Source: a virus. From it: a DNA stretch of 36,880 bases. The notes under the pieces were generated by a model. That model searched no databases. It had not been told where the DNA came from and saw only the letters and a program-made list of their open reading frames with translations. Made by a program: the position numbers and the translations under genes. The stretch lies in the IMG/VR virus record IMGVR_UViG_3300042923_000479, positions 1 through 36,880 of that record. The stretch is one strand, 5' to 3'. Positions 1 through 36,880 of this stretch are shown here, one piece after another. Within the stretch, counting starts at the first letter, position 1. Every line of letters starts with the position of its first letter.

Positions 1-2
1 AC

Positions 3-107
3 GGCATCGTCACTGCGGAACTCACCACTGACTCGGTGCAGAACTGCAACCGGCTCGGTCGAATCTGGGCCGAGGGTGAGCCCGACTGGGACTCGATCGA
101 CGACTGA
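3..107 (+). CDS. C-terminal fragment of an unidentified early phage protein
   Basis: An open frame enters from the left edge and stops at 105-107, giving the last 34 residues of a protein. The tail is acidic and ends in DWDSIDD. It is followed by a perfect stem-loop and then the next gene, as expected for the last gene of a short transcription unit. The fragment is too short to assign a family, and the start lies outside the window. Confidence 0.5.
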   Translation, partial: GIVTAELTTDSVQNCNRLGRIWAEGEPDWDSIDD

Positions 108-110
108 CTT

Positions 111-147
111 GTGGGGTTCGGTTCGGCATGGGGGTACCGAACCCCAC
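111..147 (+). terminator. Perfect 11-bp stem-loop between early genes
   Basis: GTGGGGTTCGG (111-121) is the exact reverse complement of CCGAACCCCAC (137-147), with a 15-nt loop. It sits four bases after the stop of the partial gene and 24 bases before the next start. No T-run follows, so it may be a GC-type terminator, an mRNA 3'-end stabiliser or a processing site rather than a classical intrinsic terminator. Confidence 0.4.
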
Positions 148-171
148 AACACACAAACGAAAGGAAACGCT

Positions 172-492
172 ATGAGCTGGGACACCAACCCGTACTACCA
201 TCCCGAAGTCCACGGACTCGTGAAGGTCGATGAGGCATACCTGTCGGAGCCGGATTACTCGTTCGACATCCTCGCCGTCTGGGCGGACGCGGACGGCTTC
301 TACCTCGGCACCGACTCCGGCTGTTCATGCCCCAGCCCGTTTGAGGACTATCAGGGCCGCGGCGACATGACCGGGCCGCTGACTGTGGAACAGGCCATCG
401 AGGAGGCGACCAGCCTCCGCGGAACGTCGACCTACGACCAGCCAGCGTGGAATGACTTCCTCAGCCAGATCCGCAGTCATGAGCCCGCGTGA
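172..492 (+). CDS. Conserved small early phage protein (possibly DUF7574-like)
   Basis: A 106-residue acidic protein. I chose ATG 172 because AAAGGAAA lies just upstream; an in-frame ATG at 76 would run through the stem-loop and gives an unnatural N-terminus. The centre has a GCSCPSPFEDY motif and a Trp-rich N-terminal third. Such short proteins are common in the early regions of actinophages, and I recall a family of unknown function (DUF7574) with a similar Cys-Pro motif, but I could not verify the match. There is no membrane segment. Function unknown. Confidence 0.75.
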   Translation: MSWDTNPYYHPEVHGLVKVDEAYLSEPDYSFDILAVWADADGFYLGTDSGCSCPSPFEDYQGRGDMTGPLTVEQAIEEATSLRGTSTYDQPAWNDFLSQIRSHEPA

Positions 493-643
493 CCGGTGGG
501 CGTATGTGAACGGTCGCCCCCCATGGATGCGCCGTGAACGGAACCACATCATCCGCCACGCCATCCTCTACGGCCTGGTGTTCGCCACCCTCACCCATGC
601 CGCATTCCTGGTGCGGTTCTCACCCAACCGGAGAAACCAATGA
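479..643 (+). CDS. Small single-pass membrane protein
   Basis: 54 residues starting at ATG 479, which overlaps the end of the preceding gene by 14 bases. An Arg-rich N-terminus (about residues 1-24) is followed by one hydrophobic segment of about 20 residues (HAILYGLVFATLTHAAFLV) and a basic tail. That predicts one transmembrane helix. The Shine-Dalgarno is weak, so translation probably depends on coupling to the upstream gene. A later in-frame ATG at 526 is an alternative start that keeps the membrane helix. Function unknown. Confidence 0.55.
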   Translation: MSPRDRWAYVNGRPPWMRRERNHIIRHAILYGLVFATLTHAAFLVRFSPNRRNQ

Positions 644-756
644 CGCTTCATCGCCTTGCCGTCCGTCTCCTGGTTCGCCCGTACGTGTGGGCGTTCAACC
701 AGGAACGACAGACCGTCCTCACCCGAACCATCCGCGCCGCGTGGCGTGCGCTCTAA
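640..756 (+). CDS. 38-residue basic peptide
   Basis: ATG 640 overlaps the preceding stop in an ATGA arrangement. The peptide is Arg-rich and could form an amphipathic helix. Support is context only: overlap at the start, and a following gene with a proper Shine-Dalgarno (AAGGAG) directly after its stop. No family recognised. Confidence 0.4.
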   Translation: MTLHRLAVRLLVRPYVWAFNQERQTVLTRTIRAAWRAL

Positions 757-765
757 GGAGTTGTT

Positions 766-1020
766 GTGAACGCTGCTGATGCTGACGATGCACTCACCGA
801 AGCCCTGGGATACCGGGACGTCGCACGGCGACTCCTTGAGCGTAGCGAAACAGATGTCGACCGCGCCGAGTCATCCCTGCATGTAGCGACGACGAACCGC
901 AACTGGGCGCAACGTCATTACGAGGCGATGGACGCGATGGTTGCGTTGCGGGAACGGGTGTTGCGGGAGTTGACCATCGCAGACGACGGCGGACACCGAC
1001 CGGACGGGAGCGCGCCGTGA
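766..1020 (+). CDS. Small helical (coiled-coil) protein
   Basis: 84 residues from GTG 766, preceded by AAGGAGTT at a good distance. The sequence is Ala/Glu/Arg-rich and reads as one long helix up to about residue 70, consistent with a coiled coil. There are no Cys and no membrane segment. The stop overlaps the next ATG at 1020. Function unknown. Confidence 0.6.
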   Translation: MNAADADDALTEALGYRDVARRLLERSETDVDRAESSLHVATTNRNWAQRHYEAMDAMVALRERVLRELTIADDGGHRPDGSAP

Positions 1021-1166
1021 TGTACAAGATCGCTTTCGGCAACGAATACACCGAGTCACGCATGCTCACTGCCATCGAGCTGGACGCGACGCTGGAAATG
1101 TTGCGCGACGTGTTCGACGACCGCGTCTACATCATGTCGATCACGGCTAGCCCGGTGTCGTCGTGA
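1020..1166 (+). CDS. 48-residue early protein of unknown function
   Basis: Starts at ATG 1020 inside the previous stop and ends at 1166, where it overlaps the next GTG. The chain has a short beta-like N-terminus (MYKIAFGNEYTES), a central helix and a beta-like end. The TGATG/GTGA overlaps on both sides support a real translationally coupled gene. No family recognised. Confidence 0.5.
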   Translation: MYKIAFGNEYTESRMLTAIELDATLEMLRDVFDDRVYIMSITASPVSS

Positions 1167-1240
1167 ACATTCTCGTGACCGTCGGCTGGCTGTTCGTCGC
1201 CGTGGTCATCATCCGAATCATCGTGGAGGTAACCCTGTGA
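1163..1240 (+). CDS. 25-residue transmembrane micropeptide
   Basis: GTG 1163 to TGA 1240, with overlaps of four bases at each end. Nearly the whole peptide is one hydrophobic helix (LVTVGWLFVAVVIIRIIVEV). It also carries the Shine-Dalgarno (GGAGGT) for the next gene. It may act as a tiny membrane protein or simply as a coupling ORF. Confidence 0.45.
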   Translation: MNILVTVGWLFVAVVIIRIIVEVTL

Positions 1241-1626
1241 ACGAATACACCGCAAGCAACGGATACCGCATCGTATCCGTCAGCGACACCGAGCCTGTGT
1301 CGTGGCTGAAGATCCTGAACAAGAACCCCGACCCGGAAGTGAACGAACGCCACTCTCTCGGGCTTTACAGCATCGAGGCCCTGCGCGAGTTCTTCAAGGC
1401 CGAGGCGAACATGCCGACACCTGCATGGCACGACGCCAAGCCCGGGGAAGTCTGGGTGATCGACCACGACTTTGAGCGAAGTGTTGTCTGCAAGGTCGTG
1501 GCTGACTCGCGTGACTACGCAGGCGGATTCGGGTTCGTGCCCATCCTGACCGAGACGAGCGACATTGGCACTCGAGCCAGCGCGATCAGAGCAGCTCGCC
1601 GCATCTACCCCGAGGGGGAGCAATGA
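1237..1626 (+). CDS. Conserved hypothetical early protein
   Basis: 129 residues from GTG 1237 with GGAGGT upstream. It appears mixed alpha/beta, with a motif-like stretch ending SLGLYSIEALREFF at about residues 41-54, and no Cys cluster or membrane helix. Its stop overlaps the start of the RecE-like nuclease gene, so the two are co-translated. Function unknown. Confidence 0.65.
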   Translation: MNEYTASNGYRIVSVSDTEPVSWLKILNKNPDPEVNERHSLGLYSIEALREFFKAEANMPTPAWHDAKPGEVWVIDHDFERSVVCKVVADSRDYAGGFGFVPILTETSDIGTRASAIRAARRIYPEGEQ

Positions 1627-2477
1627 CGATCGTCTACGATCTTCCAGACGCCGATTACCATTCGCGCCCCGAGCTCTCCAGCACCGGGGCGCGTTTGCTT
1701 CTCTCCGAGTTCGGTGGGTCGCCGGCGAAGTTCAAGTACCGGCAAGGACGCGAATACACGTCGGCCGCGTTCGACGTCGGCAAAGCAGTCCACGCACAAG
1801 TCCTCGGGGTTGGTGCACAAGCCATCGCATACCCGGAAGACGTGCTCGCGTCGAACGGCGCCGCATCAACGAAAGCCGCAAAGGACTGGGCTGACAGTGT
1901 CCGGTTCGAGGGGAAGATTCCCATGAAAGCCGCCGACCTGCGACCCATCACCGGCATGTCCGAAGCCGTGTTGCGACACCCGACCGCACGCCCGATCTTC
2001 GAGGTGTGCGAGTACCGGGAGGTGTCACCGTTCGCACCCGTGGATGGTGTCGCATCACGGGCACGGTTCGACGCCCTGTCCGGTGAGACACGGAAAGGCA
2101 TCATCGCCGCTGACCTGAAGACGGGTGACGACGCGACGAAGGCCGGGTTTGAACGGTCGGTCGCGAAGTGGGGATACGACGTTCAGAACGCGTTTTACGA
2201 CGACGTGTACGAGGCGTCTGAGGGTCGCCCCATCGACGAGTTCTATTTCGTCGCGGTCGAACGATCCGCGCCTTACGAGGTTGCAGTGTTCCGGCTCCCC
2301 GAACTGTGGTTGCAGATGGGCAAGGCGAAGGCCGCTGAGGCCCGCCGCATCTACCAGGAGTGCACCGACTCCGGCGTCTGGCCCGGATACGACACGACCA
2401 TCCAGTTCCTCGACCCGCCCACCTGGGTCGTGTTCGAGCACGAAGCCCGATACGAGCAGCAGGAGATACGAGTCTGA
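1623..2477 (+). CDS. RecE/lambda-exonuclease-like PD-(D/E)XK nuclease (DUF3799 type)
   Basis: 284 residues. The N-terminus YDLPDADYHSRPELSST followed by SPAKF is typical of the phage exodeoxyribonuclease VIII-like family. Catalytic candidates are H57 in VGKAVHAQ, D150 in RARFD, and D164-L-K166 in ADLKTGD, followed by the QxxxY motif at Q188/Y192. The family degrades one strand of double-stranded DNA to give 3' overhangs for single-strand annealing recombination. The gene overlaps both neighbours by four bases or fewer, and SSB and RusA are encoded downstream, which fits a recombination module. Family assignment is from motif reading; the exact polarity of digestion is inferred. Confidence 0.88.
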   Translation: MTIVYDLPDADYHSRPELSSTGARLLLSEFGGSPAKFKYRQGREYTSAAFDVGKAVHAQVLGVGAQAIAYPEDVLASNGAASTKAAKDWADSVRFEGKIPMKAADLRPITGMSEAVLRHPTARPIFEVCEYREVSPFAPVDGVASRARFDALSGETRKGIIAADLKTGDDATKAGFERSVAKWGYDVQNAFYDDVYEASEGRPIDEFYFVAVERSAPYEVAVFRLPELWLQMGKAKAAEARRIYQECTDSGVWPGYDTTIQFLDPPTWVVFEHEARYEQQEIRV

Positions 2478-2614
2478 TGGACGAGTTCGGAGAGACGCCC
2501 ACGTTCTACATCTGGCCCGCAGGCCACGAGGAGGGGAACCCGTTCCCCGACGACTTCCACTCGCAGGTGTACGCAGCCCTGCGTGCGGCCGGATTCGATG
2601 CGGAGGCGACGTAA
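2477..2614 (+). CDS. 45-residue acidic protein
   Basis: ATG 2477 overlaps the nuclease stop, and the stop overlaps the next ATG at 2614. The sequence is acidic and aromatic, ending AAGFDAEAT. It lies between the nuclease and its conserved partner, so it may belong to the same function, but nothing in the sequence shows this. Confidence 0.5.
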   Translation: MDEFGETPTFYIWPAGHEEGNPFPDDFHSQVYAALRAAGFDAEAT

Positions 2615-3165
2615 TGGACATCACACGCACCGTTGAACCGAAGTCGGATCAACTCAACTACGACGACGTCGCCACGACACCGTTGACGATCACCGTCACA
2701 GAGGTGAAGGCGGGCGGGCCGGATCAGCCGGTGGAGCTGCACAACGCCGAATACCCGGGACGCCCGTACAAGCCGGGCAAGTCAATGCGGCGGGTTCTGA
2801 TCGCCGCTTGGGGCACGGAGGCATCCGCCTACGTCGGCCGAAGCATCACGCTTTACGGCGATCCGACCATCAAGTTCGGCGCCGACGCTGTGGGTGGCAT
2901 CCGGATTCGCGCGCTCTCACACATCGAGAAGCCGCTGACTGTCTCGCTGACCGTGACGCGCGGTCGCCGTGCACCGTTCACCGTCCAGCCGCTCCCGTCC
3001 GACACTGGCGCGCTCGAGGCTGCACTGGCCGACATCGCGAACGCCGACTCCATCCCGACCCTGAAGGCGGCATGGGATCTCGCCGGCAAACGCGGACTCG
3101 CAGCACACCCCGACGTCGTGGCCTTCAAGGAACGACGCAAGACCGAGCTCACCGAGGAGTCGTGA
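2614..3165 (+). CDS. Conserved phage protein next to RecE-like nuclease; candidate recombination partner
   Basis: 183 residues. Residues 9-120 appear beta-rich, with a conserved-looking core (DQPVELHNAEYPGRPYKPGK, then MRRVLIAAWG, YVGRSITLYGDP, GGIRI). A helical C-terminus follows (about 130-183). The beta-barrel-like pattern and the position directly after an exonuclease suggest an OB-fold nucleic-acid-binding or annealing protein, but this is inference; I do not recognise RecT, Erf or Red-beta motifs. It is co-translated with the genes on both sides. Confidence 0.7.
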   Translation: MDITRTVEPKSDQLNYDDVATTPLTITVTEVKAGGPDQPVELHNAEYPGRPYKPGKSMRRVLIAAWGTEASAYVGRSITLYGDPTIKFGADAVGGIRIRALSHIEKPLTVSLTVTRGRRAPFTVQPLPSDTGALEAALADIANADSIPTLKAAWDLAGKRGLAAHPDVVAFKERRKTELTEES

Positions 3166-3425
3166 TGAACAGACCATTCGTTCGCCTCTGCCCCTGCGGA
3201 TGCCGCATGTACGGGGTATGGAAACAGAAGTGGCCCGAGACGTGGGAAGGCTCATACCCGCGGGAAGGACTCATCCACTTCTACGCGTTCTTCTGGGAAG
3301 CGATGGACCACGCCACCGACGTCGCAATGGTTGAGGGTGCACGCCGGTTGAAGGCGGCACTCGAAGCGCACGCTCGGATCACCGCTGTGACGACGAAGAC
3401 ATCGACGTATCGGGGGGACTTGTGA
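3165..3425 (+). CDS. Small protein with N-terminal CPCGC motif
   Basis: 86 residues from ATG 3165, overlapping the previous TGA. The N-terminal CPCGCRMYG could contribute to a metal site, though only three Cys are present. The rest is a Trp/Tyr-rich segment followed by a helical region. Function unknown; one of several Cys-motif proteins in this operon. Confidence 0.55.
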   Translation: MNRPFVRLCPCGCRMYGVWKQKWPETWEGSYPREGLIHFYAFFWEAMDHATDVAMVEGARRLKAALEAHARITAVTTKTSTYRGDL

Positions 3426-3679
3426 CTGTTCTCGACACACCCCGGGTAGACACGATCATCCTCGACGAAACCATCCTCGACGAGGAACCCGGATGTCAGT
3501 TCAAGCACCGGAGAGTCGCGTGTTCCGTTGACGTCACGCACGTCGTCACAGGATGCGCGGGTCCGATCCTGGCGTGCACCAACAGTGCCGAGTACAAGAA
3601 GCGACAGATCAGGGAGCGTACGACGTTCTGCCGGTGCGGCAAGCCTGCCGAGGATTGCTGGGCGGTCGTCCCCGTATGA
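3422..3679 (+). CDS. Cys-rich putative zinc-binding protein
   Basis: 85 residues from GTG 3422. Seven Cys are spread from about residue 25 to 79, including a CRCGKPAEDC ending that resembles a zinc knuckle. The N-terminal 20 residues are acidic. The stop overlaps the ATG of the HNH nuclease gene, so the two are translationally coupled. No family recognised. Confidence 0.55.
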   Translation: MTVLDTPRVDTIILDETILDEEPGCQFKHRRVACSVDVTHVVTGCAGPILACTNSAEYKKRQIRERTTFCRCGKPAEDCWAVVPV

Positions 3680-3996
3680 GTCGGGCGAAACCTATCCCTC
3701 CCGGCAACCGCCGCATCGTCATGGAACGGTGCGGCGGTATCTGTGAGGGCTGCGGGAAACGCCCCGTTACGGACCTGCATCACCGCAAGTACAAGTCCCG
3801 CGGCGGCACCCATGACGTATGGAATCTGTTGGCGCTCTGTGGGGGTGCTGGTGGCCTCTCAGGGGGTAACCACAGCGGATGTCATGGGGTCGCGCACTCC
3901 ACCGAAGGGCATGAGATGGGCTGGTCGATCCACTCGTGGGGTGACCCCGAAACGGAACCAGTCCTGTACCGCGGCGTGATGCGCCGACTCGACTAG
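3676..3996 (+). CDS. HNH endonuclease (early)
   Basis: 106 residues. The fold markers are C23-x2-C26 (CEGCG), the catalytic LHHRKYKSRGG with H35/H36, N50 in VWNLLALC, C55, and CH at 69-70. These give the beta-beta-alpha metal-finger HNH arrangement. The protein is a stand-alone nuclease domain with no DNA-binding extension. Phage HNH proteins of this kind act in packaging, recombination or homing; here it lies with replication genes, away from the terminase, so a role in early DNA metabolism or homing is more likely. Confidence 0.85.
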   Translation: MSRAKPIPPGNRRIVMERCGGICEGCGKRPVTDLHHRKYKSRGGTHDVWNLLALCGGAGGLSGGNHSGCHGVAHSTEGHEMGWSIHSWGDPETEPVLYRGVMRRLD

Positions 3997-4006
3997 GAGG
4001 CCAGCT

Positions 4007-4045
4007 ATGTCGTCAGAGTCATATTCCGAGCGGAGGGCGTCGTGA
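4007..4045 (+). CDS. 12-codon leader-type ORF with perfect Shine-Dalgarno
   Basis: ATG 4007 follows TAGGAGGCC at ideal spacing and encodes MSSESYSERRAS before a stop at 4043-4045 that overlaps the GTG of the next gene (4042). This is the strongest ribosome site in the area yet gives only 12 residues, so it probably works as a coupling leader for the following HTH-like gene. Confidence 0.4.
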   Translation: MSSESYSERRAS

Positions 4046-4236
4046 AGATTTGGGAACGCGCGTTCATCGAGTCCCACCTGATGTCACCCCACGGCCCGCA
4101 ACGCATAGCAGCCTGCCGAACCGCCTACAACTACGGGTTCACGATCGACGAGATTGTCGAGACGTCTGGGCTCCCGAAGTGGCGGGTACTTCAAGCGGTG
4201 CTGGGTGAGGCCGTCAACCGAACAACAGACGACTAG
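4042..4236 (+). CDS. Small HTH-like protein
   Basis: 64 residues from GTG 4042 with GGAGG upstream. The segment GFTIDEIVETSGLPKWRVLQ (about 32-51) fits a helix-turn-helix: a helix, a Gly-containing turn, then a recognition helix. It directly precedes the replication protein gene and could regulate or assist replication; that role is inferred from position only. Confidence 0.6.
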   Translation: MKIWERAFIESHLMSPHGPQRIAACRTAYNYGFTIDEIVETSGLPKWRVLQAVLGEAVNRTTDD

Positions 4237-4250
4237 GAGGCGGAGAAGCC

Positions 4251-5060
4251 TTGAGAATCCGCAGCATCAAGCCGGAGTTCTACCGGTCGCCGGACATTAC
4301 GGACCTCGCGGTGGAAGACCGGCTTCTGTTCATTGGGCTGTGGTCGTACGTCGATGACAACGGTGTGGGCCGGGATGTTGAGTCTGACATCATCGGCGAC
4401 CTGTTCTCGATGGACATGTTCCGGGAGTCTCGCGAGACCGTCGCGAGGGTTTCGAGAGGGCTCTCGAACCTTTCCGAACGTGGTCTGATCGTGCGCTACA
4501 CAGTGGACGAGAGGCCGTTTCTGTTCGTTGCGGCGTGGGAACGACACCAGCGCATCGACAAGCCAGCCAAGCCAAGATATCCCAGACCAGACCATGAAAA
4601 TGCGATCCTCGCGACACCCTCGCGAGACCTTCGCGAGATCCCCGCGCCTGGAACAGGGGAACAGGGGAACAGGGGAACAGGGGAACAGAACTCTCCCGCA
4701 CCTGCGGTGCTTGCGAGTGAGTTCGACCGGGCTTGGGCTCATTGGCCGAAGAAGGTCGAACGGAAGCAGGCCGCAGCACGGTTCGGCACAGTCGCCCGCC
4801 GCATGGACGTGACCGAGATCGTGGCGCACATCATCCGCTTCGGAGATGCCTACGCCGAGACGACGGAGAGGCAGTTCGTCCCTGCCCTGGGCGCATGGCT
4901 GAACGGGGAACGGTGGACGGATGAACTACCCACCCGCCGCCAAGCAAACAACGTGAAGCAGTCTCGTGCGGATGAGAACGCCGCCGACTACTACCGCTAC
5001 TACGGAGGAAACGATGAACGAGCCGGAAGCGTTTCAGCTCTTGACGCTGGCATCGGCTAG
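4251..5060 (+). CDS. Phage replication initiation / replisome organiser protein
   Basis: 269 residues from TTG 4251, ten bases after AGGAGG. The N-terminal third (residues 1-105) reads as the winged-helix domain common in phage replication proteins: RIRSIKPEF, then DRLLFIGLWSYVDDNGVG and a second helical unit. Residues about 133-145 are a low-complexity linker (GTGEQGNR repeat). The C-terminal part (150-230) has WPKKVERKQAA and LGAWLNGERW, typical of DnaD/replication-organiser proteins. The loader-like gene follows with a 47-base overlap. Direct repeats lie inside the gene, as in lambda O, so the origin may be here. Confidence 0.75.
   Translation: MRIRSIKPEFYRSPDITDLAVEDRLLFIGLWSYVDDNGVGRDVESDIIGDLFSMDMFRESRETVARVSRGLSNLSERGLIVRYTVDERPFLFVAAWERHQRIDKPAKPRYPRPDHENAILATPSRDLREIPAPGTGEQGNRGTGEQNSPAPAVLASEFDRAWAHWPKKVERKQAAARFGTVARRMDVTEIVAHIIRFGDAYAETTERQFVPALGAWLNGERWTDELPTRRQANNVKQSRADENAADYYRYYGGNDERAGSVSALDAGIG
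4430..4462 (+). repeat. Iteron-like cluster 1: three 11-bp direct repeats
   Basis: TCGCGAGACCG, TCGCGAGGGTT and TCGAGAGGGCT follow each other at exact 11-bp steps (4430, 4441, 4452). An 11-bp period is about one helical turn and is not a codon multiple, which points to selection on DNA rather than on protein. It lies within the coding region for the N-terminal domain of the replication protein. Confidence 0.5.
4609..4641 (+). repeat. Iteron-like cluster 2: three 11-bp direct repeats
   Basis: TCGCGACACCC, TCGCGAGACCT and TCGCGAGATCC are stepped by exactly 11 bp (4609, 4620, 4631). The unit matches cluster 1, 179 bp upstream. A relatively A-rich stretch (about 4575-4605) precedes it and an 8-bp tandem repeat follows at 4650. 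Together these resemble a phage origin located in the linker of the initiator gene. Confidence 0.5.
4650..4689 (+). repeat. Five-copy 8-bp tandem repeat in the replication gene
   Basis: GGAACAGG is repeated four times exactly from 4650, then once with a final A (4682-4689). Because eight is not a multiple of three, three copies make an eight-residue protein period (GTGEQGNR), and gain or loss of one copy would shift the reading frame. Confidence 0.85.
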
Positions 5061-5352
5061 GGATGGCCGGAAAGTGTCACCGTCTGTGGCGAAGGTGTGG
5101 GCTGGGGATCTCGCCCGTGTAGACCTTGACGTGGCTGTTGAGGCCGCGACCCTGCACTACCAGGAGTCGTCGGACTGGTTGATGCCGTCCCATGTGATCC
5201 GCAACTCGAAGCGCGTGCTCGAGGCGCGGGAACGTGCAGCACGGATTCGCCGGCAACTGGAACCCGAGGTGCGGGAGTTCTCCGACGAGGGGATAGCCGC
5301 GTACTGGGACAAGGTCCGGGAACTCAAAGCAGCGAAGGCGGCGGAGTCATGA
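5014..5352 (+). CDS. Helicase-loader-like protein (G39P-like)
   Basis: 112 residues from ATG 5014 with GGAGGAAAC upstream, overlapping the end of the replication gene. The pattern LLTLASARDGRKVSP, then VWAGDLARVDL, then HYQESSDWLMPSHVI fits the helical N-terminal domain of phage helicase loader/inhibitor proteins such as G39P. The C-terminal part is a charged helix. Together with the upstream initiator it would deliver a host replicative helicase, since none is encoded in the window. Moderately confident. Confidence 0.6.
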   Translation: MNEPEAFQLLTLASARDGRKVSPSVAKVWAGDLARVDLDVAVEAATLHYQESSDWLMPSHVIRNSKRVLEARERAARIRRQLEPEVREFSDEGIAAYWDKVRELKAAKAAES

Positions 5353-5636
5353 GCGACACGTCACGGTTCCGCGACGGCACTCTTGAGTCGAAGGCGCCGG
5401 AACTAGCAGACGCCCGCGACAAGTGGTGGCAGGAGTGGGAAGACGCGAACGTCGATGCGAATGGGCGATCCACGCTCGGCTACGACATCGAGCAGGGCTG
5501 GGATGCGGCATGGGAGTGCATTGAGCAGTTCTTGGACACCCATCCCGTCATGTTCGAGCGAGAGAACGGGTCTATCCCGTGGGAGTTCTTCGCGCGGCAC
5601 GCTGGCTGGGCGCCCGTCGATGGGAGTGCGTCGTGA
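5349..5636 (+). CDS. Conserved hypothetical acidic protein
   Basis: 95 residues, acidic and Trp-rich (WWQEWEDAN, GWDAAWECIEQF). ATG 5349 overlaps the previous stop and the TGA overlaps the next GTG. There are no metal-binding or membrane motifs. Function unknown. Confidence 0.6.
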   Translation: MSDTSRFRDGTLESKAPELADARDKWWQEWEDANVDANGRSTLGYDIEQGWDAAWECIEQFLDTHPVMFERENGSIPWEFFARHAGWAPVDGSAS

Positions 5637-5875
5637 GGCGTTTGTCTGATGCGGTCGCAACGGCCCGCGGTGTGCTGTTGGAACAGTACGGTCACCCCCA
5701 CACATGGGTCCGGTTCGATACCCCGGTGCGGATTGTTGACGCCCGCCCACGCAGGAACACCCCGAACTATTTGGGGTGGGCGCGTGTCGACGCTGTACCG
5801 GGGCCGAACGGTCGTGTCCCGGTCAGGTGGATCAACGAAACCAACTTCAACAGGTACTACCGAAAGGTGCAGTGA
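5633..5875 (+). CDS. Small basic hypothetical protein
   Basis: 80 residues from GTG 5633 in a GTGA overlap with the previous gene. A short N-terminal helix is followed by a beta-rich body (TWVRFDTPVRIVDARPRR, YLGWARVDAV, VPVRWINETNF). It may bind nucleic acid because it is basic, but no family is recognised. Confidence 0.55.
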   Translation: MRRLSDAVATARGVLLEQYGHPHTWVRFDTPVRIVDARPRRNTPNYLGWARVDAVPGPNGRVPVRWINETNFNRYYRKVQ

Positions 5876-6102
5876 TGCGAATCACCTTCGACCAGCTAAT
5901 CGCGTTGACGACACCGGGCGTGTGCGGCGAGTGCGGTCCTCTCTCACGCTCCGGTTCGTTCGTGCGAAGAGGCTCGTCAATGGGCACAACATGTCGAGTC
6001 CGCAGAGGCGCCGTCGTGAACGTTCCTCGTGTTCACGAGGGCCGGAGCGTGGTGGGGCGTCGAGGCGCGCGAAGACTACTGTGCTGTCGGCTCGTCGACT
6101 AG
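5875..6102 (+). CDS. Small Cys-containing protein, end of early operon
   Basis: 75 residues from ATG 5875 in a TGATG overlap. The first 30 residues look natural and include CGEC, but beyond about residue 30 the sequence is very Arg-rich and all three forward frames stay open. The gene may therefore be shorter, frameshifted or decayed. It ends before a stem-loop that separates it from a convergent gene. Confidence 0.4.
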   Translation: MRITFDQLIALTTPGVCGECGPLSRSGSFVRRGSSMGTTCRVRRGAVVNVPRVHEGRSVVGRRGARRLLCCRLVD

Positions 6103-6128
6103 GGGGGGCAGCAAGCATTCGATTTCTC

Positions 6129-6146
6129 CACGACGGAGGCGTCGTG
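6129..6146. terminator. Stem-loop between convergent genes
   Basis: CACGAC (6129-6134) and GTCGTG (6141-6146) pair around GGAGGC. It lies between a forward and a reverse gene stop, where a terminator working in both directions is expected. The stem is short and lacks a T-run. Confidence 0.35.
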
Positions 6147-6148
6147 AT

Positions 6149-6382
6149 TCAGTCCACCATGCTTCTGCCAAGACGAGCCAGCAGCTCGGCCGGCAGAAGA
6201 TTCTGCCTGTAGAGCGGTAGTAGTTCCTCCGCTGCGCGGTGCACGGCTTCCCACTCGCGCCCGGTCCAGAGTTCTAGGTCGGTGTACTGCGACCGCTCCC
6301 CGGCGAGACCCTTCACGATCAGGCGTGCAATGTCGTAGCTCTCGGCGGCTTCCACCTTGGCGATGTTCTGTTTCGTTGTCAT
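6149..6382 (-). CDS. Reverse-strand helical protein with operator-controlled promoter
   Basis: 77 residues, almost entirely helical and acidic, with segments AESYDIARLIVKGLAGE and WEAVHRAAEELLPLY. No DNA-binding motif is clear. No Shine-Dalgarno precedes ATG 6382; a near-consensus promoter ends six bases before the start, suggesting a leaderless transcript. Its isolated reverse orientation and strong promoter fit expression in the lysogen. Function unknown. Confidence 0.75.
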   Translation of the reverse strand: MTTKQNIAKVEAAESYDIARLIVKGLAGERSQYTDLELWTGREWEAVHRAAEELLPLYRQNLLPAELLARLGRSMVD

Positions 6383-6388
6383 GGCGCT

Positions 6389-6417
6389 ACATTACCCCAG
6401 CTGGGGTATGCCGTCAA
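6389..6417 (-). promoter_or_regulatory. Promoter for the 6149-6382 gene
   Basis: On the reverse strand TTGACG (6417-6412), a 17-bp spacer, and TAATGT (6394-6389) match sigma70-type consensus well. The start codon begins six bases after the -10, so transcription should begin at or next to the ATG. Confidence 0.7.
6393..6408. promoter_or_regulatory. 16-bp perfect palindromic operator
   Basis: TACCCCAGCTGGGGTA is a perfect palindrome filling the spacer between -35 and -10 and touching the -10. A dimeric repressor bound here would block the promoter. The related half-site ACCCCAG recurs at 6418-6424. Confidence 0.7.
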
Positions 6418-6441
6418 ACCCCAGTTCGGGTTAGCCGAACT
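6417..6441. promoter_or_regulatory. Shared promoter box AACTGGGGTT and nearby inverted repeat
   Basis: Read on the reverse strand, 6426-6417 is AACTGGGGTT, ending at the -35 of the reverse promoter. The same ten bases sit at 10028-10037 in front of another -35. AGTTCGG (6423-6429) and CCGAACT (6435-6441) also form an inverted repeat, giving a second possible operator. Confidence 0.5.
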
Positions 6442-6454
6442 CATCCACATTTTC

Positions 6455-6483
6455 GAGGGTCACACCGTATTGGTGTGGCCCTC
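6455..6483 (+). promoter_or_regulatory. Stem-loop in the leader of the multi-HTH gene
   Basis: GAGGGTCACACC (6455-6466) pairs with GGTGTGGCCCTC (6472-6483), 12 bp with one G-U, loop GTATT. It ends 21 bases before ATG 6505, just upstream of the AGGAGAC ribosome site, so it could be an attenuator or a 5' stabiliser. Confidence 0.5.
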
Positions 6484-6504
6484 ACTGCATACCAGGAGAC
6501 CCAC

Positions 6505-7425
6505 ATGAACACGTGCCCTGAGAACCACAAGCACGGCGCCACGGGCACCTGCTACCAGAAGCACCGTTGCCGTTGCACCGACTGCCGGGCGCACCGCGCG
6601 AAGCAGGAACGCGACCGTGAAGCACGGGCACGCAACGGTGAACTTCAAGAGTTCGTCAACGCGATCATCACCGTGCCCCGCATCATGCAGCTCATGCGTG
6701 AGGACTGGACCTACGCCGACATCGAAGCCGTTTCCGGTGTGTCTGTCCCCACCATCTCCCGCATCATGCGTGGAGTGACGGTCCGGGTGGAACGGGAGAC
6801 CGCTGACGCACTCCTCGGGACCCACCCGAAGATGCGGCACCGTGCGCCCGAACCCCGCAAGACCGACGCCACAGGGACCATCCGCCGCATCCGCGCCCTC
6901 GTCGCTGTCGGGTGGACGTTCTGGGCCATCAGTGCACGCGCCGGCCACGCGAAAACGTGGGCGTACAACATCACCCGCTCCACCGTCGTCACCGCAACCA
7001 CACGTGACCTCATCGCCCGCCTGTACGACGAAATGTGGAACACCCTCCCACCCCGTGACACGGCGGTCGAGAAGCAGTCGTACACCCGGTCCCGTGGCAT
7101 CGCCGTGAAGAACGGGTGGGCGTCACCCCTCGCATGGGATGACGACACCATCGACGACCCGGACGCGGAACCCGAACTCCCCACAGTCGAAGAACTGTGG
7201 GCGTCCACCGTCGACTCCGCGATCGCTGGGGAACAACCGGACCTCAACCCGGAGCAACGCCGCGAAGTCATCAGCATCCTCAACGAACGCCGCTGGTCGG
7301 GCAAGAAGATCGCGAACCACATCGGCTGCAACGTGAAGACGGTTGAGCGTGTGCGTGCCGAGCTCGGGTTGCCTATCTATCTGGCGAACTCCACCCACCA
7401 CAGGAACGGGACGTTAGCAGCATGA
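6505..7425 (+). CDS. Multi-HTH DNA-binding protein with N-terminal Cys/His cluster
   Basis: 306 residues from ATG 6505 with AGGAGAC upstream. Residues 4-27 hold a Cys/His cluster ending CRCTDC, followed by a basic helix. Three HTH units are visible: about 69-90 (YADIEAVSGVSVPTISRIM), 138-156 (FWAISARAGHAKTWAYNI) and 264-287 (KKIANHIGCNVKTVERV). The first two lie in similar-looking blocks (58-105 and 127-178), suggesting an internal duplication. It is the first gene after the operator region and probably regulates or organises phage DNA; the target is unknown. Confidence 0.8.
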   Translation: MNTCPENHKHGATGTCYQKHRCRCTDCRAHRAKQERDREARARNGELQEFVNAIITVPRIMQLMREDWTYADIEAVSGVSVPTISRIMRGVTVRVERETADALLGTHPKMRHRAPEPRKTDATGTIRRIRALVAVGWTFWAISARAGHAKTWAYNITRSTVVTATTRDLIARLYDEMWNTLPPRDTAVEKQSYTRSRGIAVKNGWASPLAWDDDTIDDPDAEPELPTVEELWASTVDSAIAGEQPDLNPEQRREVISILNERRWSGKKIANHIGCNVKTVERVRAELGLPIYLANSTHHRNGTLAA

Positions 7426-7829
7426 CTGACACAGTGTCGTTCTTCATCGAAGGTGTGCCTGTCCCACAAGGATCCAAGACCGTTTCGCAGGCGAAGGGGC
7501 GGGCGTGGTTGAGGGATGCGAACGCCGCCCGCCTGAAACCGTGGCGGCATGTGATCGCCACTCACGCGGACCTTGGGGTCACGTTCGACTGTCCAGTCAT
7601 CGTGACCCTTTCGTTTGTCCTCCCACGCCCCCAACGACCCCGCTGGGAGGTGCCTGCGGTGAAGCCCGACATCGACAAACTCGTGCGAGCCGTGATGGAC
7701 GGGCTCACAGATGGCGGGCTGCTGGGGGACGACGCGCGAGTCGTCGACCTCACCGCAACGAAGCGTTACCCAACACCCGGAGACCCTACCGGCGTCGGAA
7801 TCGACGTCACCGAATGGAGCAACCAATGA
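7422..7829 (+). CDS. rusA: RusA-family Holliday junction resolvase
   Basis: 135 residues, a typical RusA length. Family signatures include [11 protein letters not shown] near the N-terminus, [15 protein letters not shown] at 81-95 with acidic residues D83, D85 and D93, and GDDARV at 102-107 with D103/D104. RusA dimers cut four-way DNA junctions; in phages this resolves recombination intermediates and branched DNA before packaging. ATG 7422 overlaps the previous stop, and the gene runs into ssb without a gap. Confidence 0.92.
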
Positions 7830-8248
7830 GCGAAGTATCCACCGTCGTCGTCGGCAACCTCACCGCTGACCCCGAACTCCGTTACACCCAGAACGGCCTC
7901 CCGGTCGTGAACTTCACGATCGCATCCACACCCCGCCACTTCGACAAGCAGGCCAATGAGTGGAAGGACGGAGAGACCGTGTTTCTCCGCGCGTCGGTGT
8001 GGCGTCAGTTCGCGGAACAGATCGCCGGCTCACTCACCAAGGGGGACCGTGTCGTCGCCACAGGAGCTCTGCGTCAGCGTTCGTACCAGGACCGTGAAGG
8101 CAACCAGCGAACCGCGATCGAGCTCGACGTGGACGACCTGGGCGCGTCGCTGAAACACGCGACCGCGACCATCACGCGCGTTCGTTCGGGCAACGCACCT
8201 GTCGCAGCGGGCTCGTGGGATGCCGCCGAATCCTCTGAGCCCTTCTGA
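7826..8248 (+). CDS. ssb: Single-stranded DNA-binding protein
   Basis: 140 residues from ATG 7826. The OB-fold core shows [43 protein letters not shown], and [18 protein letters not shown]. The C-terminus ends in an acidic SSEPF tip like the DDIPF tail that recruits partner proteins. It protects single-stranded DNA during replication and recombination, consistent with RusA and the RecE-like nuclease in the same region. Confidence 0.95.
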
Positions 8249-8412
8249 TGGGCCAGCCACGCCCCTGGTGGAATCCGTCGAAGCGGGAGCAGAGGGACAT
8301 TGACTCCGTGATGATTCGTCCGCCCGAACCACCCGCGCATGTGTGCGGCAACTGTCGGAACCCGTACACAGGGGGACGACCCGACTGCCCCAACGCAAGG
8401 AGAACGGGATGA
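8248..8412 (+). CDS. 54-residue CxxC protein
   Basis: ATG 8248 overlaps the ssb stop and the TGA overlaps the methylase start. The C-terminal third has CGNC and a further Cys (PDCPN), a three-Cys set that could bind zinc with His. The AAGGAGAA ribosome site of the next gene lies within its end. Function unknown. Confidence 0.5.
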   Translation: MGQPRPWWNPSKREQRDIDSVMIRPPEPPAHVCGNCRNPYTGGRPDCPNARRTG

Positions 8413-9050
8413 GGATATTGGATCTTTTCTGCTGTCAGGGCGGAGCCGGTACGGGATATCACCGTGCCGGCTTCGACGTTGTTGGGGTCGATATCGACCC
8501 GCAACCTCGTTATCCGTTCGCGTTCCACCAGCGGGACGCGCTCGACTTCGTCCGCTGGCACGCACGCCACTTCGACGCCATCCACGCGTCGCCGCCATGC
8601 CAGTTGTACTCGAAGACGCACCGCATCAACCGCAGCGACTTCCCGGATCTGATCGGCCCGACCCGGGAACTGCTGGAACAGACAGGGCTTCCGTACGTCA
8701 TCGAGAACGTGATGGATGCGGAGCCGGAACTGCATGATCCGGTGATGCTGTGTGGGGAGATGTTTGGGCTCGAGACATACCGGCATCGCCTGTTTGAGAC
8801 CAATTGGGGCCTCACCTCACCGGAGCACCCGCTGCATGTCGCGAAGACCACAAAGATGGGCCGCACTCCGGTTCCGGGTGAGTACATGCACGTCGTGGGG
8901 AACTTCTCCGGTGTCGACAAAGGCCGTGAGGTCATGGGGATGCCGTGGGCGAACCGTGACGGTCTCCGTGAGGCCATCCCGCCGGCCTATTCCGAGTACG
9001 TCGGCCGGCAACTGATCGACCACCTCACCCGTGAAGGAGCAGTCGCATGA
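8409..9050 (+). CDS. DNA (cytosine-5) methyltransferase, short form
   Basis: 213 residues. Motif I is DLFCCQGGAGTGY (5-17), motif II has GVDIDPQ, motif IV carries the catalytic SPPCQ (C64), motif VI is ENV (99-101), motif VIII is YRHRLF (124-129), and motif X is near IPPAYSEYVGRQL. The enzyme would transfer methyl from SAM to C5 of cytosine. Typical members have 300-400 residues; the space between motifs VIII and X is short, so the target-recognition domain is minimal. The phage likely uses it to evade host restriction. No cognate restriction enzyme is nearby. Confidence 0.9.
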   Translation: MRILDLFCCQGGAGTGYHRAGFDVVGVDIDPQPRYPFAFHQRDALDFVRWHARHFDAIHASPPCQLYSKTHRINRSDFPDLIGPTRELLEQTGLPYVIENVMDAEPELHDPVMLCGEMFGLETYRHRLFETNWGLTSPEHPLHVAKTTKMGRTPVPGEYMHVVGNFSGVDKGREVMGMPWANRDGLREAIPPAYSEYVGRQLIDHLTREGAVA

Positions 9051-9217
9051 GTAAGAAGCCGAAGCCGTCACCGATCAGTGATGCTGTCCGCGATATGGCG
9101 TTTTCGACGTATACGTGTGCGTGGTGTGGGGTGCAGCCGATGCGGGGGACAGCGAGGGATGTTGACGGGAGCGTTCTGCCGTCGTGTGGGTTGAAGGGCC
9201 ACGGGAAACCACTATGA
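9047..9217 (+). CDS. 56-residue zinc-ribbon-like protein
   Basis: ATG 9047 overlaps the methylase stop, and the TGA overlaps ATG 9214. Motifs CAWC (24-27) and a later Cys with His (SCGLKGH) suggest half of a zinc ribbon. The N-terminus is Lys/Pro-rich. Function unknown. Confidence 0.5.
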   Translation: MSKKPKPSPISDAVRDMAFSTYTCAWCGVQPMRGTARDVDGSVLPSCGLKGHGKPL

Positions 9218-9837
9218 CCGAACTCACCGAACTCCTCGACGCTGTTGATGCGCTGACGAAACCGGGGGTTCTGCATCACACGATTCAGGATTCCCGGTTC
9301 ACGTGTGTCGTGTTCGACACGCCCCTGCTGGACCGGTTGGAGAACGAGATCCGGTTCTCCCTCAGCCGGGAAGGGTCGAAGTCGCTCCCGAACCAGCGGG
9401 TACCGATCAACTCCGGCGCCCTCCAACTGTTCATGCGGATCAGTTCGCAGATCACGGATTGGGCGCATGGGGCGAAAGCAACCGTGCATAAGGGTGATCC
9501 GGGGCGGACGTTGCGGGCATGGTATGTGGCATGGACGCAGACCGTCCGTGAACCGGAAGCCGTAAACGCCCGCACACGGATCATGGGCAACTGGGAATCT
9601 GCGATCCGTAGGGAGATTGAACCACCCCGACAGAAAGACCTCCCCGACCCCTGCCCGACATGTGGGGCGTCGGAGTGGTGGAGGGATGGGGAACGATACC
9701 CGCGTCCCCTTGTCGTCGAATCACCCCGCAACCCTGAAGTGAACCTGATTGACGAGTCCACTGCTCATTGCCGCGCCTGCGACAAGAGGTGGGGAGCACG
9801 AGAACTCGCCTACGAACTCGAGAACAGGGAGGGGTGA
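9214..9837 (+). CDS. Conserved phage protein with C-terminal zinc ribbon
   Basis: 207 residues. The N-terminal two thirds are helical with conserved-looking blocks (TELTELLDAVDALTKPG, then WAHGAKATVHKGDPGRTLRA). The C-terminus carries a zinc ribbon: CPTCGAS and CRACDKRWG, about 45 residues apart. I recall similar proteins in actinophages under a domain of unknown function (possibly DUF7341), not verified. A role in DNA transactions is plausible from the ribbon and neighbours but not shown. Confidence 0.7.
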   Translation: MTELTELLDAVDALTKPGVLHHTIQDSRFTCVVFDTPLLDRLENEIRFSLSREGSKSLPNQRVPINSGALQLFMRISSQITDWAHGAKATVHKGDPGRTLRAWYVAWTQTVREPEAVNARTRIMGNWESAIRREIEPPRQKDLPDPCPTCGASEWWRDGERYPRPLVVESPRNPEVNLIDESTAHCRACDKRWGARELAYELENREG

Positions 9838-9838
9838 G

Positions 9839-10024
9839 TCACTTGGCTTTGGCTGCTTTCATCGCGCCGGGGTGGGTCATGCCAAGCGCTTTCGCGATCG
9901 TTGGCCATGAGTGGCCGGCCTTGCGGGCTTCCTCGATCAGTTCGGCGCGACGCTTGGGCATGGCGTCCATGCGTTCTTGGAAGGCTTGGAGGGTTTCGAG
10001 AGTGGAATCAGTCACGAGAAACAT
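9839..10024 (-). CDS. Small reverse-strand HTH protein, candidate regulator
   Basis: 61 residues. After a helical N-terminus, KAGHSWPTIAKALGMTHPGA (about 35-54) fits a helix-turn-helix with a Gly turn. It is transcribed against the surrounding early genes, and the intergenic region to its right contains the AACTGGGGTT box also found at the 6382 promoter. It is therefore a candidate for the protein that binds those boxes and controls both sites; this is inference. Confidence 0.7.
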   Translation of the reverse strand: MFLVTDSTLETLQAFQERMDAMPKRRAELIEEARKAGHSWPTIAKALGMTHPGAMKAAKAK

Positions 10025-10027
10025 TGT

Positions 10028-10064
10028 AACTGGGGTTGCAGGTTCAGGTCTAGCCTGTTACTGT
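10028..10064 (+). promoter_or_regulatory. Promoter with AACTGGGG box for the 10071 gene
   Basis: TTGCAG (10036-10041), 17-bp spacer, TACTGT (10059-10064). The box AACTGGGGTT (10028-10037) overlaps the first two -35 bases, the same arrangement as at 6417-6426. GTAAC (10026-10030) and two GTTAC copies (10057-10061, 10066-10070) add inverted repeats around the promoter. Confidence 0.55.
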
Positions 10065-10070
10065 AGTTAC

Positions 10071-10319
10071 ATGACGAACCGCACCGCAGTCAAAGAGGCC
10101 ATCGGCAACTACAGCACCGACGAGATCGTCACGATGCTCGAGGTCATGGACTCTCGCGCCGAGACGCTGACCATCGCGGAGATTCACATCTCGACCGCCC
10201 TCGGCAGCGAGCTCGAAGCGCGATGGGGCATCGACTACGACGACGTTGAGGCCATGTACTCGAATGGCTTCGGCGGCTCGGACCTCCAGGCGTACAAGAT
10301 CCTCACCGGGCGGGCCTGA
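10071..10319 (+). CDS. Small acidic protein behind a leaderless promoter
   Basis: 82 residues, acidic and mainly helical, ending GGSDLQAYKILTGRA. ATG 10071 has no Shine-Dalgarno; the predicted -10 ends six bases earlier, so the transcript is probably leaderless. It starts a new forward unit divergent from the small HTH gene. A longer in-frame reading from 9768 runs through the divergent gene and promoter and is rejected. Function unknown. Confidence 0.65.
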   Translation: MTNRTAVKEAIGNYSTDEIVTMLEVMDSRAETLTIAEIHISTALGSELEARWGIDYDDVEAMYSNGFGGSDLQAYKILTGRA

Positions 10320-10477
10320 TGGACACAGAGACACTGCGCGAACGGCTGGCCTACCTGGCCGGTCGCCTCGCACAGGCGGAACGGATCGGGCGGGCCGCGC
10401 ACATCGACCACTGCCGACAGAAGTACGAGGGTATCGCCGCGATACTCGCCAACCGCACGGATGGGAGCGGGACATGA
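10319..10477 (+). CDS. 52-residue helical protein
   Basis: ATG 10319 overlaps the previous stop and the TGA overlaps the next ATG. The sequence is a single Arg/Ala-rich helix (RERLAYLAGRLAQAERIGRA) with one Cys-containing turn. Only context and composition support it as a gene. Confidence 0.5.
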   Translation: MDTETLRERLAYLAGRLAQAERIGRAAHIDHCRQKYEGIAAILANRTDGSGT

Positions 10478-10677
10478 GAGAAGGGGCGCACGTCGAAGTG
10501 TCCTGCCTAGTCTGCAATAAGTCAATCGCAGCGCACGAGGGGCGTGAGATTCAGGTGTTCGACCGAGTGCACGAATGGACGTGCAGCGATCCAGTCGCCT
10601 TGCAGATGCGAGACTGCAACTGCGCGTCTGAGGGCCTACCGCATCCCTGTCTTCCTGACTGGACCAAGGAGGACTGA
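10474..10677 (+). CDS. Cys-rich small protein
   Basis: 67 residues with CLVC (11-14), a single central Cys, and CNC near residue 49, a pattern suited to a zinc finger. ATG 10474 sits in an ATGA overlap. No family recognised; one of the recurring small metal-binding-type proteins of the early region. Confidence 0.55.
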   Translation: MREGAHVEVSCLVCNKSIAAHEGREIQVFDRVHEWTCSDPVALQMRDCNCASEGLPHPCLPDWTKED

Positions 10678-10678
10678 C

Positions 10679-10897
10679 GTGAAAGTACTCGAAGATGCCC
10701 GCGCTGCTCTCGAACGGTACTACTCCCGAGACCGCCTGTCCGGCGACGCGCACCGCTTGCATGAGCCTTTGGCGGCTCTGATCGCCGCCTACGAGGAGGA
10801 ACACCGGATCCGCATGGTGCTCACGGAAGCGCTGGCGAACGCAGTTCGAGTGCAAGGCATTGCATACGACCGTTCGTGTGTGTATAATCGACCCTAG
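10679..10897 (+). CDS. Small helical protein, last gene before a terminator
   Basis: 72 residues from GTG 10679, preceded by AAGGAGGA. It is largely alpha-helical (ARAALERYYSRDRLSG, then EPLAALIAAYEEEHR). A terminator-like structure follows after 32 bases. Function unknown. Confidence 0.6.
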   Translation: MKVLEDARAALERYYSRDRLSGDAHRLHEPLAALIAAYEEEHRIRMVLTEALANAVRVQGIAYDRSCVYNRP

Positions 10898-11167
10898 GTA
10901 GATGAAGCGCGCCTTCAAATAGCCAAACCACCCCGTTCGACACCACAGTCGGCGGGGTTTTGTGTTCTCCCGGCAGCGGCGACCCCGTAGATCGGTAGAG
11001 AACCGCCGCGCCCAGGAGCCGGCCACCATACCCAAACACGGTCCCAAGAGTCGCGCCTTCGCTAAGCGCGTGACCGTAACAGCCCGGAGCCACGTAACGG
11101 TGAGGTCGGGCCTCTTTCACTTTCCCGTGCACGCTCCCCGCGTATACCGGGGGAGTAGCACCCAACC
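10898..11167 (+). other. 270-base non-coding gap with terminator and leader structure
   Basis: No credible gene. ACCCCG (10930-10935) pairs with CGGGGT (10953-10958) followed by TTTTG, a weak intrinsic terminator. Downstream, GCGGCG and CGCCGC near 10978-11011 enclose CGGT/ACCG, and ACGGTC (11038-11043) pairs with GACCGT (11072-11077) around GCGC/GCGC. CTCCCC/GGGGAG flanks a TATACC that could be a -10 at 11143-11148, with TTTCCC at 11121-11126 as a weak -35. The stretch is probably a terminator followed by a structured promoter and leader for the next operon. Confidence 0.5.
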
Positions 11168-11410
11168 ATGGGAGCGACCGTGGGACTCAAAACTGCCGCT
11201 GAAACCGTCGAACAACAGAAACCAGGACCGAAGTGTTCCTTCGGGGAGCTGCTCAGAAAGCTGGAACCCGACGACTACGCGTACTACCAGCAGATGATCC
11301 GTGAGGGGAAGCCGAAAGCGTTCATCGCTGACGTGTTCCGAGCTGACGGGCATGACGTGTCGCAGGACAAGGTGCGTCGACACGAAGGTGGGCGTTGCTC
11401 ATGCCGCTGA
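11168..11410 (+). CDS. Small conserved protein with HTH-like C-terminus
   Basis: 80 residues from ATG 11168. GTG 11180 is an equally good start because GGGAG lies five bases before it. After KPGPKCSFGELLRKLEPDD the chain reads as helices with IREGKPKAFIADVFRADGHD, which may form a helix-turn-helix, and ends in a GGRCSC tail. It overlaps the exonuclease gene by ten bases. Function unknown; DNA binding is possible. Confidence 0.6.
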   Translation: MGATVGLKTAAETVEQQKPGPKCSFGELLRKLEPDDYAYYQQMIREGKPKAFIADVFRADGHDVSQDKVRRHEGGRCSCR

Positions 11411-12231
11411 GGGCGGCGGGTGCCGCGCTGAACCCGGCAGTCCGCAACCGTATCCTCATCCTCGATGTGGAACGGGTCTCCGGTGTTTCGGAGCAGCAGT
11501 GGTGGGACCGTGGAGACCTGAAGAACCGGTACATCCACCACGAGACTGTGGTTCGGGAGCCGCGCACGACGATCGTGTGTGCGAAGTGGTACGACTCACC
11601 TGACGTGATGCGGTTCGCCGAGTGGGACAAGGGCGGGCGTGGTCCGTTCCTCCGCGAAGTTCACTCCATCATGGCCATGGCCGACATCATTGTGGGTCAC
11701 AACCTTGATGGTGCTGATGTGCCGTGGTTGAAGGGTGACTTCTACTTCCCGAAGATCGGGCACAAGCACCGGCCGACGCTTCCCCCACTGCCGCCGTTCA
11801 AGACTGTCGACACCCTCAAGGTGGCACGGCAGTTTCGTACCGGGGTGCAGTTCAAGTCCCTCGACGCCCTCTGCCAGATCATCGGTATCCCGGCGAAGAC
11901 AGACGCGTACGACCGTGAAGCGATGAACCGTGCTGTGGCTGGGTCTGTGGAGGACCGGGAACGTCTCACCGAGTATTGTGCCGGCGACGTCATCGCCACA
12001 CAGGGTCTCTATGACGCTCTCCGCCCTCACATCAAGAACCATCCGGCACTGTTCGTTGACGGGCAGTCGCGTTTGGACACTTGCCGTGCGTGTGGTGGGG
12101 AGACGAAGCCGATCGCTAAACGGTTCATCGCGGACGTGTTCACCTACTCGATGCAGCGTTGCGTCTCGTGCGGCTGGCATGGTCGGTTGTCGATCGAACC
12201 GGAACGCATGTCAATGGTCAGGGGCGTCTGA
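11401..12231 (+). CDS. DEDDy-type 3'-5' exonuclease with C-terminal zinc ribbon
   Basis: 276 residues from ATG 11401 (a TTG at 11395 is the alternative). RNase H-like exonuclease motifs are Exo I ILILDVE (D22, E24), Exo II IIVGHNLDGADVPWL (N101, D103 or D106) and Exo III YCAGD (Y192, D196). C228/C231 and C254/C257 form a zinc ribbon after the nuclease domain. No polymerase domain is attached, so it resembles the predicted PolB-related 3'-5' exonucleases. It probably trims or proofreads DNA in phage replication. Confidence 0.85.
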   Translation: MPLRAAGAALNPAVRNRILILDVERVSGVSEQQWWDRGDLKNRYIHHETVVREPRTTIVCAKWYDSPDVMRFAEWDKGGRGPFLREVHSIMAMADIIVGHNLDGADVPWLKGDFYFPKIGHKHRPTLPPLPPFKTVDTLKVARQFRTGVQFKSLDALCQIIGIPAKTDAYDREAMNRAVAGSVEDRERLTEYCAGDVIATQGLYDALRPHIKNHPALFVDGQSRLDTCRACGGETKPIAKRFIADVFTYSMQRCVSCGWHGRLSIEPERMSMVRGV

Positions 12232-12429
12232 CAGGGATACCTGCCAAAAGACGCGTTTCTGGCATCTAAACCTTCCATCCGCCAACCCTCCGGCGTAACT
12301 ACTGAACGGGCTAGTAGAGCCTGAACCCTGCATTGCGGAGACGAGCGCGGCGGATCGGAAACTTCCCGCAGTCCCACCAGACACTCACTGTCTGGTGGGA
12401 CTGCACTAACCGCGTGAAGGCGGTGCGTG
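12232..12429 (+). other. 198-base non-coding gap rich in hairpins
   Basis: No gene seen. TGCCA...TGGCA with inner AAA/TTT pairs forms a hairpin near 12242-12265, and CTACT/AGTAG pairs near 12300-12317. The dominant element is the perfect 16-bp stem-loop at 12368-12404, listed separately. Confidence 0.5.
12368..12404. terminator. Perfect 16-bp hairpin before a small-gene cluster
   Basis: GCAGTCCCACCAGACA (12368-12383) and TGTCTGGTGGGACTGC (12389-12404) pair without mismatch around CTCAC. No T-run follows on either strand, so termination would be of the GC-only type; RNA processing or an operator are alternatives. The next start is 25 bases downstream. Confidence 0.5.
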
Positions 12430-12600
12430 ATGGTTGACACATCCCGACGCTGCGATCACTGCGGTGTGCAAGCGTACTGGTCCTGCTGGATCGACATGAT
12501 CGAGCTCACCTACTGCAACCATTTCTTTCGGAAGCATGAAACGGCGTTGCGTGAGCAGTCTATGACTGTCGTCGACCACACGTGGGAGATGGAAGCATGA
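12430..12600 (+). CDS. Small zinc-finger-like protein (DUF7455-like)
   Basis: 56 residues. CDHCGVQAYW at 8-17 with a later C-N-H (about 29-31) and a helical end match the general form of small actinobacterial and phage proteins with CDxCGxxA...FCxHH, which I recall as DUF7455. Here the second half is CNHF instead of CGHH. ATG 12430 has a weak ribosome site; the end overlaps the next ATG. Function unknown. Confidence 0.6.
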   Translation: MVDTSRRCDHCGVQAYWSCWIDMIELTYCNHFFRKHETALREQSMTVVDHTWEMEA

Positions 12601-12779
12601 ACGACCGCATCCTGTGTGTCGAGTCATGGCCTGACGGAACAGTCACGTGGGATGGGCGCCGGAAAGCCGTATCGCACGACGGGCACTACTGGTTGGTGCG
12701 TCGCAACGGTCTGTTTCGGCGTTGGCAGTGGCTGCCACACCACGGGCAGTACGTGGACCTGTATCCGGTGGCTGACTGA
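12597..12779 (+). CDS. Small Trp-rich beta protein
   Basis: 60 residues with alternating Trp/Tyr-rich beta segments (DGTVTWDGRRKAV, GHYWLVRRNGLF, WQWLPHHGQYVDLY). It may be a small beta-barrel. ATG 12597 overlaps the previous TGA, and the stop overlaps the next ATG. No family recognised. Confidence 0.55.
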   Translation: MNDRILCVESWPDGTVTWDGRRKAVSHDGHYWLVRRNGLFRRWQWLPHHGQYVDLYPVAD

Positions 12780-12910
12780 TGTGTCGGTGTGACAGTGACG
12801 TGTGCTGCAACCTTCGGGCTGAGTACATCGACTCACGCATCGGCCGACTCGTCACAGAACAAGCCGACCCACTTAACCCAATGCATTGTGAGGGTGAGGG
12901 CTCAAAGTGA
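12779..12910 (+). CDS. 43-residue Cys-rich protein
   Basis: Begins MCRCDSDVCC, giving four Cys in ten residues, with a fifth near the C-terminus (MHCEGEG). A small metal site is likely. It overlaps both neighbours by one to four bases. Function unknown. Confidence 0.5.
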   Translation: MCRCDSDVCCNLRAEYIDSRIGRLVTEQADPLNPMHCEGEGSK

Positions 12911-13041
12911 CCTGCACGATGACGTTGGTCCTCGACGTCGACTCGCTCACGTGCGACCTGAACCAGCCGGAAGGGCATGCCGGCCCGCACCGTGGGACTA
13001 CCGCGGACGGGCAACGCTACTGGTGGGCATACGCCAGATGA
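12907..13041 (+). CDS. 44-residue small protein with C/H residues
   Basis: GTG 12907 to TGA 13041. The pattern TCDLNQPEGHAGPHRG resembles a short phage motif of the form C-x-L-x-x-G-H-x-G-P-H, also suggested by GHQGPHGR in the reverse gene at 33329-33730. The function of this motif is unknown to me; a metal site is possible. Confidence 0.5.
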   Translation: MTCTMTLVLDVDSLTCDLNQPEGHAGPHRGTTADGQRYWWAYAR

Positions 13042-13283
13042 GCGCTTACGACGACCTGTGTGCTGCTGTACGCACCTACTACGAGAAGGTTGAACCCGAG
13101 TCCTACGTGGAAGCCTGGTGCCTCATCTCGCACCGGCTCTCACCGGAGATGGAACAGGATGGGCAATCCACGGTTGGCGTGTTGTCGTCCCCTGAAATGT
13201 CGTGGGTGATGAAGCGTGGCCTGTTGGATGTGGCGCTCACTGAGGACCGGCAATCAGCAACAGTCCCGGAAGATGACGATTGA
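13038..13283 (+). CDS. Small acidic helical protein, last before the non-coding RNA region
   Basis: 81 residues from ATG 13038, overlapping the previous stop. It is acidic and helical with a strongly acidic tail (PEDDD). A non-coding region of about 470 bases follows. Function unknown. Confidence 0.6.
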   Translation: MSAYDDLCAAVRTYYEKVEPESYVEAWCLISHRLSPEMEQDGQSTVGVLSSPEMSWVMKRGLLDVALTEDRQSATVPEDDD

Positions 13284-13335
13284 TCTGAGGGGGTTCTCGT
13301 CTATCTCGTCGCGGTGACGACGCAAACCACACCAC

Positions 13336-13426
13336 GGGGCTGACAGGAAAGCCCGCAGCACCTCCCGGTACTAAGCGACCGGGAGGCCAGCGGCGGATAC
13401 ACGCGGTTCGACTCCGCGCAGCTCCA
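13336..13426 (+). ncRNA. tRNA-like/tmRNA-like RNA with alanine-type acceptor and no D-stem
   Basis: GGGGCTG (13336-13342) pairs with CAGCTCC (13419-13425), then discriminator A and CA. The pairing contains G3-U70, the alanine identity pair of tRNA-Ala and tmRNA. A perfect T-arm directly precedes the acceptor (CGCGG 13402-13406, loop TTCGACT, CCGCG 13414-13418). In place of D- and anticodon arms there is a long arm: CCGC/GCGG (13353-13356, 13390-13393) and a perfect 9-bp stem (13361-13369 with 13378-13386) closed by ACTAAGCG. No normal anticodon loop is visible. This recalls the tRNA-like domain of tmRNA without its message part, or a decayed tRNA-Ala. Confidence 0.5.
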
Positions 13427-13560
13427 CAGCGGTCGCGTGACTCTGCAAAAGCCGCGACACCGAACGGGGTAGCAGAAGCCCACGGTTCGGCGGGAAGCCC
13501 ATCCCGACGCCCTGTCTCTCTCCGGGGAGCAGGCCAGACGTAGACCAAGCGTTCAACGGG
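13427..13560 (+). other. Non-coding stretch with stacked hairpins
   Basis: GTCGCG (13432-13437) pairs with CGCGAC (13453-13458). CCGAAC (13460-13465) pairs with GTTCGG (13485-13490), with inner GGG/CCC. CGGGA/TCCCG follows near 13491-13509. No start/stop pattern of a gene is convincing, so I regard it as structured RNA or a region of former tRNA genes. Confidence 0.4.
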
Positions 13561-13565
13561 CACTA

Positions 13566-13704
13566 CCGGCTGATCGTCTAATGGAATGGCCTCTGCACAT
13601 CAACACCCTGAGTCCTAGGCAACTCTGATGGGTGTGACTTACTGCATGGTCTAGGACACCCCGCATGGGCGAGGGAGATCCGGGTTCGAATCCCGCAAGC
13701 CGAC
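13566..13704 (+). ncRNA. Second tRNA-like element, interrupted or degenerate
   Basis: A T-arm is clear: CGGG (13681-13684), TTCGAAT, CCCG (13692-13695). The acceptor is only partial: CGGCT (13567-13571) with AGCCG (13698-13702), end pairs mismatched. GTCTAATGG near 13576 looks like the 5' half of a D-arm and TCTAGGAC at 13650-13657 like its 3' half, with about 65 bases between. That insert forms ACACCC/GGGTGT (13603-13608, 13630-13635), and its loop GTCCTAG can pair with CTAGGAC downstream as a pseudoknot. No proper anticodon arm was found. Confidence 0.35.
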
Positions 13705-13755
13705 TTACGATTCCCTTCGACGAACCTCCGAGGTACACCATGCACGTGTGCAACG

Positions 13756-14100
13756 TCACGCGTGCGGGTAGAAGATCCCGCCCACATTGACCACGGTGGA
13801 ACCGTTCACGATCACACGCTCAACGACGAGCTCACCCGTGCCACCCAGAGCCTTGACAAGCGGACCAGTGATACGGCCAACCATCTCGTCACCCAGCGAC
13901 ACGACCATGTCAACAACAGTCAGACGGTCACCGATATCAACCGCCCCGATCGCCTGAGTCAACGACGACTTGGCAAGGGTCGACACGTTAGGGGTACCGG
14001 CATCAGCCAGGTCCCGTGCGTACCCGCTCACGAATCCCACGATGCGGTCACCGTTAGCGTGCGTCACACCAACCTGACCGTACCGCTCCCACTCAGACAT
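13756..14100 (-). CDS. Reverse-strand cargo-type gene of unknown function
   Basis: 114 residues from ATG 14100. The composition is natural (Gly/Val-rich, alternating hydrophobics such as DRLTVVDMVVSLGDEMVG and ELVVERVIVNGSTVV), whereas the forward reading of the same DNA is shadow-like. No signal peptide or known motif. It sits alone against the late genes behind a -10 hexamer six bases from the ATG, so it is probably expressed in the lysogen. It could be an anti-phage, exclusion or fitness gene; nothing in the sequence decides which. Confidence 0.65.
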   Translation of the reverse strand: MSEWERYGQVGVTHANGDRIVGFVSGYARDLADAGTPNVSTLAKSSLTQAIGAVDIGDRLTVVDMVVSLGDEMVGRITGPLVKALGGTGELVVERVIVNGSTVVNVGGIFYPHA

Positions 14101-14106
14101 GAGCAC

Positions 14107-14115
14107 ACATTAACA
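14107..14115 (-). promoter_or_regulatory. Extended -10 promoter for the 13756-14100 gene
   Basis: Read on the reverse strand, TGTTAATGT places TAATGT (14112-14107) behind a TGn extension, and ATG starts six bases later. There is no good -35 at 17 bp, as is usual for extended -10 promoters. The same TAATGT-N6-ATG spacing occurs at 6382-6394. Confidence 0.5.
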
Positions 14116-14142
14116 CCGGGCCACGACATCCGGGAGTACCGC

Positions 14143-14412
14143 ATGAGCAAGGGACGCAACACATCCCAACGCGACAGAGACCGGCGCCGCATCGCAGCAA
14201 CCAAAGCGAACTGCCACATCTGCGGACTACCCATCGACTACACACTCAAGTCACCCCACCCCATGTCCTTCGAAGCTGACCACGTCAGGGCGTACAGCAA
14301 AGGCGGGGCCGACGACCTCAGCAACAAGCGTGCATCCCACAGGCAATGCAACCTCGCGAAGAAGGCACGCGACTACGCACCGATCATTCGTCGCAGCGGC
14401 TCGCTCGAGTGA
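14143..14412 (+). CDS. HNH endonuclease next to terminase
   Basis: 89 residues from ATG 14143 with GGGAG upstream. Metal-finger Cys are C24-x2-C27 (CHICGLP), the catalytic DH pair is D46-H47 (FEADHVRAYSKGG), then N61, and H66/C69-N70 (SHRQCNLAK). Stand-alone HNH proteins directly before the terminase genes are common in cos-type phages and are known to help the terminase cut DNA at packaging. This suggests, but does not prove, cohesive-end packaging. Confidence 0.88.
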   Translation: MSKGRNTSQRDRDRRRIAATKANCHICGLPIDYTLKSPHPMSFEADHVRAYSKGGADDLSNKRASHRQCNLAKKARDYAPIIRRSGSLE

Positions 14413-14512
14413 ACAACCGGTGGCCACCCTCCCCCCTCCCTGCCCCTAGGAAACTCCCTCGGGTATAGGCGATGTACATTCTGGGCGTTTTTTCCACAGG
14501 GCGGTGATCCTC

Positions 14513-14821
14513 ATGGCTGACCGTAAGAAGTTGCGTGCGCTGGGTGAGGACGAGAAGCCGCCCGCGGTGACGGTCGTGAAGACGGTCCTTGAGGCGGCTG
14601 AGGGTGGGAATCAGCTCGAGCTGCTGGTGTCGATGCGTAACCGTGTGGCGAAGGCGGTTCAGGATCCCAATTGTCCGCCCCGTGACCTAGCGTCCCTGAC
14701 TCGCCGATTGCAAGAGATCGCCCGTGAGATTGAGGCGATTGAGGCTAAGGCGAAGCAGGAGGCTGACGAGGATGGTGACAGCCGAACCCCAGATGAAGCC
14801 TGGGACGCCGAAGCTATCTGA
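14513..14821 (+). CDS. terS: Terminase small subunit
   Basis: 102 residues from ATG 14513 (GTG 14504 is possible). The N-terminal basic helix, the central helical region (LELLVSMRNRVAKAVQ, PPRDLASLTRRLQEIAREIE) and an acidic C-terminus fit actinophage small terminases. It overlaps the large subunit gene by 50 bases. Its role is to recognise the packaging site and present DNA to the large subunit. Assigned mainly from position and helical pattern. Confidence 0.75.
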   Translation: MADRKKLRALGEDEKPPAVTVVKTVLEAAEGGNQLELLVSMRNRVAKAVQDPNCPPRDLASLTRRLQEIAREIEAIEAKAKQEADEDGDSRTPDEAWDAEAI

Positions 14822-16256
14822 GACTGCCCGCCATGTCATTCTGCCGAAGGGCATTGCGTCGACTGGTTGGCCGGCTGTGCGTGACAAGTGCCTGGCGTTG
14901 GGGTTGACGTTCGATCAGTGGCAGGACGGCGCTGGGCGGGCGATTCTCGCTAAGCGTGAGGATGGCAAGTACGCCGCCACTGTTGGTGGCGTTGCGATGT
15001 CGATCCCGCGGCAAGTGGGGAAGACGTATCTGCTGGGTGCGATCGTGTTCGCGTTGTGTCTGCTGTTTCCGCGGACGACTGTTCTGTGGACTGCGCACCG
15101 GTTGAAGACGGCTAAAGAGACGTTCCGGTCGATGCAGGGTATGGCGAAGCGTCGGAAGATTGCTCCGTTTGTAGAGCAGGTGTTCACGGCTGCGGGTGCG
15201 GAGGAGATCAAGTTCCGCAACGGGTCGCGGATCATGTTCGGAGCTCGGGAGACCGGCTTCGGGCGTGGTTTCGCGAAGGTTGACATCGAAGTGTTCGATG
15301 AGGCACAGATCCTCACCGAGCGTGCGCTTGACGACATGCTTCCCGCGATGAACGCGGCGCCCAACGCGCTGGCGTTGTTCACGGGGACGCCGCCGCGTCC
15401 GATTGATCCGGGTGAGGTGTTCGAGCGGCTTCGCACGGAAGCGCTCGAGCAGGGTACTGGTAAGGGCGAAACGCTTTACATCGAGTTCAGCGCGGACCAG
15501 AACGCTAGCCCGGACGACCTTGCGCAGCAGGCGAAGGCGAACCCGTCGTTTCCGCATCGGACGCCGGCCGAGGCGATCCAGCGGATGCGTAAGCAGCTTT
15601 CGGAGGATTCGTTTCTCCGCGAGGCGATGGGGATCTGGGATGCGGACTCGCAGCACCGTGTTATCGGTGAGGCTGAGTGGTCTGCGGTCGCTGATCCGGC
15701 GTCGATGGCGATTGAGCGGTTGTCGCTTGCGATTGACGTTCCTCCGGGCCGTGACGTTGCTTCCGTGGCGCTTGCTGGGATGCGGGCTGATGGCCTGTGG
15801 CATGTGGAGATGGATGAGTCCCGTAAGGGTGTCGATTGGGTCATCCCGTGGGTGGTGGAGCGTGCGTCGAAGAATCGTCTGCACGCGATTGTTGCGGATG
15901 AGATGTCTGGTCTTGTCGAGAAGCGTCGTGACCGCAACTACCTGATTGGTACTGACGTTGAGGTGACGCTCGCGGGCGCGGAGGGGCGTGACATGGCCAT
16001 TGCGTGCGCGAAGTTCTATGACGCGGTGGTCAGTCCGACTCCCTCTGTGCGGCATGTCGATCAGCCGCAGGTGAACGTGGCTTTGTCGGTTGCCCGGAAG
16101 CGACCGCTTGGCTCCGGCTGGGCGTGGAACCGCAAGGACGCAGCGTCCGACATCACGCCGATAGTGGCGATGACTCTCGCCCTTTGGGGCGCTCAGAACG
16201 ACAACGTGAAACGCCCGACGAGGCGTTCTGGATCTAGGACGGCGGTGGTTCTCTAG
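14772..16256 (+). CDS. terL: Terminase large subunit
   Basis: 494 residues from ATG 14772, nine bases after AGGAGG. The ATPase has Walker A PRQVGKT (79-85), Walker B IEVFDEAQ (172-179) and coupling motif TGTPP (204-208). The nuclease is RNase H-like with D322 (LAIDVPPG), D376 (VADEM) and D460 (AASDITP). It pumps DNA into the prohead and cuts it. The stop overlaps the portal GTG. Confidence 0.95.
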   Translation: MVTAEPQMKPGTPKLSETARHVILPKGIASTGWPAVRDKCLALGLTFDQWQDGAGRAILAKREDGKYAATVGGVAMSIPRQVGKTYLLGAIVFALCLLFPRTTVLWTAHRLKTAKETFRSMQGMAKRRKIAPFVEQVFTAAGAEEIKFRNGSRIMFGARETGFGRGFAKVDIEVFDEAQILTERALDDMLPAMNAAPNALALFTGTPPRPIDPGEVFERLRTEALEQGTGKGETLYIEFSADQNASPDDLAQQAKANPSFPHRTPAEAIQRMRKQLSEDSFLREAMGIWDADSQHRVIGEAEWSAVADPASMAIERLSLAIDVPPGRDVASVALAGMRADGLWHVEMDESRKGVDWVIPWVVERASKNRLHAIVADEMSGLVEKRRDRNYLIGTDVEVTLAGAEGRDMAIACAKFYDAVVSPTPSVRHVDQPQVNVALSVARKRPLGSGWAWNRKDAASDITPIVAMTLALWGAQNDNVKRPTRRSGSRTAVVL

Positions 16257-17692
16257 TGGCCGAAAAGATCCATGTTCCCGGGATGACGGAGGACGAGCTT
16301 GTCACCCTGAACTACAACGTCGAGCAGTTGGCGGCGCTGTCGAAGCGGAATCTGTTGCGTTCGTCGGTGTATGACGGGAAGCGGGCGATTCGTCAGGTTG
16401 GGTCGGTGATTCCGCCGCAGTACAAGCGGTTGGGTCTGATCCTTGGGTGGAATGCGAAGGGTGTTGACGGGCTGGCTCGTCGTTGCAATCTCGAGCGGAT
16501 GGTGTGGACCGGTGGGGACATCAATGCGCTTGGTATCCAGGAGCTCACGGACAACAACTTCCTGCTGTCGGAGATCGCGAACGGGCGCACGGATTCTCTG
16601 ATTCATGGGGTGTCGTATCTGATTACGACGCGTGGTGATGAGTCGAAGGGTGAGCCGAAGGCGCTGATTCATGCGAAGGATGCGTTGAACGCGTTCGGGT
16701 CGTGGAATAACCGGAAGCGTCGCCTTGATGATCTGCTGTCGGTGACGTCTCGTAAGGACGGGAAGATTACCGGGTTTGTGCTGTACCTCGATGGGGAGAC
16801 GGTCAACGCGGAGAAGGATTCGTCTGGTTGGTCTGTGGATCGTTCGGAGCATCCGTGGCATGTGCCGGCTGATCCGATGGTGTATCGGCCGCGTGCGTCT
16901 CGGCGTATGGGTCGTTCGCGGATCACCCGGTCGACGATTGGGCTTCAGGATGCGGCTGTTCGTGCGTTGATTCGCATGGAGGGTCACATGGATATCTACT
17001 CCATCCCGCAGCTTGTGCTGTTGGGCGCGAGCGATGCGATATTCAAGAACGCTGATGGGTCGCAGAAGGCGTCGTGGCAGGTTGCGCTTGGGCGTGTGTT
17101 CGGTATCCCGGATGATGACGAAGCGCAGAACCCGCGGGCGGACATCAAGCAGTTCAAGGCCGAGACGCCCGAGGCGCATCTGGCGCAGATGAACGCTCTT
17201 GCGAAGCTGACGGCCCGCGAGTTTGACCTGTCGGATGCGGACTTTGCGCTGACTGACATGGCGAACCCGACCGCTGCGGACTCGTATTCGGAGGCGCGCG
17301 AGAACCTGCTTGCTGAGGCCGAGGGCGCCACGGACGACTGGTCTATTACGGTCCGTCGTGCGGTGACTCGTGGGCTTGCGATTCAGAACGATCTGAACGA
17401 GATCCCTGCCGAGTGGGCGTCGATTGACACGAAGTGGCGTAACCCGCAGTACGTGTCGCGGTCTGCTGCTGCTGATGCGGGGCAGAAGCAGCTTGCGGCG
17501 GTTCCGTGGCTTGCTGAGACCGAGGTTGGTCTCGAGCTCATCGGTATGGATGAGCAGACGATCAAGCGTGCTCTTGCGGAGAAGCAGAAGGCGGACGGGC
17601 GTGCTGTTGTGCGTGCGCTGGTGAACTCGAAGGCGGTCGCTAATGGTGACAGCGCTTCAGTCGAAGGCGGCGCTCAGGCTAGTAACGACTGA
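16256..17692 (+). CDS. Portal protein (SPP1 gp6-like)
   Basis: 478 residues from GTG 16256. The N-terminus (LNYNVEQLAALSKRNLLRSS, then YKRLGLILGWNAKGVDGLAR) and the central helical region with AAVRALIRMEGHMDIYSIPQ match the SPP1 gp6-type portal family. Twelve copies form the ring at one capsid vertex that docks terminase and then the connectors. The 3' end overlaps the MuF gene by 50 bases. Confidence 0.92.
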   Translation: MAEKIHVPGMTEDELVTLNYNVEQLAALSKRNLLRSSVYDGKRAIRQVGSVIPPQYKRLGLILGWNAKGVDGLARRCNLERMVWTGGDINALGIQELTDNNFLLSEIANGRTDSLIHGVSYLITTRGDESKGEPKALIHAKDALNAFGSWNNRKRRLDDLLSVTSRKDGKITGFVLYLDGETVNAEKDSSGWSVDRSEHPWHVPADPMVYRPRASRRMGRSRITRSTIGLQDAAVRALIRMEGHMDIYSIPQLVLLGASDAIFKNADGSQKASWQVALGRVFGIPDDDEAQNPRADIKQFKAETPEAHLAQMNALAKLTAREFDLSDADFALTDMANPTAADSYSEARENLLAEAEGATDDWSITVRRAVTRGLAIQNDLNEIPAEWASIDTKWRNPQYVSRSAAADAGQKQLAAVPWLAETEVGLELIGMDEQTIKRALAEKQKADGRAVVRALVNSKAVANGDSASVEGGAQASND

Positions 17693-18317
17693 GTCGGTAG
17701 ATACGGCGGTCGGACTGCTTGTGGCGCTCCCCGGGAGCCCTACAGCGCGGCGTGCGGCGCTTCTGAACAGTGTCCCTGAGGTGATCGGGTACTTCTCTGA
17801 GGGGTCGGCTGCTTTGGCGGTCGACTTCTACGAGGAGGAGCGGGTCAGGGCAGGGGTTCGGGATCGGACGTTCGTCACGCAGTTCGTCATCAACGACCGG
17901 ACGGTGAAGATTCGCCGCGGTATCGCGTGGGCGTCTGATCCGCTGTTTTCGGACGACGAAGAGACTGCGTCGAAGCGGCTTGCGGAGATTGTGCAGTTGG
18001 AGACGGCGAAGCCGTACCGAGACACGATCCTCACGAATCGGCAGAACGACCCGGAGTCTGTGGGTTGGCGGCGTCTCGCGTCGGCTAAGACGTGTCGGTT
18101 CTGTCGGATGCTGGCTGATCGTGGCGCCGTGTACCGGCAGTCGACGGTGCAGTTCGCGGCTCACCCGAATTGTCACTGCACTGCGCAGCCGGTGTTCAAG
18201 GAGAACGATCCCGGCACTGAGGTTGGCGAGTTCCAGTACATGGCGAGCCGGCGCAATAAGACGCCCGCTACGAGGGCGCGCGTCCGGGACTACCTGGACG
18301 CCAACTATCCGGAATGA
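17643..18317 (+). CDS. MuF-like minor head protein
   Basis: 224 residues. The C-terminal signature C151-x2-C154 with H174-P-N-C177-H-C179 (HPNCHCTAQPVF) is typical of MuF-type head proteins, as is the place directly after the portal gene. The N-terminal half is helical. These proteins bind the portal during head assembly and are often injected. No toxin domain is fused here; the protein is of ordinary short length. Confidence 0.85.
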   Translation: MVTALQSKAALRLVTTESVDTAVGLLVALPGSPTARRAALLNSVPEVIGYFSEGSAALAVDFYEEERVRAGVRDRTFVTQFVINDRTVKIRRGIAWASDPLFSDDEETASKRLAEIVQLETAKPYRDTILTNRQNDPESVGWRRLASAKTCRFCRMLADRGAVYRQSTVQFAAHPNCHCTAQPVFKENDPGTEVGEFQYMASRRNKTPATRARVRDYLDANYPE

Positions 18318-18397
18318 AGGCTTCCACGGGTCTCCTGTGGCCGTACGCGACGGTTTCGCGGTGAATGTGCGACGGCACGAAAACGGAGAGTACCGAA

Positions 18398-18928
18398 ATG
18401 ACTGGAAACGAAAGCACCCCCATCGGTGTGGGTTCGACGGCAGCGGGCGAATCCGCGCTGGCGATCGGATCGGGAGCCCAGACGCAGGAACAGGATAAGA
18501 CCTTCACGCAGGCCGAGGTCGACCGGATCGTGAAGCAGCGCGCCGAGAGGCTCGCCAAGGAGCAGTACCCCGATTACGAGGACCTCAAGGCGAAGGCTGC
18601 GGGCGCGAAGACGCTCGAGGAACGTCTTGGGTCGCTTGAGCAGGAACTCAGTGCCACGAAGGCTGAGGCGCTTCGCTCGAGCATTGCCGCACGGTTCGGG
18701 ATCAGCACTGAGAAGGGCAAGGACGATGAACCGTCCGACGCCGATCTGTTCCTCACCGGTACTGACGAGTCCACTCTGACAGCCCAGGCGCAGCGCCTTG
18801 CGGCACGTCAGGCGGACTCCAAGAAGCAGGGAAACGTCGCCCCGAAAGAGGGCGCGACCACAACGACTGGCAAGGACGACACGGAGCTTCGCGAATTCGC
18901 GCGGGGCCTGTTCGGTCAGGCCGACTAA
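18398..18928 (+). CDS. Scaffold protein
   Basis: 176 residues from ATG 18398 with GGAGAG upstream. The N-terminus is low-complexity, followed by a long charged coiled coil (FTQAEVDRIVKQRAERLAK, LEERLGSLEQELSATKAEAL) and a hydrophilic C-terminus ending ELREFARGLFGQAD. The pattern and place between MuF and capsid genes are typical of siphovirus scaffolds, which shape the prohead and leave before DNA filling. No protease gene is seen in the head cluster. Confidence 0.85.
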   Translation: MTGNESTPIGVGSTAAGESALAIGSGAQTQEQDKTFTQAEVDRIVKQRAERLAKEQYPDYEDLKAKAAGAKTLEERLGSLEQELSATKAEALRSSIAARFGISTEKGKDDEPSDADLFLTGTDESTLTAQAQRLAARQADSKKQGNVAPKEGATTTTGKDDTELREFARGLFGQAD

Positions 18929-18943
18929 CCGAAAGGCAAGACA

Positions 18944-19840
18944 ATGACATCACTTGCTACGGGGTCGCTTTCGATCCCCAAGCAGAAGATCGCGCCGTGG
19001 CTTGGTGCGATCCAGAACGGGTCGGCTGTGGCCACCCTTTCCGCTCAGACTCCGATGACGTTCGGTGAGGGCGAGTCGTGGACGTTCGACATCGGCGAGG
19101 CCGAGTATGTCGCTGAGGGTGGCGACAAGGGCGCTTCGACGGTGACTCCGACGAGCAAGACGATCAAGCCGTTCAAGTTCCACAAGACTCTCCGTTTCAA
19201 CGAAGAGGTTCTGTGGGCGGACGAGGACCGTCAGCTTGAGATCGTGGACGAGATCCTTGCTCTCATTCAGCCGGCGCTCTCCCGCGCGCTCGACTTCGGT
19301 GTGTTCCACGAGATCAACCCGACCGGTGGTGCTGTTGTCGCCGCAATGAACGGTGGTCTCACTGACACCACGAACCTGGTGGAGTACGTGGCTGCGGACA
19401 AGCCGTACGTGAGCCTGGACGCGGCTGACGCGCTTGTCCTCGCGGATGGGTTCGTTCCCCGCGACATCGCACTGGACCCGACCTACGCGGCGAAGTTCTC
19501 GGCTCTGCGCGGTACGAACTCCGAGCAGAAGCTGTACCCGAACTTCCGTCTCGGCATCGAGACCAGCGAGCTCGACGGCCACCGTGCGTCCGTGTCGAAC
19601 ACGGTTCGCGGTACTGGTGTACTCGCGGTCGACACCGACGTGCTCGGGTTCGTCGGCGACTTCTCGGCCATCCGTTGGGGTGTGCAGAAGTCGATCGGCC
19701 TTGAGGTCATCCGTTACGGTGACCCGGACGGTGGCGGTGACCTGAAGCGTAAGAACCAGGTCGCGTTCCGTGCGGAGGTTGTTTACGGCTGGGGCATCGC
19801 GGACCTGAACGCGTTCGCGAAGATCCACGACCTCGTCTGA
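18944..19840 (+). CDS. Major capsid protein (HK97 fold)
   Basis: 298 residues with GAAAGGCAAG upstream. The segments GEGESWTFDIGEAEYVAEGG (N-arm/E-loop region), FHKTLRFNEEVLW, the spine helix around EIVDEILALIQPALSRALD, and the C-terminal beta end (RAEVVYGWGIADLNAF) fit the HK97 capsid fold. It forms the icosahedral shell. Confidence 0.92.
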   Translation: MTSLATGSLSIPKQKIAPWLGAIQNGSAVATLSAQTPMTFGEGESWTFDIGEAEYVAEGGDKGASTVTPTSKTIKPFKFHKTLRFNEEVLWADEDRQLEIVDEILALIQPALSRALDFGVFHEINPTGGAVVAAMNGGLTDTTNLVEYVAADKPYVSLDAADALVLADGFVPRDIALDPTYAAKFSALRGTNSEQKLYPNFRLGIETSELDGHRASVSNTVRGTGVLAVDTDVLGFVGDFSAIRWGVQKSIGLEVIRYGDPDGGGDLKRKNQVAFRAEVVYGWGIADLNAFAKIHDLV

Positions 19841-20031
19841 TGGTTCGCCTGCGCAACACTGCGTCGGGCGCCATCGTGTCTGTCGCTGACGAGAAGGTTG
19901 CGCGGCTGGGTGCTGAGTGGGTGCCGGTGGAGGAGACTTCGCCGGCACCCCGGAAGCCCGGGCGGCGCCGCAAGATCAACCCGGCGCCGGGCATGAGTGA
20001 GGAACACATCGGGCGTGTCGAGTCCGACTAA
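19840..20031 (+). CDS. Small protein after the capsid gene
   Basis: 63 residues from ATG 19840, overlapping the capsid stop. The N-terminal half (RLRNTASGAIVSVADEKVAR, then LGAEWVPV) is a short beta/alpha module common directly after phage capsid genes; the C-terminal half is basic and Pro-rich. It may be a head decoration or assembly factor; function not established. Confidence 0.65.
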   Translation: MVRLRNTASGAIVSVADEKVARLGAEWVPVEETSPAPRKPGRRRKINPAPGMSEEHIGRVESD

Positions 20032-20046
20032 GGATAGGGGGCGGTC

Positions 20047-20517
20047 ATGTCTGTAAGCACCGACAACATTGCGGTGGCTCTGGGGGTGGCCGTCCCCGAC
20101 TCGGGTTCGCTGGTTGAGCAGCAGTGGGAGATGTGGATCGATGACGCAGAAATGCTCATCGAGGTACGTCGCGTGCAGCTTGAGGTTGAGACGATCGATC
20201 AGGCGAAACTGGACTACGTAGTCCGGGAAGCCGTGGTCGCTCAGGTGAAGCGCCCGGACGACTCAACCCAGGTGACCGTTTCGGTGGATGACGGCTCCAC
20301 GTCGAAGTCGTACCGGTCCGGTAAGGGTCGGGTGACGATCCCCGACGAGCTTTGGGCTCTGCTTGGGCTCACGGAACCTTCCGGTGCGTTCGCTATCGAC
20401 ATGCTCGGCACGTGCTCGACACACCTGGCATGGTGCTCCCTGTCCATGGGCGCGTCGTACTGTTCCTGCGGGGTGGACATCGCAGGGTTCCCGCTCTTCG
20501 AGAGCGGTGAAGAGTGA
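20047..20517 (+). CDS. Head-tail connector (Gp19/Gp15-like) with Cys-rich tail
   Basis: 156 residues. Residues 1-108 follow the adaptor family: helices near EMWIDDAEMLIEVR, EAVVAQVKRPDDSTQVTVS, a beta hairpin (TSKSYRSGKGRVTIPDE), and LWALLG. It would sit under the portal as the first connector ring. Beyond about residue 112 it has an unusual extension with four Cys (C123, C130, C139, C141) that is not part of the usual adaptor fold. Confidence 0.8.
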   Translation: MSVSTDNIAVALGVAVPDSGSLVEQQWEMWIDDAEMLIEVRRVQLEVETIDQAKLDYVVREAVVAQVKRPDDSTQVTVSVDDGSTSKSYRSGKGRVTIPDELWALLGLTEPSGAFAIDMLGTCSTHLAWCSLSMGASYCSCGVDIAGFPLFESGEE

Positions 20518-20921
20518 ATCTCGGTTACGACATCGCTTCGCAGCTCCCTTACCTGCGGTCGCAGGCTGCGGGGCGGTTCACTGAGACGTTCAAGGTGTAC
20601 ACCGTGACGAAGTCGGAGCCGGATGCTGACGGTGTTGTCGTCGAGACTGAGGTGACGGTCTACCCGGCCGTCACGGGTCGGTGGAAATCCGCCACGATGA
20701 ACGTGTCTGAGCGTGAGCAGGGATCTCAGGTTCCCGCGGTACAGGACACGCACATTCACGTCGCGGTGGGTGCCACACCGTTGGTCGGGGTGAACACGTT
20801 GTGGCGTGTGACTGCGTCCACAGCAGACCCGTCACTTGTTGGTCGCGAGGCCCGGACGAAGGGTCTTCCGCAGGCTGGTCAGGTCACCGCACACCGGTAT
20901 CCGGTGGAGGAAGCGAACTGA
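20514..20921 (+). CDS. Head closure / stopper-like connector protein (DUF6093-like)
   Basis: 135 residues from GTG 20514. The beta-rich pattern (TETFKVYTVTKSEPDADG, HIHVAVGATPLVGVNTLWRV) and gene order after the adaptor fit the stopper-type proteins of actinophages; I recall the DUF6093 family here. It seals the filled head and receives the tail. Assignment rests on order and fold impression. Confidence 0.7.
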   Translation: MNLGYDIASQLPYLRSQAAGRFTETFKVYTVTKSEPDADGVVVETEVTVYPAVTGRWKSATMNVSEREQGSQVPAVQDTHIHVAVGATPLVGVNTLWRVTASTADPSLVGREARTKGLPQAGQVTAHRYPVEEAN

Positions 20922-20922
20922 C

Positions 20923-21339
20923 ATGGCGGATGGTATCGAGTTCGATTTCTCCGAGCTGAACAAGCTTGCCGCCGACCTTGATCTTGCAGCGGAGGGCGTC
21001 GAGGAGCCGTTGAAGGTTGCCCTGAATGTGACGTCTAACCGGATCAAGAAGGCGGCGCAGCGGAAGGTTGGTGCACGTCGCCACTTCCGGCAGGCGGCGC
21101 GGGCGATCACGTTCGATGTGAACTCGCGGAAGCGTTCGCTTGAGTCTGAGATCGGGTACGAGAAGGGTCGTGGCGGTGCTGCGCATCTCGGCAACCTGAT
21201 CGAGTTTGGGGCGCCGGGTTCACCGAATGCTCTGACTCCGGGTAACGAGCTTGCGTCGTCGCTGGCGGAGAACGAAGAGGACTTCATGCGTGGCGTTCTC
21301 CGTGCGGTCGACGATGCCATGCGGAAGGCGGGCCTCTGA
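20923..21339 (+). CDS. HK97 gp10-like head-tail/tail completion protein
   Basis: 138 residues from ATG 20923 with GGAGGAAGCG upstream. The motif set FSELNKLAADLD, the central NVTSNRIKKAAQRKV, and HLGNLIEFGAPGSPN is typical of the HK97 gp10-like family found between stopper and tail terminator genes. It functions at the joining of head and tail. Confidence 0.82.
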   Translation: MADGIEFDFSELNKLAADLDLAAEGVEEPLKVALNVTSNRIKKAAQRKVGARRHFRQAARAITFDVNSRKRSLESEIGYEKGRGGAAHLGNLIEFGAPGSPNALTPGNELASSLAENEEDFMRGVLRAVDDAMRKAGL

Positions 21340-21762
21340 ATGTCTAGGAAGCACACTGACGCGTTGAAGGCGAAGACGCAGGAGCTCGTTGCGCTCGCCA
21401 CGAAGACGTTCGTCACGCTCGCCCAGTACCCGAACGGCACGAAGCCGGCGCCGCCGTACATGGTGTGGCATCCGGCGCAGGGCCAGAACGAGCAGACGGG
21501 TATTACGGGTCCGCGGTCTCGGAAGAATCCGCGGTTTACGGGTCACTTGGTGGGGCGTGACGCGGATGAGGTTCAGGCGCTCCTGGATCTGCTCGAGGCG
21601 AAGCTTTACCCGGGTGGTGTCGGGGTGACTCTGACGGTGGCGGGTGAGCGGTCGAAGCCGCTCTGGTTCTCGTCGCCTCTGCCCATTCAGGTGCAGACGG
21701 ACCCGCAGCCAACGATCGTGTACGCGGTTGTTGAGGTGGGTTGGTCGGCCGATCCCGAATGA
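21340..21762 (+). CDS. Tail terminator protein
   Basis: 140 residues, adjoining the preceding gene with no gap. The pattern of an N-terminal helix, YMVWHPAQGQNEQTG, TGHLVGRDADEVQALLDLLE and a C-terminal beta segment (TIVYAVVEVGWSA) matches siphovirus tail terminators. It caps the tail tube and sets its end. Followed by a hairpin before the major tail gene region. Confidence 0.78.
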   Translation: MSRKHTDALKAKTQELVALATKTFVTLAQYPNGTKPAPPYMVWHPAQGQNEQTGITGPRSRKNPRFTGHLVGRDADEVQALLDLLEAKLYPGGVGVTLTVAGERSKPLWFSSPLPIQVQTDPQPTIVYAVVEVGWSADPE

Positions 21763-21777
21763 CCATTAGTTCGCAGG

Positions 21778-21800
21778 AGCCCTCGCCGTGTGCGGGGGCT
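21778..21800 (+). terminator. Stem-loop before the major tail protein unit
   Basis: AGCCCTCGC (21778-21786) pairs with GCGGGGGCT (21792-21800), nine pairs with one G-U, loop CGTGT, followed by TCTCC. It lies between the tail terminator and the next gene and could attenuate read-through or protect the downstream mRNA. Confidence 0.45.
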
Positions 21801-21821
21801 TCTCCAGTTAAGGGGGTCCGC

Positions 21822-22028
21822 ATGGCGAAGCGTAGGCAGCCGGCGAAACCGGCCACACCGGGTCACATCGTGCTCGAGGACGCGCACGGGAACCGGGTGA
21901 CGGTGACCGAAACGCATTGGCGTCGCTGGAACGCGGCGCTCTCACAAACCTTCCGCCCCGTGGCGGAGACACCGGACACATCCGTGTCCATTGAGCCGCC
22001 CACGGGCGACAAGACAGAGGAGAACTGA
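21822..22028 (+). CDS. Small basic protein before the major tail gene
   Basis: 68 residues from ATG 21822, chosen because AAGGGGG lies 5-6 bases upstream; an in-frame ATG at 21759 would translate through the hairpin. N-terminus MAKRRQPAKPATPGHIV, then a beta segment (DAHGNRVTVTETHWRRW) and a Pro-rich acidic tail. Function unknown. Confidence 0.6.
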   Translation: MAKRRQPAKPATPGHIVLEDAHGNRVTVTETHWRRWNAALSQTFRPVAETPDTSVSIEPPTGDKTEEN

Positions 22029-22029
22029 C

Positions 22030-22512
22030 ATGGCTCTTGAGGCCGTTCCTGGATCAGTCGCATGGGATGGAAACCTGCGAATCACCTTCACTGCGGAAGC
22101 AGATGACCCGACCTCGGCGGCGGACCTCGCGGCTGGTGCGGATCTCACCTACTCGCTGAAGACCCTGGCGCGCACGATCACTGAGGCGCGGATCGAAGAC
22201 CCCCGCCTCACGCTCAAGCAGATTCTTGAGAAGGCCGGCAAGGTCACCGAGCAGGTTGAGGTGCAGTACGTGTTCGGTGACGCTGCCGATGTTGCTGCTG
22301 CGACTCTCACCCGCGGTACGAAGGGTCACCTGACTCTCCGCTACTCGGAGCCGAACGAGACCGTGTGGACTGCGGCTCAGATCGTCGATGTCATCACGAT
22401 CGAGTGCGGCAAGCAGCGCAAGGACTCGCCCGTGGAGAACGGTGTGCAGACCATCACGCAGACGCTGTTCGTGGTCGACGCCACGCAGGACGACGTCGCC
22501 GTCATCGCGTAA
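22030..22512 (+). CDS. Major tail protein
   Basis: 160 residues from ATG 22030. A beta-rich sequence (SVAWDGNLRITFTAEADDP, VTEQVEVQYVFGDAADVA, LTLRYSEPNETVW, CGKQRKDSPVENGVQTITQT) typical of tail-tube proteins, ending with a strand FVVDATQDD. It is followed at once by the strongest terminator in the late region, as is usual for a highly expressed tail gene. Confidence 0.85.
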   Translation: MALEAVPGSVAWDGNLRITFTAEADDPTSAADLAAGADLTYSLKTLARTITEARIEDPRLTLKQILEKAGKVTEQVEVQYVFGDAADVAAATLTRGTKGHLTLRYSEPNETVWTAAQIVDVITIECGKQRKDSPVENGVQTITQTLFVVDATQDDVAVIA

Positions 22513-22519
22513 TCAAGCC

Positions 22520-22561
22520 CCGGCCTGGGTGGTTCCTCCACCGTCCACCCAGGCCGGTTTT
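22520..22561 (+). terminator. Strong intrinsic terminator after major tail gene
   Basis: CCGGCCTGGGTGG (22520-22532) pairs perfectly with CCACCCAGGCCGG (22545-22557), 12-nt loop, then TTTT. The 13-bp GC stem with a T-run is a clear rho-independent terminator, probably partial so that downstream tail genes are still reached. Confidence 0.85.
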
Positions 22562-22587
22562 CCCTACGGTGGGGAATAGGTGGAGAC

Positions 22588-23043
22588 ATGGATATTGCGG
22601 CTCTTGTCGCGAAGGCCCGGGAGTCGTTCGACTCGGTGGAGCCTGTAGATCAGGACATCCTCATGGGTGACGAGGTGGTGACGGTTCGGTTCTGGCCGGT
22701 CACGGGTTCGGCTTGGCGGGCGTTGACCGCAGAGCACCCGGCACGGCCGAAGGTCGTCATGGACCAGAACCTCGGCTACAACCTCGATGCGGTGACACGG
22801 TCATACCCGAACGTGTACCTGGTGCAGGGTGACGACGTTGTGAAGGTCAGCGACCCGCTGCCGAGGAAGCTGGTCACGGACCCCGAGAAGCGCCCGTGGT
22901 TCGACGTCGTGGATTCCCTCTCGGGACCCGACCTGAAGAACCTTGCCTCTGCGGTGTGGGGTCTGAACGAATACGACCCTGCTAAGCGGCTCGCGCACGC
23001 GGGAAAAGCCTCAGCGGGCGGGCGGAAGAAGAAGCCCAGCTAG
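22588..23043 (+). CDS. Tail assembly chaperone, upstream product (gpG-like)
   Basis: 151 residues from ATG 22588. The N-terminal helical domain, FWPVTGSAWRALTAEHP and DLKNLASAVWGLNEYDP fit actinophage tail chaperones. It lies between major tail and tape measure genes, the standard place. The frame ends in GGRKKKPS after the slippery site. It guards the tape measure protein until the tube is built. Confidence 0.85.
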   Translation: MDIAALVAKARESFDSVEPVDQDILMGDEVVTVRFWPVTGSAWRALTAEHPARPKVVMDQNLGYNLDAVTRSYPNVYLVQGDDVVKVSDPLPRKLVTDPEKRPWFDVVDSLSGPDLKNLASAVWGLNEYDPAKRLAHAGKASAGGRKKKPS

Positions 23044-23393
23044 CCCGCGAACTTGGCGTGACCGTCCGCGAACTCAACGGATGGGCGTCCGCGACGGTAA
23101 CCCTCGACGCCAACGGGAACGTTGTGTCGGTGAGTGTCAGCGAACCCCGCTTCACGCCCACGGAACTCGAGACGCTGCTGGCCGCGCGCCGGCTCGAGCA
23201 AAGCCGAAACGATCTGGGCATCCCGCATCACGTCGCAATGGACCCTGCCAACCAGTTCAAGTTCAAGGTTGTCGGTCCACGTCGCGACTGGTCGGAGGAA
23301 GCGGTGCGGTTGGTGAAGGAAGACTATCGCCGCTCGTACCCGGAAGCGGACATGTCGACGTTGCGGTGGAGTGCCGAGCTAATCGACGGTTGA
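22588..23393 (+). CDS. Tail assembly chaperone frameshift product (gpGT-like)
   Basis: A -1 shift at GGGAAAA (23001-23007) joins the first 140 residues of the upstream chaperone to 128 residues encoded in the overlapping frame up to 23393, giving about 268 residues. After the shift the sequence reads AEEEAQLARELGVTVRELNG, a natural HTH-like start that continues smoothly, which supports this site. The second frame has no good own start. The ratio of short to long product matters for tail assembly in lambda and relatives. Confidence 0.85.
23001..23007 (+). promoter_or_regulatory. -1 ribosomal frameshift slippery site
   Basis: The zero frame reads GCG GGA AAA, so GGGAAAA has the canonical X XXY YYZ form. 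Slipping one base back enters the open frame of the second chaperone domain. The zero-frame stop follows 36 bases later. Confidence 0.85.
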
Positions 23394-23678
23394 GGCGTGC
23401 TGCGGGCATAGGTGATCGCTTGCGGCTAGGACGACAGTCCCGGCATCCGCGATGCTCATGCCGCTCGCCTCCAACTCCGCAGCCGCACGGTGCCCGCTTA
23501 ACCCCTCGTCGAGGGCGGCGCAGACAGCCTCACCGATGGATTCAAGTTCCTCTTCGGTGAGGTCTTCCGTCAACGTCGGCCGGTCTTCGCGGATCGTCTC
23601 GATGTACCCGCCACCTCCGGCGCATCCCGATAGGGCGAACAGCATCGCCGCAACGGCAACCGCCGCCAGTTTCCTCAT
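23379..23678 (-). CDS. Lipoprotein (DUF732-like), candidate superinfection-exclusion gene
   Basis: 99 residues. A type II signal peptide (MRKLAAVAVAAMLFALSGC, C19 in the lipobox) is followed by a Gly-rich spacer and an acidic helical domain with C53 (GEAVCAALDEGLS) and C91 (ASDHLCPQ), the Cys arrangement of DUF732-type secreted proteins. The product would be anchored on the outer face of the membrane. It lies on the reverse strand inside the tail operon, between chaperones and tape measure, with its own start signal. Phage lipoproteins at this place can block injection by related phages (Ltp of TP-J34 is a precedent); exclusion is inferred. Confidence 0.8.
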   Translation of the reverse strand: MRKLAAVAVAAMLFALSGCAGGGGYIETIREDRPTLTEDLTEEELESIGEAVCAALDEGLSGHRAAAELEASGMSIADAGTVVLAASDHLCPQHASTVD

Positions 23679-23684
23679 GCGCTG

Positions 23685-23690
23685 ATCGTA
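23685..23690 (-). promoter_or_regulatory. -10 element for the lipoprotein gene
   Basis: Reverse strand TACGAT (23690-23685) lies six bases before ATG 23678 with no Shine-Dalgarno between, suggesting a leaderless message. TTCTGT 17 bp further upstream is only a weak -35. Confidence 0.45.
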
Positions 23691-23727
23691 GCGCCGCGCG
23701 GCACGTAACAGAACAGGCGGTGATTCG

Positions 23728-26448
23728 GTGGCGGATCGTCAGACCAAGGTCATCCTTTCGGCTCAGTCGGCAGAGTATGTGGCCGCTTTTGAGCGGGCAG
23801 AGAAGGCGACGCGGGATCTCGGTTCCGAGTCGGAGAAGCTTGCGCAGAAGAAGTCGGCGTTTGAGCAGATTGGGCGTGGAGCGGTCGTTGCCGGCGCTGC
23901 GATTACCGCCGTCACTGCACTGTCGGTGAAGGCTGCGATCGACTGGGAGTCGGCGTGGGCTGGTGTCACTAAGACCGTTGATGGTAACGCGCAGGAGATG
24001 GCTGTTCTCGAGGAGCAGTTGCGGTCGCTGACTGCTGTTCTCCCTGCCACGCATGAGGAGATCGCGGGTGTCGCTGAGGCGGCGGGTCAGCTTGGTGTGG
24101 AGCGGGAGAACATCGCTGAGTTCACGAAGACGATGATCGACCTCGCTGAGACGACGAATCTGACGGCGGATGAGGCTGCTACGTCGATCGCGCAGTTGAT
24201 GAACGTGATGCAGACCGCCCCGGAGGACGTTGACAACCTGGGTGCTGCGTTGGTGGCGCTGGGTAACGATGGTGCGTCGACTGAGCGTGACATTGTCGAG
24301 ATGGCGCAGCGTATCGCTGGTGCGGGTGAGATTGTCGGGCTGACTGAGGCGCAGGTTCTCGGGTTCGCGAATGCTCTCGCGTCGGTGGGTATTGAGGCTG
24401 AGGCCGGTGGGTCTGCTATCTCCCGCATCATGACTGACATTGCGATGTCGGTGTCTGCGGGTGGGGAGGATCTGGAGCGGTTCGCTGAGGTTGCGGGGAT
24501 GTCTTCGCAGGAGTTCCAGAAGGCGTTCAATGAGGACCCGGCGAACGCGATTGCGACGTTCGTTGAGGGTCTGGGGAAGATCGACGCGGCCGGTGGGGAT
24601 GTCTTCAAGACTCTCGCTGATCTGGGGCAGTCGGACATTCGTGTGTCGCAGGCGCTTCTTGGTATGGCGAATTCGGGTGATCTTCTGCGGAAGTCGCTCG
24701 AGCTCGGCGCGGTCGCGTGGGAAGACAACCTGGCGCTGGTCGAGGAGGCCCGGAAGCGGTACGAGACGACTGAGGCGCAGATCCAGATCGCCGGCAACTC
24801 AATCCGCGACGCGGCGATCGACCTGGGTGCGGTGTTCCTCCCCGCGGTCAAGGACGGTGCGGATGCTATCGCGGGCATGGCGCAGAGCTTCGCTGACCTT
24901 CCCGAGCCCGTGCAGGGCATCATTGGCCTCCTGGGTGGGGTTGCTGGTGCCGTTGCGCTGACCGGCGGTGCGGCTCTCCTCGCAGTCCCGAAGATCGCAG
25001 AGTTCCGTGTTGCGCTGGCAACGCTCCAGACAACGGCGGGACGCCTGGCGTTCGTCGGCGGCGGGGTTGTTGTCGCGATCACGGCACTGGTTGCTGTGGT
25101 GGGGACTCTGGCGCAGAAGCAGGCTCAGGCGCGTCAGCGTGCTGAGGGTTATGCGCAGGCGCTCGAGCAGGGTGCTGATGCTGCCCGGGATCTGGCTATC
25201 GAGAACCTGGCGTTGGAGAAGTCTGTTCTGGGTCTGGAGTTCGGGTCGGCGTACGACAACGCCGAGAAGCTGGGCATCTCGCTTCAGTTGGTCACTGATG
25301 CGGCTTCCGGTAACAGGCGTGCGCTTGAGGAATTGAACGAGATCCTTGACGTGGCGAGTGTTGGCGGGTCCGCGGCGCAGAAGATGGCCGACGAGCTCGG
25401 TATCAGCTACATCGACCTTGCACAGTCGGCTGGGACGCTGCGTGAAGCCATCAAGGACGAGACCGATGGCCTCGAGCGGGGCAAGGACATCCGGGAGCAG
25501 TCCAAGGACGCGACGGATGAGAACACTGAGAGCACCAAGACTGCGGCTCAGGCATACCAGGAAGCCGCCGATAAGGCTGGTGGTCTGAACGACGAACTGG
25601 CGACCTTGCTGGAGACGATCAACGAGGCCAACGGTGTCGGTCAGGATGCGATCAGCGCGAACATCGCGTACAAGGATTCGCTGGCTGAGATCGACGATGT
25701 GATCCGGAAGGCCCGTGAGGGTCTTGACGAGAACAACGACGGCCTGGCGGATTACGTGCTCACTCTTGATGAGGGCACCGACGCGGGGCGTCGCAACAAG
25801 GAGATGCTGGTCGACCTGGCGCGTGAGGCTGAGGAGGCCGCTAAGAAGCAGTTCGAGCTCGACGGGGATACGGAGAACTACCGGAAGACTCTCGAGGACT
25901 CGCGGCAGGCGCTCCTAGACCGTGCGGAGGACCTCGGGGCTAACGCTGACGAGGCCAAGAACCTCGTGGATCAGATTCTTACTATCCCCTCGGAGACTGA
26001 GTGGAATCTGATCGCTAACACAGCGGCGGCTGCGCGGACGATCGAGGACTTCAAGACCCGGTATGGGACGTTGCAGGGCATCATCAACTACCGGGCTGTG
26101 CAAAGCGTCGAGACTGGCGCGGAGCGGCCCGGACGTGCTTCCGGTGGCCCGATCTACGGTCCCGGAACTGGCACCTCGGACACGGCGGGACTGTACCGCC
26201 TGTCGAACGGTGAGCATGTCTGGACTGCGTCTGAGGTCAATGCTGCGGGTGGGCATGACGTCGTTGAAGCGATGCGCCGTTGGGTGAAGACCGGTCAGGG
26301 GTTCCCGTCGATGGCTGGCGCCTCGGGTGGTGGTGACGGCAAGGTCGTTCAGGTCAGCCAAAACATCTATCCGCAGCCGGGGATGAGTGAAGAGCAGATC
26401 GGTCGCGCCGCGGCGCGCACCCTCGAGTTTGAGATGAGGAGCGCATGA
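23728..26448 (+). CDS. Tape measure protein
   Basis: 906 residues from GTG 23728. The N-terminal third contains the TP901-type core (KAAIDWESAWAGVTKTVDG, MIDLAETTNLTADEAATSIA, QRIAGAGEIVGLTEAQVLGF, SAISRIMTDIAMSVSAGGED). Hydrophobic segments lie near residues 49-70, 393-425 and 443-465. Long charged helices follow, and a Gly-rich end. It sets tail length and is ejected at infection. It is the longest gene in the window. Confidence 0.95.
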   Translation: MADRQTKVILSAQSAEYVAAFERAEKATRDLGSESEKLAQKKSAFEQIGRGAVVAGAAITAVTALSVKAAIDWESAWAGVTKTVDGNAQEMAVLEEQLRSLTAVLPATHEEIAGVAEAAGQLGVERENIAEFTKTMIDLAETTNLTADEAATSIAQLMNVMQTAPEDVDNLGAALVALGNDGASTERDIVEMAQRIAGAGEIVGLTEAQVLGFANALASVGIEAEAGGSAISRIMTDIAMSVSAGGEDLERFAEVAGMSSQEFQKAFNEDPANAIATFVEGLGKIDAAGGDVFKTLADLGQSDIRVSQALLGMANSGDLLRKSLELGAVAWEDNLALVEEARKRYETTEAQIQIAGNSIRDAAIDLGAVFLPAVKDGADAIAGMAQSFADLPEPVQGIIGLLGGVAGAVALTGGAALLAVPKIAEFRVALATLQTTAGRLAFVGGGVVVAITALVAVVGTLAQKQAQARQRAEGYAQALEQGADAARDLAIENLALEKSVLGLEFGSAYDNAEKLGISLQLVTDAASGNRRALEELNEILDVASVGGSAAQKMADELGISYIDLAQSAGTLREAIKDETDGLERGKDIREQSKDATDENTESTKTAAQAYQEAADKAGGLNDELATLLETINEANGVGQDAISANIAYKDSLAEIDDVIRKAREGLDENNDGLADYVLTLDEGTDAGRRNKEMLVDLAREAEEAAKKQFELDGDTENYRKTLEDSRQALLDRAEDLGANADEAKNLVDQILTIPSETEWNLIANTAAAARTIEDFKTRYGTLQGIINYRAVQSVETGAERPGRASGGPIYGPGTGTSDTAGLYRLSNGEHVWTASEVNAAGGHDVVEAMRRWVKTGQGFPSMAGASGGGDGKVVQVSQNIYPQPGMSEEQIGRAAARTLEFEMRSA

Positions 26449-26879
26449 GCATCACGGCGACGGTCGGGGGGTTGACGTTCCAGGGTGGTGGTGCTTCGGC
26501 GACCTACACGATCGGTGACAACGGGCTCGAGGGCTGGTTCGTGGGTGGCACGTCGATGCGTCGTGAGTACGTGGACCGCCCGAATCATCCCGGGCAGTTC
26601 GCGACGCCGGGTTACCTCTCGGGTCGTATCGTCACGCTCTCCGGGAAGGTTCTGGGGACTGGTGATGAGGAGGCGTTTGAGGACGCGTTGGATGCGTTGG
26701 ATGCACTGCTCGAGGACGGCGGTTCGGACACTCTGACGGTGACGACTCCGAAGGGCGCGAAGACAGCAACCGTGTTCCGGTATGGGGAGCCGCAGTTGCG
26801 GATTGTCGTGTACGGGTCGGTTGCTGAGTATCAGATCCAGTTGTGGGCGCCTGATCCGGAGAAGGTGGTTGTTCCGTGA
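26445..26879 (+). CDS. Distal tail (Dit-like) minor tail protein
   Basis: 144 residues from ATG 26445 overlapping the tape measure stop. The pattern MRREYVDRPNHPGQFATPGY followed by LSGRIVTLSGKVLGTG and EAFEDALDALDALLEDGG fits the N-terminal ring domain of distal tail proteins, and the gene order agrees. It forms the hub at the tail tip. Confidence 0.75.
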   Translation: MSITATVGGLTFQGGGASATYTIGDNGLEGWFVGGTSMRREYVDRPNHPGQFATPGYLSGRIVTLSGKVLGTGDEEAFEDALDALDALLEDGGSDTLTVTTPKGAKTATVFRYGEPQLRIVVYGSVAEYQIQLWAPDPEKVVVP

Positions 26880-27976
26880 CTTGGTCGTACTGGTTCTGTG
26901 ACACGCTCACCGGGGAGAAGCAGCTTGAGGTTGAGCCGGCGCGGGGTTCGTGGTCGCGCCGGCTGAATGTGACCCAGTCGGGGTCGCATGTTTTTTCGTT
27001 GGGTGATCGTCTTCATTCGCGGGCTACGTGGCGTGCGTTGACGGAGACGTGGAACCGGGTTTTGGTTCAGTGTTGGGATGACGTGCCGGTGTATGCGGGT
27101 GTTGTGACTGGGCGCCCGTATGACCGTGACACACAAATGTTGACGGTGCAGCATACGGATGTTCGGTCGTGGTTTTCGTACCGGTACCCGTTTGGTGTGG
27201 CGGGGTATTCGGATGTGTCGTTGGTGCCGGGGAATCTGACCATCACGAGTAAGTCGTTGGTGTCTGCGGTGGGTCTCGTCCTTGACGCGGGTTTGAAGGG
27301 GCCGATTGGTGCACCGTACGCGATCTACCCGCTGCCGATCGTGTTGCCGTCGCTGGTGGAGTCTGGGTCGTTCTCTGCGGTGTATGAGAACTACAACTTC
27401 CAGCGGGTGTCGGACATTCTCGATGATTTGCAGGGGTTGGATGGTGGGCCGGATGTGGAGTTCGTTCCGCAATGGTCTGGCACTGACACGCTCGAGTGGG
27501 TGACGCGGGCTGGCACGTTGACTGGTGGCACGTTCGACTTTGACCTGACTGCCGCGGATTCGCCTGTGTCGTCGTACAAGTCGTCTGAGGACGGGTTGAA
27601 GCAGGTTACGGGTGTGTTCGGTATCGGTCAGGGTTACGGGTTGACGATGGCTGTGGGTGGCACGGCGAACGCTCTGCCGTATGTGATTCCGGCTCGGGAC
27701 ACGACGTATCCGGTGAAGATGGCTGCGACGCCTGGTGAGGCTGGGGATCTTGCGTTCGCGCGGGTCCAGAAGTACAAGTACGCGACGGTTCAACCGGAGC
27801 TCACTGTTCTGGCGACGGAGGTGTCTCCTACGGATCTTGTGCTGGGTTCGACGATCACGGTGACGGATTCGGATGACCCGTTCCTGCTTGATGGGCCTAC
27901 TGATTTCCGCCTGATCGGGTTGTCGGGTGGGGTTGGCGATTCTTTGACGCTCACTATCGAGGAGGAGTTTGTCTGA
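26876..27976 (+). CDS. Minor tail protein (tail-tip hub type)
   Basis: 366 residues from GTG 26876. Beta-rich with RRLNVTQSGSHVFSL, VYAGVVTGRPYDRDTQMLTV and a helical centre around RVSDILDDLQGLDGGPDVEF, as in Tal/gp37-like tail-tip proteins that follow the Dit gene. No peptidase motif was seen. It probably closes the tube and carries the fibres. Confidence 0.72.
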   Translation: MTWSYWFCDTLTGEKQLEVEPARGSWSRRLNVTQSGSHVFSLGDRLHSRATWRALTETWNRVLVQCWDDVPVYAGVVTGRPYDRDTQMLTVQHTDVRSWFSYRYPFGVAGYSDVSLVPGNLTITSKSLVSAVGLVLDAGLKGPIGAPYAIYPLPIVLPSLVESGSFSAVYENYNFQRVSDILDDLQGLDGGPDVEFVPQWSGTDTLEWVTRAGTLTGGTFDFDLTAADSPVSSYKSSEDGLKQVTGVFGIGQGYGLTMAVGGTANALPYVIPARDTTYPVKMAATPGEAGDLAFARVQKYKYATVQPELTVLATEVSPTDLVLGSTITVTDSDDPFLLDGPTDFRLIGLSGGVGDSLTLTIEEEFV

Positions 27977-28773
27977 TGGCTGCATACGACAATCCTGGTA
28001 GTGAGATGGCCGACCTTATGCGGCGTGTGCGGGTGCTTGAGACGCAGTCGGGTGCGGATGGTGCCGGGTTTGGTGGTGGGGATAGTTCTCACCCTGGTAC
28101 CGGGGCTAACTCGGTTGCGTTGGGGCCGGATGGTGCGGCTGCGTCGGAGGCGAATACTGTAGCGCTCGGGCGGTCGGCTGACGCTGCCGGCTACAACGCG
28201 ACCGCGCTTGGGCGGACATCGAAAGCCTATGGGAACGACTACTCGACGGCGGTTGGCGCGTTCACTTGGGCTGATGAGGACTGTTCGACCGCCGTTGGTG
28301 GGGCTGCTTCTGCGCAGGCAGTCGATAGTACGGCTCTGGGTTTCAACACGCTCGTCGCGTTTGCTCATACTCATTCCACTGCGGTGGGTGCCGATGCCGA
28401 GACGACTGCGGCGAACCAGGTTCGTCTCGGGACAACGGCGGACACCGTGTATGTCCCGGGGAATCTGACGGTGGCGGGTACGTTCTCGAATCCGTCTGCC
28501 CGTCACCTGAAGCAGAACATCATCCCGGCCCCGCACCTCGTGTCGGTATTCCCCACACAGTACGAGTGGGAGTACATCGAGGGTGACGGGCGCCGGCAGA
28601 TTGGCCCGATGGCTGATGACCTTGTTGGGACGGACGCGGAACGGTTTCTCGTTCGCGACGACGAGGGTGAGCCTGCGGGTATCGACAAGCTCGGGCTGCA
28701 CACGGCGCAGATCGCCGCCCTGCTGGCACGCATCGAACTTCTGGAAGACGAACTTAGGAGACAACGTGGCTGA
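27976..28773 (+). CDS. Tail spike/fibre with YadA-like repeats and S74 chaperone domain
   Basis: 265 residues. Residues about 42-150 contain YadA-head-type repeats such as GANSVALGPDGAA, ANTVALGRSADAAG, NATALGRTSKAYG and DSTALGFN, which form a trimeric left-handed beta-roll. Residues about 174-262 match a peptidase S74 intramolecular chaperone (SARHLKQNI with S174, GPMADDL, DKLGLHTAQIAALLARIELL), which folds the trimer and may cut itself off at S174. A trimeric host-binding spike is likely. Confidence 0.82.
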   Translation: MAAYDNPGSEMADLMRRVRVLETQSGADGAGFGGGDSSHPGTGANSVALGPDGAAASEANTVALGRSADAAGYNATALGRTSKAYGNDYSTAVGAFTWADEDCSTAVGGAASAQAVDSTALGFNTLVAFAHTHSTAVGADAETTAANQVRLGTTADTVYVPGNLTVAGTFSNPSARHLKQNIIPAPHLVSVFPTQYEWEYIEGDGRRQIGPMADDLVGTDAERFLVRDDEGEPAGIDKLGLHTAQIAALLARIELLEDELRRQRG

Positions 28774-29113
28774 TCTTGATCTGTCTCCGGGAGTGCTGAA
28801 TATCAGCGGGTTCCGGCGCGAGGACACGGTGTCGTTTGAATGGACGGCCGTGCAGGATGGTGTGCCTGTGGTGTTGCCGACGACGGGCTGGGAGGCGCAG
28901 ATTCGTGCGGAAGCGGGCAACTCTGAAGACCCGCCGCTTGCGACGATCACGGTGGATTCGTCGGACGCTGATACGGGTGTGTTCCGGTTCTCGATTGCGT
29001 CGGTGGACACGGTTGACATGCCGGATCTGTGTTTCTGGGATTTGCAGCACACGCCGACTGCGCGGACGTGGGTTGCGGGCAAGATCAAGCCGAAGGATCA
29101 GGTGACACAGTGA
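28766..29113 (+). CDS. Small beta-rich minor tail protein
   Basis: 115 residues from GTG 28766 with TAGGAG upstream, overlapping the spike gene. The pattern DLSPGVLNISGFRREDTVSF, WEAQIRAEAGNSED and DTGVFRFSIAS suggests an Ig-like or adaptor beta fold often present between fibre genes. Function unknown beyond tail association. Confidence 0.65.
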   Translation: MADLDLSPGVLNISGFRREDTVSFEWTAVQDGVPVVLPTTGWEAQIRAEAGNSEDPPLATITVDSSDADTGVFRFSIASVDTVDMPDLCFWDLQHTPTARTWVAGKIKPKDQVTQ

Positions 29114-30036
29114 CCGATATTACGGTTGAGGTTGTTGCCGCTCCGGCGATCGAGGTAACGGTGTCTCCGGCTGGCGTGCCGGGTATGTCGGCGTATCAGC
29201 ACGCGTTTGCGAACGACCCGTCTGTTGGCACCGAAGCTGAGTGGCTTGAGTCCCTTCAGGGTGAGGATGGCGCGCAGGGGCCGGCTGGGACGATCACGGT
29301 TGGCATTGTCACCACGGGCGCGCCGGGTACTGGCGTTGAGGTTGAGAACGTCGGTACTGCGTCTGCTGCGGTCCTGAACTTCACCATCCCGGAGGGTCAG
29401 CCCGGCGAGGATGGTGTGGGCGGTGGCGGTGCGTGGGGTTCCATCACGGGAACGCTCACCGATCAGACTGACCTGGCGTCCGCGCTGGACGGTAAGTCGG
29501 ACGACGGTCACTCTCACGCACAGTCGGACGTTACGGGGCTTACGGCGGCGCTGAGCGCGAAGGCTGACGCGGCAACGGTGACGACTGCTCTGGCGGGGAA
29601 GTCCGATGTCGGGCACACGCATGCACAGTCTGATGTAACAGGGCTGACTGCGGCTCTCGCGGGAAAGTCGGATACCGGTCACACGCACACGGCGTCGAAC
29701 GTGACGGACTTCAACACGGCTGCGGATGCGCGGGTGGTCGCTGGCATCACGGGGAAGCTCGACACCTCGGCGGCACCTGAACTTATCCGCGACACCATGG
29801 GGACCGCACTGGTGGCGGGAACCAACATCACCCTCACGGTGAACGATGCGGGCGACACGATCACGGTTGCTGACACGGTGTCTCCGATTGCCGCGGGTTC
29901 TGCGAACAACCCGCACACCACACAGGGCGCCACACGCAACGCGTCACTTCCGAAGAACTTCTGGCAGTACACGGGCACCGAGGGTGTCGACGACCCGACG
30001 AACGCGATCTTGGGCGACGAATGGATTAGCGCATGA
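29110..30036 (+). CDS. Tail fibre with collagen-like and GHxH repeats
   Basis: 308 residues from GTG 29110. A short collagen-like stretch (GEDGAQGPAG, about 56-65) is followed by three repeats with G-H-x-H: residues 133-136, 168-171 and 190-193, each followed by a block like QSDVTGLTAAL. In T4 gp37, HxH motifs in a trimer bind iron and hold the needle together; similar metal sites are likely here. The C-terminus (ending GDEWISA) resembles a fibre tip. Probably another adhesin. Confidence 0.78.
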   Translation: MTDITVEVVAAPAIEVTVSPAGVPGMSAYQHAFANDPSVGTEAEWLESLQGEDGAQGPAGTITVGIVTTGAPGTGVEVENVGTASAAVLNFTIPEGQPGEDGVGGGGAWGSITGTLTDQTDLASALDGKSDDGHSHAQSDVTGLTAALSAKADAATVTTALAGKSDVGHTHAQSDVTGLTAALAGKSDTGHTHTASNVTDFNTAADARVVAGITGKLDTSAAPELIRDTMGTALVAGTNITLTVNDAGDTITVADTVSPIAAGSANNPHTTQGATRNASLPKNFWQYTGTEGVDDPTNAILGDEWISA

Positions 30037-30962
30037 CTCTCATCACCCCCACAATCGCCGCTGACGCGAACCCTGGCCCGCTCGTGTATGCCGAGTTGGC
30101 TACCGCAATGCTCGCGCTCGGGTGGACGCTCGACGACACGCGGGTCATCGGAGCACGCACGCACAAAGTGATGAAGTCGGCGGCTGCGGGGAACTCTCGA
30201 AACCTGGACTGGTACCTCGACATTTCTTACCCGACGACGGGCGTGGCGTCGGGGCTGCTCATCACACCGTTCGAGGGGTATAACTCGGCGACAGGACTGG
30301 CGACGCGGGGGCCGTACTCGGCTAACGATACGACACTCGATGGGACGACTTACTCCCGGTTCGGGGCGACCGCCAGTGCGCTGGAGACGAACTGGGCGAA
30401 CACCGCCAGTTGGACGCAACTTGATTCGCCGCTGAGCATCTCCTCGTTCGCGATGATCGCGTCGATCACGAGAGACCGCGTCATCCTCCTGGTCGGCACG
30501 GAGCCCACCCAGGCATCCTACGCAGGCTTCTTCACTCCGACAGCGGAGCATGCCGCGCACGCTGGTGCCGCGCTGTTCCCCCTCATCACGACGCGGCTTA
30601 GCGGGGCTACGGCCCGCGATAGTTCGGGCGGCTCCGGAAGCGTCCAGGTTGCCATGACTCGTCTCCCGAAGGTGAGCACGGTGAACTGGAACGGACATTG
30701 CACACTCGCACCGATCACCAGCTTTATGGGGGGGCGGGTCGGCGGTGCAGTTTCGGCTGTGGACAACCGGGTAACCGGTAGCCCCTTCTACGTCGCGGCG
30801 GGAGCGACGGCGACCGGTGGCGCAGCGACCATCGGTGAACTTGACGGCGTGCTCGCAGCCAACGCCGACCCGGCAGTGGTCCGTGGCGACACGGTGAATG
30901 CCGGGGACTACGTGTCGACCACCGTCGTCAGCTCGACCTGCATTCTCATCGAGGCTGTCTGA
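30033..30962 (+). CDS. Minor tail/tip protein of unknown fold
   Basis: 309 residues from ATG 30033 overlapping the fibre stop. Rich in Ala, Thr, Ser and Gly with aromatic spots (NLDWYLDISYPTTGVASG, NTASWTQLDSPLSI), typical of receptor-binding or tail-tip domains. No specific family recognised. It is co-translated with the fibre gene and the next small gene. Confidence 0.68.
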   Translation: MTLITPTIAADANPGPLVYAELATAMLALGWTLDDTRVIGARTHKVMKSAAAGNSRNLDWYLDISYPTTGVASGLLITPFEGYNSATGLATRGPYSANDTTLDGTTYSRFGATASALETNWANTASWTQLDSPLSISSFAMIASITRDRVILLVGTEPTQASYAGFFTPTAEHAAHAGAALFPLITTRLSGATARDSSGGSGSVQVAMTRLPKVSTVNWNGHCTLAPITSFMGGRVGGAVSAVDNRVTGSPFYVAAGATATGGAATIGELDGVLAANADPAVVRGDTVNAGDYVSTTVVSSTCILIEAV

Positions 30963-31111
30963 TGACTGACCGTGGCACAGTAACCCCTTCCGCGCCCGCC
31001 CCACCGATCGTCGTCACCGACTACGAGCCGCTGACGCTCGGCAGTGGCGGAACCCCTGTGGACCCGAAGCGGTACCTGCTGACAGGCGCCGGCTGGGTCG
31101 CGATCCAGTAA
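30962..31111 (+). CDS. 49-residue protein at end of tail operon
   Basis: ATG 30962 overlaps the previous stop. Pro/Thr-rich start (TPSAPAPPIVVTDYEPL) and an end LTGAGWVAIQ. Ends directly at the large inverted repeat at 31112. Function unknown; possibly a tail-tip peptide. Confidence 0.5.
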   Translation: MTDRGTVTPSAPAPPIVVTDYEPLTLGSGGTPVDPKRYLLTGAGWVAIQ

Positions 31112-31169
31112 CTGTGTATCACTGGTGGATACGAAACGCTCTTGCATAACGTATCCACCAGTGACACAG
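31112..31169. repeat. 20-bp inverted repeat between tail and lysis regions
   Basis: CTGTGT-(AT)-CACTGGTGGATACG (31112-31133) and CGTATCCACCAGTGACACAG (31150-31169) pair over 20 bp with a two-base bulge and 16-nt loop. The repeat begins at the base after the stop at 31111. It could be a terminator without T-run, an RNA stabiliser, or a protein-binding site. Confidence 0.75.
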
Positions 31170-31183
31170 TAAGGGGCATGACA

Positions 31184-31327
31184 ATGAACACCACCACCCA
31201 CCCCAACCCGGTCGGTGCACTCCACCTCGACGACGACACCGAATGCGCCCACGACGGTGCATGCGGTCGCAGCGTCTACTGGGTCGGCGGGGCACCCCTG
31301 CACGAGTTCCCTACACTGTCCGAGTGA
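31184..31327 (+). CDS. 47-residue His/Cys-containing protein
   Basis: I chose ATG 31184 since AAGGGG lies seven bases before it; ATG 31178 is too close. Two Cys (CAHDGAC) and several His suggest a metal site. The stop overlaps the next GTG. Function unknown. Confidence 0.5.
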   Translation: MNTTTHPNPVGALHLDDDTECAHDGACGRSVYWVGGAPLHEFPTLSE

Positions 31328-31518
31328 CTAGGCCCCCCGGGTACGTCCCACCGAAACATCAGAAGGTCATCCGTCGTGCGCAACAGGCGCAGGAGACCGC
31401 TGACCGGGCGTTCCGGGACGCTGTTCGTGCCGCGCACGATGATGGTGCGTCGATCCGCGAGTTGGCGAAGACGGCCGGGGTAGCCCCGAACACGATCCGC
31501 CGCATACTCGACGCCTAA
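31324..31518 (+). CDS. Small HTH protein
   Basis: 64 residues from GTG 31324. A helical N-terminus (HQKVIRRAQQAQETADRAF) is followed by an HTH (DGASIRELAKTAGVAPNTIR, about 41-60). The HTH matches that of the protein at 36649-36867 (GASVRELAAFTGLSTNTIS), so the two look like paralogues. Placed just before the lysis genes, it may regulate them. Confidence 0.72.
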   Translation: MTRPPGYVPPKHQKVIRRAQQAQETADRAFRDAVRAAHDDGASIRELAKTAGVAPNTIRRILDA

Positions 31519-31527
31519 CCCCGCTCG

Positions 31528-31568
31528 AGCCCCCAACCCTCTAAGCCTCCGCATCGTCGGGGGCTTTT
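31528..31568 (+). terminator. Intrinsic terminator before the endolysin gene
   Basis: AGCCCCC (31528-31534) pairs with GGGGGCT (31559-31565), followed by a run of T from 31565. The loop is long (24 nt). It separates the small HTH gene from the lysis genes. Confidence 0.65.
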
Positions 31569-31590
31569 CTCATGCCCGCGGAGGTAGCAG

Positions 31591-32547
31591 ATGCCGTCCT
31601 ACACCAACGGGTACATCCCCGAAAACCTGCTCGTCATCTTCAAACGCGGGTGGAGCAAGATCGACGGCGACTGGTACTGGGGACTCTCCGCAGCCACCTA
31701 CGCACGACACCTCGCCCTCGTCGCACTCGCCCGCAAACGCAACCCCGACGTTGTGCTGACCCCCACAGCCGGATTCTCCTGCTACCGCCCCTACTGGGCA
31801 CAAGTCATCGCACAGAAAGTGTGGGGCACCGGCGCCGCAACCCCCGGCACCTCCTCCCACGGCGGGTACTGGGAACGCCGGCAGACACTCGCGATCGACT
31901 ACCACAACTGGGGTCAGGTCTACGGGTGGAACCAGGCGGCATGGTTCGCTGACGTCCGCGCGGTCGGACTCACCCCGGGGATGATTATGCGTTCCCGCGG
32001 CTACCCCGACGAACCGTGGCACGTGATCGACCTTGACCCGTGGGGTGCTGTGCCCGCCTTCGCTGGTGTCTTCACACCGTTCGTCGGCACCCAACCAATC
32101 ATCGAGGAGGAGGCCGACATGCCCCTATACATTCGCAACACGGCCCGCGGCGACTACGCGGTGCAGCCGGGTGTCGTGAAGCACATCGCCAACCAGAGCG
32201 TGCTCAACATTCTCATGGCGGCGAACCCTGCCGCGGTGAAGCGTGTTGATGTCACAGACGGGAACCTTGACGCCGTGCTCGGTGGCATTGGTGGTATCAG
32301 TCCGGCTGAGATTGCCGCCCTGCCCGCGGATGGGCTCTGGGTGTCGGGGCAGATCACGTCGAACCCGACCCTCGACTACGGAAGCTCACGGCCGACGCAG
32401 GAAGTCGTGCTCCGCTCCATCGACGCGAAGGTTGACACGCTCCTCGGTGAAGATGCAGCGGCCGAGGTTGAGGCGCGTCTCCGTGACGAGTTCGGTGCGA
32501 TCCCCGGGGCCGTCCGCGACGAGTTCAAGAAGCGTCCCCTCTCATGA
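31591..32547 (+). CDS. Endolysin with M15 (VanY-like) peptidase domain
   Basis: 318 residues from ATG 31591 with GGAGGTAG upstream. The N-terminal domain (1-155) has zinc ligands of the M15 family: H90 in TSSHGGYW, D103 in AIDYHNW, and E141-P-W-H144. It would cut peptide cross-links in peptidoglycan. From about 170 on a second region (DMPLYIRNTARGDYAVQPG) resembles a cell-wall binding or linker domain, with an acidic helical tail (ending KKRPLS). No signal peptide, so it needs the holin. Confidence 0.85.
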   Translation: MPSYTNGYIPENLLVIFKRGWSKIDGDWYWGLSAATYARHLALVALARKRNPDVVLTPTAGFSCYRPYWAQVIAQKVWGTGAATPGTSSHGGYWERRQTLAIDYHNWGQVYGWNQAAWFADVRAVGLTPGMIMRSRGYPDEPWHVIDLDPWGAVPAFAGVFTPFVGTQPIIEEEADMPLYIRNTARGDYAVQPGVVKHIANQSVLNILMAANPAAVKRVDVTDGNLDAVLGGIGGISPAEIAALPADGLWVSGQITSNPTLDYGSSRPTQEVVLRSIDAKVDTLLGEDAAAEVEARLRDEFGAIPGAVRDEFKKRPLS

Positions 32548-32771
32548 CCACGCCGCCCGAGGACTCGCCCCCGTTCGTGAAGGTCACCCTCGACGTCATC
32601 TACCAGAAGCTCCTCGACGTCGACCAGAAGGTCAACCCGGTCCCGGAGATCGTCAAGGACCACGAGGCCCGTATCCGGAAGCTCGAGATCCAGACCGCTA
32701 TCCAGTGGGTCGGGTTCGGGTTGCTCATTGCTGCTGTCGGTGGCGCTGGCCTCGACCTACTCATCCCCTAG
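32544..32771 (+). CDS. Coiled-coil/TM protein of the lysis cassette
   Basis: 75 residues from ATG 32544 overlapping the lysin stop. An amphipathic helix (VIYQKLLDVDQKVN, then IVKDHEARIRKLE) is followed by one transmembrane helix (WVGFGLLIAAVGGAGLDLLI). This matches XhlA-type or second-holin proteins that work with the holin. Assigned from topology and place. Confidence 0.7.
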   Translation: MTTPPEDSPPFVKVTLDVIYQKLLDVDQKVNPVPEIVKDHEARIRKLEIQTAIQWVGFGLLIAAVGGAGLDLLIP

Positions 32772-32779
32772 GAGGAACC

Positions 32780-33016
32780 ATGTCTGACATTCCCAACGCC
32801 GCACAGCTCGGCGTGATCGTGAAGAACGCGAAGGCACGCGCCATCATCTACGGCACCTACGTGGTCGCCATCATCGTCGCCGGCGCCGCACAGGTCGCCT
32901 ACGCGTCGCTCGAGCTCGGACAGCCTGACATCCTTGTCGCGGGGGTTGCGGTGCTCGCCTACCTGGGTGTCCCGGTCGGCACCCTCGCCGTCGCGAACAC
33001 GAACAGCGCCAGTTGA
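32780..33016 (+). CDS. Holin with two transmembrane helices
   Basis: 78 residues from ATG 32780 behind the perfect TAGGAGGAACC. Two hydrophobic helices, IIYGTYVVAIIVAGAAQVAY (about 23-42) and ILVAGVAVLAYLGVPVGTLAV (about 51-71), with a charged N-terminus. Two-helix small proteins beside the endolysin are typical class II holins, which open the membrane to release the lysin. Confidence 0.8.
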   Translation: MSDIPNAAQLGVIVKNAKARAIIYGTYVVAIIVAGAAQVAYASLELGQPDILVAGVAVLAYLGVPVGTLAVANTNSAS

Positions 33017-33084
33017 TCCGGCACACACCGTTCAAGGGCAACTCGATCCGCCTCGCCTTCGGGTTCCTGTTCCACTGGTTCTAA
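33013..33084 (+). CDS. 23-residue coupled micropeptide after the holin
   Basis: TTG 33013 overlaps the holin stop (TTGA). It encodes a short peptide with basic start and aromatic end (IRLAFGFLFHWF). The overlap and hydrophobic end suggest a coupled membrane peptide, perhaps a lysis modulator. A strong hairpin follows at once. Very small, so uncertain. Confidence 0.4.
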   Translation: MIRHTPFKGNSIRLAFGFLFHWF

Positions 33085-33092
33085 ACACAAAT

Positions 33093-33131
33093 GCCCCCGG
33101 GCCTGTCACTTCGGTGTCAGGTTCGGGGGGC
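33093..33131. terminator. Strong hairpin terminator between convergent gene sets
   Basis: GCCCCCG (33093-33099) pairs with CGGGGGGC (33124-33131), and inside CCTGTCAC pairs with GTGTCAGG (one mismatch) around a TTCG tetraloop. It ends the late forward operon and faces the end of the reverse genes, so it probably serves both. Confidence 0.75.
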
Positions 33132-33140
33132 GATTCGTCG

Positions 33141-33329
33141 TTAGTACTGAAACGGTATCGTCCGCCAGTACACGAGTCGTGCGGTGGAGCATGGGCCGGG
33201 GGAGTCGCACAGGGTGTCGTCGTCAGCATGGTAGGGGATGCCGGGAGGGGTGACGTCGGTGGCCGGTGTGATGGTGGGGTGGGGCGTGTCCATACCCGTG
33301 GGAGGACGGTAAACGCTCCCCTGATACAT
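33141..33329 (-). CDS. 62-residue reverse-strand protein
   Basis: I chose ATG 33329, which overlaps the stop of the upstream reverse gene, over GTG 33377. Pro/Thr-rich, with two Cys in LCDSPGPCST. Last of four coupled reverse genes. Function unknown. Confidence 0.5.
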   Translation of the reverse strand: MYQGSVYRPPTGMDTPHPTITPATDVTPPGIPYHADDDTLCDSPGPCSTARLVYWRTIPFQY

Positions 33330-33730
33330 CACGGACGGTCTGGTATCTCGATGGGCAGGTTCCAGTTCTGAGCCCACCGGTCTGGCGCATCGTCACCCGT
33401 CCACCAAGTCGGCTCGGGAACGAGTCGCCCGTGCGGTCCCTGGTGTCCGTCATAGAAGATGCACCGGTAGGCGTAGTCGCCAATATGCTGCTCGGCCCGA
33501 CAGTTCGACCAGAATTCGGTGTGCGCCTCATCCACTGCCGCAGGCTCCGCCTCGACGGGCGTGCACAGGTCGGCGATCCAAGAGAACCGGGTGCCGTCTT
33601 CACGTTCGATCGTCACGGTTGGGCGGTCGGTGTAGGAGATCACGCGACCCCTCCCGAACGAGCCACCCCCGGCCGCGAAGTTCGCCTCGACGATTTCCCC
33701 GGACCCCACCCAGTCGGTGTGCTCGCTCAT
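33329..33730 (-). CDS. Reverse-strand protein with C/H motif
   Basis: 133 residues from ATG 33730 in an ATGA overlap with the upstream gene. The first half is beta-like (RGRVISYTDRPTVTIERED, FSWIADL); the second half has NCRAEQHIGDYAYRC and GHQGPHGR, a form recalling the small protein at 12907-13041. It may bind metal. Function unknown. Confidence 0.6.
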   Translation of the reverse strand: MSEHTDWVGSGEIVEANFAAGGGSFGRGRVISYTDRPTVTIEREDGTRFSWIADLCTPVEAEPAAVDEAHTEFWSNCRAEQHIGDYAYRCIFYDGHQGPHGRLVPEPTWWTGDDAPDRWAQNWNLPIEIPDRP

Positions 33731-34053
33731 CACTCACTCCCCTCGGCGGCGGTGGCGCGGGGCCACCACTCATCGCCCTCAGCCCAATTCACGGGCTCCT
33801 CGTCCCCGGCGTAGGACCAGTAGTTGACGGATAGCTCGGGGTTGCGGGGCGCGTCGCGGCTCGCATGCGGGTTGACTATGGAGCCCACTGGTAGCGATCG
33901 CTGAGGGTTCCACTCGCCGACTGGATGGTAGGCATCCTCTGGGGGGAGCGTGATCGGCGGGGCCGGGCTGCGGCGCACATAAGCGGAGGTGAGTGACATG
34001 TCTGCAACCCGCGGTGCTTTCGCAATGGCGCGTAGCAGGCGAGAGGGCCTCAT
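33730..34053 (-). CDS. Reverse-strand hypothetical protein
   Basis: 107 residues. I chose ATG 34053 because it sits in the overlap with the upstream stop; the longer frame to 34182 would run inside the neighbouring gene. Pro-rich centre and acidic Trp-rich C-terminus (NWAEGDEWWPRATA). Function unknown. Confidence 0.58.
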   Translation of the reverse strand: MRPSRLLRAIAKAPRVADMSLTSAYVRRSPAPPITLPPEDAYHPVGEWNPQRSLPVGSIVNPHASRDAPRNPELSVNYWSYAGDEEPVNWAEGDEWWPRATAAEGSE

Positions 34054-34205
34054 GCCAAACCCCCGTGGCCCATGACCATTACCTCGTCCGACCACCCAGG
34101 GGTTGATCGCACATACCGGATGTAACGGGTCTCCGCCCAGTCGCGGCGCCACCGCGGTTTCTGCATGCGCCGCCGATACCACGCTGGTTTTGTAGACTTA
34201 GTCAT
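34050..34205 (-). CDS. 51-residue basic protein, first of the reverse cluster
   Basis: ATG 34205 with AAGGAGT six bases upstream. The N-terminus is strongly basic (WYRRRMQKPRWRRDW). It opens the reverse cluster that runs to 33141; ATGA-type overlaps link all four genes. It could bind nucleic acid, but no family is recognised. Confidence 0.6.
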   Translation of the reverse strand: MTKSTKPAWYRRRMQKPRWRRDWAETRYIRYVRSTPGWSDEVMVMGHGGLA

Positions 34206-34232
34206 GTCGGACTCCTTGCTAGTTCGGCCATC

Positions 34233-34268
34233 GCCCCGGCCTGTTACCGCAGGTGCGGGGCTCTTTCT
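34233..34268 (+). terminator. Hairpin with T-rich tail on forward strand
   Basis: GCCCCG (34233-34238) pairs with CGGGGC (34256-34261), and CCTG pairs with CAGG inside, followed by TCTTTCTCT. It would stop forward transcripts before attP; on the reverse strand it lies in the leader of the 34205 gene. Confidence 0.5.
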
Positions 34269-34338
34269 CTATCTTAACGGTTCGGGTTGCCATGCGGTAG
34301 TGAGACTACGGACGAGCCTTAGTATCGGCCGGTGGCGG

Positions 34339-34354
34339 TTTAGTGGCTGTTTTC
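34339..34354 (+). repeat. Arm-type repeat, copy 1
   Basis: TTTAGTGGCTGTTTTC matches the copy at 34570-34585 in 15 of 16 bases. It lies about 110 bases to the left of the tRNA-like core, the distance expected of an integrase arm site. Confidence 0.6.
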
Positions 34355-34462
34355 AGGGCTTACCTGTGACTCCCTGTGGCTACTCGCCCGCAAAATCACG
34401 GGAAACGGTAGACGGAAGTAGGCCCAGGTAACCACGACCGCATAGCAGACTGCTCAGCATTC

Positions 34463-34489
34463 GGGGGTTCGAATCCCTCACTCGCCACA
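34463..34489 (+). other. Probable attP core: tRNA 3'-end identity
   Basis: GGGGG, loop TTCGAAT, CCCTC make a T-arm (34463-34479, one G-U), followed by acceptor strand ACTCGCC, A, CA. No matching 5' acceptor GGCGAGT lies upstream, so this is not a whole tRNA but the 3' part of one. Phage integrases often use such sites, rebuilding the host tRNA gene on integration. The full core may extend left into the variable/anticodon region. Confidence 0.72.
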
Positions 34490-34515
34490 AGGCCCACAAT
34501 CCCGGAAAATCAACG

Positions 34516-34553
34516 AAACCGCCCCGCCAGTCTTCGGACAGGCGGGGCGGTTT
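34516..34553. terminator. Strong bidirectional terminator
   Basis: AAACCGCCCCGCC (34516-34528) is perfectly complementary to GGCGGGGCGGTTT (34541-34553), with A-rich and T-rich flanks on both sides. It ends the integrase operon on the reverse strand and any forward transcript. Confidence 0.85.
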
Positions 34554-34559
34554 TCTTCG

Positions 34560-34585
34560 TTAGTGGCTATTTAGTGGCGGTTTTC
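34560..34585 (+). repeat. Arm-type repeats, copies 2 and 3
   Basis: TTAGTGGCTAT (34560-34570) and TTTAGTGGCGGTTTTC (34570-34585) are tandem copies of the motif at 34339. The right-hand copy overlaps the stop of the small reverse gene. Together with copy 1 they flank the attP core. Confidence 0.6.
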
Positions 34586-34843
34586 GTTCGCAGGGGCGAT
34601 TGCGTCAGCCTCGTCTCGAAGCCATGCGGCAAGTTCCTCCGCGTCGGCCATGCGGCGCGTCACCCCATCGGCCGCAGCCCTTAGAGCCGCAGCATCCCGG
34701 TGTGCCGCGGCTCGTGCTCGTCTAAGCCGTCTGTAGTCCGCTGTCGCCGATCGGTTTGCCTCCGTGCATCGCGGGCATTTGCACCCTAGGTTCCTATAGC
34801 CGTTCAATGTTCCATGCCGGGGATCGGAGGCGGCGGGGAGCAT
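34571..34843 (-). CDS. Small protein with HG-GY-CxCxxC motif
   Basis: 90 residues from ATG 34843. The motif RHGTLNGYRNLGCKCPRCTE (10-29) recalls the N-terminal cluster of the multi-HTH protein at 6505 (HGATGTCYQKHRCRCTDC). The rest is a long Arg/Ala helix. A zinc-dependent DNA-binding role is plausible. Its location at the attP end of the integrase operon could suit an accessory factor for recombination, but that is inference. Confidence 0.65.
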   Translation of the reverse strand: MLPAASDPRHGTLNGYRNLGCKCPRCTEANRSATADYRRLRRARAAAHRDAAALRAAADGVTRRMADAEELAAWLRDEADAIAPANENRH

Positions 34844-34847
34844 AGCG

Positions 34848-35090
34848 TCACCGGACTCCGGAGCTGGGTGACGACTCTTCGCCGAAGACTGCATCAAGCC
34901 CTGCGGACACGTGCGAATCGGCCCAGCGCGTGATGGCCGCGAGGACAGGGATGGCATCAGTATCAGCGTCGAACCCATGTGCCGCCAGGATGTGCGCCAA
35001 GTCTCGCGTGCGCTCATGCCGCGGACGCTCATGCTCGAAGATCCGGAACGCCTCATCGCGGCTCAGCGGCGGGCAAGTAGACTCGTTCAT
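34848..35090 (-). CDS. Small helical protein after integrase
   Basis: 80 residues from ATG 35090 with AAGGAGT seven bases upstream, overlapping the integrase stop. Acidic/His-rich helices (RDEAFRIFEHERPRHERTRD, DAIPVLAAITRWADSH). No HTH is evident, so it is not an obvious excisionase. Function unknown. Confidence 0.6.
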   Translation of the reverse strand: MNESTCPPLSRDEAFRIFEHERPRHERTRDLAHILAAHGFDADTDAIPVLAAITRWADSHVSAGLDAVFGEESSPSSGVR

Positions 35091-36322
35091 GTCGACTCCT
35101 TCATAGTCGGCTCTTGCCCTCGGCCCGTCGCAATCGGGTCGGGGGCTTCTACGTTCACATTAACAGCCACCCCCGACGTGGGGGACAGCAACTTCTGCAC
35201 GGTCGACGCGGACGCCGGCCCGCGCGACGCCTGCTCCACGTAATGCCGCAGATTCCCGAACCCCGTATGCCCGAGCTGGTCACGCGCAGCCTCAACACCC
35301 AGATCCTCAGCAAGCAACGTCGCCACAGCCTTACGGAAAGCTCCAGGAGTCACCGCCGCGTACCCACTCCCCTCCAGTGCGGCCCGCCAATCCCTGCGGA
35401 GGTTGTCAGGCCACCGTGGCGTCCCCGCGGCAGAGGGAAACACCAGATCCGAGTACGCGCCCGCCGCGCGCGCCACAAGCATCGGCACAACGAACACGGG
35501 CAGCTCGAGCTCACGCCGGGACTTGTCCGTCTTCAGCGTTTCCTTCACGACCAGTTTCCCGTCGATGCTCCTCGCGACGGTTCCGTTGATGGTGACCGTG
35601 GGAGGCATCGAGTCGAAGTTGAAGTCGGACCACCGCAACGCCAGAACCTCCGACGTGCGGGCACCCGTCGCCGCGTACATGTCCATCGTGTCCCGCAGGC
35701 TCCCGTTCCGCGGACGCTGATACTTGTCCACCCCGGCATCCCACACTTCCAACAGTCCACGAATCGCAGCAATGTCGTCCGCACGCAACGCCTTCACCTT
35801 CGGCTTCGTCCGCGTAACCGCCTTAGTCTCCGGAACCGGATTCGAGTCCACCGCCCCCGCATAAACCGCATGGGACATCATGTGCTTCAACACAATCCGA
35901 ACCGTCCGCGCCTGCCCCGGAGTCTTCTTCGCCACAGCCTGGATATAACGGTTCAGCTTCGCCGGGGTAGCCTCCCCCACCCGCACACCCGACAAACCCC
36001 GCAGAACCGCCTTCAACGCCTCCTGATAGGTGAGTTTCGTCCCGTCCGCCAGGTTCGTGTCAGCCAACATCTCCACCTTCCACGCGTCAGCCAACTGCTG
36101 AAGGGTGGAGTCCCGGGTGATGAGTTCACCGGCCGGCGTCAGACGATCCCGCAGAGCCTCCTTGAGCGCGTTGACCGCGAGGGCAGACGTCCGCCCCGTC
36201 CGCATCATCCGCCGCGTCTCACCATCACTGTCGCGGTACCAAGCGCTGGCCGCAGGCTTCCCGTTGTGAGTGAACTTACGGATCGTGCCGTAAGTCTCCA
36301 GGGGCAGCGGTGGCCTAGCCAT
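35087..36322 (-). CDS. int: Tyrosine-type phage integrase with substituted box II His
   Basis: 411 residues. An N-terminal arm-binding region (1-65), a SAM-like core-binding domain (about 70-165), and a catalytic domain. Catalytic residues are R222 (ATGARTSEVLALRW), K264 or K267 (TLKTDKSRR), R330 (PGAFRKAVAT), H352 (QLGHTG) and the nucleophile Y361 (RHYVEQ). Box II is normally HxxR; here residue 327 is Gly. It would recombine attP at 34463 with a host tRNA gene. It follows the HNH gene by six bases. Confidence 0.93.
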   Translation of the reverse strand: MARPPLPLETYGTIRKFTHNGKPAASAWYRDSDGETRRMMRTGRTSALAVNALKEALRDRLTPAGELITRDSTLQQLADAWKVEMLADTNLADGTKLTYQEALKAVLRGLSGVRVGEATPAKLNRYIQAVAKKTPGQARTVRIVLKHMMSHAVYAGAVDSNPVPETKAVTRTKPKVKALRADDIAAIRGLLEVWDAGVDKYQRPRNGSLRDTMDMYAATGARTSEVLALRWSDFNFDSMPPTVTINGTVARSIDGKLVVKETLKTDKSRRELELPVFVVPMLVARAAGAYSDLVFPSAAGTPRWPDNLRRDWRAALEGSGYAAVTPGAFRKAVATLLAEDLGVEAARDQLGHTGFGNLRHYVEQASRGPASASTVQKLLSPTSGVAVNVNVEAPDPIATGRGQEPTMKEST

Positions 36323-36328
36323 GACGTC

Positions 36329-36649
36329 CTACCCTCTACTCCAGAACGGGGCGGACAGATAGCGAGCCACGCGTCCGTCCGCTTCCCTAACGCCCGACTC
36401 CACCAAACGTAGGTGCGTGTTGCACTTGGAGCACAGCAGCCCGCGCACGTACTGCCATCCCAGCGAGTGGTCGTGGTCAACCTCAAGCCGACGCTCCGAC
36501 GTGCCACACATCTCGCACCGCTTGCCCGAGCGTTCCTCGAGCGCGTCATAGTCCTCGCAAGACATGCGGTAGACGCGGTGCTGACAGATACGCGGGTTAC
36601 CTGCCGCGGTGAGTTGCCCAGCGACCGCTTGAGAGTGCGGCACCGACAT
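36329..36649 (-). CDS. Endonuclease VII-like HNH nuclease
   Basis: 106 residues. ATG 36649 overlaps the upstream stop and is preferred over ATG 36667. The T4 endonuclease VII-type signature is present: C45-x2-C48 (CEMCG), D58-H59-D60-H61 (EVDHDHSLG), R69-GLLC73, C76-N77. Such enzymes cut branched DNA or act as free-standing homing-type nucleases. Its place directly before the integrase gene is unusual and may link it to integration or to gene mobility. Confidence 0.85.
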   Translation of the reverse strand: MSVPHSQAVAGQLTAAGNPRICQHRVYRMSCEDYDALEERSGKRCEMCGTSERRLEVDHDHSLGWQYVRGLLCSKCNTHLRLVESGVREADGRVARYLSAPFWSRG

Positions 36650-36867
36650 CACTCGCCTCGCTTCCATCGGCTGATTGTATTCGTCGACAGTCCCGTGAAG
36701 GCGGCAAGCTCGCGCACGGACGCCCCATGCTGCGCAGCAGTGACCACCGACTCCCGGATCTCCATCAACGCCTCCTCGCGCCGCTCGAGCGCTGTGCGAA
36801 TGCGCGCCTGATCGGCGTCATTGATGAGTCCTCGCTTCTGGGGCACACCCCCGACTGTAGCGCTCAT
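36649..36867 (-). CDS. Small HTH protein at start of integrase operon
   Basis: 72 residues from ATG 36867. A long basic helix (ARIRTALERREEALMEIRES) precedes an HTH (GASVRELAAFTGLSTNTISR). It resembles the 31324-31518 protein. Being first in the operon it may regulate integrase expression or act as a small repressor. The promoter is cut off at the window edge. Confidence 0.72.
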   Translation of the reverse strand: MSATVGGVPQKRGLINDADQARIRTALERREEALMEIRESVVTAAQHGASVRELAAFTGLSTNTISRWKRGE

Positions 36868-36880
36868 CGCGACACGGGGC

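Follow-up and report, generated by a model that had tools for sequence, protein, structure and literature searches.

A probable tRNA-Tyr attP site with paired arm-type repeats in a metagenomic phage of the Microbacteriaceae

The DNA analysed here (the window), a virus record of 36,880 bases to which no host is attached, is well supported as the genome of a temperate phage whose hosts belong to the Microbacteriaceae, a family of actinobacteria. Its only DNA similarity to published phages is to a 78-bp piece of Microbacterium phage Footloose, matching positions 34202-34279 (84%), which is the sole stretch near the attP with such similarity. This stretch contains an inverted repeat around CCCCGGCCTG...CAGGTGCGGGG, which is shared by the loci L164 and L208 and is likely to be a terminator. 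The region under study contains the following features:

34332-34342, plus strand: candidate arm-type site P1, GTGGCGGTTTA, a conserved tandem 11-bp repeat
34343-34353, plus strand: candidate arm-type site P2, GTGGCTGTTTT, a conserved tandem 11-bp repeat
34359-34434, no strand assigned: left spacer with the conserved blocks cTTACCTGTGACTCCCTGTGGCTAC and GTAG.....AGTAGGCCCAGGTAAC (block conservation 0.81-0.87)
34446-34487, plus strand: probable attP core, the 3' part of tRNA-Tyr(GTA), matched exactly at 79 genome loci
34516-34553, plus strand: predicted intrinsic terminator hairpin with a short T run, an inverted repeat that folds in all relatives
34563-34573, plus strand: candidate arm-type site P3, GTGGCTATTTA, a tandem 11-bp repeat holding the stop of the neighbouring minus-strand gene
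34574-34584, plus strand: candidate arm-type site P4, GTGGCGGTTTT, a conserved tandem 11-bp repeat
34571-35056, minus strand: cargo ORF between the right arm and int, matching phrog_4234 (E=2.6e-4; weak HNH/zinc-ribbon)
34848-35090, minus strand: small cargo ORF of 80 aa, whose start codon overlaps the int stop
35087-36322, minus strand: int, a lambda-type tyrosine integrase of 411 aa (PHROG integrase 1.5e-40, Pfam Phage_integrase 4.6e-11)

A phmmer search against solved structures recovered lambda Int as the sole match of the integrase, and full-length lambda Int was also the best fold match of its predicted model, whose mean pLDDT of 69 is moderate. A beta-beta-beta-alpha N-terminal domain is predicted with moderate confidence at residues 12-60, and the model suggests a protein with N-terminal arm-binding, core-binding and catalytic domains. 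Residues R222, K264, R330, H352 and Y361 do not vary across the aligned integrase set. At the first His of the HxxR motif, all aligned relatives of at least 74% identity have a Gly, and several more distant integrases a His; the clade reads GAFR here, with the normally conserved catalytic His replaced by Gly at residue 327, yet a relative has clearly integrated. No published phage integrase was found to be at least 60% identical to that of the window. Directly upstream of int lies an endonuclease VII-like gene (36329-36667, minus strand; Pfam 1.9e-13). The slot between the right arm and int (34585-35087) carries variable cargo, the distance from the core to the int stop ranging from 73 to 1397 bp in relatives; it is empty in L016, L017, L022 and the G075 lysogen described below and is occupied by different small genes in others. 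In the window, the true start of the larger cargo ORF (34571-35056) may lie downstream of the listed one, and the 80-aa ORF (34848-35090) had no family match in PHROG and Pfam profile searches.

The 42-nt core sits 600 bp past the 3' end of the int gene and comprises the 3' strand of the anticodon stem, the variable arm, the T arm, the 3' strand of the acceptor stem and the discriminator A of tRNA-Tyr(GTA). In a collection of bacterial genomes it gave 80 exact matches in 79 loci, the named genomes belonging to Microbacteriaceae genera such as Microbacterium, Agromyces, Leifsonia and Herbiconiux. The great majority of these matches (77/80) are preceded by the 5' half of tRNA-Tyr(GTA) and thus represent complete tRNA-Tyr genes, while the remaining three resemble junctions of other elements. 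A previous sequence-only reading had placed a tRNA 3' end at 34463-34489; such an end is present, but the host-identical stretch is 34446-34487, 42 rather than 27 nt in length. The same reading had predicted a host tRNA ending in ACTCGCC-A as attB, and the search of host genomes which it proposed as a check indeed led to tRNA-Tyr(GTA) of Microbacteriaceae, 77 complete genes of which have the identical 42 nt. Consistent with its claim that the 5' half is missing, ARAGORN detected no whole tRNA gene in the window, and an Rfam search of the attP region gave only a sub-threshold match to part of the T arm. Immediately to the left of the core, at the place of the tRNA anticodon loop, the phage bears ACCGCATAG, the loop position reading CTGCATA or CCGCATA in attP as against CTGTAAA in attB. 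Furthermore, all four variable-arm alleles observed in attP sites equal alleles of host tRNA-Tyr. Phage genomes can carry relic tRNA fragments, and the core could likewise be a dead fragment left by a past integration, in an attP that is no longer active; this is very improbable in light of the exact 42-nt identity to the host, the conservation of the arms and hairpin, and the intact adjacent int. Equally improbable is a system of integration-dependent immunity, common among actinophages with tyrosine integrases (PMC5559632), in which attP lies inside a gene that is truncated upon integration, because no listed ORF of at least 60 aa crosses the core and the gene overlapping the right arm ends outside it.

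The repeats that had been noticed on the two sides of the core proved to be exact matches at the positions given for them (TTTAGTGGCTGTTTTC at 34339-34354 and TTTAGTGGCGGTTTTC at 34570-34585), 0.18 occurrences of the repeat consensus with up to 3 mismatches being expected by chance per window. Their copy number required partial correction: the pair on the right stood, but the left side, which had been credited with a single copy, has a second one too, giving a tandem pair on each side. All four repeats are in direct orientation. The tandem-pair pattern has exactly two occurrences in the genome, at 34332-34353 and 34563-34584, and likewise exactly two in every tested record spanning a complete attP. 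The right arm does overlap the end of a coding gene, as had been observed, with the TAA stop of the minus-strand cargo ORF occupying 34571-34573 inside the arm. We also considered the arm sites as the source of a common C-terminal tail in every neighbouring gene and rejected this, since the reading frame varies among relatives.

Scans of viral contigs yielded 23 loci with the integrase (74-98% identity) and 28 with the core. Relatives with integrases 74-97% identical to that of the window show the same layout, the same core and near-fixed spacing. The left pair starts 133 nt before the core marker GGGTTCGAA in relatives spanning both sides, the one other value (in L012) being an artefact of a left side shorter than 300 nt at that locus, and the right pair starts 66-77 nt past ACTCGCC, i.e. 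within an 11 bp range. When 21 distinct attP sequences are compared pairwise, mean identity reaches 0.97 (left arm) and 0.95 (right arm), falling to 0.79 for the left spacer and to 0.56 and 0.33 for the left and right outer flanks respectively; scored in 23-nt windows, the arms are the most conserved DNA apart from the core. In the divergent L022 the spacer letters have changed in both arms with GTGGC...TTAGTGGC being kept. No GTGGC arm pairs were found near integrases of 43-47% identity in other genomes, and we therefore apply the motif only to the clade of at least 72% identity. These repeats might instead be operators or other control sites that flank the core by chance, a notion to which the retention of the left pair alone by relatives that carry other integrases lends some weight. 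We nevertheless consider this unlikely: the pairs occur only around the core and at a near-fixed distance on both its sides in all complete attP records tested, they vary together within one attP, as seen in the L022 spacer letters, and their layout equals that of published arm sites (PMC3203893). As in lambda-type systems, arm-type repeats occupy conserved positions on both sides of the core, and P1-P4 would be bound by Int.

A search of 398 Microbacteriaceae genomes with the integrase found no lysogen of the exact phage of the window, and an attR pattern search of 366 Microbacterium genomes gave no match. In a single genome of the 398 (G075) an integrase matches at 72% identity, its matched stretch containing one TAA, and the core is present there twice. 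At one copy (L149) ARAGORN recognizes a complete tRNA-Tyr, after which come the hairpin, the right arm pair and int. The second copy (L146) is preceded by the left arm pair and GCATACCAGACGG and gives way to host DNA with the host terminator. L149 and L146 have the structures expected of attL and attR, in a relative whose integrase is 72% identical, and the arm repeats are divided between them. The earlier proposal of a tyrosine-integrase attP with a core and arm sites is thereby upheld, both by these junctions at tRNA-Tyr and by the conservation of the arms in sequence and spacing. They also bear on tRNA-dependent lysogeny, in which a tRNA encoded by the phage compensates for the host tRNA broken by integration, as in mycobacteriophage Fionnbharth. 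Actinophages that combine a tyrosine integrase with paired arm sites include cases of such lysogeny (PMC10865867). However, the Fionnbharth-type system combines a core of ~10 bp with a phage tRNA gene (PMC10865867), as opposed to a core of 42 bp in a window without a tRNA by ARAGORN, and the related lysogen rebuilds tRNA-Tyr; we therefore hold this alternative to be extremely unlikely. The window displays a host-identical core and an adjacent int, and the 72%-identical relative a rebuilt tRNA, as befits a tRNA-directed attP. Accordingly, the region is almost certainly the attP of a temperate Microbacteriaceae phage that integrates at tRNA-Tyr(GTA) and rebuilds the tRNA at attL. The tRNA identity, the lysogen junctions of the relative, the conservation and spacing of the arms and the hairpin are all shown by comparison of sequences.

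In G075 the anticodon-loop letters are those of the host (TGTAAAT) at attL and those of the phage (GCATACC) at attR, which places strand exchange to the right of the anticodon loop. Exchange thus falls outside the 7-nt anticodon loop used by Class I systems, and the site does not fit the anticodon-loop class typified by L5. The G075 junctions bracket the exchange between the 3' strand of the anticodon stem and ~2 nt beyond the discriminator base, an interval within which the T loop lies. The identity of the whole variable arm and the agreement of the attP alleles with those of the host appear to favour the left end of the core. For the L037 attR, the same tRNA allele also occurs among its nearest host relatives, so that it affords no finer mapping. 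Other elements also occupy the tRNA-Tyr gene (L077:6703, L083:5260, L111:3164 and L222), their repeated core including the anticodon loop (TGTAAAT) and their exchange position differing from that of the window attP; in Agromyces subbeticus two core copies ~16 kb apart mark a tRNA-Tyr element with the anticodon loop inside its core.

The strong inverted repeat between the core and the right arms folds in every relative, with energies of -27 to -39 kcal/mol, and its pairing is retained through compensatory changes in L021, L022 and the G075 lysogen, whose stems have a very different sequence. In the attL of G075 this hairpin lies directly 3' of the rebuilt tRNA, which is most simply read as the phage supplying a tRNA terminator of its own. 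The hairpin would then end the tRNA-Tyr transcript in the lysogen in place of the host tRNA terminator. In the left spacer (34359-34434) the blocks TTACCTG..CCTG..GCTAC and GTAG...AGTAGGCCCAGGTAAC stand in opposite orientation. The conserved spacer blocks are possibly sites for Xis or a host factor.

Based on these observations we propose that the N-terminal domain of Int would bind the P1-P2 and P3-P4 pairs of 11-bp arm sites, with its core-binding and catalytic domains binding the 42-bp core. Int would align attP with the host tRNA-Tyr gene and swap strands at a point within these 42 bp, presumably towards the left end. The 5' half of the host tRNA would be joined to the 3' half borne by the phage, rebuilding tRNA-Tyr at attL, and the phage-borne hairpin would terminate the tRNA transcript just ahead of the right arms.

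This architecture is already described for other actinophages, such as CrimD, in whose attP the 11-bp repeats likewise form two pairs, with a stem-loop lying between P3 and the core (PMC3203893). As in CrimD and other members of Subcluster K1, the two arm-repeat pairs of the window flank a tRNA-type core with a tyrosine integrase adjacent, and a stem-loop terminator separates the core from P3 (PMC3203893). In contrast to K1, in which the core derives from tmRNA, P3-P4 are inverted relative to P1-P2 and attP lies 5' of int (PMC3203893), the window has a tRNA-Tyr core, four direct repeats and an attP 3' of int with cargo in between. Putative arm-site pairs in direct orientation are also ascribed to mycobacteriophages L5 and Giles in PMC3203893, which cites the original papers. 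L5 has additional arm sites and a crossover in the anticodon loop (PMC1762012), unlike the exchange to the right of that loop seen here. In Ms6, of class II (T-loop), strand exchange also occurs 3' of the anticodon loop, though its 26-bp core stops short of the variable region (PMC1762012), whereas that of the window starts in the anticodon stem and reaches the discriminator base. With lambda, the Int of which is the closest solved structure, the window shares a two-site-binding integrase, in the window a predicted one, and arm-type sites on both sides of the core. The attB of lambda is not a tRNA gene, and the sequence and spacing of its arms differ from those of the window.

A scan with the left arm alone recovered phages that match the left half of the window attP up to CAGACTGCT, beyond which the end of another integrase gene follows (L150:5503-6825, L152:3041-3190, L153, L155, L156, L164, L206, L207 and L208). 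These records have the left arm pair only, and the joint to the new integrase gene falls within the core or, in L206, within the arm, most joints being clustered ~11-20 nt into the core. Upstream of the gene for one integrase type, of 397 aa, lies a 3' end resembling that of tRNA-His, and integrases 58-60% identical to this type adjoin tRNA-His in two genomes. A second type, of 383 aa (L164), also has a tRNA 3' end upstream, and in two Microbacteriaceae genomes that tRNA is tRNA-Arg(CCG). The targets of these relatives are tRNA-His and, probably, tRNA-Arg. On a plain reading, this looks like repeated replacement of the integration module, leaving a half-attP scar. Selection, short homology or the action of the old integrase are possible causes of the clustering of joints in the core. 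A tentative and rather doubtful idea is that whole integration modules are repeatedly exchanged at the attP core, the right half of attP and int giving way to integrases directed to tRNA-His or tRNA-Arg, and that some of these switches might be catalysed by the original integrase at the point where it exchanges strands, so leaving the scar.

For a metagenomic phage that otherwise lacks a host, these results fix both a host family, the Microbacteriaceae, and an exact target gene. The 22-nt tRNA-Tyr core is present in one copy in each of three non-lysogen genomes checked, and the phage is a candidate source of a site-specific integration system for bacteria in which genetic tools are scarce. Its relatives, with their matched host and phage tRNA-Tyr alleles and their half-attP scars, offer good natural data on how integration targets change.
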